Positions 1 to 64,000 of a DNA stretch of 64,000 bases are shown piece after piece. The notes beneath the pieces are model-generated. The model was given only the letters and a program-made list of their open reading frames with translations, was not told the origin of the DNA and made no database searches. The first letter of the stretch is position 1. The number at the start of each line of letters is the position of its first letter. The DNA is from Cyclobacteriaceae bacterium (GTDB taxonomy: Bacteria > Bacteroidota > Bacteroidia > Cytophagales > Cyclobacteriaceae). Made by a program: the position numbers and the translations under genes. The stretch covers positions 744,001 through 808,000 of the forward strand of contig JAHBTX010000003.1 in assembly GCA_019638395.1 (NCBI GenBank), written 5' to 3'.

Positions 1-519
1 TTCTACGAAATGTATAAACACGTACAGTTTGATAAGGTTTACACTTCGGCCTTGAAAAGAACCAGCGAGTCGGTGGCCGGCTTTATTGAAAGTGGCCTTC
101 CAACTGAAAGCTTGAATGGATTAAACGAAATAAGTTGGGGAGCCAAAGAAGGCCAGCCTATTACGCCAGAAGAAGACGCTTACTACCATTGGATGTTAAA
201 TCAATGGCGGTTAGGAAATACGCACGAACGTATTCAAGGTGGTGAAAGTCCGGAAGATGTGGCCAGGCGACAGGAGCAGGCATGGGCACACATCATGAGT
301 CATGAAGCTGAACAAAATGTGCTGGTGTGCATGCACGGCAGGGCTATACGCATTTTACTTTGCCGCTTGCTCAATTATCCGCTAAAAAGCATGGATATGT
401 TTGAACACGAAAACCTGTGTTTGTACTTGTTGGAGAAAACAGGAACTTACTTTACAGTTCGCAAATACAACGACACCACCCATCTGAAAAGTCTGGTAAT
501 GGAACATGTGGTGGCTTAA
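1..519 (+). CDS. Histidine phosphatase (phosphoglycerate mutase) family protein, 5' end outside window
   Basis: The reading frame is open from base 1 and has no convincing start inside the window, so this is the 3' part of a longer gene. The visible part has the family's YTSALKRTSES segment (usual form SxLxRTxxTA) near its start and the second catalytic-histidine region VLVCMHGRAIRILLCRLL around codons 115-130. The N-terminal RHG motif must lie upstream. Members remove phosphate from small metabolites (phosphoglycerate, alpha-ribazole phosphate and others); the substrate cannot be told from this fragment. The stop codon overlaps that of the convergent TPR gene by a few bases. Confidence 0.85.
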   Translation, partial: FYEMYKHVQFDKVYTSALKRTSESVAGFIESGLPTESLNGLNEISWGAKEGQPITPEEDAYYHWMLNQWRLGNTHERIQGGESPEDVARRQEQAWAHIMSHEAEQNVLVCMHGRAIRILLCRLLNYPLKSMDMFEHENLCLYLLEKTGTYFTVRKYNDTTHLKSLVMEHVVA

Positions 520-2012
520 GATTGTGTTTTAGGATTTAATAACTCAAGTTCGGTTTTAGCCTTGCTGTCGATGCTATTTTTATACTCGTGGCGCTGAAAA
601 CTCAGGGCTAATTCAAAGTACTTTCGTGCATTAGTAAAATCTTTTTGCTCTTTGGCAATGTAACCTAACTGTAAGGCTGCATTGGCGCCAAAATACCAGG
701 GATTGTTTTTGGTCATATCGATGCTTTGCTGATAGAAAAGTTTGGCGGCACTGATTTCGCCCATCCGATGGGCTAATCGTGCCTTGCGATAATAATATTC
801 TGTTTGTTCCTTAACGGTTGGCAGATCGGCCAGGGAAATAGATTGCAAATGTGAAGCTGCCTCTTTGTAATAGCCACCATCGGTACTAAACCGAACCTTA
901 CTTAATTTCTTGTTGGGAAGACTTCCGGCCTCTAATTGATACGCGGCATACCGATCGGGTTCGGCTTTGGCACTGCCAGTTACTTTGGCTTTATCGAAAC
1001 AAAGTTGAGCGTTACGGGCATCGTTCAACAACCAATAATTAAGTGCGATTTTAAAATGCGAATCTTTTTTAAAACTGATGCTGGGATAAACCTCTATAAA
1101 TTTTTTAAATGCCTCGATTGAATTAGCGTATTCACCTTTTTGCAGCAGTATCTCTCCGCGCAGGTAATGAATATAGTGCATGGGTAAGCCAGGTGTTTGC
1201 TGATCGATGCGGTGAATGAGTTGTAGTGCTTCTTCGCTGCGCGCATCTTTTATAAGCATGTTTACACCCATAAATAAAAGCAATGGATTGCCGGGTTGCT
1301 CTTTCAGGCAATCGTTAATACCGCTGGCCGCTTCATCAAATTTTTGATTGATAAAACCTTTAACTGCAAAAAATAAAATATCCGCTTCAATCTTTAACGA
1401 TGAACCCGAGTTACGCAGTTCCGAAAGCAACGCCTGGCCGGTAACAACCGAACCCTTCATCCCCAACAAACTCATAAACCATTGGTATTTATCGGGTACT
1501 GCGCCTACCATTACCTGGATGGCTCCGGCTGTTTTTTTTAAAGGAATAAAACCCGGAAACTTTTTCTGGCACTCGGTTACAAGGGCATTTGCTTTACGGA
1601 TGGAAAGCACAGCATTAAGTTCCTGGCCCAGGTTGAGATAACAAAAGCCGCGTTGCAGATGAATTTCCCCCAACAAAAAAAGCGATTCTGCCGAGGGAGT
1701 AAGCCCTTCCAGGTATTTAATACGTTCCTTAAAATGTTCATCAAATTCTGTAAAGCGGGCATGGTCTTCCGTTATCAGAATTTGTAAAGTTTCATTTAAT
1801 GTTTGCACATAAATTTTGTGCAGTGTGTTTAAGGTGTAGCGGTTTAGAAGTTCATTGGCTTTTTCGGGTTGCAGGTTTACAACCAACTCGTACGTTTTAA
1901 AAAGCTCGGCATCAAACTTCCAGTCGTTGGCATGGGCAACCCATGGAAACAAAAAAAGGCAAGTGATTATACCTGCCTTCTTTATTTGTTGTATGAATAT
2001 TTTTCTATTCAA
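516..2012 (-). CDS. Exported tetratricopeptide-repeat protein
   Basis: 498 aa. Residues 1-28 form a signal peptide (basic start, hydrophobic run, cleavage near VAHA). The rest is helical with TPR-like repeats, clearest at about 210-330 and at the C-terminus (a Gly-Tyr-Ile-Ala then Ala-Arg-Lys-Tyr-Phe pattern near 450-475). Such proteins act as periplasmic or outer-membrane scaffolds; no catalytic motif is visible. The start codon overlaps the end of the zinc-ribbon-like coiled-coil gene by 8 bases, so it is probably the last gene of the Nif3 / coiled-coil / TPR operon. The specific function is unknown. Confidence 0.8.
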   Translation of the reverse strand: MNRKIFIQQIKKAGIITCLFLFPWVAHANDWKFDAELFKTYELVVNLQPEKANELLNRYTLNTLHKIYVQTLNETLQILITEDHARFTEFDEHFKERIKYLEGLTPSAESLFLLGEIHLQRGFCYLNLGQELNAVLSIRKANALVTECQKKFPGFIPLKKTAGAIQVMVGAVPDKYQWFMSLLGMKGSVVTGQALLSELRNSGSSLKIEADILFFAVKGFINQKFDEAASGINDCLKEQPGNPLLLFMGVNMLIKDARSEEALQLIHRIDQQTPGLPMHYIHYLRGEILLQKGEYANSIEAFKKFIEVYPSISFKKDSHFKIALNYWLLNDARNAQLCFDKAKVTGSAKAEPDRYAAYQLEAGSLPNKKLSKVRFSTDGGYYKEAASHLQSISLADLPTVKEQTEYYYRKARLAHRMGEISAAKLFYQQSIDMTKNNPWYFGANAALQLGYIAKEQKDFTNARKYFELALSFQRHEYKNSIDSKAKTELELLNPKTQS

Positions 2013-2796
2013 CTTTTTTAGCTCGTTTTACCGGAGCTGCTTTTTTGGGTTTTGGCTCTTCTTCCATCGAACCTAAATCCACGTCAGCCAAAATCCGGCC
2101 TGAATGTTCATCGATTACTATTTTCTTTTTCTCACGAATTTCGGCAATCTTTTGCGGAGGTATAATGATGTTACAACCTTCGGCTGCGCCCCTCACTACA
2201 CGCACAACTGCCAATCCGTTTGATAAACTACTTCTTAAACGGTTGTAATGCTTTAGAAGTTTATCTTCTATTTTTTTAACGGCTTTCTCACGTTCGGCCA
2301 ACAAACGCTTTTCTTCTTCCTGGCTTTCGGCTAAAATACTTTCCAACTCCTCTTTCTTTGTTTTCAGGTCTTCTTCTCTGTCTTTAATAACCGATTCAAT
2401 ACCTGCTATCTCAGCTTTTTTGGCATCAATTTTTTCCTTGGCCTCTTTTATGCGCTTTTCGCAGATCTGAACTTCAAGCTCCTGAAGTTCAATTTCTTTG
2501 GTTATGGCATCGAACTCGCGGTTATTCTTAACGTTCTTTTGTTGTTCGTTGTACTTTTTAACCAGCTTTTCAGCCTCTTTAATTCCTTCTTTGTTCTTCT
2601 TAATTATATCTTCTAATTCCTTTTGCTCACCTTCAAAACGGCTTAACCGGGTGCGGTAGCCCTCCATTTCGTCTTCCAGGTCCTGAACCTCATCGGGTAG
2701 GTCGCCCCTCAATTTCTTAAGTTCGTCCAGGTTTGAGTCTATTGATTGTAATTTTACTAAGGCTTCGAGTTTTTGTGCAACTGTTTGATTTTCCAT
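2005..2796 (-). CDS. Coiled-coil protein of the C4-type zinc-ribbon family (zinc ligands mostly lost)
   Basis: 263 aa and highly charged. A long coiled coil covers roughly residues 10-180, followed by the C-terminal domain that in relatives is a four-cysteine zinc ribbon (zf-RING_7 / CT398-like). The hallmark IPPQ and SGRIL segments are present. Where relatives carry CxxC pairs, this protein reads GAAEGC and IDEHSGRIL, so only one cysteine remains. The C-terminal tail is rich in Lys and Pro. It begins three bases after the Nif3 gene ends and overlaps the TPR gene. Nif3 followed by this family is a common pairing in Bacteroidota (family knowledge). Its role is unknown. Confidence 0.85.
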   Translation of the reverse strand: MENQTVAQKLEALVKLQSIDSNLDELKKLRGDLPDEVQDLEDEMEGYRTRLSRFEGEQKELEDIIKKNKEGIKEAEKLVKKYNEQQKNVKNNREFDAITKEIELQELEVQICEKRIKEAKEKIDAKKAEIAGIESVIKDREEDLKTKKEELESILAESQEEEKRLLAEREKAVKKIEDKLLKHYNRLRSSLSNGLAVVRVVRGAAEGCNIIIPPQKIAEIREKKKIVIDEHSGRILADVDLGSMEEEPKPKKAAPVKRAKKVE

Positions 2797-2799
2797 TAC

Positions 2800-3900
2800 T
2801 TAGAGGTAACTAATTGGGTTGGTAACAACTTTTGAAAAAGCGATTGCAAAAGTAGGAAAATTTTCTTGCAAATACGCCAATAGCAGTTCTTTCGTAAACT
2901 GCTCGCTTTCATAATGCCCGATGTCGGCCACCAAAATTTTGCTATCGGCATCAAAAAATTCGTGGTATTTAAAATCGGCCGAAACAAAGGCATCGGCACC
3001 TTTTGCAATTGCCTTGGATAATAAAAAACTGCCCGATCCGCCACACACGGCTACTTTTTTGATGGCTTTTACAGAAGCAGTATAGCGTATGCACTTCGTT
3101 TCCATTTTAGCTTTCACGAATTCAAGAAAGTGCATGGCCTCCATGGGTGCTGGTAATTCGCCCATTATACCGGCACCGACCTCTTGATTATCATTTTCTA
3201 ATAGCGAAAGGTAATAGGCAACTTCTTCGTAAGGATGATTTGCTTTTAGTGCCTGCAGCACCCGGTTTCGGGCAGGTTCTGGTAAAATTACTTCTATCCG
3301 AACTTCCTGTGTTCGTTCCAGCTTGCCTGATGTTCCCTGAAAAGGGTTTGCATTTTGGGTGGGTAGAAAGGTGCCTTCGCCAGTAAGGTTGAAACTGCAA
3401 TTTTTATAGTTGCCAATATGCCCGGCCCCGGCAGCATATAAGTGATTGGCCACATTTTGCGCATGATCGGGCGGCACAAACGTAACCAGCTTTAATAACG
3501 TGTTGGGTCGAGGTGCAAGCACTTGCAGGTTGGTTAGGCTCAATTGTTCGGCAATTTTTTTATTCACCCCTGTGTGCACATTATCCAAGTTAGTGTGAAT
3601 GGCGTAAATAGCAACGTTATTCTGAATCGCCTTAATTAAGGTACGCTCCACATAATTCTGACCCGTTAGTTTTTTTATTCCTTTGAATACAATAGGGTGG
3701 TGGGCCACCACTAAGTTGCAATTTTGCTGAATGGCTTCTTCTACTACAGCCTCGGTGCAATCCAGGGTTACGAGTATTCCGGTTACTTCGGTTTGTGGAT
3801 TTCCTGTAATCAAGCCGCAGTTATCGTAATCTTCCTGATAGACCAGCGGTGCCAGTTGTTCCAGTTTGCCGGTAATATCTTTTATGGTTACAGTAGCCAT
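2800..3900 (-). CDS. Nif3-like dinuclear metal center protein
   Basis: 366 aa, a member of the YbgI/YqfO/NIF3 family that forms toroidal hexamers with a two-metal site. Visible ligands are His67-His68 in VVAHHPIVFKG, the HTNLDN segment near residue 98, and the C-terminal GHYESE motif that supplies a further His and Glu. A central CutA/PII-like insertion (about 130-225) matches the longer bacterial form. I start it at the ATG at 3900. The upstream in-frame start at 3924 would fall inside a promoter -7 match at 3922-3929, which argues against it. It is the first gene of an operon with the coiled-coil and TPR genes. The biochemical role of the family is not settled. Confidence 0.92.
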   Translation of the reverse strand: MATVTIKDITGKLEQLAPLVYQEDYDNCGLITGNPQTEVTGILVTLDCTEAVVEEAIQQNCNLVVAHHPIVFKGIKKLTGQNYVERTLIKAIQNNVAIYAIHTNLDNVHTGVNKKIAEQLSLTNLQVLAPRPNTLLKLVTFVPPDHAQNVANHLYAAGAGHIGNYKNCSFNLTGEGTFLPTQNANPFQGTSGKLERTQEVRIEVILPEPARNRVLQALKANHPYEEVAYYLSLLENDNQEVGAGIMGELPAPMEAMHFLEFVKAKMETKCIRYTASVKAIKKVAVCGGSGSFLLSKAIAKGADAFVSADFKYHEFFDADSKILVADIGHYESEQFTKELLLAYLQENFPTFAIAFSKVVTNPISYL

Positions 3901-3921
3901 TGATTGTGTACTTTTGAAACT

Positions 3922-3929
3922 CAAAAATA
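3922..3929 (-). promoter_or_regulatory. Bacteroidota -7 promoter element for the Nif3 operon
   Basis: On the minus strand this reads TATTTTTG, an exact match to TAnnTTTG, 22 bases before the ATG at 3900. No clear TTTG -33 box is seen at the proper distance, so the call rests on one element. Confidence 0.45.
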
Positions 3930-3953
3930 ACGAAAGATTAGCGGCACGACTTT

Positions 3954-5009
3954 ATGTCTTTTCTCCGGTATTTGTGGTGGCCTTTTGCGGTGTTGGTTGA
4001 TACAATAACCCGATTACGAAACTATCTTTATAACATAGGCCACAAAAAATCATTTCGGTTCGATACCGTAGTAATAAGTGTGGGTAATCTGAATGTGGGT
4101 GGTTCCGGAAAAACACCCATGATTGAATACCTGATCCGTTTACTAAGCCCGCATTATAAAATTGCTACACTCAGCCGGGGGTATGGTCGCAGTACTTCGG
4201 GTTTTCGGTTGGCTAATTCCAATGACAATGCCCGCACCCTTGGTGATGAACCCTATCAATTATTTAAAAAGTTTGAACCTGATATTTATGTAGCTGTTGG
4301 CGAGCAACGCGCATTGGCTATACCCACCATTTTAAACGAGTGCCCCGATGTAGAAGTGATTTTACTTGACGATGCATTTCAACACCGGGCTGTTATACCC
4401 CAGTTTTCAATTCTGGTAACAGATTTTCAAAAGCCATTCTTTAAAGATCAATTGCTACCGATGGGTCGCTTGCGCGAAAACCGCTCTGGTGCAGCGCGTG
4501 CCGATGTAGTGGTAGTAACAAAATGTACTGCATCTGAAAATAAAATACTGGATGAAGTGCGCAAATCAATCTTACGCTATACACCAAAACCGGTTTTCTT
4601 TTCGGCAATTAAATATGCCCAACCCATACCGATGAGCCCCGGTAAAACCATTACACCAGATGTAGTTTTGGTTACCGGTATCGGAAATGCTAAACCCTTT
4701 GTTAAGCATATTGCACAACAGTATAATGTGTTGAAGCATTTTAGCTTTAAAGACCACCACCGCTACTCGAAGCAAGAATTGAATAAAATCAATGAGGTGG
4801 CAGGTGTCAACTCCATTATCACCACCGAAAAAGATATGGTTAAACTCATCAATCCTGAACTATCTTCGGTTGTTCAAAACGCCAACTGGTTTTATTTACC
4901 AATAGCGATGGAAATAATCGGGAATGGTTCGGAATTTGATAGTACGGTGCTTTCAGTTGTTGCCGACAAATTAAAGCTGGTAACAACGTCTGGTAACGAT
5001 CTTTCTTAA
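3954..5009 (+). CDS. lpxK: Tetraacyldisaccharide 4'-kinase
   Basis: 351 aa. LpxK transfers phosphate from ATP to the 4' position of the lipid A disaccharide at the inner face of the cytoplasmic membrane, the step after LpxB in lipid A synthesis. An N-terminal hydrophobic helix (about 5-20) suits membrane association. The P-loop GGSGKTP is at about 49-55, and the conserved DDAFQHR segment is near 141-147. Length fits the family. It is divergent from the Nif3 operon, with 53 bases between the two start codons, and is followed after 13 bases by a porin gene. It confirms an LPS-bearing outer membrane. Confidence 0.96.
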   Translation: MSFLRYLWWPFAVLVDTITRLRNYLYNIGHKKSFRFDTVVISVGNLNVGGSGKTPMIEYLIRLLSPHYKIATLSRGYGRSTSGFRLANSNDNARTLGDEPYQLFKKFEPDIYVAVGEQRALAIPTILNECPDVEVILLDDAFQHRAVIPQFSILVTDFQKPFFKDQLLPMGRLRENRSGAARADVVVVTKCTASENKILDEVRKSILRYTPKPVFFSAIKYAQPIPMSPGKTITPDVVLVTGIGNAKPFVKHIAQQYNVLKHFSFKDHHRYSKQELNKINEVAGVNSIITTEKDMVKLINPELSSVVQNANWFYLPIAMEIIGNGSEFDSTVLSVVADKLKLVTTSGNDLS

Positions 5010-5022
5010 AACTGGTCTATTT

Positions 5023-7014
5023 TTGCGCGTGCGATTTGTTGTTTTGCTTTTGTTTCTGTTGCCCGTGCCGGTTTTGCTGGCGCAGGAAACACCCGTTTCG
5101 AAAAAACAGCGGCTTCCAGCCGATACTTCCAGAAGCAATAACCCAACAACCGTAAAACCTAAGGTTGAACAGCCCGCAGGCCGGGGCTCGCAAATTGTGG
5201 ATGACTCAACCAAGAATGTGTATGGCCCCACTACAACTTTGTGGATTACCGAGCAGGATATTTATCTTAATAAAAATAACTATCAACCACTGGATACAGC
5301 CATCAACAATTACCACCGGTGGACCTTCATTCAACAACTTAATAACTTCTATCAGGATTTAGGAAATGTGGGCACTGCTCTTAACCCCATCTTTCCGCAG
5401 GCCCCGCTTGCCATTGGCGCCACAACCGGGTACACCACATATGCTCCGTATTTTGATTTAGCCGAGCCTCGTTTTTTCGATTCCAAATCGCCTTACACCC
5501 GCATTTTGGTAGTATGGGGTGGCGATGGCAGAGCAAAAACGCACATTGAGTTTGCACGAAATATAAATCCGCGTTGGAATTTTGGATTTAATTACCGGCC
5601 CATCCTGGTAGATAAACAAGTACAGCGCATCGGTAAAGGCGATCGGCAAACTGTAAGTCATTATTATGATTTTCATACTTCGTATAAATCGGAGAATGAG
5701 CGCTACCGGCTTATTGCTTCCTACAGGCGCATGCGCCATCGGGTGTTCGAAAACGGTGGTATTTTGTTGTTGCCATCCGATACTACATATACCGGGTATT
5801 TCGAAGAAAATGTTGGGCCATACCTTACCGCTGCCCAAACGGAAGAATTACGAAATGCTATTCATGTATTTCATCAATACCAGTTAGCATCGCCATTTCA
5901 ACTGTATCATAAGGCAGATTTTACCCGCCAGCGTAATTTGTTTGGAGATAAAAGCGCTAACGAGGTTAACTACAATCAATACTTTACTTATACCAATCCT
6001 GATAGCGACATCAATACCGAAGTAGTTAGCGATGGAATGCGATTTAGTACAATGGTTAATGAGTTTGGTATGAAAGGAAAGGCAGCGTTTTTCTATTACA
6101 GTCTCTACTACAAGCTTCGCTTATACGAAGCAGCCAATAAATACCTGGATCATTTAGCTTTACCGTATGCAAAAAGTGGTGCTGAAAATTACCTGGGTGG
6201 ACAAATTGCTTTTCGATTCGATTCCCTCAGTGAGTTATCCGGTCAGGCCGAGTATCTGTTAGATGGTAACTACCGCCTGCACGCGCAGTTGCGTACGCCC
6301 TGGTTAGATGCAACCGGAACCAGTGCCTTGGTTAAGCCTGGCTTTTTACCTTTGGCATACCGGGGCAGCCACCACGAGTGGCTAAACAGTTTTAATAATC
6401 CTTTCACTAATCAATTATCAGCCTTTATAAAAGTAAAGTGGGGCAGGCTTTTTGTGTCGCCAGGCGCTACCTATACAGCACTTAGTAACTATATTTATTA
6501 CCGGGCGAACGATGTAGCCAACCAGCCCGCTGTAGTGGCTGCTCAATCGGGCGGAAATCAACAACTATTGGTGCCCGAACTGCGTACCAGTGTGCGATTT
6601 TTCCGGCACGTTTATCTGCGCCCGCAACTTCTATATACGTCCTTCTTAAATAATGATGGAAATATATTGCGCATTCCTAAATGGTTTGCCAACGCACAAT
6701 TGGCATACGAAAACATGTTGTTTAAAGGAAACTTACAGGTACAGATTGGTGTAGATGCACACTGGCGATCGGCCTACACTGCATTGGGTTACGATCCGGC
6801 CATTCAACAATTTTATGTGCAAGACAAAACTACAGCACGGGCATTTCCATTGGTGGATGTTTTTTTCAACGGAAAGTTTAAACGCGGTCGGTTCTTTGTA
6901 AAATATCATAATCTGCAGCAAGCTATTACCGGCCTGGGGTATTTGCCAACCCCCACCTACCGGGGGCAAGGCAACATTCTTGATTTTGGGTTTGATTTAA
7001 TTTTGTTTGATTAA
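5023..7014 (+). CDS. Putative outer-membrane porin (Porin_10-like beta barrel)
   Basis: 663 aa with a TTG start just after lpxK. Residues 1-20 form a signal peptide ending LLAQ. A Pro/Lys-rich linker follows and then a barrel-like region with alternating aromatic and polar residues and many Tyr, typical of the Bacteroidota 'putative porin' family (Porin_10). The chain ends in FGFDLILFD, with the aromatic terminus usual for outer-membrane barrels. Its stop overlaps the start of the miaE-like gene (TAATG), so the two are probably translated together. The transported substrate is unknown. The TTG start is the only one giving an intact signal peptide. Confidence 0.82.
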   Translation: MRVRFVVLLLFLLPVPVLLAQETPVSKKQRLPADTSRSNNPTTVKPKVEQPAGRGSQIVDDSTKNVYGPTTTLWITEQDIYLNKNNYQPLDTAINNYHRWTFIQQLNNFYQDLGNVGTALNPIFPQAPLAIGATTGYTTYAPYFDLAEPRFFDSKSPYTRILVVWGGDGRAKTHIEFARNINPRWNFGFNYRPILVDKQVQRIGKGDRQTVSHYYDFHTSYKSENERYRLIASYRRMRHRVFENGGILLLPSDTTYTGYFEENVGPYLTAAQTEELRNAIHVFHQYQLASPFQLYHKADFTRQRNLFGDKSANEVNYNQYFTYTNPDSDINTEVVSDGMRFSTMVNEFGMKGKAAFFYYSLYYKLRLYEAANKYLDHLALPYAKSGAENYLGGQIAFRFDSLSELSGQAEYLLDGNYRLHAQLRTPWLDATGTSALVKPGFLPLAYRGSHHEWLNSFNNPFTNQLSAFIKVKWGRLFVSPGATYTALSNYIYYRANDVANQPAVVAAQSGGNQQLLVPELRTSVRFFRHVYLRPQLLYTSFLNNDGNILRIPKWFANAQLAYENMLFKGNLQVQIGVDAHWRSAYTALGYDPAIQQFYVQDKTTARAFPLVDVFFNGKFKRGRFFVKYHNLQQAITGLGYLPTPTYRGQGNILDFGFDLILFD

Positions 7015-7607
7015 TGGAAAAGCACGTGCTTGGATTGGAGTTACCCACCGACCCACGCTGGGTAAACATAGCTGAAAAAAATATTGCTGAGATTCTAATC
7101 GATCATGCGTATTGCGAACAGAAAGCGGCATCGTCATGCATTTCATTAATTGTTAATTATCCGGAAAAAACTGAGTTGGTGGAAATGCTTACCCCGGTGG
7201 TGGCCGAAGAGTGGGCACACTTTGAACGCGTGCTGGATCAATTGAAGAAACGCGGTTACACACTGGGCTATCAACGCAAGGATGAGTATGTAGAACAACT
7301 TCAGAAAATTGTAAAGAAGGGTGGGAGCCGCGAGCAACAGTTAGTAGAAAAACTATTACTCAATGCATTAATCGAAGCACGCAGTTGCGAACGGTTTCGG
7401 TTATTATGGAAGGAAATTGGCGATGCCGAACTGAGTAATTTTTATTATGAATTAATGGTATCGGAAGCAGGGCACTACAAAAATTTTTTAAGGCTGGCTA
7501 AGACTTATATGGATGCCGATACAGTAGAAAAACGTTGGCGCGAAATTCTGGAACAAGAAGCTGCCATCTTAGAGAATATGGAGGTGAGAGCCGATAGAAT
7601 GCATTGA
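7014..7607 (+). CDS. miaE: tRNA-(ms2io6A)-hydroxylase-like diiron protein
   Basis: 197 aa. MiaE hydroxylates the isopentenyl side chain of 2-methylthio-N6-isopentenyl-adenosine-37 in tRNA using a diiron site in a four-helix ferritin-like bundle. The ligand pattern is visible: Glu in the first helix (DHAYCEQKAAS), EEWAH near 63-68, an EARSCERF helix near 120, and SEAGH near 151-155. Its length is about the usual 200 aa. It overlaps the porin gene by one base. The symbol is given by family; hydroxylation of this exact nucleoside is inferred. Confidence 0.88.
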   Translation: MEKHVLGLELPTDPRWVNIAEKNIAEILIDHAYCEQKAASSCISLIVNYPEKTELVEMLTPVVAEEWAHFERVLDQLKKRGYTLGYQRKDEYVEQLQKIVKKGGSREQQLVEKLLLNALIEARSCERFRLLWKEIGDAELSNFYYELMVSEAGHYKNFLRLAKTYMDADTVEKRWREILEQEAAILENMEVRADRMH

Positions 7608-7619
7608 TTTGTAAGCTGG

Positions 7620-8624
7620 CTAAAGTGCTGTCAGAAACTTCAAGGTATCTATGTTATCGGCATAATCCCAAACAGCAGGTTGTTGGGCTTTGCCAAACGC
7701 AACACTGTTGGGGTACCAGCCATTGGCCGACACAATACATTGTAATTTTTCAGTGTGCGATTGAATCTTCTGCTGCAGATCGGTCTGATCGCGGTAGCGT
7801 TCAAAGAACACAACCGAAATAGGCGATACCAGGTTGGCACTTTCGGTAAGCAATACAAATCCCGAATCAAAAAAAGGAGTTTGGTTTATCAATAATATCG
7901 ACTTCTGGTAATCGTAGTTGTTGGCATACTTATGGTGTTGAATAATATCCTGGTAGGGTTGCCAGGCATCCAACAGATTGTTTAAGGAATATTCTTCGGG
8001 CACAAAAACCTTAGCCACGTTTCGGCAGCCCAGTCCAAAATAAGTAAACACATCTTTCCCTAATTCTGCTAATACATCACGCGGCTCTTCGCCCATAACT
8101 ACCGCGCATGACGATCTGTTTTTACGAATAATATGCGGCCTGCTTCTGAAGTAATATTCAAAATAGCGCGAAGTATTATCGCTACCGGTTGCAATCATAG
8201 CCTCCGCTGCATTCAAACGATCAACCAGCTTAATTTTAGTTTCAAAATTCGGTTCAATTTCAATCAACCAGTTAATAAGCACTTCCATCAATGCATCTTG
8301 CGAACTTAACTTAATCAAAGCCTTGTGGCCGCTGATGAGTACACACAACAGATCATGAAAACCAACTAACGGGATGTTGCCAGCCATGGCAATGCCTATT
8401 GTTTTTTCAGCAGGTGCAGTGGCATATCGGCTAATCCACAACCGAAGATTTTCCGCATCGAGGAATAATACAATTCCATCTAATGCATTTTGTACCGATG
8501 CAGCCGTAAACCAGGCATTATGTTGGATCGCTTGTTCGTACAGTTGTTCGCGCCCGGTATTGTTCAGCGCTTTAATCCGGATGCCAAGTTGATGAAAGGC
8601 GTTAATTCTGGTTGCTAATTCCAT
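7620..8624 (-). CDS. Acyl-CoA reductase (LuxC-like)
   Basis: 334 aa. It is related to LuxC, which reduces acyl groups to aldehydes via a cysteine thioester and NADPH. The nucleotide-binding region includes AMAGNIPLVGFHDLLCVLISG (about 79-99). The SSCAVVMGEE segment near 170 holds the likely nucleophilic Cys, and GLGCRNVAKVFVP follows. There are no other lux genes, so bioluminescence is not implied. The gene is divergent from a ferredoxin gene and shares its upstream region; this pairing recurs in Bacteroidota. The physiological acyl substrate is unknown. Confidence 0.85.
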   Translation of the reverse strand: MELATRINAFHQLGIRIKALNNTGREQLYEQAIQHNAWFTAASVQNALDGIVLFLDAENLRLWISRYATAPAEKTIGIAMAGNIPLVGFHDLLCVLISGHKALIKLSSQDALMEVLINWLIEIEPNFETKIKLVDRLNAAEAMIATGSDNTSRYFEYYFRSRPHIIRKNRSSCAVVMGEEPRDVLAELGKDVFTYFGLGCRNVAKVFVPEEYSLNNLLDAWQPYQDIIQHHKYANNYDYQKSILLINQTPFFDSGFVLLTESANLVSPISVVFFERYRDQTDLQQKIQSHTEKLQCIVSANGWYPNSVAFGKAQQPAVWDYADNIDTLKFLTAL

Positions 8625-8657
8625 TGTTGTTTTAAACTTTTAGGCTTACCGAGTTGT

Positions 8658-8688
8658 TTTGAGTAGTGCTTAAGTAGCCGTATTTTTG
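8658..8688 (+). promoter_or_regulatory. Bacteroidota-type promoter for the ferredoxin gene
   Basis: TTTG at 8658-8661 and TATTTTTG at 8681-8688 (exact TAnnTTTG) are 19 bases apart, matching the phylum's sigma consensus. The start codon is 33 bases further on. Confidence 0.65.
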
Positions 8689-8721
8689 CGGCAAAAGTAG
8701 AAAATCTGAACACAAACCGAC

Positions 8722-9081
8722 ATGGCTATTAAGATAACAGAAGAATGTATTAATTGTGGTGCTTGCGAACCGGAATGCCCTAATACTGCTATTTATGAAG
8801 GTGGCCGCGAGTGGAATTGGGCCGGAGGTACTGCGCTAACGGAAGTTGAACTGGAAGATGGTTCTAAAGTAGATGCCAAGTCGGCTCAAAGCCCGGTATC
8901 AGATGAATTCTATTATATTGTTTCCGGCAAGTGTACGGAATGCACCGGCTTTCATGAAGAACCGCAGTGCGCGGCCGTTTGCCCGGTTGATTGCTGCGTG
9001 CCCGATCCGGACATGGTAGAAAGCAAAGAAGAATTAACCGCTAAAAAAGCCTGGTTGCATAACGAGCAGTTGCAAGCGTAA
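8722..9081 (+). CDS. 4Fe-4S dicluster ferredoxin
   Basis: 119 aa, cytoplasmic. The first cluster motif is C9-x2-C12-x2-C15-x3-C19-P. The second is C71-x2-C74-x8-C83-x3-C87-P, with extra cysteines at 91 and 92. This is the YfhL-like ferredoxin layout with a longer spacer between clusters. It passes electrons at low potential; the partner is unknown, though the divergent LuxC-like reductase is the obvious candidate from context. A good promoter lies directly upstream. Confidence 0.95.
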
Positions 9082-9208
9082 GCTGGTAGTTTGTTGCTGG
9101 CCTCTGGTTGCTGGTAAGTTAAGGTTAATAAAGAAAAGGAATTACCAAATACTGATTACCCATTTACCGATTCCGATTCACCGAATACTGATTACCACTC
9201 AGAGTAAA
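9082..9208. repeat. Degenerate iterated intergenic sequence (GCTGGT / ACTGATTACC type)
   Basis: The gap holds no gene. It starts with repeated GTTGCTGG and CTCTGGTTGCTGG units and continues with TACTGATTACCC, TTTACCGATTCCGATTCACCG and ATACTGATTACC units. The same vocabulary recurs at 28169-28338, 54526-54679 and 56827-56891. Confidence 0.6.
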
Positions 9209-10138
9209 CTAGTGCATCTTACTCCGTTTAATCATATAAGCCTGCAGCACATCAAAATATCCGGTGTTAATATCGGCTGAGATAAAATCAATCTTCAATT
9301 GGTTGCATCGCATTTTCAGATTAGCGTGGTAGGCAGCCAATTCTTTTTCATAGCGATCTTTAATTTCCTGTGGATTGAGTAACAGTTTCTCGCCACTTTC
9401 CAGGTCAACAAACTCGTAAGGGCGCTCATCAAATTGAAAGGTAAGCTCGGTTGAATGATCGGTTACATGAAACAACACTACCTCATGCTTGTTATGTTTC
9501 AGGTGTTGCAGGGCTTTAAAAACTTCCGCATCGTTTTCGCCATCAAACATGTCACTGAAAATGATCACCAGCGATCTGCGATGGGTTTTTTCAGCAACCT
9601 CGTGCAACACTTCAGCCACGCGGGTTCCCTTGCCGGGAGCGGCTTCCGCACGCAACCGTTTTTCCAATAAGGTAAACAACTTATCTACGTGCGAAGCGGT
9701 TGACTTAACGGGTGTAAAGTCTTCAATCTTATCAGCAAATAAACACAACCCAACGGCATCGCGTTGTCGCGTAAGCAATTGGGCCAACGCAGAGGCCGCA
9801 TAAATGCTAAAGTGCAGTTTGGTATGCTTGCCGGGCGGGTAGTGCATGCTCGAAGAACAATCCAGGGCTATAACACAGCGCAGGTTTGTTTCTTCTTCGT
9901 ATTGTTTGGTGTAGAGCCGGTCGGTTCGGGCAAAAACTTTCCAATCGATGTGGCGGGTACTTTGACCTTCGTTATAAAGTCGGTGTTCGGCAAACTCAAC
10001 CGAAAAACCATGATAGGGCGACTTGTGCAGGCCGGTGATAAAACCCTCTACCAGTTGTTTGGCTAATAACTCTAAGCTACCCGCCAGCCGAATGTCTTCC
10101 ACGCGCAAATCCACTCCCGAAAATTGTAAAAATTCCAA
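9209..10138 (-). CDS. DUF58 domain protein (vWA-like, MoxR-associated type)
   Basis: 309 aa. It carries the DUF58 signature GLHKSPYHGFSVEFAEHRLY (about 36-55) followed by RHIDWKVFARTDRLY, then a von Willebrand A-like fold whose MIDAS motif DCSSS lies at 93-97. Such proteins usually work with MoxR AAA ATPases in metal-centre or complex maturation; in many Bacteroidota they belong to the Bat aerotolerance cluster. No MoxR gene is next to it here, so it appears detached from its usual cluster. No membrane segment is seen. Confidence 0.88.
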   Translation of the reverse strand: MEFLQFSGVDLRVEDIRLAGSLELLAKQLVEGFITGLHKSPYHGFSVEFAEHRLYNEGQSTRHIDWKVFARTDRLYTKQYEEETNLRCVIALDCSSSMHYPPGKHTKLHFSIYAASALAQLLTRQRDAVGLCLFADKIEDFTPVKSTASHVDKLFTLLEKRLRAEAAPGKGTRVAEVLHEVAEKTHRRSLVIIFSDMFDGENDAEVFKALQHLKHNKHEVVLFHVTDHSTELTFQFDERPYEFVDLESGEKLLLNPQEIKDRYEKELAAYHANLKMRCNQLKIDFISADINTGYFDVLQAYMIKRSKMH

Positions 10139-10258
10139 TACTTTCTTTCACTTTCTGAAAATTTTCGGGGCAAAATCAAGGTATGTGCTTTGCACAGCAG
10201 GATTTTCCTATTACCTTCGATTTAACCTAAGTACCAAAAACCTAACCAGTACCCGATT

Positions 10259-10612
10259 GTGGAAGAGAACAAGACTAATGGAAGAGAAGAGATTTTCTCT
10301 GAGAAAGTGAAGGCCGGTAAGCGCACCTACTTTTTTGATGTGAAGTCAACCCGCTCTAACGATTTTTACCTGACGATAACGGAAAGTAAAAAACGTTTTA
10401 ATAAAGACGATGAAGGGTTTACCTACGAAAAGCATAAGATTTTTCTCTACAAGGAAGATTTTAACAAGTTTCTGGAGGCCTTGAACAACACCGTAAACCA
10501 TGTAAAAAATGAACTGATGCCGGGTGTGGATTTCGATGCCTTCGATAACCACCGCGATAAAGAAGAAGTGAATGGCAACCCTGCAGTTGACTCTGAACTG
10601 AAGTGGGATTGA
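10259..10612 (+). CDS. PUR-alpha-like nucleic-acid-binding protein (DUF3276)
   Basis: 117 aa with a GTG start. The core KAGKRTYFFDVKSTRSNDFY (about 18-37) followed by LTITESKKRF is the PUR repeat found in Bacteroidota and spirochaetes. PUR proteins bind single-stranded DNA or RNA. The acidic, polar C-terminal tail (about 85-117) is typically variable. It stands alone, followed by a strong terminator. The start is chosen because it yields the family's usual charged N-terminus. Confidence 0.9.
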   Translation: MEENKTNGREEIFSEKVKAGKRTYFFDVKSTRSNDFYLTITESKKRFNKDDEGFTYEKHKIFLYKEDFNKFLEALNNTVNHVKNELMPGVDFDAFDNHRDKEEVNGNPAVDSELKWD

Positions 10613-10644
10613 TGTTAAGAGAACCCTAACCTAAACCGGACTAA

Positions 10645-10676
10645 CCCTGGCTGTAAAGGCCGGGGTTTTTCTTTTT
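10645..10676 (+). terminator. Rho-independent terminator after the PUR-alpha gene
   Basis: A 7-bp stem CCCTGGC / GCCGGGG (one G-U pair) with a 7-base loop is followed by TTTTTCTTTTT. It begins 33 bases after the stop codon. Confidence 0.8.
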
Positions 10677-10731
10677 GGAATTTTTAATCTACATGCTTCG
10701 AGTTGAGATTTCCATCCGGAGGACTCAGTAA

Positions 10732-10977
10732 GTTAGCCGCGATCAAAAACGAGGTAAACTGCATGAGGTCTTTGTGCCATCTTTTGATTGGAAGGATTGC
10801 AGGAGCAATAGATTCATCAAACAAAAATTAGATTACATCCATGATAACCCTTGCCGGGGTAAGTGGAATCTGGCGGAAAGTCCGGTAGATTATACACATA
10901 ATTCAGCCCGGTTTTAGCTTACAGGAGAGCCCGGTGTTTATGAAGTATTTCAATTGTGGTCTGTTGGAAGACATTGA
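10732..10977 (+). pseudogene. Remnant of a Y1 (IS200/REP-associated type) transposase
   Basis: Translation in the frame of 10732 gives an unannotated fragment with the C-terminal signature of Bacteroidota Y1_Tnp / RAYT-like transposases. It reads FDWKDCRSNRFIKQKLDYIH, then DNPCRGKWNLAESPVDYTHN, then SARF, an in-frame TAG at 10915-10917, and LTGEPGVYEVFQLW. The N-terminal part with the HUH motif and catalytic Tyr is absent. This is therefore a dead relic. A REP-like palindrome follows 40 bases downstream. Family assignment is from pattern memory, without a search. Confidence 0.75.
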
Positions 10978-11017
10978 TTTAACACAGCTACGATTGATAA
11001 ATAGATGTTTATGCGCG

Positions 11018-11041
11018 GGAGTCTCCGGGGCGGGAGACTCC
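11018..11041. repeat. REP-like palindrome
   Basis: GGAGTCTCC (11018-11026) and GGAGACTCC (11033-11041) form a perfect 9-bp hairpin stem around a GGGGCG loop. Its place directly after the transposase remnant fits REP sequences mobilised by RAYT transposases. Confidence 0.6.
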
Positions 11042-11046
11042 GCTAG

Positions 11047-11505
11047 GAAGGGGATAATTACTCCTCACTCTATTTCGCTCCGCATTTATATTATCGGTTA
11101 AACGGTCGCTTTGATTTTGGTGGTGGCGGTATCGTTCATTTTAATTTTGATAAACAACCCCAGTTCATTCATAACCGCGATGTTTGGGGCTATAAAACAT
11201 TTATCAACTATCGGTTTTATAAGGCTTTTTATTTCAGGTTAGAAGGCGAGCGACTCAGTCAACAATTACCAATAGGTAATACTGATGATACATATCGGCA
11301 ATGGTCAACAGTAGTATTGGGTGGTATTAGAAAAGAATTCAGAATATCAAGGCTCTTTAATGGCCATACGTGGATGTTTTATAATATGAAAGGGCAAGAT
11401 TTTAATCCATATTCCAGCAGGGTTGTGCTACGCGTAGGTTTTGATATTTCAATGAAAAAAGATCAGCGAAGGCAGTACATTAAACAGTTAATGAAAAAGA
11501 TTTGA
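11047..11505 (+). pseudogene. Headless C-terminal fragment of an outer-membrane beta-barrel protein
   Basis: A 152-codon frame opens right after a TAG at 11044-11046 and has no suitable start; the only candidate starts are internal. The protein shows alternating aromatic/polar strands (LYYRLNGRFDFGGGIV, GYKTFINYRFYKAFYFRLEG), a TVVLGGIRKEFRIS strand, and ends in VVLRVGFDISMKKDQRRQY before a short basic tail, typical of a TonB-type or autonomous barrel C-terminus. The 5' part was probably lost when the element whose relic lies at 10732-11041 inserted or recombined. Function is not recoverable. Confidence 0.6.
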
Positions 11506-11620
11506 GCAATCCCATCAGCTCATACCGTGAACCTAATCATCGTTTTTAAATCTTCAAATCCTTTCAGGCAACAATACAACCCTATAAAAATCCACCCTAC
11601 TTTTCTCCACACTTAAACCT

Positions 11621-11628
11621 TATATTTG
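11621..11628 (+). promoter_or_regulatory. -7 promoter element for ychF
   Basis: TATATTTG matches TAnnTTTG exactly, 25 bases before the ychF start codon. The upstream TTTT near 11601 is only a weak -33 candidate. Confidence 0.5.
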
Positions 11629-11653
11629 CGCCCTGATTTTTAAAAACTAAGTA

Positions 11654-12751
11654 ATGGGTTTAAAGTGTGGTATTGTCGGGTTACCCAACGTGGGTAAATC
11701 TACTTTGTTCAACGCAATTTCTAACAACAAAGCCGAGGCGGCTAACTTTCCGTTTTGCACGATCGAGCCCAACGTGGGGGTTATTTCCGTTCCGGACGAA
11801 CGCCTCAAAATTTTAGAAGGCCTGGTTAATCCGCAAAAAGTTATCTCCACTTCGTTCGAGTTTGTGGACATTGCCGGCCTGGTGAAAGGTGCCAGTAAAG
11901 GCGAGGGGTTGGGTAACCAGTTTCTGGCCAATATACGCGAGGTAGATGCTATTGCACACGTGGTACGTTGTTTTGAAAACGATAATATTATTCACGTAGC
12001 CGGTAAGGTTGATCCGGTTGGCGATAAGGAAGTGATTGATGTGGAATTACAGTTGAAGGATCTGGAATCCGTAGAAAAGAAAATCTCCAAAGTTGAGCGT
12101 ACCGCCAAAAGTGGTGATGCAAAAGCCAAAAAGGAATTGACTACTTTAATTGCCTATAAAGAAACCTTACTGGCCGGAAAGAATGCCCGCAGCCTGCAAG
12201 TAGATGCGGAGGACAAAAAGGCTATTGAAGACCTGCAATTGCTTACTGATAAACCGGTGATTTATGTGGCCAATGTTGACGAGGCAGCAGTCATTACAGG
12301 CAACAAACATGTGGAGGCGCTCCGGGCACTTGTAAAAGAAGAAGGGGCAGAAGTAGTAGTAGTTTGTGCTGCTATTGAAGCTCAGATTGCCGAGTTGGAA
12401 AGTGAGGAAGACCGGAAGGTATTTTTGGAAGAATATGGATTAAAAGAATCCGGCTTGAATCGCCTTATCCGGGCGGCTTATAACCTGCTTAATTTGATTA
12501 CCTACTTTACTGCAGGTGAGAAAGAAGTGCGAGCCTGGACTATTCACAAGGGGTGGAAGGCACCGCAGGCAGCGGGGGTAATCCATACCGATTTTGAAAA
12601 AGGGTTTATTCGGGCTGAGGTAATTAAGATACCTGATTATCAGAAATTTAAGACCGAAGCAGGATGCCGCGAGGCTGGCAAATTGGCAGTCGAAGGCAAG
12701 GAATATGTGGTGCAGGATGGCGATGTAATGCACTTTCGCTTCAACGTGTAA
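11654..12751 (+). CDS. ychF: Redox-regulated OBG-family ATPase YchF
   Basis: 365 aa, the standard YchF length. The N-terminal G domain starts [20 protein letters not shown] with the P-loop at about 9-16. The switch/G3 region is [20 protein letters not shown] (about 72-91). A coiled-coil insertion follows (about 125-205) and a C-terminal TGS domain (about 280-365). YchF hydrolyses ATP rather than GTP, binds ribosomes, and takes part in oxidative-stress responses. It is monocistronic, behind its own promoter. Confidence 0.97.
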
Positions 12752-12888
12752 GATTTTTTACATTTTTCACTTAAACTTTTCTTTGCAGTAGTTGGCTTTA
12801 TTAATCTGATTTGTAGTACCTTAGCTATCCGCAATTTTTTGTAAGGCGCGGTTTTGTTAACCTATTTTTTAGCCAAAACGCAGGAGCT

Positions 12889-13695
12889 GTGAGAGTCCGG
12901 ATAGTTTTTTCTCTTAAGAACAGAGGTGGCTATGTGCCCTTCCATCATCAATTTTTATTGGCCCAAACCATTAAAGGTTTGATCATGCTGGGTAAAAACG
13001 AAAAGTTTTTTTCATACACCCAGTATAACTTTTCTGGTTTGAAAGGACAGATCAAAATCTCCCGTAAGGGTTTACATTTTTATTCCTCAAAAGTTACACT
13101 CGTTTTTGCTTCCGGAGATCAGGAGTTTCTGGATTACTTTGCAAGTGTTTTGTTTGCGCAAAAGGAATTGCTGGTAGGCGCGTTGCAACTTATTCCGGAG
13201 TCGATAGAAAATGAGGATCCGGTTTCGATTACCGACTCCGTTAAGTTCTTGTGTATTTCGCCCATTGTATTGGTACCTGCTTCTTTTAATGACGAGAGTG
13301 GCAAGCGCTTCATTAGCCCCGAGTTGGATGAGTTCTCGGATTTACTTTATGATAGTACAATCGCCCGCATGGAAGCCAGCGGCAAATTCAAACCCGAACA
13401 ATTAGCCGACTTCTATAAATTTCAATTGGTTGCCGATAAGGAATACATTAACCGCATACAGGCTTCCCATAAAAAATTTGCCCGCATTTATCCGCTGTAC
13501 GACCTGGATATTAAATATGAAGTACGCGGTTACACGTTTCCATTTACATTATACGCGCCACAACCTGTACAGCAGTTTGTTTATGAAAATGGCCTCGGCC
13601 ATTTTTCGCACAAAGGTTTTGGAATGCTGGATGTAGCACAGGCCGATATGGATTCCATCCGCAACGAAGCCGATCTGGAAGTAAATTACGCTTAG
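12889..13695 (+). CDS. cas6: Orphan Cas6-like CRISPR-associated endoribonuclease
   Basis: 268 aa. Cas6 enzymes cut CRISPR precursor RNA at repeat stems. The two-ferredoxin-like-fold pattern is visible: an N-terminal strand RVRIVFSLKN, the helix after VPFHHQFLLAQTIKG (about 18-32), the YNFSGLKG segment near 46-53, a KVTLVFASGDQEFLDYF strand-helix unit, and the C-terminal glycine-rich loop GLGHFSHKGFGMLDV (about 236-250) that is the Cas6 hallmark. His at 19-20 could be catalytic. The start is GTG, with AGGAG only two bases away. No other cas gene and no CRISPR array lies within the window, so it is a solo copy. It could instead be a housekeeping RNase of the same fold. Confidence 0.72.
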   Translation: MRVRIVFSLKNRGGYVPFHHQFLLAQTIKGLIMLGKNEKFFSYTQYNFSGLKGQIKISRKGLHFYSSKVTLVFASGDQEFLDYFASVLFAQKELLVGALQLIPESIENEDPVSITDSVKFLCISPIVLVPASFNDESGKRFISPELDEFSDLLYDSTIARMEASGKFKPEQLADFYKFQLVADKEYINRIQASHKKFARIYPLYDLDIKYEVRGYTFPFTLYAPQPVQQFVYENGLGHFSHKGFGMLDVAQADMDSIRNEADLEVNYA

Positions 13696-14948
13696 CGACT
13701 ATTAGCCGGTAACTGGTAGTAGCCTACTAATAAGTCGGCCTGCGGGCGGAAGGGCCGATAGTAGATGAATACTTCGTACAGATTTTCCGTTTCGAAGTGG
13801 CTGCCTTCAATCTTAAAACTGTTTTGGTTAGCGCCTTCTAACCAATATTGGTAATCGTACCAACCTTGTTTTAGAAATAGTGTTTTTTCGTAGGCATTGG
13901 TAGTACGGTTGTAATCCATGCGCGAGGCTGCGGTGCGATCCCAATTGGTAAGGGCTCCCATTATGTGAACATTACCGGGCAATGGAGGCGATGCCAAGGT
14001 GAATGTTACAAATACATATTCGCCAGAAAGTTGCGGATCGCGGTTATCCCGATTATCAATTACAAAATTTCCGTTCATATCGCGGTATTGCGCATAGGCC
14101 TGACCTTCGCGGGTCTTATCGGTAAGCACCGAAAGATGAAAGGGGCGTTGGCTTCTGTCTAACCGGCCTGTGTTTTGGCCAGGAAAATTCAACGATCTGA
14201 AATCCACAAACCGGAATTCGTTACCCGCCATAAATTGGTTAGTCTGGTCGAAGAAGCGGTACTCCAATTCACGCCTGTCTTCGCGGATGAAACTGGGTTT
14301 AATTTCGCCCCGGGCATTGTCCCATCGTTGGTTTTGCCGCACCCAAATCTTTATTGATTCCATCGGGTTAACCACATCTACTTTAGCGTAGTTAAGTTTA
14401 AAGTTCAATTGTTGGTTGCTTACACGAAGGGTACCCAGCCCTTGATTTTGATTATCCAACGATAGTGCTATTTCGTTGGTGTAAATCATAAACCGCTTAC
14501 TTAACAATAAATCGTTCTGATTATTTTCCCGATAGGCAACCAGTAAATAGTTTCCCGGAATTTTTACGGCTGGCACATCGAAGTAATAATGAATGTAGGG
14601 CACCGATGTATTGGTAGAAACATCGTAATCGGTTATGGCGTATTCGTTATAATCATTTAAAAACTCCAGGTCTTGCAGGTTGGATTTGGTCCAATCGTAA
14701 TTGCAATGTACAATGCGCACATAGTAGTTACTGCGTTGGGCTATCAGGTCGTCAAATTCCAGTACTAAGTTTTGGTTATTGATGGGTGCAACGGCCGGCT
14801 TAAGTTTATCTTGAGCCGTATTAAGAGCCGGGTAAAGTTGTATGGTTCTGATTTCTTCTTCATAACTTTTATCTGTAAAAGTTAATTTTTTCTGTGAAAA
14901 GCACAGCTTGAAAGAAACCAGGCAAAAAAGTAGGAGCAAGAGCCGCAC
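13692..14948 (-). CDS. Type IX secretion system plug protein (DUF5103 family)
   Basis: 418 aa with a signal peptide (1-18, ending CFSQ). The sequence follows the T9SS plug family: an N-terminal beta domain (about 25-145) with VRIVHCNYDWTKSNLQDLEF, then Ig-like and CBM48-like strands ending YYRPFRPQADLLVGYYQL. In Flavobacterium the plug protein closes the periplasmic side of the SprA translocon when it is not engaged with cargo. The 3' end overlaps the convergent cas6-like gene by four bases. It agrees with the T9SS-type cargo protein at 60377-63622. The core T9SS genes are not in this window. Confidence 0.87.
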   Translation of the reverse strand: MRLLLLLFCLVSFKLCFSQKKLTFTDKSYEEEIRTIQLYPALNTAQDKLKPAVAPINNQNLVLEFDDLIAQRSNYYVRIVHCNYDWTKSNLQDLEFLNDYNEYAITDYDVSTNTSVPYIHYYFDVPAVKIPGNYLLVAYRENNQNDLLLSKRFMIYTNEIALSLDNQNQGLGTLRVSNQQLNFKLNYAKVDVVNPMESIKIWVRQNQRWDNARGEIKPSFIREDRRELEYRFFDQTNQFMAGNEFRFVDFRSLNFPGQNTGRLDRSQRPFHLSVLTDKTREGQAYAQYRDMNGNFVIDNRDNRDPQLSGEYVFVTFTLASPPLPGNVHIMGALTNWDRTAASRMDYNRTTNAYEKTLFLKQGWYDYQYWLEGANQNSFKIEGSHFETENLYEVFIYYRPFRPQADLLVGYYQLPANSR

Positions 14949-15030
14949 GTTTTAAGAAATTTACGTTTTGTACAAAGATGCAGTATAATCAAATGGCATT
15001 CCAACCTAAATCAAACAACCAGAGTCTATA

Positions 15031-15603
15031 ATGGCAGAAAGGTTCATTTTGAGCGATCAGGAACTGATTAAGGGATGTGTGAAGGGGGAAAGGGCCTCGC
15101 AAGAGGCCCTCTATTCCCGCTATTGCCGAAAAATGATGGTGATCTGTCAGCGATATGCCAAATCGACCCTGGAAGCCGAAGATATTTTGCAGGAAGGCTT
15201 TATTAAGGTGTTTGCCGCTATTGAAACATTTAGAGGCGAAGCTCAGCTAAACACCTGGATAACGCGCATTATGATTAACACGGCTCTTAACCATCAACGC
15301 CAGAAACTTTACTTGCTGCCGATGGTAGATGTGGCCAACACTAACCTGCACGAAACAGAAGAAGTAAGCCTGGCCGATTTTAACCTCGCAGAGTTGATTG
15401 CTATGATACAATCTTTACCGGATGGTGCACGCGTGGTTTTTAACCTGTTTGCCATTGAAGGCTACAATCATAAAGAAATTGCAGCCATGCTGGATATAAG
15501 TGAGGGCACATCCAAATCGCAATACAGCCGGGCAAAATCATTATTAAAATCGAAATTGGAGAACGTAAGTGTATATGGAAAATTCGGAGAGGCAAAAATT
15601 TGA
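15031..15603 (+). CDS. ECF RNA polymerase sigma factor
   Basis: 190 aa. Region 2 covers about 20-85 and includes the -10-recognition stretch AEDILQEGFIKVFAAIETFR. Region 4 covers about 125-180 with the helix-turn-helix YNHKEIAAMLDISEGTSKSQ. There is no region 1 or 3, so this is an ECF (group 4) sigma. Its 3' end overlaps the next gene by 29 bases. That gene encodes a membrane protein with a short cytosolic N-terminus and is probably the cognate regulator. Confidence 0.93.
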   Translation: MAERFILSDQELIKGCVKGERASQEALYSRYCRKMMVICQRYAKSTLEAEDILQEGFIKVFAAIETFRGEAQLNTWITRIMINTALNHQRQKLYLLPMVDVANTNLHETEEVSLADFNLAELIAMIQSLPDGARVVFNLFAIEGYNHKEIAAMLDISEGTSKSQYSRAKSLLKSKLENVSVYGKFGEAKI

Positions 15604-16981
15604 GGAGAACTGGAAGGCCGCATTTCAAGATGCCGAACAGCATCCGTCCGAACGGGTTTGGTGGTCAATTGATAATGCATTGACCCAGGCCGAAGGTGGA
15701 ACCATGAAGCAGAAGATAGTTTTTTACAAACGCCTGGCCGCAGCCTCGGTAGTATTGGCATTGGTATTGGCCGGTTCAACAACTTATTTCATTAATCAAA
15801 GCCAGGATAAACTAACAGCATCAGCAAAGCAAACTGAAAACGAAACACAATCGCAAAGCAAAACAGCAACAACAGATAACCGGACAACAATTACCGAAAA
15901 TAACAACCAAACATTGCCGCAATCAAATACAAACGGCAGCGTAGCAACAACCCGATCGGGATTGGCCGATGCTCATGATGCTAACCTGATTACAACCGTT
16001 ACCGGGAGCAAGGCCGCATTTACCATGCAAAAGGAAAACGATACTGAGAATAATAATGTGTTTGAAAAAACATTACTGGTATCGGATGCTGCATTGCAAT
16101 GGCCTGGCTTCGGTTTAGATGCCTATGATCCGCTGGATGAATATCATGACATCGATTTAAATACAAAGGGCAAACTTCGCGAAGTAACCATTGTACGAAA
16201 ACTACCGGCTATGCCGGCTTCTATGATGGCTGATTCGCGCAGAAAGAAAACTGACGTTAAAGAAAACTTATGGGCAGCGGTAAATGCATCGGCAGGAGGA
16301 TTTAATTCTTACACACAAAGCGATCAATCCGCCAGAAGTTTTATGATGTCGAGTCAATCCAGTTCGTTTAATAACCTGGTATCCACATCCAGCCAGGCAA
16401 AACCTACCGGTAATAGTTATTCCGTTGGCATTAACATGGGTGCGCGGTTAGCCCCACGCTGGGTGCTGCAAGGCGGAGTGTCGTACTTAAATCAAACACA
16501 AGGTTACACTTCTAACTTTGCTGCTGTTGGATTCGATAATTCGGCAAAGGCAATCGTAACGGAGTACACCACGGCAAGGCAAAGCATGCTGGCCCTAACA
16601 CCTACCACTCCGTACGAAATTAACAGTGTGAATGAATTGGTATCGGTGCCCGTTCAGGCTGGTTACATGCTCGTCAATCGCAAGTTTGGGTTACAACTAA
16701 ACTCGGGGGTAGCTACCGATATGTTTGTTCGAAACACGCTTACCGATAAAAGCGGCCAATTAGATTCATTTTCTGAATCAGCCGGCACCGATTCACCCTA
16801 CAACACTTTCAGTTGGTCGGCATTGGCGGGAACCGAATTCAGTTATAAAATTGGCAGCCAATATCGCATATCGGTTGCACCCGGTTTACGGTATGCACTT
16901 ACCCCCATGTTAAAGACAAGTACCGATACTACACCCGTTATGTGGGATATGGGTTTCAGATTCAGGTATATTTTTAAATAA
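15575..16981 (+). CDS. Membrane-anchored probable anti-sigma protein with a barrel-like C-terminal domain
   Basis: 468 aa from the ATG at 15575 (a GTG six bases earlier is possible). Residues 1-48 are polar and cytosolic-looking, with WWSIDNAL. A single membrane helix follows at about 53-75 (LAAASVVLALVLAGSTTYFI). Next comes a long Gln/Asn/Thr-rich linker (about 80-150), then a C-terminal region (about 215-468) with alternating-strand barrel character, ending in MGFRFRYIFK. Translational overlap with the ECF sigma gene points to sigma sequestration. An inner-membrane helix plus an outer-membrane-like barrel in one chain is unusual. I do not recognise a named family. Confidence 0.65.
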   Translation: MENSERQKFEENWKAAFQDAEQHPSERVWWSIDNALTQAEGGTMKQKIVFYKRLAAASVVLALVLAGSTTYFINQSQDKLTASAKQTENETQSQSKTATTDNRTTITENNNQTLPQSNTNGSVATTRSGLADAHDANLITTVTGSKAAFTMQKENDTENNNVFEKTLLVSDAALQWPGFGLDAYDPLDEYHDIDLNTKGKLREVTIVRKLPAMPASMMADSRRKKTDVKENLWAAVNASAGGFNSYTQSDQSARSFMMSSQSSSFNNLVSTSSQAKPTGNSYSVGINMGARLAPRWVLQGGVSYLNQTQGYTSNFAAVGFDNSAKAIVTEYTTARQSMLALTPTTPYEINSVNELVSVPVQAGYMLVNRKFGLQLNSGVATDMFVRNTLTDKSGQLDSFSESAGTDSPYNTFSWSALAGTEFSYKIGSQYRISVAPGLRYALTPMLKTSTDTTPVMWDMGFRFRYIFK

Positions 16982-16992
16982 ATAAAGCGGCT

Positions 16993-17100
16993 ATGAAAAG
17001 ATTTATTATTAGAGTTGGACGGGCTTTGTTATCCATCGGATTTATAACCTTTACGCTTATCATTGGAATTTTTAACGAGCGAAGGAAAATATACTTGTAA
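16993..17100 (+). CDS. Possible 35-aa single-pass membrane peptide
   Basis: This short ORF starts 12 bases after the preceding gene. It has a basic N-terminus (MKRFIIRVGR), one hydrophobic helix (about 11-26) and a basic tail (NERRKIYL). Position and design suit a small membrane protein co-transcribed with the sigma/regulator pair. Evidence is only ORF shape and spacing. Confidence 0.4.
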   Translation: MKRFIIRVGRALLSIGFITFTLIIGIFNERRKIYL

Positions 17101-17170
17101 AAATTTTTTCAAGTTTCAAACCTGCCAGTAGTAGCTTGTGTCTATAGCAGTAAACCAAACTTATGCTGCC

Positions 17171-18469
17171 ATGAAAATGTGTTTACGCTTCTATTACTTG
17201 CTGCTTACCGGTGCGCTTGTTAGTGTAATTAGTTCCTGTTCGGATAAATGCGAAGAAACCTACAACTATGTTTATTACGAGCCGGTGTATTCCACTTCAG
17301 CCGCCATTCGGGCAGCGGTTAAGCAAGAAGCACCTAAACCACTTTCGCAGATAGGCCGGATATATTTTAAAGATGGATTTCTGTTTATTAATGAAGTGGG
17401 TGAGGGCATTCACATAATTGATAACCGAAATCCGGCAGCACCCCAAAATATTTCCTTTTTAGTTATTCCTGGTAACTACGATCTGGCAATAAAAGGCAAT
17501 ACGCTTTACGCAGATAGCTATGTTGATCTGGTTGCTTTTGATATAACAACCTTAAGCGCCATACACGAAGTTAACCGGATTGAGAACCTTTTTAATAATT
17601 ATCAAACACTTGGCCTTATGGTAGCATCCGAAAGGGGCATTCTTACACATTGGGAAAAAAGGGAGGGAGTAACCATTCAAAAAAGTGAGTGTGCCACCGA
17701 GTATCAAACCTGGGGTGGGTTTTATTATGAGCGCGGAGTTGCTTTTTTAAGCAGTTCATCTGCTGGTTCAAAAGCTGCTATTTCACCAGTACCAAGTGCA
17801 ACCGGTATTGGCGGTTCCATGGCCCGGTTTACTATAGTAGAGAATTACCTCTATGGATTAGATGGTGCCAACCTAGATGTGGTGAATATAGCACAACAAA
17901 CCGCTCCAAAATCAGTAAAGGAATTTTCATTAGCCTGGGATATTGAAACAATTTTTCCTCATAACGATAAACTGTTTATCGGTTCGCAATCGGGCATGTA
18001 CATTGTAGATGTATCTGAGCCCGAATCGCCCGTGCAGGTGAGCCGCTATTCGCACATTCAAAGTTGCGATCCGGTAGTAGTAGAAGGCGATTATGCCTAC
18101 GTAACATTGCGAAGCGGAACCGCTTGCCAGGGTTTTACCAATCAATTGGAAGTAATTAATATCAGCAATCCGGAAAGCCCGATATTAGAGCGCACCTACC
18201 CCATGACAAATCCACATGGACTTGGAATTGATAACGGAACATTATTTATCTGCGATGGGAGCGATGGCTTAAAAATTTACAATGCAACCAATATTCATGC
18301 AATAAACCAGAACCAAGTGGCACATTATGCCAACATCAAAGCCTTTGATATCATTCCATATCAAAATATTGCCATGATGATTGGTGAAGATGGTTTGTAT
18401 CAATACAACTATTCTAATCTGCAGGATATAAAACTTATTAGTGCACTTAGCATTACACGTCCTGAATAA
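17171..18469 (+). CDS. LVIVD-repeat lipoprotein
   Basis: 432 aa. I start it at the ATG at 17171, which gives a clean lipoprotein signal peptide ending VISSC (Cys about residue 23); the upstream in-frame start would add a polar extension. The mature part has beta-propeller repeats of the LVIVD type (IHIIDNRNPAAPQNISFL, LDVVNIAQQTAPKSVKEF, MYIVDVSEPESPVQVSRY, LEVINISNPESPILERTY). It is probably surface- or periplasm-exposed. Its stop overlaps the start of the next gene (TAATG). Ligand unknown. Confidence 0.85.
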   Translation: MKMCLRFYYLLLTGALVSVISSCSDKCEETYNYVYYEPVYSTSAAIRAAVKQEAPKPLSQIGRIYFKDGFLFINEVGEGIHIIDNRNPAAPQNISFLVIPGNYDLAIKGNTLYADSYVDLVAFDITTLSAIHEVNRIENLFNNYQTLGLMVASERGILTHWEKREGVTIQKSECATEYQTWGGFYYERGVAFLSSSSAGSKAAISPVPSATGIGGSMARFTIVENYLYGLDGANLDVVNIAQQTAPKSVKEFSLAWDIETIFPHNDKLFIGSQSGMYIVDVSEPESPVQVSRYSHIQSCDPVVVEGDYAYVTLRSGTACQGFTNQLEVINISNPESPILERTYPMTNPHGLGIDNGTLFICDGSDGLKIYNATNIHAINQNQVAHYANIKAFDIIPYQNIAMMIGEDGLYQYNYSNLQDIKLISALSITRPE

Positions 18470-19083
18470 TGCGTGTATTCTTTGCTTTGCTGATTAGTGT
18501 TTCCGGACTGGCACAGTCAGTTCAACCCGATTCCGTTTCGAAATCTAAAAAGAAGGTTACATACTTTGCTACTTTGCAAACGGCTTCGCTTATCGGTTGT
18601 AATGATTGTAGTAAAGGCAAAGAAGTAACTTTTTCCGGAGCGATTGTTTCGGGTGTTCGCATTAAAGCATTTGGGGTTGGTGTTGGTGTGGGGCACGATT
18701 CGTATCGTGATGCCAACACGGCCCCGATTTTTATGGTAACCAGTTGGGATATTATCAGGCGAAAGAATGCGCTTGTTCTTCAGGTTCAATATGGCACAAG
18801 CCTTAAAACCTGGCGCTACTTTCCTTATGATTATGAGGAGTATGGTTATAAAAGTACAGCGGGTGGTACCATGTTTAACCCCGTTATGGGATACCGGCTT
18901 CAGTATGAAAAAGTGCAGATAACGTTTGGGGTTGGCTACAAATACCAGGTTATAACCAATAGGTACGAATACCCTACCTGGCGGTGGACGGGCACCGAAT
19001 ATGTACCGGGCGACCCAAGCCGAAGAAATGTACTAATGGAGTTGAGCCGGCTTGTTGTTTCGATGGCCGTTGGCTGGAACTAA
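18469..19083 (+). CDS. Small outer-membrane beta-barrel-like protein
   Basis: 204 aa. The signal peptide is at 1-15 (ending GLAQ). The mature protein alternates hydrophobic and polar residues in strands such as IKAFGVGVGVGHDSY, NALVLQVQYGTSL, YEKVQITFGVGYKYQV and RLVVSMAVGWN, pointing to an eight-strand barrel or similar. It has a CNDC pair near residue 43. Translational coupling to the LVIVD lipoprotein suggests that the two work together. No named family recognised. Confidence 0.65.
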   Translation: MRVFFALLISVSGLAQSVQPDSVSKSKKKVTYFATLQTASLIGCNDCSKGKEVTFSGAIVSGVRIKAFGVGVGVGHDSYRDANTAPIFMVTSWDIIRRKNALVLQVQYGTSLKTWRYFPYDYEEYGYKSTAGGTMFNPVMGYRLQYEKVQITFGVGYKYQVITNRYEYPTWRWTGTEYVPGDPSRRNVLMELSRLVVSMAVGWN

Positions 19084-20993
19084 TCCTTCAAGGTTTCCAG
19101 TTCCAGCACCATTGTTTCCCACTTATTGTTTTCAGCAGTAAGATTTGCTAATACTTTTTCAAATTTTTGCTGGCATTCGCTCAACTTCGAAAAATCAGAA
19201 TACACTTCGGGCTTGGCCAACTCAGTTTCAAGTTGTTGCTTTTCTGCTTCCAGTTCTATAATCAGCGCCTCCGATTTTTTTATTTCACTGTTCAGCATTT
19301 TAATCTTCTTATCATTTGGCTGATGTGAAGGAGTGGGTTTCGTTACCGGTTCCGATTGTTTTTTAGGAACTGCTATCGTTTGCTTTACTTCCGGCTGCGC
19401 TTGGCTTTTACGCCAATACTCGTATTCTTCGTACGTGCCAGGATATTCTTTTATCTCGTGGTTCTCAATGTACCAGATCTTATTGGCTACCTGGCTCACA
19501 AAATGGCGATTGTGCGATACCACCACAAAACTTCCCTGATACTGTTGCAATGCCTGGATCAAAATGTTTTCTGAAATAAAATCGAGGTGGTTGGTTGGTT
19601 CATCCAATAACAAAAAGTTAGCTTCCGATATCAAGGTTTTAGCCAATGCCACGCGCGACTTCTCTCCGCCACTCAGTACTTTGATTTTCTTAAACACATC
19701 TTCATCGGTAAACAGAAAACACCCCAATACATTGCGCAATTCCTGCTCGGTTTTATTGCTGCCCGATTGTTTCAGTTCGTCCAGTATTTCATTGTCCACC
19801 TGCAACGATTCTAATTGATGCTGTGCGTAAAATCCGTAAATCACATTGTACCCGATGGTACGCTCGCCTTCTACCGGCTCAGTATTGGCAATAATGCGCA
19901 ACAAGGTGGACTTACCTTTACCGTTAGCGCCAATCAGGGCAATCTTATCGCCTCGTTCTATGCTGGCATTGGTGTGTTTCAGAATCTGATTTGAACCGTA
20001 AGATTTCGAAATGTCTTTTAATGTAACCACATGCCTGCCCGATGGTTGCTGGAAGGTGAACTTAAAGTTTACAGTAGCGGCATCGCTCACTACTTCATCA
20101 ATCATATCCATTCGTTCCAATGCCTTTACGCGCGATTGCACCTGCCGCGCTTTGGTGGCTTTGGAGCGAAAGCGTTCAATAAATCGTTCGGTTTGCCGGA
20201 TTTTAGCTTGCTGGTTTTCGTAAGCATTATTCTGAATCTCTTCGCGTAGCTCTTTCTCTTCTAAATAAAAAGTGTAGTTGCCCTCGTAGGTTACCAATTG
20301 CTGGTTGGTAACTTCAACTGTTTTAGTAATCACATTATCTAAAAATGTTCGATCGTGTGATACAACTACTACCGCACCTTCATAACTGCGCAAATAATTT
20401 TCAACCCATTCTATGGAAGGTAAGTCCAAATGGTTAGTGGGCTCATCCAGCATGAGGCACGATGGTTTTTCCAAAAGCAGTTTGGCTAACATTACCCGCA
20501 TGCGCCACCCACCCGAAAATTCGCGCAAAGGCCTATGCAAATCTTGAGTGGTAAAACCTATTCCTTCCAGCACCTCTTCGGCTTTGGCTTGCATGGTGTA
20601 ACCATCCAAATGTTCAAACTTCTCCTGTAATTGGGTTAGTTTGTTCACCAGGTCATCGGAGTATTCTGTTTCCAGCTTGTGCAGAATCTTTTCAATCTGC
20701 CGTTGTGTATCCACTGCCTCTTTAAAAGCTTCCATCGCCACGGTAATAATGGCATCGTCCGATTGGTAGGAGAGTAAATCCTGATTCAGAAATCCCAATG
20801 TGCAATCCTTTGCCATGCTGATAGAGCCACTGTTGATGGATAAATCGCCATTGATAATTTTAAGCAATGTGGATTTACCGCGACCGTTCAGCCCGATAAG
20901 GCCTATTTTGTCGTTAGGGCGAATAAACATGGAGGCGTTTTCATACAACGGCCTGCCGCCTATATAATACGAAATGTTGGAGATCGAGATCAT
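19080..20993 (-). CDS. ABC-F family ATP-binding protein
   Basis: 637 aa with two ABC domains and no membrane segments. Walker A motifs are GLNGRGKST (about 34-42) and GANGKGKST (about 353-361). Signatures are SGGWRMR and SGGEKSR, and each domain has a LDEPTNHLD Walker B. The inter-domain linker (about 240-310, Arg/Lys-rich) and the C-terminal coiled coil (about 555-637) match the YheS/Uup type. ABC-F proteins act on the ribosome to resolve stalls or protect it from antibiotics. The 3' end overlaps the convergent barrel gene by four bases. Confidence 0.95.
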   Translation of the reverse strand: MISISNISYYIGGRPLYENASMFIRPNDKIGLIGLNGRGKSTLLKIINGDLSINSGSISMAKDCTLGFLNQDLLSYQSDDAIITVAMEAFKEAVDTQRQIEKILHKLETEYSDDLVNKLTQLQEKFEHLDGYTMQAKAEEVLEGIGFTTQDLHRPLREFSGGWRMRVMLAKLLLEKPSCLMLDEPTNHLDLPSIEWVENYLRSYEGAVVVVSHDRTFLDNVITKTVEVTNQQLVTYEGNYTFYLEEKELREEIQNNAYENQQAKIRQTERFIERFRSKATKARQVQSRVKALERMDMIDEVVSDAATVNFKFTFQQPSGRHVVTLKDISKSYGSNQILKHTNASIERGDKIALIGANGKGKSTLLRIIANTEPVEGERTIGYNVIYGFYAQHQLESLQVDNEILDELKQSGSNKTEQELRNVLGCFLFTDEDVFKKIKVLSGGEKSRVALAKTLISEANFLLLDEPTNHLDFISENILIQALQQYQGSFVVVSHNRHFVSQVANKIWYIENHEIKEYPGTYEEYEYWRKSQAQPEVKQTIAVPKKQSEPVTKPTPSHQPNDKKIKMLNSEIKKSEALIIELEAEKQQLETELAKPEVYSDFSKLSECQQKFEKVLANLTAENNKWETMVLELETLKD

Positions 20994-21130
20994 CTGACTA
21001 AAAAACTGTGCGCAAAGGTAGGGGATAAGCGGGCCTTATGCCAACCGTACCTCAAAGGTTCTATTAATATAATTTGTACAGAATTTTTGCTCGCGAGGTG
21101 TTAAACTTGCAATCTAAAATCAATAATCAC

Positions 21131-22255
21131 ATGCGTGTATTTATTTATCTGCTGGCTGGTATTATTTTGTTAAGTGCCTGCCAGACCCAAAAGCAAGAAA
21201 CTCTAACCAACGATAGTATTATCAGCAACCTGCAACTGCCGCCCGGTTTTTCCATCTCTGTATTTGCCGAAGTAGAAAATGCACGGTCGCTCGCTTTGTC
21301 GCCTGCGGGTATTGTGTATGTGGGTAATCGCAACGAAGATAAAGTGTATGCCGTGCAAGATACCAATGGCGATTTTATTGCGGATAAAAAATGGGTGTTA
21401 GATACAGGTTTAAATATGCCTAATGGTGTTGCTTTTCGCGATGGCGATTTGTACGTGGCGGAAGTAAGTCGTATTTTAAAATACGAAGCAATCGAATCGA
21501 AATTGGATAACCCAGGCGAGCCGGTGGTGGTGTATGATCAGTTTCCCACCGAAACGCATCACGGTTGGAAATACATTGCCTTTGGGCCCGATGGAAAACT
21601 GTACGTACCCGTGGGCGCTCCGTGTAACATCTGCGATCCGGAACAGGAAATTTATGCAGCTATCCATCGCATGAATGCTGATGGTACCGGGCTGGAGTTA
21701 TTTGCCAGTGGTGTGCGCAATACGGTTGGCTTTACGTGGCATCCGCAAACCAATGCTTTATGGTTTACCGACAACGGTAGGGATATGCTGGGTGATGATG
21801 TTCCGCCCTGCGAATTAAATACGGCACCAACGGCAGGATTGCATTTTGGTTATCCTTATTGTCATGGTGGTACGCTGCAGGATCCTGAGTTTGGAAACAA
21901 ACGTGCCTGCGATGAGTTTGTAAAACCGGCTTTGAATTTTGGAGCACACGTTGCGCCTTTGGGTTTAAAGTTTTATACCGGTTCGATGTTCCCCTCGCAA
22001 TACCAGAATCAATTGATTGTGGCGGAGCATGGTTCGTGGAATCGTTCGAAGAAGAGTGGCTATAAGTTGAACTTAGTAAAGTTCGATGTAAATGGTGTTG
22101 CCACTGCCGAAACTTTTGTTAGCGGTTGGTTGAATGATGAAAGCCAAAAAGTTTCAGGCCGGCCGGTAGATGTATTGCAATTACCCGATGGATCGTTATT
22201 GGTATCTGATGATCATGCCGGAAGGATATACAGGATTTCGTATTCAAAGCCTTAA
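21131..22255 (+). CDS. Sorbosone dehydrogenase-like PQQ/propeller lipoprotein
   Basis: 374 aa from the ATG at 21131, which places the lipobox LLSAC at about residue 17; the upstream start would bury it. The rest is a six-bladed propeller of the glucose/sorbosone dehydrogenase family: LPPGFSISVFAEVENARSLA, VAFRDGDLYVAEVSRIL, GPDGKLYVPVGAPCNICDP, RNTVGFTWHPQTNALWFTDN, and AEHGSWNRS near 299. Members oxidise sugars in the periplasm with PQQ, but many homologues bind no cofactor. It appears monocistronic. Confidence 0.87.
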   Translation: MRVFIYLLAGIILLSACQTQKQETLTNDSIISNLQLPPGFSISVFAEVENARSLALSPAGIVYVGNRNEDKVYAVQDTNGDFIADKKWVLDTGLNMPNGVAFRDGDLYVAEVSRILKYEAIESKLDNPGEPVVVYDQFPTETHHGWKYIAFGPDGKLYVPVGAPCNICDPEQEIYAAIHRMNADGTGLELFASGVRNTVGFTWHPQTNALWFTDNGRDMLGDDVPPCELNTAPTAGLHFGYPYCHGGTLQDPEFGNKRACDEFVKPALNFGAHVAPLGLKFYTGSMFPSQYQNQLIVAEHGSWNRSKKSGYKLNLVKFDVNGVATAETFVSGWLNDESQKVSGRPVDVLQLPDGSLLVSDDHAGRIYRISYSKP

Positions 22256-22260
22256 ATAAT

Positions 22261-22336
22261 TTCACGCAAAGCACGCTAAATTTTCGCAAAGGGAATTGAG
22301 AGCGACAGTATGTATCTTTTGCACGCTTTGCGTGAA
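22261..22336. terminator. Inverted repeat between convergent genes, possible bidirectional terminator
   Basis: TTCACGCAAAGC (22261-22272) and GCTTTGCGTGAA (22325-22336) are perfect 12-base inverted repeats separated by 52 bases. They fill most of the gap between two convergent genes. The loop is long and U-tracts are weak, so it could also be a dispersed repeat. Confidence 0.4.
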
Positions 22337-22337
22337 C

Positions 22338-22841
22338 CTAAAAATCATCAGCCACTTCTTCAACCTGCTTGCCCTTGTCCACGTACATCATGCGGATAAC
22401 CGGTGCCGAACGATAGGTGAGTTTTACTTCTTTGCGATGGCCTTTGTACACAAGGCTTAGTGTTTGTGCTTTCCAATAGTACGATTCGGTACGCAAGCTA
22501 TACGTTGCCTTGCCATATGATTTCTCTAAGCCACGCATTACTTTGGGATCGTGGCCGGTGGTAACTTCTATTTCGTAGATAATACCTTTGTATGCCTTCA
22601 CCAGAATGGATTTTACCGGTACGTCACCAATAGTCATATAATCGGTATGTTTGGTTTCGTACTGCTTTACCGGAAACTCCTTACGTTCTGTCAGATCTTT
22701 CTTAAACGCTGCGCCCTTTACGCTGTCAATCAACATCCCCAGTTTAATTTCCTTAAAACCGTTGCGCCTCTCCAATTCGTTTACATCTTGTGCATTCGAA
22801 TAAGCATAAGTAAGCAGCAAAAGAATTGTTAATACTCTCAT
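22338..22841 (-). CDS. Exported hypothetical protein
   Basis: 167 aa. Residues 1-17 form a signal peptide (hydrophobic run LTILLLLTYAYSNA). The mature part is mixed alpha/beta and basic, with repeated short strands (VKSILVKAYKGIIYEIEVTT, YYWKAQTLSLVYKGHR). The N-terminal GFKEIKLGMLIDSVKG resembles the start of small periplasmic SmpA/BLIP-like domains; I put little weight on this. It overlaps the upstream DUF2911 gene by four bases, so the two form one operon. Confidence 0.7.
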   Translation of the reverse strand: MRVLTILLLLTYAYSNAQDVNELERRNGFKEIKLGMLIDSVKGAAFKKDLTERKEFPVKQYETKHTDYMTIGDVPVKSILVKAYKGIIYEIEVTTGHDPKVMRGLEKSYGKATYSLRTESYYWKAQTLSLVYKGHRKEVKLTYRSAPVIRMMYVDKGKQVEEVADDF

Positions 22842-23398
22842 GATTTTGGTTCATTGAATTGAATGGGAATTACCACTTTCACTTTATCCCACAACAACAG
22901 CAGGTCGGCTACCTTGTTTTTCTGATCTATCTGAATGGTAAAGGCTTCATACACTACATCGGTTAGCATTTGTGCCGGTACCTCAAAGCGGGCAATATCT
23001 TGTTTGGCGTTATAATTATACGATCCCCACAGGCCGGTATCCTGGTTGATAATAATGGTCCACTTATCTTTTTCGGGAATGGTGAAGATAGAATAGGTGC
23101 CGGCTTTGAGTGCATAGCTGTTGATGGTGATATCGCGGGTAACGGTTAACTCGGTTGCCTCATTGGCACCCGTGCGCCATACTTTTCCATAAGGCACTAA
23201 GTTGCCAAAAACCTCCCGACCTTTTTTGTGGGGCTGGCTGTAGGTGATTTTGAGATATGTATCTTTGTAGCGTGCTGAAACAATACTGAGCGGACTGGGG
23301 CGGGGCTTTACCGCATCTTGTGTATGTACAACAAAGGGAACCAATAGAAGTAGTATAAAAAATACCTGAGTACGATTAATCATGCCTGTCATTTTCAT
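22838..23398 (-). CDS. DUF2911 family exported protein
   Basis: 186 aa with a signal peptide (about 1-26). It shows the DUF2911 signature: SPLSIVSARYKDTYLKITYS, GREVFGNLVPYGKVWRTGAN, NSYALKAGTYSIFTIPEKD and WTIIINQDTGLWGSYNYN. The family is common in Bacteroidota and of unknown function, with a predicted beta-sandwich. A shorter start at MINRTQ (residue 6) is equally possible. It is followed by an overlapping small exported protein. Confidence 0.88.
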   Translation of the reverse strand: MKMTGMINRTQVFFILLLLVPFVVHTQDAVKPRPSPLSIVSARYKDTYLKITYSQPHKKGREVFGNLVPYGKVWRTGANEATELTVTRDITINSYALKAGTYSIFTIPEKDKWTIIINQDTGLWGSYNYNAKQDIARFEVPAQMLTDVVYEAFTIQIDQKNKVADLLLLWDKVKVVIPIQFNEPKS

Positions 23399-23427
23399 CG
23401 CGAATATACTATTTTGAAACTTTTATT

Positions 23428-23916
23428 ATGCTCATGACCCGACCCGCCTTTGATGATATCTATATGGAACTGGCTGTTAACTTAGCCAAGCGTTCGCACT
23501 GCATTAAGCGCCACGTGGGTGCTGTACTTACCAAAGATACCCGCATCATTTCCATCGGTTATAATGGCCCACCATCGGGCACGCACAACTGCGATGAAGA
23601 ATGGCCAGACACCGGTTGCCCCCGCGATTCCAAAGGCGGTTGTTCGCTGGCCATCCATGCCGAACAGAATGCTATTCTATATGCTGTTAAAAACAAAACC
23701 TCAGTAGAAGGTGCTACCTTGTATGTAACGCTTTCACCATGTTTAGCTTGTTCGCGCATTATTTTCAGTATGGGCATCAGGCGGGTGATCTACTTCAATT
23801 CGTATGCCGAATTTAAAGGCCTGGCTTCTGATGAAGGTGTGGATTTCTTAAACAAGTTTGGTGTGGAGTGCGTGCGTTACAACGGCAAGTTGGATAATGT
23901 AACGCATATGATTTAG
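23428..23916 (+). CDS. Deoxycytidylate (dCMP) deaminase
   Basis: 162 aa, cytoplasmic. It converts dCMP to dUMP, supplying thymidylate synthesis. The zinc site is visible: His77-Ala-Glu79 (HAEQNAI) and Cys105-x2-Cys108 (PCLAC). The GYNGPPSGTHNCDE stretch with an extra Cys pattern (Cys55, Cys64, Cys72) fits the ComEB-type dCMP deaminases. The first two Met codons (1 and 3) are both possible starts. No operon partner. Confidence 0.94.
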   Translation: MLMTRPAFDDIYMELAVNLAKRSHCIKRHVGAVLTKDTRIISIGYNGPPSGTHNCDEEWPDTGCPRDSKGGCSLAIHAEQNAILYAVKNKTSVEGATLYVTLSPCLACSRIIFSMGIRRVIYFNSYAEFKGLASDEGVDFLNKFGVECVRYNGKLDNVTHMI

Positions 23917-23960
23917 GGTTGAGATTTAAAATTCAAGATTTAGAATTTCAAGATTGCAGG
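23917..23960. repeat. Short imperfect tandem repeat (ATTTAAAATTCAAG type)
   Basis: Units GATTTAAAATTCAA, GATTTAGAATTTCAA and GATT follow one another directly after the dCMP deaminase stop codon. This is low-complexity intergenic DNA, not coding. Confidence 0.45.
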
Positions 23961-24052
23961 CAGTCCGATGCCATCAGCTATTTAACCAAAATATTATTCA
24001 GGTTTTGTAAGTTTTAGTACTAAACCCTTACTAAAGCATCAGATTCTACTTT

Positions 24053-24526
24053 ATGGATAAAGGGTTTGTGCACATTTTGAATAAACATCGCAGTCTTATC
24101 TATAAGGTTTGCAATCTTTATTGTAATGACCCCGAAGATCGGAAAGACTTGTTCCAGGAAATTGTATTTCAAATCTGGAAATCATTAGGCAGTTTTCGAA
24201 ACGAATCGGCTGTAAGTACCTGGATGTACCGTATTGCGTTGAACACGGCTATCACACATTTTAAAAAAGATAAACGTTCCGTTAAACCGATTTCCATAAC
24301 CGGGATAGACTTTCCTGAATTAGACGAAGATCTGGCCGAAAGGGAAGGCCTCCGGCAACTTACGCATGCCATCGAACATCTGGATAAAATTGATAAGTCG
24401 ATTATACTGCTTTACCTCGAAGAAAAAAGCTATGAAGAAATAAGTGACATCACCGGGCTGTCGAAATCGAATGTTGGGGTGCGGATTAACCGGATTAAAA
24501 CAAAACTATCACAAACGTTAAAATAA
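24053..24526 (+). CDS. ECF RNA polymerase sigma factor
   Basis: 157 aa. Region 2 runs from about 8 to 75 (DLFQEIVFQIWKSLGSFRNE, VSTWMYRIALNTAI). Region 4 runs from about 100 to 157 with the helix-turn-helix SYEEISDITGLSKSNVGVRI. It is shorter than the other ECF in the window and not closely similar to it. The next gene begins five bases after the stop and encodes a four-helix membrane protein, which is probably its membrane-bound partner. Confidence 0.93.
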   Translation: MDKGFVHILNKHRSLIYKVCNLYCNDPEDRKDLFQEIVFQIWKSLGSFRNESAVSTWMYRIALNTAITHFKKDKRSVKPISITGIDFPELDEDLAEREGLRQLTHAIEHLDKIDKSIILLYLEEKSYEEISDITGLSKSNVGVRINRIKTKLSQTLK

Positions 24527-24531
24527 TAACT

Positions 24532-25164
24532 ATGGAGCTCGAAGTGCTGAAAAAATCGTGGGAAGACTTGAATAAAAGGCTTCAACACACAACAAACTTT
24601 AACCAGAAACTTATAGAAAATATTATCGCTTCGCGTGCCCTCACTACTGTTGATAAAATAAAAAGAATGTACACGGGGTTTTATATGGTGTTATCAGTGG
24701 AGATTGTATTACTGGTGGCAGTTCTGGCAGGCAATCCATTCGATTTCCGTTACAACCTTCAATTCTTGCCTTATGCCTTGTTATTGGTAGGTATTATTAT
24801 CGCGTTTGTGAATCTCCGTCACCTTTCGACTTCCATTAACCGTCTCTCGGCCCGAAACAGAATTGATTTATACCTGAAGGGAATTGTTTCGATTTATGAT
24901 AGGAACAAACGATTTGAAAAATGGTTTGGTGTTAGTTTGCTGGCAGTAGGGTTATTGGTTCCATTTTCATTTTTGCCGCAGAAGCTTGAACGCATGGAGC
25001 TTGGTGTGGCTCTAATGGATACGTTCATTATGATTTCTATTTCGCTTATACTTTACATAGCAGCCTTTAAGCTGGGTGTTTTTAATAACCGGCACAAACA
25101 ACGGTTGCAAAAAGACCTTGCAGATTGGGAGGAGTTAAAGTCTTTGGCGAATGAGTTGGATTGA
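24532..25164 (+). CDS. Four-helix membrane protein, possible ECF-sigma partner
   Basis: 210 aa. A charged N-terminal cytosolic stretch (1-45) precedes hydrophobic segments at about 48-66, 76-97, 141-160 and 165-186, with a charged C-terminal tail. In Bacteroidota, proteins of this shape commonly sit directly behind ECF sigma genes and are presumed to be anti-sigma factors. No zinc-binding anti-sigma motif is seen, so the role rests on context only. Confidence 0.7.
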   Translation: MELEVLKKSWEDLNKRLQHTTNFNQKLIENIIASRALTTVDKIKRMYTGFYMVLSVEIVLLVAVLAGNPFDFRYNLQFLPYALLLVGIIIAFVNLRHLSTSINRLSARNRIDLYLKGIVSIYDRNKRFEKWFGVSLLAVGLLVPFSFLPQKLERMELGVALMDTFIMISISLILYIAAFKLGVFNNRHKQRLQKDLADWEELKSLANELD

Positions 25165-25217
25165 TTTTTCAGCACCTGAGATAACATTAATCGTTCGCTT
25201 GCAATGTTCAATAATAA

Positions 25218-25247
25218 AAAACGTCTCGCGTACCAGCGAGACGTTTT
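25218..25247. terminator. Bidirectional rho-independent terminator
   Basis: A perfect 12-bp stem AAAACGTCTCGC / GCGAGACGTTTT surrounds a 6-base loop between two convergent genes. The A and T ends give a U-tract in either direction. Confidence 0.85.
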
Positions 25248-25269
25248 AATTCAAAATGATTTGAAGAAC

Positions 25270-26700
25270 TTACAAACTCCAGCCTGCGCGGTACTCGCGT
25301 TTTACAAATTGGTTGGCTTCATCAAAGTTGGTAATCTTCATATTCTTGGCATCCCACAACAATTTCTTGCGGCCGGTAAAGCCCTTGTCGGTGCGCAGGT
25401 TATAACTGCGGATGGCGAGGTTACCCATCAGCACCGCTTCCGTAAACGGTCCGGCAAATTCAAACGGTGAACTCAATTGCATTTTACCATAACCTGCAAT
25501 ACAAGCATCAACCCATTGGGTATAATGTCCTGCTTCCTGGCCTTGCACGCGTGGTAGCGTAGCAGCAGGGAATTTAATATCCTTCATGCTGGCCGTAGGC
25601 AACAATACGGGCATACGCTCGTAGTTGGCCATCAGTTTGCCTTTGGTGCCTTCAAAGATGTAGCCATTGCCGCCACCATCACCCAATTTTTCATCGGGCA
25701 ATAACTCATCGGGGCGCTTGGGCAGCAAGCCACCATCCATCCACGTGAAGTTAATGTTGCCTTTGCCATCGGTGCGTGGAAACTTCAAGTGAATAATCGA
25801 AGAAGAAGGACAGCTATCCGGGTAATCGGCAACTTTAAAGAAGTCGGCCCACGCAGTAGTGGCGCTGCACTCCACTTCAGAAGGATAATCTATAGGCAAA
25901 ATGCGGAAGGCAGCATCCATAATGTGGCACCCCATATCGCCCAATGCACCGGTACCAAAGTTCCACCAGCCGCGCCAGTTAAACGGATGGTAAGCAGGAT
26001 TGTATTCAACATCTTTAACAGGACCCAACCATAAATCCCAATCCATTTCTTTAGGCACATCATGCTTGCCAGTAGGGGTAGCAATACCTTGTGGCCACAC
26101 CGGTCTGTTCGTCCAGCAATACACGGTGTGTACATCGCCAATCAAACCGGCATCCACCCATTCTTTGGCTACGCGCACATAATCCGCGGAAGCGTATTGA
26201 TTACCCATTTGTGTAACCACTTTGTATTTTTTAGCAGCTTCGGTTAAAGCGCGGGCTTCAAAGATGTTGTGTGTAAGTGGCTTTTGCACATACACGTGCT
26301 TACCGCGTTGCATGGCCGCCATAGCCGCTACTGCGTGCGTGTGGTCGGCAGTGGATACAGAAACGGCATCGATGTTCTTTGCTTCTTTATCCAACATCAC
26401 GCGGAAGTCTTTGTAATACTTTGCGTTTGGAAAATTCTTTTTCGATTCTACTGTCTGGCGTTCATCAATATCGCAGAGGAAAGAAATTTTTGCTTTCGGG
26501 TTGCCTTTGGTTTTACCATCAATACTTCCGGCAAAACCGGTAAGGTCGCTCGTACCTTTACCACCTACACCAATACCCGCAATGTATAACGTATCGCTGG
26601 GCGCGATGTAGCCGGGGCCGCCTAATACAAAACGTGGAACTATGGAAACTGCGGCTGCACCTAAGGCAGCTTTCTTAACAAAACTTCTGCGTGAGATCAT
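25270..26700 (-). CDS. Tat-exported Gfo/Idh/MocA family oxidoreductase
   Basis: 476 aa. A twin-arginine signal MISRRSFVKKAALGAAA opens the protein, so it is folded with its NAD(P) cofactor before export. The Rossmann nucleotide loop is GIGVGGKG (about 43-50), and the C-terminal alpha/beta domain carries GTGALGDMGCHIMD near 250. The usual EKP catalytic motif reads VQKP here; the Lys is kept. It shares clear sequence along its full length with the next gene upstream, so the two are tandem duplicates. It probably oxidises or reduces a sugar ring position in the periplasm. Substrate unknown. Confidence 0.92.
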   Translation of the reverse strand: MISRRSFVKKAALGAAAVSIVPRFVLGGPGYIAPSDTLYIAGIGVGGKGTSDLTGFAGSIDGKTKGNPKAKISFLCDIDERQTVESKKNFPNAKYYKDFRVMLDKEAKNIDAVSVSTADHTHAVAAMAAMQRGKHVYVQKPLTHNIFEARALTEAAKKYKVVTQMGNQYASADYVRVAKEWVDAGLIGDVHTVYCWTNRPVWPQGIATPTGKHDVPKEMDWDLWLGPVKDVEYNPAYHPFNWRGWWNFGTGALGDMGCHIMDAAFRILPIDYPSEVECSATTAWADFFKVADYPDSCPSSSIIHLKFPRTDGKGNINFTWMDGGLLPKRPDELLPDEKLGDGGGNGYIFEGTKGKLMANYERMPVLLPTASMKDIKFPAATLPRVQGQEAGHYTQWVDACIAGYGKMQLSSPFEFAGPFTEAVLMGNLAIRSYNLRTDKGFTGRKKLLWDAKNMKITNFDEANQFVKREYRAGWSL

Positions 26701-26737
26701 ACGGTAGAACGTGTGGTTTTAATATGTGATGAAAAAA

Positions 26738-28168
26738 TTAAAGACTATAGCCTTCGCGGTAAGTGCGTTTTACAAACTGGTTGGCATCATCGAAGTTGGT
26801 GATCTTCATGTTGGGGCCATCCCACAACAATTTGATGTAACGACCAGGATAATCGAACTGATCGGGTCGGCCACCTTCACGTGGTTTACGAATATCAAAA
26901 CTTCTCAAAGCAAGATTACCCATTAGAATGCTTTCAGTCAGTGGCCCTGCAATTTCAAAATCTGAACTCAATTCGGTTTTGCCATAACCGGCCATGCAGC
27001 CATCTACCCATTGCAGGTAGTGGCCTGGTTCGGAGCCACCGGCAACGCGGGCATATTTCTGCGGCACGTTTACTTCTTTGGTTCGTGTGGTTGGTAACAA
27101 CTGCGGATTGACACCGTATGTACCACACATCATTTTTCCTTTTGAGCCAATCAACAATACACCGTTGCCACCATCGCCAAATACTTCATTGGGGCCCAGT
27201 TCATCGGGGCGCTCGGGTTGAATGCCACCATCCATCCAATGGAATTTAATATCGGGTTTGCCATTGGCACCCGCAAACTTTAAAGTGATGTGTGAGGAAG
27301 GCGGGCAGCTTTCAGGAAAATAACCGCGCCTGAATTCGTCTACATATACACTACCTACGCTTGCTTCCACTTCCGTGGGATAACCAAGACCAAGAGTGCG
27401 GAATGCAGGTTCGATAATGTGACACGCCATATCGCCCAATGCACCGGTGCCATAATCCCACCAGCCGCGCCAGTTGAAGGGAACAAGTTTATCTACATAA
27501 TCTTTGTAAGGAGCAGTACCCAACCACAAATCCCAATCTAATTCTTTTGGTACTTCGGCTTTGTTTGCTGACCACGGAATGCCCTGTGGCCACACGGGAC
27601 GGTTGGTCCAGCAATACACCGTATGTACATCGCCAATTAGACCAGCATCAAACCACTCGCGCATTTGCCTGACACCATCACCTGAAGCACCCTGGTTACC
27701 CATTTGCGTTACTACTTTGTATTTCTTGGCGGCTTGTGTAAGCATGCGCGCTTCGTAAATGTCGTGTGTTAATGGTTTCTGAACATACACATGTTTACCC
27801 AATTGCATGGCGGCCATCGCTTGTACAGCATGCATGTGATCGGGTGTGGATACTGACACAGCATCAATGTGTTTGTGTTCTTTATCCAACATTTTGCGAT
27901 AGTCTTTATAATACTTCGCTTTGGGAAAATTTGTAACTGAGGTTGCTGCCCTGCGGTCGTCCACATCGCATAAAAACGCAATGTTAGCCTTCGGGCTTTT
28001 CGCGAAACTGGCAAGGTCGCTCTGACCTTTGCCACCTACACCAATACCGGCAATATAAAGTGTATCGCTGGGGGCTTTATAGCCTTTGCCCAATACATGG
28101 CGTGGCACAATAGTTACGGCTGCTGCTGCAAGGCCGGCTGTTTTAATGAAAGATCTACGGGTAGTCAT
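26738..28168 (-). CDS. Tat-exported Gfo/Idh/MocA family oxidoreductase (tandem paralogue)
   Basis: 476 aa, the same length as its downstream paralogue 37 bases away. Tat motif TTRRSFIKTAGLAAAAVTIV, Rossmann loop GIGVGGKG, catalytic segment HVYVQKPLTHD, and GTGALGDMACHIIE. The C-terminal PREGGRPDQFDYPGRYIKLL segment is absent from the paralogue, so the two have diverged near the end. It lies downstream of the GMC oxidoreductase and its small subunit on the same strand. Context suggests a periplasmic sugar-oxidation module. Confidence 0.92.
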   Translation of the reverse strand: MTTRRSFIKTAGLAAAAVTIVPRHVLGKGYKAPSDTLYIAGIGVGGKGQSDLASFAKSPKANIAFLCDVDDRRAATSVTNFPKAKYYKDYRKMLDKEHKHIDAVSVSTPDHMHAVQAMAAMQLGKHVYVQKPLTHDIYEARMLTQAAKKYKVVTQMGNQGASGDGVRQMREWFDAGLIGDVHTVYCWTNRPVWPQGIPWSANKAEVPKELDWDLWLGTAPYKDYVDKLVPFNWRGWWDYGTGALGDMACHIIEPAFRTLGLGYPTEVEASVGSVYVDEFRRGYFPESCPPSSHITLKFAGANGKPDIKFHWMDGGIQPERPDELGPNEVFGDGGNGVLLIGSKGKMMCGTYGVNPQLLPTTRTKEVNVPQKYARVAGGSEPGHYLQWVDGCMAGYGKTELSSDFEIAGPLTESILMGNLALRSFDIRKPREGGRPDQFDYPGRYIKLLWDGPNMKITNFDDANQFVKRTYREGYSL

Positions 28169-28338
28169 AGTGGTTGATTTTTTAGTACTATTTATTTGTT
28201 ACCAGTTTCCGGTCGCTGGTTACTGGTCTCTCGCTTCCGATAGCTATCGGGAGGTTGCTTCAACTAATTTATTCAAACTGATTACCGATTACTGATTACT
28301 GTTCACTGGACAGGTAACTGGAAACCGGTAACTGATTT
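28169..28338. repeat. Degenerate iterated intergenic sequence with a 14-bp palindrome
   Basis: The gap contains CTGGTTACTGGTCTCT-type units, ATTACCGATTACTGATTACTG units and GTAACTGGAAACCGGTAACTG. A perfect palindrome CCGATAGCTATCGG lies at 28237-28250. No gene is present. Related vocabulary occurs at 9082-9208, 54526-54679 and 56827-56891. Confidence 0.65.
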
Positions 28339-28992
28339 TTAACTGTCAAACTTCACACTTTCGGCAAGCGTACGTTCATCATACTTCAAGCCATATTGGT
28401 CTAATACATCTTGCGGAACGCCATCCCACTGGTTAGGTTTGTTGCCCATGTAGCCCAAATCTTTAATACCGATTTCGGAAGTAAAGAAGCCACACGCGGT
28501 TAGGTCGCGCATTAAATTGAAGAAGGCCACGCCTTGTGCGAGTTCAGGTTTTGCTTTTTCGGGATAGGCGATTTCATCAATCATTTCAATTTGCTGCGTT
28601 GCACTGCACGAAGCAAAGTCGGCATTGAAACGTTTCATGCATTGCAGATCAAGCCACTTCAAGCCACCGCGCATGGGTGTTTGATGGCGCGGCATATCTT
28701 TTACAATGAACTCGATAAACTCCGGTACTTTCGCATCGGATGCGGAGCCGGAAGTATCATCTTTGGGAATGATAATATCCGCCAGCAGGCGAATGGTTTT
28801 CATTTCGTGCTCATCGAAAAATGTTTCGCTGAGCAACTTATGCTCACGTTTCAACTCATCGGGTGTGCGATCGAGTGTGAACGTAGGAAGCTCAGGCGTT
28901 TTTTCTTTCGGTGTTTCGCACGATTGGTTGAGTAGGGCAGTGGCACCAAGCGAACCAACGGCAAGTGTTTTTAAATATTTTCTTCTATCCAT
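28339..28992 (-). CDS. Gluconate 2-dehydrogenase subunit 3-like protein
   Basis: 217 aa. The N-terminus DRRKYLKTLAVGSLGATALL is a Tat-like signal followed by NQSC, a likely lipoprotein cysteine near 25. The body matches the small subunit family that accompanies GMC sugar dehydrogenases: LLADIIIPKDDTSGSASDAK, VPEFIEFIVKDMPRH, and AQGVAFFNLMRDLTACGFFT followed by SEIG. It helps export and stabilise the large FAD subunit, whose gene lies 206 bases upstream on the same strand. Confidence 0.9.
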   Translation of the reverse strand: MDRRKYLKTLAVGSLGATALLNQSCETPKEKTPELPTFTLDRTPDELKREHKLLSETFFDEHEMKTIRLLADIIIPKDDTSGSASDAKVPEFIEFIVKDMPRHQTPMRGGLKWLDLQCMKRFNADFASCSATQQIEMIDEIAYPEKAKPELAQGVAFFNLMRDLTACGFFTSEIGIKDLGYMGNKPNQWDGVPQDVLDQYGLKYDERTLAESVKFDS

Positions 28993-29092
28993 AACCTCAC
29001 CCCCAACCCCTCAACCTCATCCGGCCTTTGGCCACCTTCTCCGCAGGAGAAGGAAATCGGCCTAAAGCGCTTTTTAGGAGAGGGGGGAGGAT
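28993..29092. repeat. Imperfect palindromic intergenic repeat (CCTCACCCCC type)
   Basis: CCTCACCCCC at 28995-29004 is mirrored imperfectly by GAGGGGGGAGG near 29080-29090. Inside are GGCCTTTGGCC and a perfect hairpin CCTTCTCC-GCA-GGAGAAGG (29035-29053). This is the layout of dispersed palindromic repeats seen in many genomes. Confidence 0.55.
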
Positions 29093-29100
29093 TTGTTTTT

Positions 29101-29198
29101 AATTATTAAACTTAGTCTCTAGTATTTAGTATTTAGTCGTTAGTCCTTAGTCGTGAGTTAGAATGAATTACTAATTACTCAGGACTATGTACTAATGA
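29101..29198. repeat. Degenerate TAGTATTTAG / TAGTCCTTAG iterations
   Basis: The gap between the GMC gene and its small subunit contains repeated CTAGTATTTAGTATTTAGTC, TTAGTCCTTAGTCGTGAG and ACTAATTACTCAGGACT units. No ORF. Confidence 0.55.
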
Positions 29199-30938
29199 CT
29201 AAAGATTTTGTTTTTTCAATTCATCAATAATAAATTCACTCGCGCGCATCGACAGTGCTAATATTGTCCATGTTGGATTTTTATCAGCTTGCGATACAAA
29301 CGGGCCACCATCTACTACAAATAAATTCTTCACATCGTGGGCCTGGTTAAATTTATTCACCACCGATTTTTTAGAATCATTTCCCATACGTGTGGTACCT
29401 ACTTCGTGAATGATGCGACCAGGGGCTTCTAATCCATAATCATTTTCCGCACTGCCCTGTCCCCACGTAACCACACCGCCCATTTTGTCAATGATCTCGG
29501 CAAAAGTTTCCTTCATGTGTTTGGCTTGCTTCACTTCCTGATCGCTCCACTTGTAGTGAAAGCGTAGCACCGGTATTCCAAACTTATCAACTGTTGTTGG
29601 ATCAATCTCGCAATAGTTGTCTTCGCGGGCAATGGCTTCCCCACGACCGGCCATTCCAAATGTAGCCCCGTAGAAATAACGGTAGTCATCTTTCAAAGAT
29701 GCACCATAACCACCGGCTGCTTTTTGAGTACCATCGCGACCAGGATACTTACCATTTAAACTTTGCATGCCAAATCCAAAACCATAGCCAGGCATACCCA
29801 TACCGCCCCAGTATTCAATGTGGTAGCCACGTGCAAAGTCTAACTTCTTATTATCCAACCACCAGGGTGTGTACACGTGCATACCACCTACACCATCTTC
29901 GTTGTAGCGCTTGCGACCAATCAGTTTTGGTAAGATACCACCCATAGAAGCACCCGTTGAATCGTGCAAATATTTTCCAACCACACCGCTTGAATTGGCA
30001 AGACCATTAGGGAACAGGCTTGATTTTGAATTGAGTAACAGCCGTGCTGATTCGCAAGCACTCGCAGCGAGTATTACAACTTTGGCGTTAACGGTATATT
30101 CTTGCTTATCGTCTTTATTTACAAATGAAATTCCTGTTGCTTTTCCGGATGCATCAGTAATTACTTCGCGGGCCATCGCATTTGGGATCACATCTACATT
30201 ACCTGTTTTTAGTGCAGGGTTTACCAATACCGATGAGGATGAAAAATCGCCATACACTGTACAACCACGATTACACTGCGAGCAATAGAAGCAGGCCCCG
30301 CGTGTATCATTAATTGGTTTGGTTAAGATCGATAACCGCGAAGGGATAACCGGAATGTTGAGTTGAGTTGCTGCTTCTTTAATGAATAACTCGTGCAAAC
30401 GGGGCTTGGGTGGTGGAAGAAAAATACTATCCGGATCGTTGGGTAAATTTTCTTTTGAACCGAATACACCAATTAACTTATCAATCTTATCATAATACGG
30501 TGCCACATCATCGTAGCTGATTGGCCAATCATCGCCCAGGCCATCAATACTTTTGCGTTTAAAATCTTTTGGTCCGAAGCGCAGGGAGATCCGACCCCAG
30601 TGGTTGGTCCTTCCGCCCAACATGCGGGAGCGAAACCAATCGAACTTGGTTCCATTCTTATGTGTATAGGGTTCGCCCTCCAGTTCCCAGCCGCCATAGG
30701 CAGCATCGAAATCGCCAAAGTGACGATAAGGTGAGCTGGCACCTCTGCGGGGCGATTCCCACGGCCACTTGAGTTGTGTAACATTTTTAGCGGGATCGTA
30801 GAGCGGACCAGCTTCCAGCAATACTACTTTAATGCCGGCATTGGCCAACACATAAGCAGCCATACCACCACCGGCACCAGAGCCAACTATACAAACATCG
30901 TAATCCTTGGGAGTTTTTTTGATTTGAAAATCGGGCAT
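29199..30938 (-). CDS. GMC family FAD-dependent sugar dehydrogenase (large subunit)
   Basis: 579 aa. The FAD-binding dinucleotide fold is VCIVGSGAGGGMAAYVLANA (about 15-34). The conserved substrate region ends in NPTWTILALSMRASEFIIDE, with the family's C-terminal Asn-Pro-Thr pattern (about 555-565). CFYCSQCNRGC (about 217-227) supplies a cysteine cluster. No signal peptide is present, as expected for a subunit carried out by a Tat-bearing small subunit. Relatives oxidise hexoses or C3 of glucosides. The subunit-3 gene and two Gfo/Idh/MocA genes follow on the same strand. Confidence 0.92.
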   Translation of the reverse strand: MPDFQIKKTPKDYDVCIVGSGAGGGMAAYVLANAGIKVVLLEAGPLYDPAKNVTQLKWPWESPRRGASSPYRHFGDFDAAYGGWELEGEPYTHKNGTKFDWFRSRMLGGRTNHWGRISLRFGPKDFKRKSIDGLGDDWPISYDDVAPYYDKIDKLIGVFGSKENLPNDPDSIFLPPPKPRLHELFIKEAATQLNIPVIPSRLSILTKPINDTRGACFYCSQCNRGCTVYGDFSSSSVLVNPALKTGNVDVIPNAMAREVITDASGKATGISFVNKDDKQEYTVNAKVVILAASACESARLLLNSKSSLFPNGLANSSGVVGKYLHDSTGASMGGILPKLIGRKRYNEDGVGGMHVYTPWWLDNKKLDFARGYHIEYWGGMGMPGYGFGFGMQSLNGKYPGRDGTQKAAGGYGASLKDDYRYFYGATFGMAGRGEAIAREDNYCEIDPTTVDKFGIPVLRFHYKWSDQEVKQAKHMKETFAEIIDKMGGVVTWGQGSAENDYGLEAPGRIIHEVGTTRMGNDSKKSVVNKFNQAHDVKNLFVVDGGPFVSQADKNPTWTILALSMRASEFIIDELKKQNL

Positions 30939-31011
30939 ACTTTCCTGAATAAGAAAAAGTAAGATGGCCCAAAGGTTTTAGAAATCAAAGCATGATTTTA
31001 TAACCGGAATG

Positions 31012-31263
31012 TTAATTAATTGAGTGATCGTTTTGTGTGTGCGAGTTGCGCTTGGGAACGGGATCATAACCACTGGTGCCCCACGGATGGCAGCGACCTA
31101 TTCGTTTGGCACCGAGTACAATACCTTTTAAAACTCCCCATTCCTGTATAGCTTCGATGGTGTATTGCGAGCAAGAGGGAGTATGTCGGCAATGTGCGCC
31201 CAGCAACGGAGAGATCGTAACCTGGTAGATACGAACGGGTAGAATGAAAAGTTTTTTCAGCAT
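31012..31263 (-). CDS. yidD: Membrane protein insertion efficiency factor YidD
   Basis: 83 aa from the ATG at 31263; a TTG nine bases upstream is less likely. The conserved core [20 protein letters not shown] is followed by [15 protein letters not shown] and [15 protein letters not shown]. YidD assists YidC-dependent membrane insertion at the inner face of the membrane. In many genomes it lies next to rnpA and yidC, but here it stands alone. Confidence 0.94.
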
Positions 31264-31349
31264 GAGCAACAAATCTCCTCGTTAACCTGCTTGATAACAA
31301 ATTAGTTCGTAAGAATTATCTAATATTAAATAAGCAAACCCAATTGAGT

Positions 31350-32867
31350 ATGAAATCAGTAGTACTAATCTTATTGTTTACAAGCCAAATTTTATATTCC
31401 CAAAATCCGGTAGGTCTTTTTGAAAATCATGCCGACATCGGCAATCCAATCAATAAAGGAAGTGTAACGTATTCCATGCTCGATCAGGTTTATCAGATTA
31501 CAGGCAGTGGTTATAACATTTGGTTTGGCCGCGATGAGTTTCACTATATATACAGAAAAATTTCGGGCGATTTTATTGCCACTGCTAATTTTCAATTTGT
31601 AGGAAAGGGTACCGATCCACACCGGAAAGTTGGTTGGATGGTAAGAGCCAACACGCAGGAAGATGCTCCGCACATGAGTGCCGGTGTGCATGGCGATGGC
31701 TTAGCTTCGTTGCAATGGCGCCAGTTAAAAGGTGCGCACATGCGCGATCCGGAAGATGAAATAAAATTCACAAAACGGAATCCGCAGATAATTCAGTTGG
31801 AGCGTGCAGCTGGTGTTTACATCATGCGGGTAGCAAATCCAGGCGAACCTTTACAAGAAGTGGGTCGGTATGAACTTAACACGTTGCCCGATTCGGTGTT
31901 GATAGGAATTTTTATTACCGCTCACAACAAAGATGTAATTGAAACAGCACAGGTATGGAATGTACGGATCGACAGACCAGTGGTTGAAAGTTATAATGCT
32001 TACCGCGAAGGTTTTATAGGTAGCCGCCTGGAGGTGATGACCATAACGGATGGTAAACGAAAAGTAATTCACGAATCGAAAACTGGTTTTGAAGCACCCA
32101 ACTGGATGCCCGATGGCAAAACACTTTTAATTAATGAAGGTGGTAGTTTGTACAAAGTGTCAATAGCCGATGGTAAAAAAGAAAAACTAAATACCGGTGC
32201 TGCCAATCGGAATAACAACGATCATGTTATTTCTTTTGATGGTAAAATGCTGGCCATTAGTTCGCACCGCGATGGTTTGCCCGGAGGCGGTTCCACAATT
32301 TATACTCTACCACTGGCAGGTGGTGAACCGAAACTTATTACAGAAAACACACCTTCATATTTACACGGCTGGTCGCCCAATGGAAAAGAACTACTTTTTG
32401 TTGGCCAACGCGGCACTACATTTTATGATTTGTATAAAATCAGTTCTAATGGTGGAATGGAAACGAAGCTCACCAATAATACCGGTTACCATGTAGATGG
32501 TTGCGAATATTCGCCCGATGGTAAATACATTTACTACAATTCAAGCCAAACGGGCACTATGCAATTGTGGCGTATGAAACCCGATGGTACGGGTAACGAG
32601 CAACTTACGTTCGATGAATACAACGATTGGTTTCCGCATATCTCGCCCAATGGAAAATGGATTGCGTTCATTTCATTTCCAACAACTATTAATCCAAACG
32701 ATCATCCTTTTTATAAACGCGTAATGTTGCGGTTAATGCCAGCCAACGGAGGGGCACCTCGTGTAATTGCTTACGTATATGGCGGACAAGGCACCATCAA
32801 CGTACCTTCGTGGTCGCGTGATAGCAAACAGATAGCATTTGTGAGTAATTCAGAAAAGGCGAAGTAG
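31350..32867 (+). CDS. TolB-like PD40 beta-propeller protein, exported
   Basis: 505 aa from the ATG at 31350 (a TTG six bases earlier is the alternative). Signal peptide 1-17 (ILYSQ). The N-terminal domain (about 20-200) resembles a concanavalin-like DUF1349 fold (RKVGWMVRANTQEDAPHMSA). The C-terminal half is a TolB-type propeller of PD40 repeats: GWSPNGKELLFVGQR, EYSPDGKYIYYNSSQTGTMQ, HISPNGKWIAFISF, SWSRDSKQIAFVS. No Tol-Pal genes are adjacent, so a role in sugar or peptide recognition is as likely as TolB function. Confidence 0.85.
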   Translation: MKSVVLILLFTSQILYSQNPVGLFENHADIGNPINKGSVTYSMLDQVYQITGSGYNIWFGRDEFHYIYRKISGDFIATANFQFVGKGTDPHRKVGWMVRANTQEDAPHMSAGVHGDGLASLQWRQLKGAHMRDPEDEIKFTKRNPQIIQLERAAGVYIMRVANPGEPLQEVGRYELNTLPDSVLIGIFITAHNKDVIETAQVWNVRIDRPVVESYNAYREGFIGSRLEVMTITDGKRKVIHESKTGFEAPNWMPDGKTLLINEGGSLYKVSIADGKKEKLNTGAANRNNNDHVISFDGKMLAISSHRDGLPGGGSTIYTLPLAGGEPKLITENTPSYLHGWSPNGKELLFVGQRGTTFYDLYKISSNGGMETKLTNNTGYHVDGCEYSPDGKYIYYNSSQTGTMQLWRMKPDGTGNEQLTFDEYNDWFPHISPNGKWIAFISFPTTINPNDHPFYKRVMLRLMPANGGAPRVIAYVYGGQGTINVPSWSRDSKQIAFVSNSEKAK

Positions 32868-34370
32868 TTACTCAAAGGAGTAAGTCATCTCACCATCTTT
32901 TCCATCTTTCACCTGAATGCCTAATTTCTTCAGGTCGTCTCGGATTTTATCTGAAAGGGCAAAATTTTTATCGGTGCGGGATTTCTTTCGCAATTCAATC
33001 AGCAATTCGATGGTTCCCTTTAGTGTTTCATCGTTTTGTTCCGATTCTTCCTGCAAGCCCAGCACGTTTTCAACAAACCCGATAAAGGTACTTTTAAATG
33101 TTGCGAAAGTATCTCCGTCAAGATCTGCCAGCTTAATGTTGCCGGATTTCAGATCGTTTATGCGCGAAGCCATTTCAAATAACACAGCCAGTGTTTTGGC
33201 AGTGTTAAAATCATCACTCATGTTCCGATAGCACTCTTCGGTTAATCGGTTAAATTCGCTGCTAATTTCACTGGTTTTTGCACCAGGTGCAGGTTCCACC
33301 CTTTTAAGCAATCCAAGCGCATTTATTAATTTCTTAAATCCTTTTTCTGCGGCCTGTAGTGCTTCATTCGAAAAATCCAATGTGCTGGAGTAATGCGATT
33401 GCAACATAAAAAACCGTACGGCCATCGGTCCATAACCTTTGTCGAGCAGTTTATGCGTTCCGGCAAATAACTCGCGTGGTAAAAAAGAATTGCCCAACGA
33501 CTTACTCATCTTTTGCCCGTTAACGGTAAGCATGTTGGAGTGTAACCAATAGTTAACCGGTGCTTTACCCGTTGCGCCAGTGGCTTGCGCAATTTCACAC
33601 TCATGATGTGGAAATTTTAAATCCATACCACCGCCATGTATATCGAACGTCTCGCCAAGATATTTGGTGCTCATAACAGTACACTCAATGTGCCAGCCCG
33701 GGAAGCCATCGCCCCAGGGAGATGGCCACCGCATGATGTGATAGGGCGAAGCTTTTTTCCAAAGCGCAAAATCAATTTTCTCACGCTTCTCATCTTGATT
33801 ATCCAACTCGCGCCCACTCGCCATCAACTCTTCAATGTTACGACCTGATAGAATTCCGTAATGATTTTCTTCGTTGTACTTGCGAACATTAAAATAAACC
33901 GAACCATTCGATTCGTAGGCGAGGCCTTTTTCCAACAGCTTTTTAGTGATCTCAATTTGCTCCACAATATGCCCGGTGGCACTGGGCTCAATGCTCGGTG
34001 GCAGAATATTAAATTGCCGCATCACTTCATGAAAGCCTTCGGTATAGTACTTCACTATTTCCATGGGTTCCAGTTGTTCAAGCCTTGCTTTCTTGGCAAT
34101 TTTATCTTCACCTTCATCGGCATCGTTTTCAAGATGGCCTACATCGGTTATGTTACGCACGTAGCGAACTTTATATCCTAAAAACCGGAAGTAGCGCGAC
34201 ACTATGTCGAATGTGAGAAAAGTGCGCACGTTGCCAAGGTGTACATCGTTATAAACGGTAGGTCCGCATACATACATGCTAACAAAACCGGGTGTAATGG
34301 GTTTAAATATTTCTTTCTTTCCGGTTAACGAATTGGTTATAGATACCGGGTGCTTGTCAATCTGCTTCAT
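32868..34370 (-). CDS. cysS: Cysteine--tRNA ligase
   Basis: 500 aa. A class I synthetase that charges tRNA-Cys. The HIGH-like motif is in [15 protein letters not shown] (about 34-48). Zinc ligands appear in the same CGP segment and in [15 protein letters not shown] and [10 protein letters not shown] (about 235-270). The KMSKS motif is in [11 protein letters not shown] (about 294-304). The C-terminal anticodon-binding region ends at residue 500. The gene is complete and lies between the propeller gene and the LacI regulator. Confidence 0.97.
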
Positions 34371-34403
34371 AAATCAAATCCAACTGCGAAAATACGATAA
34401 AAG

Positions 34404-35483
34404 TCAAACGGTTATATCGTATTCTTGTGTGGATTGGAATAAATAGGAGGGTAAGTTTTCTGAAGTAATAATATCTAATGGAAAGAGATAGTGTGGATTA
34501 AATCTTCGGTTGAAGAGCAGGTGATTAGCCAAAATCTGTGTTCCTAACTTTGCTTGTCTGGTTGGATTTTGATTGATAATAAAATCGATGGTACCTTTTT
34601 TCAGGCAATCAACATTGGCAGGAATAAGGTCGTAGCAAATAATCTTTATAGTAGCATTAAACACCTTGATAATTTCTGCAACTTTAAAACCTTTGGATGT
34701 GCTGATTAGCATACTAACCGGATTATGCTGCTGAATGATTTCCGCTAAGTTGGTTTTCAACTTACTTTCATCTTTACTGTTTAACCAGAAGGAATATACG
34801 CGGTGATTGTTGCCTATAAAGTCACGAAAGCCAGCTTCTTTTTCTTTCAGGTGAATGGCATTTTGAAGATCCTCATCTATATGCAGAATTATAAGTGTTT
34901 CTTTTTTACAAAGACCTATGGAAGCAAGTTGTCCCGCTAACCTGCCGCTTGTTATCAAATCTTGTCCAATAAAGGCAAGGGGTTCAATTCCGGGAATTTT
35001 AGAATTGATTAGTACGTACGGGATATCTTTAGCTGCCAGATTTTTAAATAATGATATGGATGGGAAGTAGAAAAGGGGGGCAATGAGTACGGCATCGGGT
35101 TTGGAATGGAAATTTTTTAACGCAGCTTCTATAAAAGAGTCGCGATTATTTAACTCGTAAAAAAAATTTTCAATCCTTAAACCTACTCCAAGTTGCTGAA
35201 ATTGTCTGAGTGCTGCTAAAATTCCGTCATATGCCTGTTTCCAGAAAGGGTCTGTCTGTGGGTTGGGGAGTAATGTTGTTATAAGGTGTTGTTTGCTTTT
35301 ACCCAGCGTTCGCGCAACAAGGTTAGGGCTGTAGTTAATCTTGGTAAGAATCTCATTAACCTTTTCTTTCGTAATTTTTGAAACCTTTCCCCGGTTGTGG
35401 ATAACCCGATCCACAGTACCTTCCGATACCCCGGCCATTTTTGCGATATCTTTTATTCGAATAAGGTTGCCAGATGCCTCCAT
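34404..35483 (-). CDS. LacI-family transcriptional regulator
   Basis: 359 aa from the ATG at 35483. An upstream in-frame start at 35555 would run through a 16-bp palindrome and add a non-family tail, so it is rejected. The DNA-binding helix-turn-helix is IRIKDIAKMAGVSEGTVDRV (about 8-27) with the minor-groove hinge near 50-60. The remainder is a periplasmic-binding-like sugar sensor (about 65-345). Divergent from susC, and probably the local regulator of the susCD operon and of itself. Confidence 0.92.
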   Translation of the reverse strand: MEASGNLIRIKDIAKMAGVSEGTVDRVIHNRGKVSKITKEKVNEILTKINYSPNLVARTLGKSKQHLITTLLPNPQTDPFWKQAYDGILAALRQFQQLGVGLRIENFFYELNNRDSFIEAALKNFHSKPDAVLIAPLFYFPSISLFKNLAAKDIPYVLINSKIPGIEPLAFIGQDLITSGRLAGQLASIGLCKKETLIILHIDEDLQNAIHLKEKEAGFRDFIGNNHRVYSFWLNSKDESKLKTNLAEIIQQHNPVSMLISTSKGFKVAEIIKVFNATIKIICYDLIPANVDCLKKGTIDFIINQNPTRQAKLGTQILANHLLFNRRFNPHYLFPLDIITSENLPSYLFQSTQEYDITV

Positions 35484-35524
35484 GCTGCAGTAAATATAAT
35501 TCAGAAATGTTGACTTTTTAAGTA

Positions 35525-35540
35525 GTGTGTGCGCACACAC
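35525..35540. promoter_or_regulatory. Candidate LacI-family operator (16-bp perfect palindrome)
   Basis: GTGTGTGCGCACACAC is a perfect palindrome with the central CG dinucleotide typical of LacI-family operators. It sits 42 bases upstream of the regulator's start codon, in the divergent region facing susC. Confidence 0.65.
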
Positions 35541-35649
35541 AAAACATGCTGGCAAATGGTCGTTAGGACAATATCCCTACACTAAAATTTGTAAAATCTG
35601 AGTATAACAAACGTAACCGCAATCGTTTTCGTAAAAAAATATCGAGCTT

Positions 35650-35682
35650 TTTGAATATAGCGTGGCCAAAATTTTAATTTTG
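35650..35682 (+). promoter_or_regulatory. Bacteroidota-type promoter for the susCD operon
   Basis: TTTG (35650-35653) and TAATTTTG (35675-35682, exact TAnnTTTG) are 21 bases apart. The susC ATG lies 74 bases beyond, leaving a leader. Confidence 0.65.
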
Positions 35683-35756
35683 AATAATAACCATTGTCCG
35701 GAATTTTATTTTGGCCATGTGTTTATAAACAAACAAAAACCCTAAACAATTATTTT

Positions 35757-38700
35757 ATGATGAGAAATCTCTACAGAAAACTCTCGCTCACGATGTGTTT
35801 TCTGCTAACGATTGCATCGGTTATGGCTCAGGAACGAACCGTATCGGGCACCGTTACAGACGAAACAGGCAGTACTATGCCTGGTGTAAACGTGTTATTA
35901 AAAGGTACTTCATCGGGTACCGTTACGGATGGCGATGGAAATTTCAGAATTTCCATTCCGAACGATCAGGCTGTGCTTGTAATTTCCTTTGTGGGCTATG
36001 CCACATCAGAGGTTATTGTGGGGTCGCGCTCGGTTGTAAATATTCAACTTACATCGGATGTTCAAACCTTAACAGAACTTGTAGTAACCGGTTACTCAGT
36101 TGATAAAAGGCGTGAGTTAACTGGTTCGGTTTCTACTGTAAAGGCGAAAGAACTTACCATTGCGCCAACAGGAAACGTAGAGCAAATGCTGCAGGGTCGC
36201 GTAGCCGGTGTTACGGTAATCACCAACGGTCAACCCGGTACCACCAGCCAGATTCGGGTTAGGGGTTTTGGGGCATTTGGGGGTAACAACCCACTCTATA
36301 TTGTAGATGGTGTACCAACTGAAAGTGTTGGCTTCATCAATCCTGACGATATTGAGAGTGTAACGGTATTGAAAGATGCAGCTGCTGCATCCATCTATGG
36401 AGCACGTGCGGCCAGTGGTGTTATTATTTATACAACCAAAAAAGGTGTAAAAGGTGGTGGCAGAAAGATTAATGTTACCTACGATCAAATGATAGGTGTA
36501 ACCAATCCGGGTAAAGGGTTGGAAATGTTAAATCCTACTGATTTTGCAGATTGGACATGGAGAGCCATCAGAAATACAGAAGATGCCAATGCAAGAGCAG
36601 AAGGTCGTTCTCCTAATTATGCCTCCGCTATAGCAACATTTAATCACCCTCAGTTCGGAACAGGGGCAACACCTGTTATTCCTGATTATTTAAGAGTTGG
36701 TGCGCAAAATGGAGCCTCAATTACAGGCCCAGTAGATTTGAATGCACAGCGATTACTTTACAATGTTGACCCTCGCTTGGGTGGTATCTACAACGTTATA
36801 GCAGCTAACAAACAAGGTACAGATTGGTATGATGAAATTACAAGAAATGCTCCTGTGGTGCGCCAAACCTTAGGTGTGAGTGGTGGTAACGAATCGCACC
36901 GGTTTTACATTGGTCTGAGTGGTCAAGACCAAAAAGGTATTCTGCTAAATCAATCATTCAAGCGTTATGCTGTTCGGGCAAATGCTGAATTTGATATTAA
37001 AAAGACTTTCCGGGTTGGAATGAATTCACAGTTTACATACAACCAGGCATTGGGTCTTATTGGTGATGGTGGTGGAATTGGCAGCGCAGATGATGAAAAT
37101 GATATTCTTGCAGCTTTCCGGATGCCAACCATTATTCCTGTTTATAATGTGTTTGGAGGTTATGCCGGAACTGCTGCCGGTGGATTTAACAACCCGCGTA
37201 ACCCAGTGGCAACACGCGATGGTATGAAAAACGATCGCAGTTACAATGCAGCGGGTTTTGGAAATGTTTATGCAGAATGGGATGTGATTCCGGGGTTAAC
37301 CCTAAGAACAAGTGCCGGGGGTAGTTATTCGAACTATAATTATCGTTCTTATGGCCGTTGGCAATATGAAAACTCTGAAAACAACTCAGCATTTTCTTTT
37401 AGCCAGGGAAATGGCTATAACTTCGGATGGACGTTTACCAACACGGCCAATTACAAAAAGACTTTTGATGTACACAGCTTAGATGTATTAGTAGGTCAGG
37501 AGGCTCTTAACACAGGAGCAGGTTGGGATTTGAGTGCATCTGGATTAAATCCATTTTCATGGGATCCTAATTTTGTGAATTTATCACAAACAAGTTCCCG
37601 GGTTGTAAACAGTTCTCAATACCTGGGGGTTAATTTCTATTCTCTATTTGGAAGAGTAAACTATAGTTTGAAAGAAAAATACATTTTAAGTGCGGTTGTT
37701 AGACGCGATGGTTCAAGTCGCTTTGGTGCAAACAATCGCTATGGTGTATTCCCTGCAGTTTCGGTTGCATGGAGAATTTCAGACGAAGCCTTTATGGACG
37801 CGTTGCCATTTGTTAGCGATTTGAAAATAAGAGGTGGGTATGGAGCCATGGGTAATTCGAATAACGTGGCACCAGCTAACCAGTATTTCTTGTACGGTGG
37901 TTCTTTGGGTGCTTCATCGTATGATATTGGTGGTTCTAATAGTTCAGCTACTCAGGGCTTTTACAGAACCCGCATTGGCAACGTAGATGCCAAATGGGAA
38001 ACCAGTGTAACGAAGAATATTGGTTTTGATGGTAACCTGTTTGATGGACGGTTAGACGTTATAGTTGACTTCTGGGAGAAGGACACCAGAGACTTGTTGT
38101 TGCAGGTTCCTGTAGTGGCACAAGCTGGGATAGATGCTCAGGCGCCTGCACGAAATGTAGCCCGCATGTTGAACCGGGGCTTGGATATTGCCATAACGGG
38201 CAAAGGAAAAATTGCCGGTGGTTTAACCTACGAAGCAACTGTTAACGGAAGCTTTTTGAAGAATGAAATTTCGCAGGTTGCTCCTGGCCTAACATATATC
38301 ACAACCATTAACCCAGGCTACAGAGGTATTAATCCTATCCGAAACGGAGTAGGCCAGCCTATCTCGGCATTCTTTGGTTACAAAGTTCAGGGTATATTCC
38401 AAACTCAGGAAGAAGTTAATGCGGCTGCAAACCAGGATGGTAAAGGTATTGGTCGTTTCCGGTTCGAAGATCTTAATGGTGATGGATCAATCACTCCGGA
38501 TGACAGAACATACTTAGGTAGCCCGGTTCCTAAATTTACCGGAGGCTTGAACTTCATTCTGCGGTATAAGAATTTCGATTTGGAAGCTTATACCTATGTA
38601 TCGTTGGGTAATAAGATATTCAATGTGTCAAAGTGGTTTACAGACTTCTACCCATCATTCCAGGGTGCTTCAATCAGTGCTCGAGTGAAGGATTCATGGA

Positions 38701-39032
38701 GTCCGGATAACAGGGGTGCATCTACTCCGATTTTTGAAAGTGCATCAAACTTCAGCACGAACCAGCAATCCAACTCTTTCTATGTAGAGGATGGTAGCTA
38801 TTTGCGCATGCAAAACATTACCTTAGGATACAACATGCCTGCTGCCATTATGGATAAAGTTAAGTTAACCCGTGTGCGTATATTCTTGTCAACTAACAAC
38901 TTGTTTACTATTACTAAATACAGTGGTCTCGATCCTTCAGTAGGTGGAGCAGCTGATACCAGTTTTGGTATTGATGTTGGAAATTATCCAATTACGCGCA
39001 GCATTACTGGTGGTTTTAATATTGGATTCTAA
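35757..39032 (+). CDS. SusC/RagA family TonB-dependent outer-membrane transporter
   Basis: 1091 aa from the ATG at 35757, which gives a proper signal peptide (ending SVMAQ); earlier in-frame starts would add about 21 non-hydrophobic residues. After the signal comes a carboxypeptidase-like beta-sandwich domain (VSGTVTDETGSTMPGVNVLL), the TonB box TLTELVVTGY, the plug with VRGFGAFGGNNPLYIVDGVP, then a 22-strand barrel ending in aromatic residues (GGFNIGF). It imports oligosaccharides or similar ligands across the outer membrane with the SusD partner encoded 11 bases downstream. Ligand unknown. Confidence 0.96.
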   Translation: MMRNLYRKLSLTMCFLLTIASVMAQERTVSGTVTDETGSTMPGVNVLLKGTSSGTVTDGDGNFRISIPNDQAVLVISFVGYATSEVIVGSRSVVNIQLTSDVQTLTELVVTGYSVDKRRELTGSVSTVKAKELTIAPTGNVEQMLQGRVAGVTVITNGQPGTTSQIRVRGFGAFGGNNPLYIVDGVPTESVGFINPDDIESVTVLKDAAAASIYGARAASGVIIYTTKKGVKGGGRKINVTYDQMIGVTNPGKGLEMLNPTDFADWTWRAIRNTEDANARAEGRSPNYASAIATFNHPQFGTGATPVIPDYLRVGAQNGASITGPVDLNAQRLLYNVDPRLGGIYNVIAANKQGTDWYDEITRNAPVVRQTLGVSGGNESHRFYIGLSGQDQKGILLNQSFKRYAVRANAEFDIKKTFRVGMNSQFTYNQALGLIGDGGGIGSADDENDILAAFRMPTIIPVYNVFGGYAGTAAGGFNNPRNPVATRDGMKNDRSYNAAGFGNVYAEWDVIPGLTLRTSAGGSYSNYNYRSYGRWQYENSENNSAFSFSQGNGYNFGWTFTNTANYKKTFDVHSLDVLVGQEALNTGAGWDLSASGLNPFSWDPNFVNLSQTSSRVVNSSQYLGVNFYSLFGRVNYSLKEKYILSAVVRRDGSSRFGANNRYGVFPAVSVAWRISDEAFMDALPFVSDLKIRGGYGAMGNSNNVAPANQYFLYGGSLGASSYDIGGSNSSATQGFYRTRIGNVDAKWETSVTKNIGFDGNLFDGRLDVIVDFWEKDTRDLLLQVPVVAQAGIDAQAPARNVARMLNRGLDIAITGKGKIAGGLTYEATVNGSFLKNEISQVAPGLTYITTINPGYRGINPIRNGVGQPISAFFGYKVQGIFQTQEEVNAAANQDGKGIGRFRFEDLNGDGSITPDDRTYLGSPVPKFTGGLNFILRYKNFDLEAYTYVSLGNKIFNVSKWFTDFYPSFQGASISARVKDSWSPDNRGASTPIFESASNFSTNQQSNSFYVEDGSYLRMQNITLGYNMPAAIMDKVKLTRVRIFLSTNNLFTITKYSGLDPSVGGAADTSFGIDVGNYPITRSITGGFNIGF

Positions 39033-39043
39033 TCTGAAATCTT

Positions 39044-40831
39044 ATGAATTTTATAAATATGACAAACAGAATCAAGAAAGGCATTGCCGTTTCGCTGGTG
39101 CTTTGCCTTGCTGTAGTGTATTCTTGCGATGACAGTTTTCTGGATGTTCCTGCAACAGGAGCGCTGGATTTGAATCTGCTCGCAACTGGTCCGGGTATGG
39201 AAGCTACATTAATTTCAGTCTATGCTCAGGTAAATGGTAGGGCTAATCGTATGGCCAGTGCAACCAATTGGGTTTGGGGAAGTATTCGCGGTGGTGATGC
39301 TAACAAAGGCACCGACCCGGGCGACTTCTCAGATATTAACCCTATACAACGTTTCGAAGCCATACCAACACAAGGCGTTATTAGCGATTTGTATAATGGC
39401 TCTTACGAAGGGGTAGCTCGTGCCAATGCGGTTTTAAAAATGACCAATCTCGCACCGAGCGAAACTACAGCCCAGCAAGCGCAAATCTTACAAATTCGTG
39501 CACAGGCAAGATTTTTGCGCGCTCATTTTTACTTCCAACTGAAGCGTGCCTTTAACAACACACCTTACGTAGATGAGACAATAGATGTGGCCGGTGGTGG
39601 TGTGGCTCCAGGAATTGAACTTGTTAAAAATGATCAAGACTTGTGGCCTAAAATTGAAGCCGACTTACAATTTGCTTATGAAAACCTACCGGTTACACAA
39701 GCTCAGGTTGGTAGAGTTAATAAGTGGGCCGCTGCTGCATATTTAGCTAAGGTTTACATGTATCAGAAAAAGTTTGCCCAAGCTAAAGCATTGTTCGATT
39801 TAATGATCAACCCTGACGGAACTGGCAAAGTTGTTACATCTAATAATAAAACCTGGGGCTTGGTTCCTTATTATGCAAATATATTTAAAGCATCTAACGA
39901 CAACCATGAAGAGTCTATTTGGGCTTATCAGGCTGCTGCTAATACAGGTTCAGTTAATAATGCCAACCCAGAGTTTGACTTGAACTGGCCATATAACACG
40001 GGTGCGGATGGACCTGGTAACTGTTGCGGATTCTTTCAGCCAAGTTTTGAGTTGGCAAACTCATTCAGAACTGATGCAAACGGACTTCCTTTATTAGATG
40101 GTTCGTACAATACGGGTGCTAACCAACTTGTTACAGACATGGGCCTTGAATCTGAAGATGCCTTTACGCCTGATGCAGGTAACCTGGATCCGCGTATTGA
40201 TCATTCTATTGGAAGGAGGGGTATCATGTATTTAGACTGGATTCCATTTCCAGGTAAAAAATGGATCCGTAACCAACCAAATGGTGGTCCTTATGCCCCT
40301 AAAAAATATGTTTATTACAAAACAGACAGAGGTGGCCTTCAGGATAACAGTTCTTGGACACCAGGCTATACAGCCATTAACTACACTATAATTCGATATG
40401 CCGATGTTTTGTTAATGGCTGCGGAAGCTGAAATAGAAGAAGGAGACCCGGCTCGTGCTAAAGTTTATGTTAATGCCGTACGAGCCAGGGCTGCTGCTTC
40501 GGAACTGATTGTAAACGGTAACCCTGCTGCCAACTACGAAATAGGTCTTTATCCACCCGGTGATACCTGGGCGAAAGATGATGCTACCCGTAATAAAGTT
40601 CGTTTTGAACGTAAGTTGGAACTATCCGGTGAGGGACACAGATTCTTCGATTTAGTACGCTGGGGAATTGCAGCTCCAACTATTACCGCATATTTAAATT
40701 ATGAATCAGTGAAATTGCCTAACACATTGGGCGGATCGGTATTTAATGCTGGTAAAGATGAACTCTTACCAATACCACAGGCGCAAATTGATTTGGCTCC
40801 TGGTATTTTACAACAAAACCCAGGGTTCTGA
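39044..40831 (+). CDS. SusD/RagB family nutrient-binding lipoprotein
   Basis: 595 aa. A lipoprotein signal ends VVYSC (Cys about 28), followed by the SusD-type start DDSFLDVPATGALD. The TPR-helical SusD fold follows, with typical segments ARFLRAHFYFQLKRAFNNTP (about 164-183), YADVLLMAAEAEIEEGDPAR (about 450-470) and RFERKLELSGEGHRFFDLVR (about 525-545). It caps the SusC barrel and captures ligand at the cell surface. ATG codons 1 and 6 are both possible starts. A hairpin terminator follows the stop codon. Confidence 0.95.
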   Translation: MNFINMTNRIKKGIAVSLVLCLAVVYSCDDSFLDVPATGALDLNLLATGPGMEATLISVYAQVNGRANRMASATNWVWGSIRGGDANKGTDPGDFSDINPIQRFEAIPTQGVISDLYNGSYEGVARANAVLKMTNLAPSETTAQQAQILQIRAQARFLRAHFYFQLKRAFNNTPYVDETIDVAGGGVAPGIELVKNDQDLWPKIEADLQFAYENLPVTQAQVGRVNKWAAAAYLAKVYMYQKKFAQAKALFDLMINPDGTGKVVTSNNKTWGLVPYYANIFKASNDNHEESIWAYQAAANTGSVNNANPEFDLNWPYNTGADGPGNCCGFFQPSFELANSFRTDANGLPLLDGSYNTGANQLVTDMGLESEDAFTPDAGNLDPRIDHSIGRRGIMYLDWIPFPGKKWIRNQPNGGPYAPKKYVYYKTDRGGLQDNSSWTPGYTAINYTIIRYADVLLMAAEAEIEEGDPARAKVYVNAVRARAAASELIVNGNPAANYEIGLYPPGDTWAKDDATRNKVRFERKLELSGEGHRFFDLVRWGIAAPTITAYLNYESVKLPNTLGGSVFNAGKDELLPIPQAQIDLAPGILQQNPGF

Positions 40832-40858
40832 TTTACCCTTCTAAAAATTCGGATTACA

Positions 40859-40890
40859 AACAAGGCCAATTTAAATTGGCCTTGTTTTTT
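40859..40890 (+). terminator. Hairpin terminator or attenuator after susD
   Basis: AACAAGGCCAATTT and AAATTGGCCTTGTT form a 14-base perfect inverted repeat followed by TTTT. It lies between susD and the ASPIC/UnbV gene, only 15 bases before the next start codon. It probably lowers expression of the downstream genes rather than separating them fully. Confidence 0.75.
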
Positions 40891-40904
40891 TATTTTAACC
40901 ACAA

Positions 40905-43900
40905 ATGAAAACTGCTGCTATATCCACCATTGTATTATTTGTCCTTTGTGTAGTTGCCTGCAAGGAAAAAAAGGAGGATACCTTGTTTAAACTACTTGAT
41001 GAAGATTTTACAGGAATTGATTTTAATAATAAAATCTTTGAATCGGATAGTTTTAATATTTTAACCTACGAGTACATTTACAACGGAGGTGGGGTAGCTG
41101 CTGCGGATTTTAATAACGATTCATTTATTGATTTGCTCTTTACAGGAAATCAGGTTTCCAACCGCCTGTATCTCGGAAAGGGCAACATGAAATTTACGGA
41201 TGCCACCCAGGCAAGCGGACTTTTCAGCGAGTCAAAGTGGAGTTCGGGGGTAAGTGTGGTGGATATTAACAACGATGGGCTGCTGGATGTATATGTGTGC
41301 GCAACGGCTCATCCCAGTGAGGAACTGCGAAAAAACATGTTGTTTATCAATAAAGGAATTGACTCAAATGGCATTCCTGTTTTTGTGGACGAAGCAAAGG
41401 CTTACGGTCTTGATTTCAATGGCCACAGTATTACATCAGCCTTTTTTGATTACGATAAGGATGGAGACCTGGATGTTTACATTCTTGTTAACGTGAAGTT
41501 AAACAACGTGCCAACAACTTTCCGCGCCAAGATTGAAGACGGTTCCTCTGCCAATAACGATCGACTTTTCAGAAACGAGGGTAATGGAAAATTTACTGAC
41601 GTAACCTTGGAATCCGGAATACGCTATGAGGGCTTTGGATTAGGGTTAGCCATTCAGGATTTTAACGATGATGAGTGGCCGGATATCTATGTTTCCAACG
41701 ATTACCTATCCAACGATATCCTCTACTTAAACAACACGAACGGTACATTTACAAATGCCACCAGCCAACTATTAGGCCATCAAAGTCAATTCTCGATGGG
41801 CAACGATGTGGCTGATATCAATAACGATGCGCAGCCCGATATAATCACCTTAGATATGCTACCCGAGAACAGCGAGCGAAAGAAAACAACCATTGGAAAT
41901 AAAAGCTACCAGAACAACATCAACAACGATACTTATAAGTATCAATATCAATATGTGCGAAATATGCTGCAATTGAATAATGGTGTAAAATCGGGAATAA
42001 AGTTTAGCGAGGTAGGTCAGTTTTCGGGTGTTTATCAAACCGAATGGAGTTGGTCGCCCTTGTTTGCTGATTTTGATAACGATGGTTACCGGGATTTGGT
42101 TATTACAAATGGCTTCCCGAAAGATATCACCGATAAAGATTTTGCTAATTACAGAGCTCAACTTATTAACATTGCGCCCCCGGGCTTCCTGGTTGATTCT
42201 ATACCGATAGTAAAAATCCCAAACTATGCATTCCGAAATAATGGCGATTTAACTTTTGAAGATGTGTCGGCTTTGTGGGGATTGAACCAGGCTTCATTTT
42301 CAAATGGGGCAGTATTTGCAGACCTTGATAACGATGGCGACCTCGATTACGTAGTTAATAATATTAATGGAGCGGCCTTTGTATATGAGAATCAACTTAA
42401 TAAAAAAACAGAACCAACAGCATCTAATTTTTTGCGTATTGAATTTGATGGGCCTAAGCACAACTTAAATGGGTTGGGCACCAAAGTTTATGTTTATGCG
42501 AACGGGCTATTACAATATCATGAGCATTACCCGTACAGAGGTTACTTATCATCAGTAGAAGGTACAGCTCATTTTGGATTGGGAACATCCGTTAGTGCCG
42601 ACTCAATAAAAGTAATCTGGCCTGATGGATCAGAACAAATTTTACGTTCAGTACCGGCCAATCAGGAATTAATTGTGCATCATCAGGATGCCACACCTAA
42701 ACGTGCGCAACCCCACAGCAACAACCACCTCGTAACCGAAGCTTCGGTGGAGTCTGGCATTCAATACAAACACAGTCAAACCGATATTATCGATTTTAAT
42801 ATTCAACGAACAATTCCACATAAATTTTCTCAGTTTGGGCCTGCGCTTGCTGTAGGGGATGTTAATGGCGATGGCAGGGATGATATTTATATAAGCGGTG
42901 CCACAAATCGAAGCGGACAATTTTTTATTCAAGGCGGCAATGGGAAATTTAAAGCAGGTCAAAAGATAAATGGTTCCAATGAATTTACGGAAGAAAGTAC
43001 TGCGTTGCTTTTTGATTTTGATAATGATGGCGATCAGGATTTATACTTAGGCAAAGGTGGGTTCGAACTGGAAGAGGGAACAGCCTACCAACCAAACTTG
43101 TATATTAACAACAAGGGGAACTTTATGTTGAGTAACGGATTGTTACCGGAAATTAACATCAGTACATCCTGCGTTAGGGCGGCAGACTTTGATCGGGATG
43201 GTGACCTTGATTTATTTATAGGAGGTAGGGTTATTCCAGGTAAATATCCGTTACCGCCCCGTAGCTACCTGTTAAGAAATGAAAATGGTAAGTACGTGGA
43301 TGTTACGGAGGCGGTTTGTCCGCAATTGGTGTCGTTGGGTTTGGTAACGGATGCAATCTGGAGCGACTATGATAATGATGGAACTCCTGATTTAATTGTG
43401 GTTGGAGAATTAATGTCTGTTACACTTTTAAAAAACACAAGTGGCAAGCTTTCAAGAATAAACTCCGGTTTGGATAATTATGTTGGGTGGTGGAATAGTA
43501 TTGTGGGTGCCGATTTTGATCAGGACGGAGATATAGATTATGTAGTTGGTAATTTAGGATTAAACAACTCGTACAAGGTTTCTGATAATCGCCCCATGCG
43601 TGTATTTGCAAAAGATTTAGACAGTAATGGCAGTATAGAAGCGTTAATGTTCTGCTACAGTAAAATGGCTGATGGAACCGAACAATTATGCCCCATACAT
43701 TTCTGGGATGAATTGAATCAACAAAGTCCACGATTCAGACGCCAGTTTACCAAATACAAACATTTCAGTAAATCTACGTGGGAAACACTTCTTTCTGCCG
43801 AAGATAAAAAAGACGCTTACATAAAGGATGTGAATTATACCGCGTCCGCTTACATCGAAAACCTGGGTAATGGCAATTTTAAACTGGATGCATTACCGGT

Positions 43901-44414
43901 AGAAACGCAACTGGCTCCGGTTAACGGAATACTTGCAACCGATATAAACGGTGACTCCTGGTTAGATATATTGCTGATAGGTAACGATTATGGAAATGAG
44001 GTGTTTATTGGGCGGCATGATGCCTTAACCGGTGTTGCGCTTTTAAATAATAAGCAAGGTAGGTTTACGGTTGAACAAACAAGTAATAGTGGGTTTTATG
44101 TTCCCAACGATGCAAAGGCTTTGGTTCAGCTTTCGAGGCCATCAGGAGATTTAATTGTAGCATCGCAAAACCAGGATAGCCTTAAAGTATTTTCAAACCG
44201 CCAACAAATTTCATCGGTATTCAAGCCAGAACCCCTTGACGAATATGCGATTCTGTCTTTTAAAGATGGCGGAAAAAGAAAATATGAATTCTACTATGGT
44301 GCCGGGTTTCACGCACAATCAACTCGCAACCTCAACATTCCGGCACAAGTTGTTGAATTAGTAGTTTTCAATTCGAAAGGTGAAGGTCGGAAAATTGTTT
44401 TAAAAGGAATCTAA
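40905..44414 (+). CDS. FG-GAP/VCBS-repeat lipoprotein with ASPIC/UnbV domain (CRTAC1-like)
   Basis: 1169 aa. Lipoprotein signal ending VVAC (Cys about 19). FG-GAP/VCBS repeats with calcium-loop motifs run from about 60 to 500: DFNNDSFIDLLFTG, DINNDGLLDVYV, DYDKDGDLDVYI, DFDNDGYRDLVI. An ASPIC/UnbV domain lies at about 510-585 (NGLGTKVYVYANGLL, HFGLGTSVSADSIKVIWPDG). A second set of repeats continues to the C-terminus. Such lipoproteins are frequent partners in SusCD loci and may bind ligand at the surface. The enzymatic role, if any, is unknown. Confidence 0.93.
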   Translation: MKTAAISTIVLFVLCVVACKEKKEDTLFKLLDEDFTGIDFNNKIFESDSFNILTYEYIYNGGGVAAADFNNDSFIDLLFTGNQVSNRLYLGKGNMKFTDATQASGLFSESKWSSGVSVVDINNDGLLDVYVCATAHPSEELRKNMLFINKGIDSNGIPVFVDEAKAYGLDFNGHSITSAFFDYDKDGDLDVYILVNVKLNNVPTTFRAKIEDGSSANNDRLFRNEGNGKFTDVTLESGIRYEGFGLGLAIQDFNDDEWPDIYVSNDYLSNDILYLNNTNGTFTNATSQLLGHQSQFSMGNDVADINNDAQPDIITLDMLPENSERKKTTIGNKSYQNNINNDTYKYQYQYVRNMLQLNNGVKSGIKFSEVGQFSGVYQTEWSWSPLFADFDNDGYRDLVITNGFPKDITDKDFANYRAQLINIAPPGFLVDSIPIVKIPNYAFRNNGDLTFEDVSALWGLNQASFSNGAVFADLDNDGDLDYVVNNINGAAFVYENQLNKKTEPTASNFLRIEFDGPKHNLNGLGTKVYVYANGLLQYHEHYPYRGYLSSVEGTAHFGLGTSVSADSIKVIWPDGSEQILRSVPANQELIVHHQDATPKRAQPHSNNHLVTEASVESGIQYKHSQTDIIDFNIQRTIPHKFSQFGPALAVGDVNGDGRDDIYISGATNRSGQFFIQGGNGKFKAGQKINGSNEFTEESTALLFDFDNDGDQDLYLGKGGFELEEGTAYQPNLYINNKGNFMLSNGLLPEINISTSCVRAADFDRDGDLDLFIGGRVIPGKYPLPPRSYLLRNENGKYVDVTEAVCPQLVSLGLVTDAIWSDYDNDGTPDLIVVGELMSVTLLKNTSGKLSRINSGLDNYVGWWNSIVGADFDQDGDIDYVVGNLGLNNSYKVSDNRPMRVFAKDLDSNGSIEALMFCYSKMADGTEQLCPIHFWDELNQQSPRFRRQFTKYKHFSKSTWETLLSAEDKKDAYIKDVNYTASAYIENLGNGNFKLDALPVETQLAPVNGILATDINGDSWLDILLIGNDYGNEVFIGRHDALTGVALLNNKQGRFTVEQTSNSGFYVPNDAKALVQLSRPSGDLIVASQNQDSLKVFSNRQQISSVFKPEPLDEYAILSFKDGGKRKYEFYYGAGFHAQSTRNLNIPAQVVELVVFNSKGEGRKIVLKGI

Positions 44415-44430
44415 ACTTAACTACACGCGT

Positions 44431-45828
44431 ATGAGCAACATCAAAAAATCAAATCGTAGAGTGTTCATTAAGAAACTTACGGGCACAGCTCTTGGGGCCG
44501 CAGTAGGCGCAAATGTATTAGGCGCAGCAAAAGCAGAAATACTTGAACCTGTAAACCATGAACAAAAATTATTTGCAGCCAACGATCAGGTAAACATAGC
44601 CATTATCGGTATGGGTATTATGGGTTTTAGTAATGCTTATTGGAGTTTACAAGTACCCGGTGTTAAACTTGTTGCTGTTTGCGATTTGTATTCAGGCAGG
44701 TTGGAGCGAGCACGCGAAAAATTTGGAAAAGACTTATTCATAACTAAAAATTATAAAGAGATACTGGATCGTAAAGATGTAGATGCTGTAATCGTAGCCA
44801 CATCCGATCATTGGCACGACCGCATTTCAATTGAAGCGATGAATAAAGGCAAGCATGTGTATTGCGAAAAGCCAATGGTACACAAGCTGGAAGAAGGAGC
44901 CGATGTAATTGCTACCCAGAAAAAAACCGGCAAAGTATTTATGGTAGGAAGTCAGCGCGTTAGTTCAATCGTAACCCAAAAAACGAAAGAGATATTTGAA
45001 TCTAAAACCATTGGAGATTTGGTAATGGTGGAAACCTGGATGGATCGCCACAGTGCCAACGGTGCGTGGCAATATTCAATACCCACGGATGCCCATGCAA
45101 ACACTGTTGATTGGGAAAACTTCCAGGGCGATGCCCCTAAACGAGCCTACGATCCGGTTCGCTTTTTCCGCTGGCGAAATTATCAGGACTATGGCACCGG
45201 TGTTGCCGGTGATTTGTTCGTGCATTTGTTTTCGGCACTTCATGCGGTAACAAGTTCCAAAGGCCCGAATAGAATTTTAGCAACCGGAGGATTGCGTTAC
45301 TGGAAAGATGGTCGCGATGTCCCCGATGTGGTAATGGGTGTATATGATTACCCTGAAACCAAACAACATCCAGCCTTTAATTTACAAATGCGGGTAAACT
45401 TTGTAGATGGAAGTGAGAGTGGGGAAGGGTTGCGACTCATTGGAACGGATGGCTTCATCGACATGGGATGGAGTTCTGTAAAGGTAAAACATCATAAAAT
45501 ACGCAACGAACCCGGTTATGGCGGTTGGGATTCGTTCGATACGTTTACAGAAGCTCAGCAAAAGGAATACGAAAAGTGGTACAAGGCAAAATATCCAAAG
45601 CAGCCGGGTACTATTTTACCTTCTGATTTGGAGTACCTGGCTCCGAAAGATTACAGTGCCAACCTCGATCATCATATCAACTTCTACAAAGGTATTCGCG
45701 AAAAGGCGACCATCTTGGAAGATGCTTTATTTGGAATGCAGGCGGCTGGCCCGGCTTTAGCAACAAATAAAAGTTACTTTGATAAGGCCATTGTTAAATG
45801 GAATCCGGAAACGGCACAATTGGCTTAG
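44431..45828 (+). CDS. Tat-exported Gfo/Idh/MocA family oxidoreductase (SusCD locus)
   Basis: 465 aa, starting 16 bases after the ASPIC/UnbV gene. Tat motif NRRVFIKKLTGTALGAA. Rossmann loop GMGIMGFSNAY (about 64-74). The canonical catalytic EKP is kept in HVYCEKPMVHK, unlike the two tandem paralogues at 25-28 kb. The conserved C-terminal-domain segment is GTGVAGDLFVHLFSALH. It probably acts on a sugar or keto-sugar derivative taken up by the SusCD system. A terminator hairpin follows inside the convergent gene. Confidence 0.92.
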   Translation: MSNIKKSNRRVFIKKLTGTALGAAVGANVLGAAKAEILEPVNHEQKLFAANDQVNIAIIGMGIMGFSNAYWSLQVPGVKLVAVCDLYSGRLERAREKFGKDLFITKNYKEILDRKDVDAVIVATSDHWHDRISIEAMNKGKHVYCEKPMVHKLEEGADVIATQKKTGKVFMVGSQRVSSIVTQKTKEIFESKTIGDLVMVETWMDRHSANGAWQYSIPTDAHANTVDWENFQGDAPKRAYDPVRFFRWRNYQDYGTGVAGDLFVHLFSALHAVTSSKGPNRILATGGLRYWKDGRDVPDVVMGVYDYPETKQHPAFNLQMRVNFVDGSESGEGLRLIGTDGFIDMGWSSVKVKHHKIRNEPGYGGWDSFDTFTEAQQKEYEKWYKAKYPKQPGTILPSDLEYLAPKDYSANLDHHINFYKGIREKATILEDALFGMQAAGPALATNKSYFDKAIVKWNPETAQLA

Positions 45829-45835
45829 TCTGAAT

Positions 45836-46726
45836 TTATTCACCCACAAACTTAGGCACCTGTAAATGGGTGCCTATTTTTTTATTCATCTCAGCAATCA
45901 GGTATTTACAAAGCTCTGGTGAGTGTAATTCTTCATGTTGATGCATAAAGAAATAGATTTTTTTTATTCCCATTTCTTTCCAACTCTTCATCCTATCAAC
46001 CCAACTATCAATACGCGTATAATCAGTAGGGTGGAGCCCATTGCCCACAAACCGGATAAAAGCCTGCGAAGTACTTAACCGCATGTGTACACAATCTCTC
46101 CTTGCACTCGCATCGGTAATTACTGCACCAGCAGAATTTTTCTCCATCATACTGAAAAGACTATCGAAAGCTTCCGTGTTTGCATACCAATCTTTGTGTC
46201 GTTGTTCCACAAATAATTCAATGTCTTTTGGTATCGATTCAATAAATGCTTGTTGAACTTCAAATGACTTAGGCCCCATCTGCGGATGTGGCATTAAAAA
46301 AATTGGTCCGAGGTTTTCTTTGAATTCATAAATAGCTTCAAAAAAACGATCTAATAGTTCCTGGGTTTCTTTTAACCGTTTGATGTGCGTAATCTGATCT
46401 ACAAACTTAGGGCAAAACTTAAACCCTTCACCCACTTTACTTTTCCAGGTTTTGATTTGTGCTTTGGTTGGCATTTTGTAAAAAGTGGCATTCAATTCAA
46501 TGCAATTGAAGTGGCGTGCATAATGTTGCAAAAAATCGGCTGCCTTTGTTTTGGGTGGATAGATTTTGCCAACCCAATCGGGCCGACCCCACTTGGCACA
46601 ACCTACAAAAAACTCAGTCGTTCCTCTTTGTTTGCCAATGGCTCTGGCCGTTGCCGGATGATCAGGCGGAAGAGTAAAGTCAATGGCTGAAAGATCAAGT
46701 TCAAATTCAACACGACCGAATTGCAT
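45836..46726 (-). CDS. DUF72 family protein
   Basis: 296 aa with a TIM-barrel-like DUF72 core: FFVGCAKWGRPDWVGKIYPP (about 38-57), HFNCIELNATFYKMPTKAQI, KTWKSKVGEGFKFCPKF, and VEQRHKDWY. The function of this widespread family (YecE-like) is not established. It is convergent with the Gfo/Idh gene, and its last codons contain that gene's apparent terminator. There are no signs of export. Confidence 0.92.
   Translation of the reverse strand: MQFGRVEFELDLSAIDFTLPPDHPATARAIGKQRGTTEFFVGCAKWGRPDWVGKIYPPKTKAADFLQHYARHFNCIELNATFYKMPTKAQIKTWKSKVGEGFKFCPKFVDQITHIKRLKETQELLDRFFEAIYEFKENLGPIFLMPHPQMGPKSFEVQQAFIESIPKDIELFVEQRHKDWYANTEAFDSLFSMMEKNSAGAVITDASARRDCVHMRLSTSQAFIRFVGNGLHPTDYTRIDSWVDRMKSWKEMGIKKIYFFMHQHEELHSPELCKYLIAEMNKKIGTHLQVPKFVGE
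45853..45884 (+). terminator. Rho-independent terminator for the Gfo/Idh gene, inside the convergent DUF72 CDS
   Basis: TAGGCACC / GGTGCCTA is an 8-bp perfect stem with an 8-base loop followed by TTTTTTTTA. It starts 25 bases after the stop codon at 45828 and overlaps the 3' end of the DUF72 gene. Confidence 0.75.
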
Positions 46727-46877
46727 ATATTGGTTGGATTAAAACTAATGTGCAAAGATTTGTGGTTTAAATTACCACATAATTAACAAACCACCCAAAA
46801 CCTATTTTTTCACTTCTTCCAGTTTTTTTTGACTGCCTTCTGCTTATCATTACATTGCAATTCCTAACCCTCTTCCT

Positions 46878-48536
46878 ATGAAACCGTTTGTTTTAACTTT
46901 TAGTCTTTTATTGTTCGGTTTAGTTTTATTTGCTCAACCCGAAGTTCAACGCGTTGAAAAACTAAAAGCCGAAGCCGCTACCGAAGTAGAGAAACTTGCC
47001 GTATTAGGTCAACAAATAAACGACATGCTTTTCAGTTTTGCTGAGTTGGGCTTTCAGGAATATGAAACATTTACTTACCTAACCACCTTACTTGAAAAGC
47101 AAGGTTTTAAAGTAGAGAAGGGTGTAGCCGGTGTACCCACGGCATGGATTGCGCGGTGGAGTTATGGTTCGGGCAAACCGGTAATCGCATTAGGTTCTGA
47201 TGTTGACTGTATTCCTAAGGCATCACAAAAACCCGGTGTAGCTTATTCCGATCCCATTGTAGTGGGAGCGCCCGGTCATGGTGAAGGTCATAATTCAGGA
47301 CAAGCATTAAACATCATTACGGCTTTAGCGCTAAAGAAAGTGATGGAGCGTGAAAAAATTTCGGGCACGCTCATGCTGTGGCCTGGTGTGGCGGAGGAGT
47401 TGGTGGGTACAAAAGCCTATTACGTTCGGGCTGGTTATTTTAAAGATGTTGATGCGTGTATTTTTACCCACGTAGCCAACAATCTTGGCGTTGGTTATGG
47501 CGATGCCGGCCAAAATGGTTTGGTTTCGGTTCGGTTTACATTTGAAGGCGCAGCCGCGCATGCGGCTGGTGCACCGTGGCGCGGCCGCAGTGCGCTGGAT
47601 GCCGTTGAATTAATGAACATTGGTTGGAACTTCAGACGCGAGCATCTTGAACTTACACAACGCTCGCACTATGTAATTTCTGATGGGGGTGATCAACCCA
47701 ATGTGGTTCCTTCCAAAGCTTCAGTTTGGTATTACTTTCGTGAACGCACATATCCTAACATTAAAAAGTTATTTGATATAGGTGTTAAGATTGCCGAAGG
47801 TGCAGCCACTATGACGGATACAAAATTTACCTATGAAGTGCTGGGTTCAGCATGGCCTGGTCACTTTAACAAACCCATTGCAGAAGCCATGTATCAGAAT
47901 ATGAAAGTGGTAGGCTTACCCAAGTGGAGCGATGAAGATCAACTTTTAGCAAAGGCAACACAATTGGAATTAAAAGCACCAAAAATTGATGGCCTTGCTA
48001 CTAAGTTAGATACAATTAGTTTGCCTTCGCCTACAGGATCGGTAAATATTATGGGGCGCCAGCTTATGTCTATGGGCGGTGGTTCGGACGATATTGCTGA
48101 CATCAGTTGGACGGTTCCAACCGTTGTGTTGCGCTATCCATCCAACATTCCGGGTTTGCCTGGCCACCACTGGAGTAACGCTATTTCAATGGCAACTCCT
48201 ATAGCGCACAAAGGTATTGTATATGGTGCCAAGGCTGAGATTATGACCGTGTTGGATATGTTGTTAAAGCCTGAGTTGTTAGCCAATGCCTGGACGTATT
48301 ATAAAGACGAACAAACCAAAGAATTAAAATACACACCACTCGTGGGCGAGAAAGATAATCCAGCCATTACATTGAACAAAAAGATAATGGAAGACTATGC
48401 ACCCAAGCTAAAGCCATTCTACTATAATCCGGCCAAGTACAAAACATATCTCGATCAGTTGGGCATTGTGTACCCAACGGTTAAACCAGAACAAAAGGAA
48501 GAGTTAAAAAAATTGGAAGAGAAAAAATCGAAATAA
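46878..48536 (+). CDS. M20 family amidohydrolase/peptidase, exported
   Basis: 552 aa, with a signal peptide (1-19, LVLFAQ). It resembles AbgB-type (p-aminobenzoyl-glutamate hydrolase subunit B) M20 enzymes. Probable metal ligands are in ALGSDVDCIP (Asp), GAPGHGEGHNSGQ (His), WPGVAEELVGTKAYY (Glu-Glu) and LPGHHWSNA near the C-terminus (His). The dimerisation domain is at about 210-330. It probably cleaves an amide or amidine bond of a small molecule in the periplasm. The stop codon is immediately followed by the riboflavin synthase start. Confidence 0.9.
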   Translation: MKPFVLTFSLLLFGLVLFAQPEVQRVEKLKAEAATEVEKLAVLGQQINDMLFSFAELGFQEYETFTYLTTLLEKQGFKVEKGVAGVPTAWIARWSYGSGKPVIALGSDVDCIPKASQKPGVAYSDPIVVGAPGHGEGHNSGQALNIITALALKKVMEREKISGTLMLWPGVAEELVGTKAYYVRAGYFKDVDACIFTHVANNLGVGYGDAGQNGLVSVRFTFEGAAAHAAGAPWRGRSALDAVELMNIGWNFRREHLELTQRSHYVISDGGDQPNVVPSKASVWYYFRERTYPNIKKLFDIGVKIAEGAATMTDTKFTYEVLGSAWPGHFNKPIAEAMYQNMKVVGLPKWSDEDQLLAKATQLELKAPKIDGLATKLDTISLPSPTGSVNIMGRQLMSMGGGSDDIADISWTVPTVVLRYPSNIPGLPGHHWSNAISMATPIAHKGIVYGAKAEIMTVLDMLLKPELLANAWTYYKDEQTKELKYTPLVGEKDNPAITLNKKIMEDYAPKLKPFYYNPAKYKTYLDQLGIVYPTVKPEQKEELKKLEEKKSK

Positions 48537-49124
48537 GTGTTTACTGGAATTATTGAAACAGTTGGAGTAGTTAAGCAAGTTGAGGCTGAAAACTCGAATG
48601 TTACATTTTGTATTGAAAGTGAAATCAGTAATCAACTAAGAATAGATCAAAGTGTTTCGCACGATGGTGTTTGTCTTACCGTTACTAAAGTAGATGGCAA
48701 TAAGCATTGGGTAACAGCGATTCATGAAACATTACAAAAATCAAATCTGGGTAGTTGGAGAATTGGCACAAAGATAAATCTGGAGCGGTGTATGGTGGCC
48801 AATGGCCGCTTCGATGGCCATATCGTACAAGGCCATGCTGACCAGGTTGGGGTTGTAAAATCCATAAAGGATGAGAACGGAAGTTGGCTTTTTGATTTTG
48901 AATATGATGCTGCGTTGGGGAATGTTACCGTAGAAAAAGGCTCTATTTCAGTTAATGGTGTTAGCTTAACTTGTTTTAATAGTAGGGTGGGTGCTTTTTC
49001 GGTGGCGATTATTCCCTACACCTATGAACACACAGGCTTCGGACAGCTAAAGGCTGGCGAGAAAGTTAATCTGGAGTTCGATATAATCGGAAAATATGTA
49101 AAGCGGCTGCTGGGCAAAGTGTGA
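48537..49124 (+). CDS. ribE: Riboflavin synthase alpha subunit
   Basis: 195 aa with a GTG start directly abutting the preceding stop codon. It dismutates two 6,7-dimethyl-8-ribityllumazines to riboflavin. Two lumazine-binding repeats are visible: MFTGIIETVG (1-10) with VSHDGVCLTVTKV, and RFDGHIVQGHADQVG (about 92-106) with ISVNGVSLTCFN. Length and motif order are normal. The other rib genes are not nearby. Confidence 0.96.
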   Translation: MFTGIIETVGVVKQVEAENSNVTFCIESEISNQLRIDQSVSHDGVCLTVTKVDGNKHWVTAIHETLQKSNLGSWRIGTKINLERCMVANGRFDGHIVQGHADQVGVVKSIKDENGSWLFDFEYDAALGNVTVEKGSISVNGVSLTCFNSRVGAFSVAIIPYTYEHTGFGQLKAGEKVNLEFDIIGKYVKRLLGKV

Positions 49125-49125
49125 G

Positions 49126-49710
49126 TTAAGCATCGTTTAAATGTTTAGTACGGTACCGGTTAAGGAGCAATACCGATGCCCGGTAACTGAACCATCCGCA
49201 AGTCAACCCAATCAAACTGCCAACCAAAACATCGCCCGGAAAATGAACACCAAGATAGATTCGGGTGTAGGTCATTACTACAGCCCAGATAAAAATTACC
49301 CATATCCATTTAAAGTAACTTCGCAAAACCAGCCATACAAACAAGGCTATCCCAAAGGTATTGGCTGCATGGCCTGATGAAAATCCATACTTGCCCCCTT
49401 TGTAATTGTTTACATGATGGAGGAGCCCATCAAGTGTGGGATCGTGCGAGGGACGTAACCGTTCAAAAAAAGGTTTCATGAAGGATGATGTAATCTGGTC
49501 GCATAACAACACGGTAAGTGCTGCACCAATCAGAACAAACCAGGCTTTTTTCTTGTCTATTTTAAAAATCAGGTAAATCAGAAATCCATAAAGGGGAATC
49601 CAAAACCAGGTTTGGGTAAAGTAGTACATAACAGGATCCAACCAATCGGTATGGTGGCTATTTAACCAGATCAGCAACTTTTTATCCCATTCAATCAAGG
49701 TTTCTAACAT
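49126..49710 (-). CDS. PAP2 family membrane phosphatase
   Basis: 194 aa, with five or six hydrophobic segments. The three acid-phosphatase motifs are present: KPFFERLRP (about 75-83), SSGHAANTF (about 106-114) and TRIYLGVHFPGD (about 144-155). The family removes phosphate from lipid phosphates such as undecaprenyl pyrophosphate or phosphatidylglycerol phosphate on the periplasmic side. The exact substrate is not evident. Convergent with ribE, with one base between the stops. Confidence 0.93.
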   Translation of the reverse strand: MLETLIEWDKKLLIWLNSHHTDWLDPVMYYFTQTWFWIPLYGFLIYLIFKIDKKKAWFVLIGAALTVLLCDQITSSFMKPFFERLRPSHDPTLDGLLHHVNNYKGGKYGFSSGHAANTFGIALFVWLVLRSYFKWIWVIFIWAVVMTYTRIYLGVHFPGDVLVGSLIGLTCGWFSYRASVLLLNRYRTKHLNDA

Positions 49711-49789
49711 GGTTTAAAGGTAAGATTAATGCGCTTGAAAACTCGCCATAAATTGTAACTTGTACGCCTGTTATTTTTGGCATAATCGT

Positions 49790-51271
49790 ATGGAAAAATT
49801 TGATCTTGTAATTATCGGAGCCGGCCCGGCTGGCTATGCAGCCGCCATGCGGGCACTTGATTTTAAAAAGCGCACCTTGTTGATAGAGAAAAATAGTGTG
49901 GGTGGGGCGGGAGTTACCAATGGAGCTTTGTCTTCAAAAACATGGTGGGAGCTTTCGCGCGAAGCCGCAGCCTTTCGTAAAAATCTGAGGCGTTATAATA
50001 TCGAGGAGCCGTCCATCAGTTTTAAAGAAATACAAAATGAAGTGCGGAAGGCTGTGGCTGAACGTAAAAGTTTGCTGGAGGAGCACATGCGCGAGCTGAA
50101 TGCTTCTACCTATTCTAATTTATTGGTTCATAAATCCGGCCATGCACGTTTAAAAACTGAACACGAAGTTGAGATTACACACGGTACCAAGGTAGAAATA
50201 GTGTATGCCGAAAACATTATTCTGGCAACAGGCAGTCGCCCACGTTATTTGCCAGAGTTACCCATCGATGAAAAAATAGTACTCACCAGCGAAGGTATTG
50301 AAGACCTGGACGATTTTCCGGAAAGCATGGTAATAGTAGGGGCGGGGGTTATTGGTTGCGAATATGCTACCATTTTTAGCGGCTTTGGTCGCACGAAAGT
50401 GCACCTGATTGATAAAAGCGATCGTATTTTACCTTTTGAAGACGAGGATGTGGTGCGGATTGTAGAACGCAACATGGAAAACAATGGTGTGCTTATACAT
50501 CGCAACTCGCGTCTTGTTGAAATGAAAATTGTAAACGGCAGGGTAGAGTATGAGTTGGAATATACCGATGGCAGCAGAAATACATTTAATGTTGAGAAAG
50601 CACTTGTTTCAGTTGGCCGCATAGCCAATATTGAAGAACTGTGGGATGATAAAGTGGGAATCAACATCACCAAACGCGGCATTGATAATAACGATACACA
50701 AACCAACGTGCCGAATATTTATGCAGTAGGCGATTTAACAGCCGATATCTCGTTGGTTAATGTGGGGGAGTTGGAAGGACGTTATGCCGTTGAGCGAATT
50801 TTTGGAAAGCCTGATCGCAAGCTGGTATATGAAAACATCAGCACCATTATGTTTTTAAGTCCGGAGGTAGCAGGTGTGGGAATGAATGAAACGCAGGCCC
50901 GCGAAAAAGGAATTGACTATAAAGTGGTTACACTTGAATACAGCACCATTAGCAGGGCCATTGCCAAACGAAATACACAAGGGTTCATTAAGTTATTGGT
51001 AACCTGCGATGATCACATGAAAATTTTAGGAATGAAAGTGGTGGGCTTACATGCCAGCAGTGCCATTCAGGCGGTTGCGGTATTAATTAGTATGGATAAA
51101 GGTATTGAAGAACTTGCCGAGTGTGTGCATCCACACCCCAGTATAACAGAAGGTATTCAGGAGTGTGTACGTATGTTGATGGGAAAATCCTTATTAAAAC
51201 CGGCTGGTTTGCGGGGTCGCCTTTCCTGCCGCACCTACGTTAATGGTACCTATACCGATATAGAATTTTAA
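49790..51271 (+). CDS. NAD(P)/FAD-dependent oxidoreductase of the disulfide-reductase fold, lacking redox cysteines
   Basis: 493 aa from the ATG at 49790, so that the FAD fold IIGAGPAGYAAAMRA starts at about residue 7. The second dinucleotide fold is MVIVGAGVIGCEYATIFSGF (about 178-197), followed by the FAD segment TNVPNIYAVGDLTADISLVN. Where lipoamide dehydrogenase has GGxCLNxGCxPSK, this protein has GGAGVTNGALSSK with no Cys. The C-terminal HPHPSITEGIQE keeps the His of the dimer-interface dyad. It most resembles soluble transhydrogenase (SthA)-type enzymes; the actual reaction is inferred only. Confidence 0.88.
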   Translation: MEKFDLVIIGAGPAGYAAAMRALDFKKRTLLIEKNSVGGAGVTNGALSSKTWWELSREAAAFRKNLRRYNIEEPSISFKEIQNEVRKAVAERKSLLEEHMRELNASTYSNLLVHKSGHARLKTEHEVEITHGTKVEIVYAENIILATGSRPRYLPELPIDEKIVLTSEGIEDLDDFPESMVIVGAGVIGCEYATIFSGFGRTKVHLIDKSDRILPFEDEDVVRIVERNMENNGVLIHRNSRLVEMKIVNGRVEYELEYTDGSRNTFNVEKALVSVGRIANIEELWDDKVGINITKRGIDNNDTQTNVPNIYAVGDLTADISLVNVGELEGRYAVERIFGKPDRKLVYENISTIMFLSPEVAGVGMNETQAREKGIDYKVVTLEYSTISRAIAKRNTQGFIKLLVTCDDHMKILGMKVVGLHASSAIQAVAVLISMDKGIEELAECVHPHPSITEGIQECVRMLMGKSLLKPAGLRGRLSCRTYVNGTYTDIEF

Positions 51272-51276
51272 AAGAA

Positions 51277-51834
51277 ATGCGCAGACTTGTTATTGTGTTG
51301 TCACTATGTTTGCTGGTCTCGTCCTGCTCGTTGCAGAAATTGTATTCTTTAAAGGAGATTCAAAAGAATAGTGAGTTCGAACAAATTGATTTTCATGATA
51401 TGATTCAGCGGTACATGTACAAAGAGGAAACAACTCGTACTATTGAGGGTATCTATGCTGTGTCGGTAGTAGTGTTGCGCAAGGGAAAACCTTTTCTTTC
51501 ATCGGTAGAACGCGAAAAAATTGTAGAGCGAAAAGAAAATTATTCTACTGTAGCTATCATCCGCGATCCGAATAATGCCAATCGCGAATACCTTGAAATT
51601 TCACTTGATAAATCGCAATTACCCTCATATTCAGTGCGGGGTGAGTTCACCAAATTAGCTGAATCAAACTTGTTGGTCTATCGTCATTTCGAGCCTCGAA
51701 AACAATCGGTAACCTATACATTTACCTACGATGCAACCCGCGATATGCTGGAGGGGGTGCGAAAAGAAAATTCAGGAAACTCCGAATTTACCTACACGCT
51801 TACGTATGTGAAGCTGCATCCAAAAAGAATTTAG
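51277..51834 (+). CDS. Hypothetical lipoprotein
   Basis: 185 aa, five bases after the flavoprotein gene. The lipobox is LLVSSC (Cys about 17). The mature chain is rich in charged residues and beta strands (TIEGIYAVSVVVLRKGKPFL, FTYTLTYVKLHPKR). No family recognised. The gene is convergent with hisIE, with seven bases between the stops. Confidence 0.75.
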   Translation: MRRLVIVLSLCLLVSSCSLQKLYSLKEIQKNSEFEQIDFHDMIQRYMYKEETTRTIEGIYAVSVVVLRKGKPFLSSVEREKIVERKENYSTVAIIRDPNNANREYLEISLDKSQLPSYSVRGEFTKLAESNLLVYRHFEPRKQSVTYTFTYDATRDMLEGVRKENSGNSEFTYTLTYVKLHPKRI

Positions 51835-51841
51835 GGCGGAT

Positions 51842-52441
51842 TCAGGAATGGCGTTCTTTTAATACTTTAACAACATCACTCAATTCATAACCTTTGGCAG
51901 TAAGCAGCACTAGGTAATGATACATGAGGTCCGCTGCTTCTCCTAAAAACAAATCAGGGTTGTTGTCTTTTGCTTCAATTACAAGTTCCACAGCTTCTTC
52001 ACCAACTTTTTGTGCCACCTTGTTTATTCCCGCATCCAGTAATTGGTTGGTATAAGAGCCTACTTTAGGATTTGCTTTTCTATTTTTAATAATTGCCTCC
52101 AGAAATGCTAAACCATCAATTTGATTTTTCTCTTCAAAACACGTATCAGCCCCGGTGTGGCAAGCTGGGCCTTTTGGTTTTACTTTAAACAATAACGTAT
52201 CGTTATCGCAATCCAGCAGCACATCTTCCAGCAATAGAAAATTTCCAGATGTTTCACCTTTTGTCCACAACCTTTTTTTAGAACGACTATAAAACGTAAG
52301 TTTTTTTTCTGCTAATGTTTTAGCAAGTGCTTCAGGATTCATGAACCCAAGCATAAGCACTTTACTTGTAATTGAATCCTGTACCACGCATGGCACAAGA
52401 CCATTCGATTTCTCGAAATTAACTTTAGATAAATCAATCAT
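51842..52441 (-). CDS. hisIE: Bifunctional phosphoribosyl-AMP cyclohydrolase / phosphoribosyl-ATP pyrophosphatase
   Basis: 199 aa. The N-terminal HisI domain (about 1-105) has the zinc/catalytic segment GPACHTGADTCFEEK and VLLDCDNDTLLFKV. The C-terminal HisE domain (about 112-199) carries KVGEEAVELVIEAKD and EAADLMYHYLVLL. It carries out steps 2 and 3 of histidine synthesis. This is the last gene of the his operon, six bases after hisF. Confidence 0.97.
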   Translation of the reverse strand: MIDLSKVNFEKSNGLVPCVVQDSITSKVLMLGFMNPEALAKTLAEKKLTFYSRSKKRLWTKGETSGNFLLLEDVLLDCDNDTLLFKVKPKGPACHTGADTCFEEKNQIDGLAFLEAIIKNRKANPKVGSYTNQLLDAGINKVAQKVGEEAVELVIEAKDNNPDLFLGEAADLMYHYLVLLTAKGYELSDVVKVLKERHS

Positions 52442-52447
52442 AGGTAT

Positions 52448-53203
52448 TTAGATTCGGATGGGGATACCATTCCCATTAAGGTACGACTTTAGTTCAGGAA
52501 TGGAAAGTTCACCAAAATGAAAAAGTGAAGCGGCCAATGCTGCATCGGCTTTTCCCAACGTAAATGCATGAATAAAATGTTCTTTGTTACCGGCACCTCC
52601 GGAAGCAATTACAGGAATATCCAATAACTCATTTAACTTAACCAGCGGATCGATGGCAAAGCCTTGTTTGGTTCCGTCATGATCCATACTGGTAAATAAA
52701 ATTTCTCCGGCCCCGCGGTTCTGACCTTCGTGCGCCCACGAAAATAATTTTTTATCGGTAGGATTACGCCCACCGTGGGTGTGTACCGTCCATTGATTGG
52801 CAATTTTTCGCGCATCAATTGCCAACACCACAAACTGCGACCCGAAAGCTTTGGCGAGATCATCAATTAATTGCGGGTTTCGCACCGCAGCCGAGTTGAT
52901 ACTGATTTTATCGGCACCCGCTTCCAACAAAGGTTCTACGTCAGCAACGGAACTAATGCCCCCGCCAACGGTAAACGGAATGTTTACATGCCGGGCAATG
53001 TCTCTAACCAGTTCAACAAATGTTTTACGATTATCGTTGGTGGCAGTAATATCCAGAAATACCAGTTCGTCAGCACCTTGTTCTGCATAGCTTGCACCTA
53101 ACTCAACAGGGTCGCCTGCATCGCGTATGTTAACAAAGTTTACACCTTTAACGGTTCGCCCATTTTTAATATCGAGGCAGGGAATGATGCGTTTGGTAAG
53201 CAA
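52448..53203 (-). CDS. hisF: Imidazole glycerol phosphate synthase, cyclase subunit
   Basis: 251 aa, a (beta/alpha)8 barrel that uses ammonia from HisH to make IGP and AICAR from PRFAR. Visible motifs: [20 protein letters not shown] (1-20, catalytic Asp11), [20 protein letters not shown], and [13 protein letters not shown] holding the second catalytic Asp (about residue 175). Phosphate-binding VIASGGAGN follows. Lies 11 bases after hisA. Confidence 0.98.
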
Positions 53204-53214
53204 AGTGGAATAAA

Positions 53215-53937
53215 TTAAGAGTTCTGAAAAGCTTTGAGGTCTTCCAATCTTATTTTGCCTTCGTAAATAGCCTTACCAATAATAACACCATATACTTTAG
53301 CATACTTTAATTCTTCCAGGTCGTGCAGGTTACTTACACCACCACTGGCAACAACCTTTAGTTTTGGAAATTTGTTGATGAGCTTTTTATAAAGTCCGAT
53401 GTTAGGGCCTTCCAGCATGCCATCGGTGCTGATGTCGGTACAGGTTAAATATTCCAGACCCTCGGCTTCAAACCTACTCACCAGATCAAACAGCCTGAAC
53501 TTGGTGTCTTCCAGCCAACCGTTGATAGCCACGTTTCCATTTTTTACATCGGCACTTAAAACAAAATTTTCAGTACCGTATTTCTTTAACCATTTGCTGA
53601 ATGTTTCAGGTTCTTTAACGGCCATACTTCCGATGTTAATCTGATGCACCCCCAGATCAAGCAGTTGTTCTACTTCGGCTTCGGTTTTTACGCCACCTCC
53701 AAAATCAACACTTAAGGCTGTCTTCTCCTGAATATCCCGAATCACTTCCCAATTAACGACATGGCCAACGCGCGCGCCATCTAAATCTACCAGATGCAGA
53801 CAATCCAGGTCTGCATCCTGAAATTCTAATGCTACTTCTACCGGATCTTCGCGATACACTTTTTTCTTGCCGTAGTCACCTTGTGTTAAGCGCACACACT
53901 TACCATCAATAATGTCGATTGCGGGAATAATTCGCAT
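53215..53937 (-). CDS. hisA: ProFAR isomerase
   Basis: 240 aa, a (beta/alpha)8 barrel homologous to HisF. It isomerises ProFAR to PRFAR. The catalytic Asp is in [20 protein letters not shown] (Asp8), and the second Asp lies in [15 protein letters not shown] (about 171). Phosphate-binding VVASGGVSN and [15 protein letters not shown] are present. Three bases separate it from hisH. Confidence 0.97.
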
Positions 53938-53940
53938 GTC

Positions 53941-54525
53941 CTACGATTGCTTTAAAAATGAACGTATTATTTTTTCGCCTACTGTGGCCGATTTTTCAGG
54001 ATGAAACTGAACGGCATAAAAATTATCTTTTTTCATGGCGGCACTGAATGGCTGAATATATTCTGTAATAGCTGATGTGTAGGCATTAACCGGTACAAAA
54101 TAACTATGTACAAAGTAAACAAATTTATTGGCTACATCACTATCTAACCAACTGTGTGTTGGTGTAAGCGAGTTCCATCCCATGTGTGGTACTTTTTCGT
54201 GCTGTAGCGGTTGAAATTTTTTAACCTGTTCATCAAACACACCAATGCAAGGTGTATCATTTTCTTCTGAATAAGAGCAAAGCAATTGCATACCCAAACA
54301 AATGCCTAACACCGGTTGTTTAAGTTCTTTTATCAATACATCCAACTTTCGGTCTTTCAGATAGCGCATGGTGGTATTGGCTTCGCCTACTCCAGGAAAA
54401 ATTACTTTATCAGCTTTTTGAATTTCTTCTGGATTATCGGTAATGGAGAAATCAACGTGCAATCTTTCCAGTGCAAAAGCTACTGAGCGAATGTTGCCTG
54501 CGTTGTATTTGATTACGGCTATCAT
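53941..54525 (-). CDS. hisH: Imidazole glycerol phosphate synthase, glutamine amidotransferase subunit
   Basis: 194 aa, a class I glutaminase that feeds ammonia to HisF. The nucleophile Cys is in LGICLGMQLL (about 74-83), and the His/Glu pair is in AVQFHPEKSAT (about 172-182). Its start follows a 154-base gap after hisB, the largest gap in the operon, filled with iterated intergenic sequence. Confidence 0.97.
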   Translation of the reverse strand: MIAVIKYNAGNIRSVAFALERLHVDFSITDNPEEIQKADKVIFPGVGEANTTMRYLKDRKLDVLIKELKQPVLGICLGMQLLCSYSEENDTPCIGVFDEQVKKFQPLQHEKVPHMGWNSLTPTHSWLDSDVANKFVYFVHSYFVPVNAYTSAITEYIQPFSAAMKKDNFYAVQFHPEKSATVGEKIIRSFLKQS

Positions 54526-54679
54526 ACTGGCTTCTGGTCTCTGGTTACTTGTTTCTGGTTTCTGGTTAATTACTCCTATCTTATTAAGTTACTTTCTAAT
54601 TGAAGATTGTTGAATACTTGTTACTGATTACCGAATACTGATTACTTCTTACCAACCACCGCTTACTGCTACCTTTCAA
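54526..54679. repeat. Degenerate iterated sequence inside the his operon (hisB-hisH gap)
   Basis: Reading the plus strand: CTGGCTTCTGGTCTCTGGTT, ACTTGTTTCTGGTTTCTGG, then GTTACTGATTACCGAATACTG, ATTACTTCTTACCAACCACC. The same units recur in other gaps of the window. No ORF, no clear terminator. Confidence 0.65.
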
Positions 54680-55798
54680 TCACAGAGTCCCCTTCGTGCT
54701 GGGCAATTGATCATTGAACGGATTTTTTCGCACGGCCATTTTAATCGCTTTCGCGAATGCTTTAAAGATAGCCTCAATCTTATGGTGCTCGTTGGTGCCT
54801 TCTGCTTTAATGTTCAGGTTGCATTTTGATGTATCCGAAAATGATTTAAAGAAGTGATAAAACATTTCTGTTGGCATCTCACCAATTTTTTCGCGCTTAA
54901 ATTCAGCTTCCCATACTAACCACGGGCGACCTCCAAAATCAATTGCTACTTGTGCCAGGCAATCATCCATCGGTAAACAAAAGCCGTAGCGCTCAATACC
55001 TTTCTTGTCGCTTAATGCCTGTTGAAATGCATCACCTAAAGCCAGTGCGGTGTCTTCTATGGTATGATGTTCATCAATATGCAAATCACCTTTTACACTT
55101 ATTTCCAGGTCAATAAGTCCATGTCGTGCTAATTGATCTAACATGTGATCATAGAAACCCAAACCCGTACTTATTTTTGATTTACCGGTTCCATTCAGGT
55201 TAACGGTAATAGCAATGTCCGTTTCTTTTGTTGTTCTGCGAATAGAAGCGCTTCGTGGAATTACGACATCATAAATATCTTTCCAATTAGTGGTAATGCT
55301 AACACAATGTCCGGTCAGATTTTTTTCTTCCAGTTTGGAAGCGAGGGAACCATCGTTAATTAAGATACCTTTTGCACCCAGGTTTTTAGCAAGTTCAATA
55401 TCGGTAATCCGATCGCCAATTACATACGAGTTGGTAAGATCATACTCGCTACTAAAGTAGGAGGTGAGCATACCTGTACCCGGTTTGCGTGTAGGTTTGT
55501 TTTCATGTGGCATGGAACGATCAACATGAACGGCAGAAAAGTGAATGCCTTCACCCGATAGCGTATCGGCTATCAGATTTTGTACTGGCCAGAATGTTTC
55601 CTCCGGAAAGGATGCTGTGCCTAATCCGTCCTGGTTGGTAACCATCACTAATTCATAATCGGTTTCGCGGGCAATACGACCAAGCCATGTAAAGACACCC
55701 GGAATAAATTTTACTTTACTCAGGCTATCAATCTGTGGATCATCGGCTGGTTCTACAATCAATGTTCCGTCACGGTCAATAAAAAGTACTTTTTTCAT
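54680..55798 (-). CDS. hisB: Bifunctional histidinol-phosphatase / imidazoleglycerol-phosphate dehydratase
   Basis: 372 aa. The N-terminal HAD phosphatase (about 1-165) begins [20 protein letters not shown] with nucleophile Asp8 and has the four-ligand zinc-like region around [17 protein letters not shown]. The C-terminal IGP dehydratase (about 175-372) shows [31 protein letters not shown] and [19 protein letters not shown] with the manganese-binding histidines. The fusion is the same as in Enterobacteriaceae. It overlaps hisC by four bases. Confidence 0.97.
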
Positions 55799-56826
55799 AA
55801 CGCACTAAGTTCGCGAATTAAGATTTGATTTTCAGTGGGTGTTCCTACTGTTATGCGTAAACAATTGTCGCATAAAACTACATTCGAGCGGTCGCGTACA
55901 ATCACTCCGCGTTCAACTAATTTTTGATATACTTTAGCAGCAGCGGAAATTTTCACTAAGAGAAAGTTGGCATCGGAAGGATAAACGTGCTGCACCGTTT
56001 TAAGCTTCTGGAGTTCAACTTGTAATTTCGATCGTTCTTCAATAATCTGCTTTACCCACTTATTTTTTTCAGTTTCTTTATCTAATGCTTCGCTCGCAAC
56101 TTTTTGTGAGAGTAAACTGATATTGTATGGAGCCTTGATCTTATTCAATACCTGAATAATTTCTTTCGAAGCAAAACAAATTCCCAATCGGATAGCAGCA
56201 AGTCCCCAGGCCTTTGATAAAGTCTGGAGTACAACAAGGTTGGGATAACGATTCAACAGCGGCACAAAACCATTATAATCGGTAAAGTCAATATAAGCTT
56301 CGTCCACAATAACCAAACCCTTAAATTCACTTAATATCTTTTCTATTCGTGATTGGGTAAGCAAATTGCCGGATGGATTATTGGGACTGCATAGAAAAAT
56401 CAGTTTAGTGTTAGTATCGCACGTGGTCAATGTCTGTTCAACGTCCACATCAAACTGATTGGTAAGATTTATGGTTTTGATCGCTACGTTATTAATGTTG
56501 GCGCTTACCGTGTACATGCCATAGGTAGGCTGGGGGATAACTACGTTGTCAATTCCTGGTTCGCAGCATGCACGGAAAAGCAAATCGATTGGTTCATCGC
56601 TGCCATTACCTAAGAATATATTTTCGGGATTGACTTTCTTAATATGACCCAATTTCTTTTTCAATTCAACCTGATGTGGATCGGGGTAACGATTGTAACC
56701 AGTTTCAAAAGGGTTCTCATTAGCATCGAGGTAAACTGATGCCTGGCCCTGAAATTCATCACGAGCTGATGAATACGGCTTCAGGTTCAAAACATTTTTT
56801 CTAACTAACTTCTGTAGATCGAACAT
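55795..56826 (-). CDS. hisC: Histidinol-phosphate aminotransferase
   Basis: 343 aa, a fold type I PLP enzyme. The PLP lysine is in [14 protein letters not shown] (about 207-220). Other conserved segments are [49 protein letters not shown] and [10 protein letters not shown]. It converts imidazole acetol phosphate to histidinol phosphate. It starts 65 bases after hisD and ends overlapping hisB. Confidence 0.97.
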
Positions 56827-56891
56827 ACTGGCTGGTTACTGGTCTCTGGCTATTGGTTTCTTGTTGCTGGTTACCGATTTCTGTTTACTAT
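56827..56891. repeat. Degenerate iterated sequence inside the his operon (hisC-hisD gap)
   Basis: Units CTGGCTGGTTACTGGTCTCT, GGCTATTGGTTTCTTG and TTGCTGGTTACCGATTTCTG fill the gap and match the vocabulary of the hisB-hisH gap and of 28169-28338. Confidence 0.65.
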
Positions 56892-58172
56892 TTACTTAAA
56901 ACTTAATCTAACCCGGACTGCTTGTGCATGCGCCTTTAATTGTTCAGCTTCTGCCATTGTCTCTACGACCGGGCCTATAATCTTTAGTCCGGCTTTCGTT
57001 ATTTCCTGCACCGTTATGTACTTCGTAAAGCTTTCCAATGAAACGCCACCAAATGCTTTTGCAAATCCATTGGTGGGTAAGGTATGGTTAGTACCCGATG
57101 CGTAATCGCCTGCGGCTTCCGGAGTATAGGCACCTAAAAAGATAGAGCCCGCATTAATTATCTTTTCCTCCAGGTCTTTGTTGTTAGCGGTATTGATGAT
57201 GAGGTGTTCGGGTGCGTAAGCATTCACAAAGTCAATCATAGCAGTTTCACCTGCAAATGAAATGGATAAGCTATTATTCAAAGCTTCCAGTGCCAGTTCT
57301 TTTCGAGGAAGTGATACCAATTGATTAGCAACTTCACTTTGAACTTTGTCTAAGATAGTTTGTGTGGTGGATACCAACACTACCTGACTATCTATACCAT
57401 GCTCGGCCTGTGATAATAGATCAGCAGCTACAAAAGCTGGATTGGAATTTTCATCTGCAATCACCAAAACTTCTGATGGGCCTGCGGGCATATCAATGGC
57501 AATACCCAGCTGACTCACAAGCTGTTTGGCTTTTGTTACATATTGATTTCCAGGCCCAAAGATTTTACTAACCGAAGGAATACGCTCGGTTCCAAAAGCC
57601 ATAGCCGCTATTGCTTGTGCGCCACCCACTTTAAAAATTTTGGTCACACCAGTAAGTTGAGCGGCAAAAAGTATGGCGGGGTTGATAACACCTTTTTTGT
57701 CGGGCGGTGAGCAGAGAATAACTTCCTTGCAGCCTGCCAAGCGTGCCGGAATAGCTAACATTAATACTGTTGAGAATAATGGCGCGGTTCCTCCTGGAAT
57801 ATAAATTCCAACTTTTTGAATAGGAGTAGCCTTGCGCCAGCAGGTAACACCGGGCATGGTTTCTATTTTTTCCACGCTTCGCTTTTGCGCGGCATGAAAC
57901 ACTTCAATGTTTTTGGCTGCTGTTAGAATAGCTGCCTTTAGTTCGCCCGATAAGGATTGAACAGCCGCAGTAATTTCGGATTCAGTTACCTGTAGATTCT
58001 CTAATGTTACTCCGTCAAATTTTTGTGTGAGTTCAAGAACGGCAGCATCGCCCGACTTACGGACCCGCTCCAATATGTTGTTTACATTTCCTTCCAGAAA
58101 GTCTAACTCAAGCTGCGGACGTTGGCATAATTCGGGCCAGGTGTTGGTGGGTGGATTTACAATTCGTTTCAT
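56892..58172 (-). CDS. hisD: Histidinol dehydrogenase
   Basis: 426 aa. A zinc enzyme that oxidises histidinol to histidine in two NAD steps, the end of the pathway. Conserved segments: VGIYIPGGTAPLFSTVLMLA, KVGGAQAIAAMAFGTE, GPGNQYVTKAKQLVSQ, DMPAGPSEVLVIAD, DLLSQAEHGIDSQVVLVS (zinc and catalytic residues) and GDYASGTNHTLPTNGFAKAF. Eleven bases separate it from hisG. Confidence 0.98.
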   Translation of the reverse strand: MKRIVNPPTNTWPELCQRPQLELDFLEGNVNNILERVRKSGDAAVLELTQKFDGVTLENLQVTESEITAAVQSLSGELKAAILTAAKNIEVFHAAQKRSVEKIETMPGVTCWRKATPIQKVGIYIPGGTAPLFSTVLMLAIPARLAGCKEVILCSPPDKKGVINPAILFAAQLTGVTKIFKVGGAQAIAAMAFGTERIPSVSKIFGPGNQYVTKAKQLVSQLGIAIDMPAGPSEVLVIADENSNPAFVAADLLSQAEHGIDSQVVLVSTTQTILDKVQSEVANQLVSLPRKELALEALNNSLSISFAGETAMIDFVNAYAPEHLIINTANNKDLEEKIINAGSIFLGAYTPEAAGDYASGTNHTLPTNGFAKAFGGVSLESFTKYITVQEITKAGLKIIGPVVETMAEAEQLKAHAQAVRVRLSFK

Positions 58173-58183
58173 TAGTCGGTAGT

Positions 58184-59041
58184 TTAGAGAATCATTTTTT
58201 CGATTGGAATAACCAGAATGCCTTCGGCACCGAATGATTTCAATTGTCCGATTTTTTCCCAGAAATCATTTTCATCCACCACAGAATGTAACGATGACCA
58301 ACCTTCACGCCCCAGCGGCAATATGGTAGGGCTCTTCATACCTGGAATTACAGACGTAATTTTTGGAATAGCTTCGTTGGGGCAATTCAGTAAAATGTAT
58401 TTGTTGTTTTTAGCTAACTGCACCGCCTGAATCCGGAACAGCAGTTGTTCTAAAATACTTTGCTTACTACTTTCCAATTCGGGTGTGGCAATCAACACAG
58501 CTTCCGATTGCATTACAATCTCTACTTCTTTCAAGCCATTGCTAAGCAATGTACTACCGGTACTTACGATATCGCAAATGGCATCGGCCAGCCCAATACC
58601 CGGAGCAATTTCTACGGAGCCGCTTATCTCGTGGATGTCGGCCTGCACATTATTCTTTTGCAAAAACTGTTTAACGATGGTAGGATAGGAGGTGGCAATG
58701 TTCTTGCCTTGTAGCCACGTTACTCCGGTGTATTCTTCGGAGCGTGGAATGGCAATAGAAAGTCGGCAGCGGGAAAAGTCGAGGCGTTTGATTAGCTGAT
58801 TTTGTTTCTGTTTTTCGATCCACACATTTTCACCTACAATGCCTACATCGGCCACGCGGTCTTCTACATATTGTGGAATATCATCATCGCGTAGAAATAG
58901 CAGTTCGATAGGGAGGTTGCGTACCTGGGCTTTCAGCTGATCGCGCCCATTGCTGAACTGAAGTCCGCTTTCTTTTAAAAGTTTGAGGGAGTCTTCCTGC
59001 AGGCGACCGGATTTTTGAATGGCAATTCGTAGTTGAGTCAT
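58184..59041 (-). CDS. hisG: ATP phosphoribosyltransferase (long form)
   Basis: 285 aa. It catalyses the first, feedback-controlled step of histidine synthesis. The length and the C-terminal ACT-like region (about 215-285) mark the long, HisZ-independent form, which is inhibited by histidine. Motifs include IAIQKSGRLQEDSLKLLKES, DVGIVGENVWIEK and the PRPP-binding DAICDIVSTGSTLLSNGL (about 155-172). The start codon lies 18 bases downstream of the attenuator hairpin's U-tract. Confidence 0.97.
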   Translation of the reverse strand: MTQLRIAIQKSGRLQEDSLKLLKESGLQFSNGRDQLKAQVRNLPIELLFLRDDDIPQYVEDRVADVGIVGENVWIEKQKQNQLIKRLDFSRCRLSIAIPRSEEYTGVTWLQGKNIATSYPTIVKQFLQKNNVQADIHEISGSVEIAPGIGLADAICDIVSTGSTLLSNGLKEVEIVMQSEAVLIATPELESSKQSILEQLLFRIQAVQLAKNNKYILLNCPNEAIPKITSVIPGMKSPTILPLGREGWSSLHSVVDENDFWEKIGQLKSFGAEGILVIPIEKMIL

Positions 59042-59058
59042 AAAGTTAATTCTAAAAC

Positions 59059-59093
59059 AAAAAAGGCTTACCAGTTGTTGGCAAGCCTTTTTT
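59059..59093 (-). terminator. his operon attenuator terminator
   Basis: On the minus strand GGCTTGCCA and TGGTAAGCC form a 9-bp stem (one G-U) around ACAAC, followed by TTTTTTG. It lies between the His-rich leader peptide and hisG. The same 5' arm can instead pair with TGGCAA inside the leader ORF (59128-59133), giving an antiterminator. Confidence 0.9.
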
Positions 59094-59114
59094 CAAATTT
59101 TGGTTATGATTAAA

Positions 59115-59186
59115 TCAAAACAAAGCATTGCCACCCATGTTGGTAACGTGATGGTGGTGGCCGTGTATGTTTTGTGTGTTTTTCAT
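59115..59186 (-). CDS. hisL: Histidine operon leader peptide
   Basis: 23 codons from ATG (59184-59186) to TGA (59115-59117). The peptide begins MKNTQNIHGHHHHV, with His at positions 8, 10, 11, 12 and 13, and ends NMGGNALF. It is followed by a terminator and then hisG. This is the layout of a transcription attenuator: when charged tRNA-His is scarce the ribosome stalls on the His codons, leaving GGUGGCAA free to pair with the 5' arm of the terminator. A competing leader hairpin GCCACC / GGUGGC (59156-59161 with 59130-59135) is also present. The gene is too short for ordinary gene callers. Confidence 0.9.
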   Translation of the reverse strand: MKNTQNIHGHHHHVTNMGGNALF

Positions 59187-59281
59187 TTTGATGGCTCAAA
59201 ACAACAGAATTGTTTCAAGATGTCAAAATGAAATAGTGAGAAAGTTTGGGCTAACGGGTGTTATTGAAGGAAAGTTAACAC

Positions 59282-59422
59282 TTAACATCTTCCTTTCGGT
59301 ACACAGATTTTTGTACCGTCTTGTAAAGTACATTCATCCATGTCATCCGGGGAACCTTTATCTTCACAGGCAATGGATAAAGATGCTACTAATAATAAAG
59401 CGATATTAATAACTCTTTTCAT
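59282..59422 (-). CDS. Small cysteine-containing lipoprotein (46 aa)
   Basis: ATG at 59420-59422, stop TAA at 59282-59284. The N-terminus MKRVINIALLLVASLSIAC is a compact lipoprotein signal with lipobox SIAC (Cys19). The mature part is only 28 residues: an acidic stretch EDKGSPDDMDE, then CTLQDGTKICVPKGRC with three cysteines. It lies 95 bases upstream of the his leader on the same strand. No family recognised. Evidence is the excellent signal sequence and lipobox in a gap otherwise without a gene. Confidence 0.65.
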   Translation of the reverse strand: MKRVINIALLLVASLSIACEDKGSPDDMDECTLQDGTKICVPKGRC

Positions 59423-59477
59423 AAGAAACAGATTTTAGGTTTCTCTAAGTTAAACAGAATGTTGCGACTTTAAAACA

Positions 59478-60224
59478 TTATACTCGTTTCCTCCCCATCC
59501 ACACCCCTAAATATCCAATCATCGAAAACACAAACCCGATAAACCCGAATACAAAAATTAAAATGTATCGTTCGGAGATCATGTTAATTACTACATCCTT
59601 CGGGTTGTCCGGATTGATAAACAATTCAACTTGCTCGCCAATCTCAACGGCTGGTGGGTTGGAATAAGTAGAGCCCTGGTAAGTCATTTTGGTACCTTTC
59701 CAGGTGTATTCAATAACCGGAGCAGCACCACTTCCGCTACCCATGCCATAATACAAATCAACTACTTCGCCACTGGCTGGTACTGCCTTGGATGTAAACT
59801 GGTAATCGGTCCAAAGCCAGTACATGCTTAAAAGCATAAACAGTGTTCCTAATCCTGCAAAGAGTAGAAACACAATACCAGCCGGACTTTTTGGGAGTGA
59901 GAAACCAAAACGGGTATCAGCTGCATCTACCAATTCCTTGGCTTGCTTTAATGAAATCTGGTATTCATTCATCACCATTTTAACGGCCTGTATTTTATTG
60001 TTGGATCGAAGCAAATCCTCCACACGGGCTCGCATTTGAGCAGGTGAAACGGTTGATGTATGGGTTCCTGGTACAATTGAAGTTTCTCCGGCCAGGTATT
60101 GAACCCACTCTTTAGCATCGAATAAGGAAAGTTGATGCTCTTTACACAAAAACTGAATGGCTTCCAATTTTTGTCCGCGTTGCAGTAGTTCTTTTATTTT
60201 GGTTTGTAATTGGGGCGGCAACAT
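59478..60224 (-). CDS. DUF3592-like membrane protein with two L7/L12-like helical repeats
   Basis: 248 aa from the ATG at 60224; the upstream in-frame start would add 12 residues. Two similar helical units precede the membrane part: KIKELLQRGQKLEAIQFLCK (about 8-27) and RVEDLLRSNNKIQAVKMVMN (about 67-86) followed by ISLKQAKELVDA, which resembles the ribosomal L7/L12 C-terminal helix pair. Membrane helices at about 117-140 and 220-243 flank an extracytoplasmic DUF3592-type beta domain (about 145-215; ASGEVVDLYYGMGSGSGAAP, GEQVELFINPDNPKDVV). Function unknown. Confidence 0.8.
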   Translation of the reverse strand: MLPPQLQTKIKELLQRGQKLEAIQFLCKEHQLSLFDAKEWVQYLAGETSIVPGTHTSTVSPAQMRARVEDLLRSNNKIQAVKMVMNEYQISLKQAKELVDAADTRFGFSLPKSPAGIVFLLFAGLGTLFMLLSMYWLWTDYQFTSKAVPASGEVVDLYYGMGSGSGAAPVIEYTWKGTKMTYQGSTYSNPPAVEIGEQVELFINPDNPKDVVINMISERYILIFVFGFIGFVFSMIGYLGVWMGRKRV

Positions 60225-60376
60225 ACTGTTTAGAGTTAGTTGTAAGGTGAATCTACACATCTATCCATAAATATAAAACCTTATCTCAACAATCATTTCG
60301 GATAAACGGGTGTAGAATTAGCCGAAGTCATTTCTTATTATTTGCAAGTATTGTACAACCTGAATTAATTTTAAGC

Positions 60377-63300
60377 ATGTGTGTTCGCCAGGTGCTTGTA
60401 TGGTTTTGCCTTCTGTTGGGTTGGATAAGCGGTTATGCGCGGCAAATTGAGTTTGTCGAAAACAAATGCCAGTGGCCCGATGCTGTAATGTTTAAGGCGC
60501 GCATTCCGGGTGGTACCATGCAGCTTCAATCCACCGGGTTTAGTTACACATTTCTGGATTATGGGCGGCTTCAACATCTGCACGAGTTAGGTCATGGAAC
60601 ACCCAACGAATCGTACGGCACAAATTCTGTTGCGTTAATTGATGGGCATCGGGTGGACGTGGCATTTATAAACGCAAATCAATATGCTAATGCTCATCCC
60701 GTTGGTAAACTACCCCGTTATTACAATTACTTTTTAGGTTCCGATCCATCGGTATGGGCTTCGCATGCAAATGCTTTTGAAGCAGTGTATTATACCGATT
60801 ATTATGCGGGTATTGATTTAAAAGTGTATAGCCAAGGCAAGCACATCAAATATGATTTTTATGTTGCTGCCGGAGCTAATCCTTCGCAAATAAAATTTAT
60901 TTATACAGGCACCGATCGTATCTATTTGCAGGAGGGTAATTTACACATCAAGGCTTCTACGTTTTCGTTTACCGAGCAAAAACCGGTGGCGTGGCAACAG
61001 GTAGGAAGTGAAAAGAAATTTATCAGGTGTGAATTTGCGCTGAATAACGCTTCTGTAGAGTTTGTTTTCCCGGAAGGTTATGACTCTTGCTACCCACTTA
61101 TAATTGATCCACTCCTCATCTTTTCTACTTATAGCGGTTCAACAGCTGATAATTGGGGCAGCACTGCTACACCTGGAGAACAAGGAAGTCTTTATTCAGC
61201 AGGAGTAACCAATCACAATCTGGGCGGATTTTTCCCGGCTACTCCGGGTGCATTTCAAACTACCACCAGCGGGGCTTACGATGTAGCTATTCTTAAATAT
61301 GATTCTGCAGGCACTGATTTATTATATGCTACCTACCTCGGGGGCTCCAATGGCGAATCGCCTCACAGTTTAATAATAGATGAAGCTAAAAACCTATGGA
61401 TACTGGGAACCACAAGCTCGGCCAACTTCCCCACTACGGCCGGGGCAATTGACAATACCTACAACGGTGGTATTGGTTTGTTTAATGTAATTTTTTACGA
61501 AACCGGCTCTGATATTTTTGTGGCGAAGTTGAGTGCCGATGGAAGTCAGTTGTTGGCCAGTACGTATTTAGGCGGCTCTAATAACGATGGCCTCAACCCC
61601 ATTAACAGTCCACTGGTGCGCAACTATGGCGATGAATTGCGGGGCGATATTATAGTCAATTCTCAGGGCGATATCTATATCAGTACAGTTACGAGTTCAA
61701 CAGATTTTCCGGGTTCAAACAGTTTTAGTACAGCGTATCGGGGTGGTGTTACCGATGCCGTAATCATGCACCTGGATGCATCGCTTACACAAATTAAGTG
61801 GTCGGCTTTTTTGGGTGGTACTGGTGCTGATGCCTCGCATACCATAAAGCTTACAGCCAGCGATGATGTTTGGGTGGCTGGCGGCTCTACCAGCACCGAT
61901 TTTCCCACCACACCGGGTGTTTACCAGACTGCCCTGGCTGGCAATGCCGATGGTTGGATGGCCAAAATAAAAGCCGATGGCTCTGAAATAATGAAAGCTT
62001 CTTTTACAGGAACAGTCCAATACAATCAGGTTTATTTTATTGATCTTGATTTGGATGAAAATGTGTATGTATATGGACAAACCCAAGGACCATTTCCTAT
62101 AACAGCAGGAGTTTTTTCAAACCCCAATAGCGGTCAGTTCTTACAAAAATTTGATAAAGATCTTACCACACTTTTATTCTCTACGGTATTTGGTGCAGGC
62201 CGCGGCATACCGGATATTTCACCAACGGCATTTCTGGTTAACGATTGTAACAACATTTACATGAGTGGATGGGGTGGGGCCATTAATACTTCGCGTGGAT
62301 TCTGGAACAGTGGCACTGCCGGAATGCCCATTACTTCCGATGCGTTTCAAAAAACAACTGCCGGTTCTGATTTTTATTTTATTGTACTTACCGATGATGC
62401 GAGCGAAATGTTGTACGGAACATTTCTGGGTGGCAATCAATCGCCCGTACATGTAGATGGAGGCACCAGCCGGTTTGATAAAGGTGGAATTGTATATCAC
62501 TCGGTGTGTGGCGGATGTGGTGGTGGGTTTGATGACTTCCCTACAACAGCCAATGCCTGGAGCCGGTTAAACCGAAGTCAGAATTGTAATAACGCTGCTT
62601 TTAAATTTGATCTATCCTCATTAAAGGCCCGTATTCAAACCAATAGCATTACCTTTGATATGCCGGGTTTAAACCGGGTGTGTATTCCCGATCCAATTGT
62701 GTTTCAAAACCTGAGTACGGGTGGCCGTATTTACGAATGGAACTTTGGTGATGGCGGCCAGTTGGTAAAACAAGATACCACTTTTATCATGCATCGGTAT
62801 AAACAACCAGGAACGTATCGCATAAAACTGTTAGCCATTGATGCCGGAACGTGTGTTGGCATGGATTCAACTTTTGCACAAGTTGTAGTAACGGAGGCGG
62901 CAGGCTCGGCCGGGCCCGATGTAGATATGTGTTTCAATGCCGGTACGCAACTTACAGCCACAGGTGGCTTTACGTATTCATGGATTAATTATAACAGAAC
63001 CTTTACATCAAATGAACAAGCACCGCATGTAAACCCTGCCGATGATGAAGTTTACATCGTGACGATAGCCGATTTTAATGGCTGCGTGAAAAAAGATACC
63101 GTTCATGTTCGGGTTATTCCAGGTGTAGAGTTGGACTTTAGTTTCTCTAAAACTTACGATTGCTTTAATCGACCTACTATCCAGGTTCAGAATCTGCTGC
63201 CTTCTGGTGAGCAGGTATTTTTTGATTTTGGTGATGGCAACACTTCTGATCTGGATCAAACAGTACATCAATACCAGCAGGATGGCACTTATTCCGTTAA

Positions 63301-63622
63301 ACTGGTCGGCCTTAAGGAATCATGTATTTATGAAAAAGCTGTAAGCATACCGGTTTATGAGTTGAAGGTTCCGAATGTAATAACACCCGATGAATATCAG
63401 GAGAACAATAAGTTTGTTATTCAATATGGGACTAATAAACTTTCAGCCTCAGCACTAACTGCACGCGTAGTTATAGTAAACCGATGGGGTAAGAAAGTAT
63501 TTGAAAGTGAGAACTATCAAGACGATTGGGATGCGGCTAATGTAGAAGCAGGGATGTACTTTTATGAAATTCAGATTCCGGGTGAAGCCGTTTGTAAAGG
63601 TTGGTTGCATGTAATAAAATAG
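60377..63622 (+). CDS. Secreted SBBP/PKD-repeat protein with T9SS (gliding-type) C-terminal domain
   Basis: 1081 aa. Signal peptide 1-22. N-terminal domain (about 23-235) of the type IEFVENKCQWPDAVMFKARI, found on many Bacteroidota surface proteins. SBBP-like propeller repeats at about 300-700: TYLGGSNGESPHSLIID, STYLGGSNNDGLNPI, AFLGGTGADASHTIKL. Two PKD domains: EWNFGDGGQ near 780 and FFDFGDGNTSD near 948. The C-terminus (about 997-1081; VPNVITPDEYQENNKFVIQY, IVNRWGKKVFES, AGMYFYEIQI) is the CHU_C/type B T9SS sorting domain. Probably an adhesin or matrix protein. Confidence 0.92.
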   Translation: MCVRQVLVWFCLLLGWISGYARQIEFVENKCQWPDAVMFKARIPGGTMQLQSTGFSYTFLDYGRLQHLHELGHGTPNESYGTNSVALIDGHRVDVAFINANQYANAHPVGKLPRYYNYFLGSDPSVWASHANAFEAVYYTDYYAGIDLKVYSQGKHIKYDFYVAAGANPSQIKFIYTGTDRIYLQEGNLHIKASTFSFTEQKPVAWQQVGSEKKFIRCEFALNNASVEFVFPEGYDSCYPLIIDPLLIFSTYSGSTADNWGSTATPGEQGSLYSAGVTNHNLGGFFPATPGAFQTTTSGAYDVAILKYDSAGTDLLYATYLGGSNGESPHSLIIDEAKNLWILGTTSSANFPTTAGAIDNTYNGGIGLFNVIFYETGSDIFVAKLSADGSQLLASTYLGGSNNDGLNPINSPLVRNYGDELRGDIIVNSQGDIYISTVTSSTDFPGSNSFSTAYRGGVTDAVIMHLDASLTQIKWSAFLGGTGADASHTIKLTASDDVWVAGGSTSTDFPTTPGVYQTALAGNADGWMAKIKADGSEIMKASFTGTVQYNQVYFIDLDLDENVYVYGQTQGPFPITAGVFSNPNSGQFLQKFDKDLTTLLFSTVFGAGRGIPDISPTAFLVNDCNNIYMSGWGGAINTSRGFWNSGTAGMPITSDAFQKTTAGSDFYFIVLTDDASEMLYGTFLGGNQSPVHVDGGTSRFDKGGIVYHSVCGGCGGGFDDFPTTANAWSRLNRSQNCNNAAFKFDLSSLKARIQTNSITFDMPGLNRVCIPDPIVFQNLSTGGRIYEWNFGDGGQLVKQDTTFIMHRYKQPGTYRIKLLAIDAGTCVGMDSTFAQVVVTEAAGSAGPDVDMCFNAGTQLTATGGFTYSWINYNRTFTSNEQAPHVNPADDEVYIVTIADFNGCVKKDTVHVRVIPGVELDFSFSKTYDCFNRPTIQVQNLLPSGEQVFFDFGDGNTSDLDQTVHQYQQDGTYSVKLVGLKESCIYEKAVSIPVYELKVPNVITPDEYQENNKFVIQYGTNKLSASALTARVVIVNRWGKKVFESENYQDDWDAANVEAGMYFYEIQIPGEAVCKGWLHVIK

Positions 63623-63624
63623 TT

Positions 63625-63927
63625 ATGATTTATATAACACAACTCATTTACATTATTCCGGGTCAGGAAGATGTGTTTGAACAATTTGAGGCAGTAGCCA
63701 TTCCGATCATTTCAAAGTACAACGGCAAACTATTGTTCCGGGTGCGCCCGGATGCTGCTGCATTCATTGGCCCCCATACCGAAAGGCCTTACGAAATTCA
63801 TCTGGTTGAATTTTTAACTGATCAGGACTTTGAGGACTTTAAACACGATGCGGAACGAAAGAAATTTCTGCATTTGAAAGAACAATCAATTCGGGCATCG
63901 GTAATGATTGTGGGAACAAGGCTTTAA
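63625..63927 (+). CDS. DUF1330-like small protein
   Basis: 100 aa from the ATG at 63625, two bases after the preceding stop; an in-frame start at 63601 inside the upstream gene is less likely. It has a dimeric alpha/beta-barrel (ferredoxin-like) pattern: TQLIYIIPGQEDVFEQFEAV, IISKYNGKLLFRVRP, YEIHLVEFLTDQDFEDFKHD, and a closing strand SVMIVGTRL. Family members are of unknown function. It is probably co-transcribed with the large secreted protein. Confidence 0.8.
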   Translation: MIYITQLIYIIPGQEDVFEQFEAVAIPIISKYNGKLLFRVRPDAAAFIGPHTERPYEIHLVEFLTDQDFEDFKHDAERKKFLHLKEQSIRASVMIVGTRL

Positions 63928-64000
63928 GGTTAATCAAATTCAAAGCAAGCTGTACTGAGTTAGCAAGTTTTTGATCGCACATCCTTTTACTATAGACACG

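Follow-up and report, generated by a model that had tools for sequence, protein, structure and literature searches.

A probable ribosome-mediated transcription attenuator in front of the histidine operon of a Cyclobacteriaceae bacterium

The histidine operon of this Cyclobacteriaceae bacterium is preceded by an element that we take, with a probability of about 0.94 judged from sequence and comparison, to be a genuine ribosome-mediated transcription attenuator. The attenuator looks complete, and its mechanism is the ordinary one. The original prediction, made for this DNA from its letters alone, had claimed a complete attenuator here; the claim is supported by the parts of the element, by conservation of the His run and by co-evolution of the pairing arms, and all the elements it listed were found in place on the minus strand. 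The window referred to below is the whole stretch of 64,000 nucleotides that was analysed.

Organization of the leader region

On the minus strand of the window, a promoter match, a 23-codon leader, a terminator and hisG follow one another in this order (Table 1). The genes directly behind the leader belong to histidine biosynthesis: hisG, starting at 59041, and seven more. Judging from gene spacing, hisGDCBHAF-hisIE (59041 to 51842) is probably a single transcript. When the whole window was searched for small ORFs that carry amino acid runs and precede a terminator, five candidates were returned, among which the his leader terminator is the strongest (-17.7, the others being -9.6 to -14.2).

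Table 1. Features of the his leader region and of the operon; positions are those of the window.
Feature	Position	Strand	Remarks
-33 promoter element TTTG	59224..59227	-	consensus match
-7 promoter element TTGTTTTG	59197..59204	-	consensus TAnnTTTG, 5/6 positions matched
Leader ORF, 23 codons, MKNTQNIHGHHHHVTNMGGNALF	59115..59186	-	stop TGA 59117-59115
Regulatory codons CAC GGC CAC CAC CAT CAC	59148..59165	-	5 His in 6; H-G-H-H-H-H
Region 1, 5' arm of leader (protector) hairpin	59155..59175	-	includes GCCACC 59161-59156
Region 2, partner of region 1 (protector) or region 3 (antiterminator)	59114..59138	-	core GGTGGCAA; reaches leader stop
Region 3, terminator 5' arm and flanks	59075..59097	-	core TTGCCA 59084-59079
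Intrinsic terminator hairpin 3:4	59059..59093	-	15 bp, loop 5; predicted
U-tract TTTTTTGTTTT	59054..59064	-	sequence read
hisG	58184..59041	-	first operon gene; TIGR00070 197.9 bits, cut-off 75.75
hisD	56892-58172	-	above NCBIfam cut-off, TIGR00069
hisC	55795-56826	-	above NCBIfam cut-off, TIGR01141
Bifunctional hisB	54680-55798	-	above NCBIfam cut-off, NF003937
hisH	53941-54525	-	above NCBIfam cut-off, TIGR01855
hisA	53215-53937	-	above NCBIfam cut-off, TIGR00007
hisF	52448-53203	-	above NCBIfam cut-off, TIGR00735
Bifunctional hisIE	51842-52441	-	above NCBIfam cut-off, NF002747

The predicted 23-codon ORF with five His in six residues was re-read by coordinate on the minus strand and is present as described; ten codons lie between the His run and the leader end. 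Thus the leader is a short ORF with a run of the cognate codon, and across 193 upstream regions such runs are specific to the sense strand (see below). Inspection by eye revealed no Shine-Dalgarno site ahead of the leader. Together with a presumed 5' UTR of a few bases, this means that prompt translation has to be assumed. Translation initiation in Bacteroidota relies little on Shine-Dalgarno sites.

The promoter match consists of TTTG at 59227-59224, a spacer of 19 and a -7 element at 59204-59197, and it ends 10 nt before the leader ATG. This promoter-like arrangement, TTTG-N19-TTnnTTTG, is also present upstream of the leader in relatives. The pattern TTTG-N18..22-TAnnTTTG with a score of 9 or 10 of 10, at most 20 nt from the leader ATG, was found at 36 of 63 type-A loci, versus 1.94 per 63 in shuffled sequences. 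Identical upstream sequences were counted once in this test, and L232, L235, L236, L238, L239 and L246, as well as loci lacking a leader or a terminator, were left out. The Bacteroidota consensus TTTG / TAnnTTTG is quoted in PMC7366714, according to which no -33 element was found in F. johnsoniae (both as given in the available passages). Transcription probably starts a few nucleotides ahead of the leader ATG. A start site located after the leader, which had been named as a finding that would speak against the attenuator, is not favoured given the promoter match upstream of the leader here and in relatives; moreover, a further promoter would hardly fit into the 17 nt that separate the terminator from hisG.

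Predicted alternative structures of the leader RNA

Three helices, 1:2, 2:3 and 3:4, are all able to form according to the sequence and its comparison with relatives, and they are mutually exclusive. Their duplex energies in the window are -20.1, -16.0 and -22.1 kcal/mol, respectively. The protector hairpin 1:2 takes in the regulatory codons. Both complementarities noted earlier were recovered: GCCACC/GGTGGC, proposed as an alternative leader hairpin, at 59161-59156 and 59135-59130, and TGGCAA, complementary to TTGCCA, at 59133-59128 and 59084-59079. The RNA from leader to terminator folds with -37.9 kcal/mol (z -4.79), and since none of 200 shuffled sequences folded as well, the fold is not due to chance.

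Between the leader and hisG lies a predicted intrinsic terminator, with a stem at 59093-59059 followed by the U-tract. Its core GGCTTGCCA/TGGTAAGCC comprises 9 bp with one G-U pair, in agreement with the 9-bp terminator and U-tract originally described, and flanking A-U pairs extend the predicted stem to 15 bp (59093-59079 / 59073-59059). The placement of hisG shortly after it was also correct, but its start at 59041 is 17 bases past the last paired base of the terminator, not 18.

The mechanism would be as follows. Transcription would begin a few bases ahead of the leader ATG, and the 23-codon leader would then be entered by a ribosome. If charged His-tRNA is scarce, the ribosome would stall on the His codons and mask region 1; region 2 would then be free to form the 2:3 antiterminator, and RNA polymerase would continue into the his genes. 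If His-tRNA is ample, the ribosome would run on to the leader stop (TGA), at the end of region 2, and cover this region, allowing the 3:4 terminator to form. If the leader is not translated, 1:2 would form and termination would again result. The geometry fits both states: while the ribosome sits on the His codons, region 1 would be covered but region 2 (59138-59114) would stay accessible, and once the ribosome has moved to the TGA (59117-59115), region 2 would be covered. The known size of the ribosome footprint was used for these positions; stalling, footprint and histidine response of the leader are all deduced.

The leader might instead govern the translation of hisG, with the downstream hairpin hiding the hisG start and stalling opening this hairpin. 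Only 17 nt separate the hairpin from the hisG ATG that follows it, and some attenuators elsewhere do act on translation (PMC9413887, available passages). Against this, the hairpin carries a long U-tract and the hisG start lies outside it, and in relatives the terminators end 10 to 180 nt from hisG, likewise with a U-tract, although the latter is a condition of the filter by which they were found. Translational control is therefore regarded as very improbable.

Distribution of the leader

HisG was detected in 112 of the 148 order genomes and in 93 of the 98 family genomes, 198 distinct genomes altogether, from which 193 hisG upstream regions were read (the partial regions of G051, G110 and G213, as well as G175 and G183, were left out). 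ATG-initiated small ORFs with at least four His in seven codons occur in 85 of the 193 regions on the sense strand and in none on the reverse strand, and at a rate of 0.35 per 193 regions after dinucleotide shuffling. With at least three His in seven codons, the numbers are 105, 2 and 3.75. At the threshold of four, the sense strand carries runs of Ala more often than those of any other residue except His, in 11 of 193 regions. On the reverse strand of the same regions, Met reaches 41, which is expected because CAT read backwards is ATG. By the rule of an ATG start and at least three His in seven codons, the leader is absent from 88 of the 193 order and family regions.

Terminators were accepted if dG was at most -9 and the 8 bases following the stem began with TT and contained at least 6 T. 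Of the 105 leaders, 32 pass this strict filter and 30 were kept; L115 and L132 were excluded by eye because of irregular, G+C-rich stems. A leader without a terminator was thus recorded in 73 of the 193 regions, where "without" means none at the filter, as weak terminators can be missed by it.

A contig scan of named relatives gave 54 loci, of which 53 were analysed (L244, a fragment without a start, was left out). A His-run leader was found at 46 of the 53, and 44 also have a terminator. The same layout is present in Chryseolinea, Chryseosolibacter and Pseudochryseolinea, as well as in one Prevotella MAG; Chryseolinea serpens (L229) and Pseudochryseolinea flava (L212) are among the species that have both leader and terminator. 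In one Cyclobacteriaceae MAG (L194), whose HisG is 100% identical, the leader peptide is identical and its codons show five synonymous changes and no other. Conservation of the His run, proposed as a check, is thus seen in many relatives; the residues outside the run are variable among them. Seven named loci have no leader by the rule: the close relatives L209 and L247, and L230, L231, L233, L241 and L242. L209 and L247 both have a terminator; in L209, the leader frame is kept with only two His, and in L247, IHGHHH is kept with TTG in place of the start ATG. Two Parabacteroides loci, L234 and L237, have the leaders MQRFHLHSHHHHNGR and MQQFLLHSHHHHNGR without a terminator at the filter; a strong hairpin with a poor U-tract can be noted after each of these leaders.

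In the class, which we take to be the wide class Bacteroidia of GTDB (the NCBI taxonomy places Cyclobacteriaceae in Cytophagia), a HisG match was obtained for 72 of the 159 genomes. Forty regions of these 72 genomes, from the same class and 29 families but not from the same order, were sampled, and 39 were analysed (L280, without a start by the rule, was left out). The His-run leader is present in 33 of the 39 hisG regions, and a terminator as well in 30. At least four His were found in 28 of 39 regions on the sense strand and in none on the reverse strand (0.1 in shuffled sequences), and at least three in 33 and 3, respectively (1.65 shuffled).

Co-evolution of the pairing regions

The pairing arms of 30 Cytophagales loci were compared by exchanging partners between loci, with region 2 taken up to 6 nt past the leader stop. 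The mean energy of 2:3 with its own partner is -15.15 kcal/mol versus -11.20 with swapped partners, and that of 1:2 is -15.21 versus -12.11; in both cases, 0 of 5000 permutations did as well. For the control pair 1:3, the values are -5.68 versus -5.28, with 419 of 5000. The effect of the own partner is one of the mean: the own arm ranks within the top three of 30 at 9 loci for 2:3 and at 12 for 1:2, and weak helices occur at L039 (2:3 -3.1, 1:2 -1.1) and L176 (-5.8 and -5.8).

Similar results were obtained for 30 loci outside the order, with region 2 allowed up to 20 nt past the stop and GTG/TTG leader starts permitted: -15.85 versus -11.88 for 2:3 (0/5000), -15.20 versus -12.07 for 1:2 (0/5000), and 4143/5000 for the control 1:3. 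Given the kinship among the sequences, which are not independent, none of the swap counts given here or in the next paragraph is to be read as a probability.

An alignment of 43 loci showed pairing in 80% of the cells of the 2:3 core versus a swap mean of 75%, and 0 of 2000 swaps did as well. One core position shows C-G, G-C, T-A and A-T, and others show G-C/A-T or C-G/T-A; the three outer positions are paired in 56-65% only. The 2:3 antiterminator, exclusive with the terminator, is thus backed by co-variation. Compensatory changes, which the original prediction had recommended looking for in the 2:3 and 3:4 stems, are found in the arms of 2:3 and 1:2, together with partner specificity.

These data also bear on the possibility that the ORF encodes a small functional His-rich, metal-binding peptide followed by an ordinary terminator, without any regulation. 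The His run is conserved and metal binding would be possible in principle; however, the residues beyond the run vary, and both the position before hisG and the co-evolution of 1:2 and 2:3 would be left without a role. This explanation is even less credible than translational control.

Rfam search and covariance model

An Rfam scan of 52000-64000 at E<=5 gave three matches, none above its family cut-off. Two fall on the leader stretch, Thr_leader with 25.3 bits and Phe_leader with 26.2 bits (cut-off 55 each), and the third is unrelated. The Rfam his leader models had been suggested as a check: His_leader (RF00514) is not listed for 52000-64000 at E<=5. Among 15 loci scanned with RF00514, only L188 matched, with 33.8 bits versus a cut-off of 49. 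A T-box or metabolite riboswitch sensing tRNA or histidine directly, with the ORF incidental, has a precedent in T-box control of his genes in Firmicutes (PMC9413887, available passages), but neither is among the three Rfam matches, and we give this explanation next to no weight.

A covariance model, R1, was built from the 43 aligned loci. It scores the window with 132.5 bits, a value that is partly so by construction, as near relatives are in the training set; the next place in the same genome has 29.4 bits (best among 150 of 2804 first-look candidates). Four weaker places inspected by eye comprised three ordinary terminators and one coding sequence. A score above 30 bits on the hisG strand was reached by 28 of the 53 loci outside the training set, and 23 of these 28 come from the 40 class loci. 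An antisense match of 41.9 bits at L258 means that scores of 30-42 bits alone are no proof of membership; much of the R1 score is contributed by the terminator, which is alike on both strands. The alignment and the model could help to annotate his leaders that an Rfam scan leaves unnamed.

Leaders without a detectable terminator

Many Cytophagales have His-run leaders without a terminator detectable at the filter. At L017, L137, L142, L153, L155, L163 and others, the leaders end with HH.HHSS-stop, the stop codon lies inside a TTCCTC/GAGGAA hairpin, and a near-fixed spacer leads to ATATYGCCC, with no terminator at the filter. The core CAYCAYTCCTC-(2-8)-GAGGA was found in 35 of 193 regions and in none of the 193 reverse strands. 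In 36 rows of a looser pattern, which include the unrelated L091, an ATATYG-like motif follows GAGGA at a distance of 11 in 21 rows, 14 in 3, 10 in 2, 12 in 1 and 3 in 2, with no motif in 7. In the two rows with a distance of 3, an earlier match was taken, and ATATCG stands there at 14.

Alignment with MAFFT and RNAalifold gave no consensus structure for the 37 terminator-less loci. A scan for long-range pairing at 31 of the 37 loci showed several apparent signals, with counts of 0 (lead:his), 2 (lead:mid1), 0 (lead:mid2) and 5 (mid2:start) of 2000. In a run at 24 loci (without L052, L092, L115, L119, L124, L128 and L185), the counts were 166 (lead:mid), 795 (mid:start) and 4989 (lead:start) of 5000, and no mechanism was drawn from such pairing. 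At L147, L155, L163 and L164, a block like TTTTGATACTAAACGTATATTGCATMC immediately precedes the hisG ATG; it is possibly a second promoter or start-site element.

A joint reading can be put forward tentatively, though we hold it to be rather doubtful. Classical His attenuators may form one broad RNA family of this Bacteroidota class, with near-leaderless leader ORFs, and in a good part of Cytophagales they may have been replaced by a derived HH.HHSS-stop device, in which the hairpin TTCCTC-NTAA-GAGGAA contains the last codons and the stop, the spacer to ATATYGCCC is nearly fixed and an intrinsic terminator is absent at the filter. As such a device has no terminator at the filter, the histidine signal would take another route (pausing, Rho or translation). 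If the joint reading is true, near-leaderless His leaders would imply close coupling of transcription and translation in this class.

Comparison with known attenuators

With the his leader of E. coli and its relatives (RF00514), the element shares the his operon, a short leader ORF bearing a run of His codons and the logic of protector, antiterminator and terminator (the logic as described in the available passages of PMC9413887). It differs in that ten codons follow the His run here and the leader would start a few nucleotides past the transcription start. The His attenuators of Firmicutes (B. cereus group, Eubacteriales, Erysipelotrichales; PMC9413887, same passages) also have a leader with His codons, an antiterminator and a terminator; however, they belong to another phylum and contain three to five consecutive His codons. 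A further case is Flavobacterium psychrophilum, of the same phylum, with strong clues for leader-peptide attenuation of amino acid operons and a conserved 5' element at hisG without an Rfam family, found in other Flavobacteriaceae too (PMC9723704, 2021); it is of another family and was studied from transcription maps, and no His leader is shown in the available passages. Bacteroid-trp (RF01692) is a candidate cis-regulatory RNA of Bacteroidetes (listed in Weinberg 2010, available passages); it had 0 matches in the genome studied here, and Bacteroides-1 (RF01694) also had none (150 first-look candidates scored for each, of 574 for RF01692).

The literature is cited here from the passages available. 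To the knowledge of its authors, PMC2965389 (2010) names leader-peptide systems as shown only in Proteobacteria and Actinobacteria, ermC aside, and adds Firmicutes. PMC3766115 (2013) suggests that a gamma-proteobacterial origin is possible for the Rfam amino acid attenuator motifs. In PMC8305728 (2021), on the his genes of this superphylum, attenuation appears once, for E. coli and Salmonella, and PMC9413887 (2022) names his attenuators for Proteobacteria and some Firmicutes. Small ORFs of B. thetaiotaomicron reminiscent of leader peptides are mentioned in PMC7366714. The original prediction held that the mechanism is little discussed in this phylum. In the searchable literature, his attenuation is indeed little described there; however, leader-peptide attenuation before amino acid operons was already proposed from transcriptome data for F. 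psychrophilum (PMC9723704), and the idea is not new for the phylum and cannot be called unreported. An alignment of His leaders across the class, or a case from Cytophagales, was not found in the open literature searched. A study by Lopatovskaya from 2010 may deal with Bacteroidetes.

The his leader would be a sequence-defined sensor of charged His-tRNA for a phylum whose amino acid regulation is little described in the literature searched. With it, one could also test directly by genetics if the leading ribosome is close behind RNA polymerase in Bacteroidota.

Possible leaders of other amino acid operons

No convincing leader was seen upstream of the acetolactate synthase gene (L298) and three aspartokinase-like genes (L300-L302) of the same genome. 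Before one of the latter (L301, G000:C12:180753-182063), a terminator-like hairpin (-17.9) was noted, and the upstream sequence also has small ORFs containing three Thr or three Met. On the minus strand at G000:C1:639525-640856 (L294), MIKLIHAAWWWHKSKFDW is followed by a hairpin, GAAGGCCCGCTG/CAGTGGGCCTTC, with a poorer U-tract, and then by a trpE-like gene, which scores 416 bits for TIGR00564, below the cut-off of 518. This arrangement is likely a trp counterpart of the his leader.
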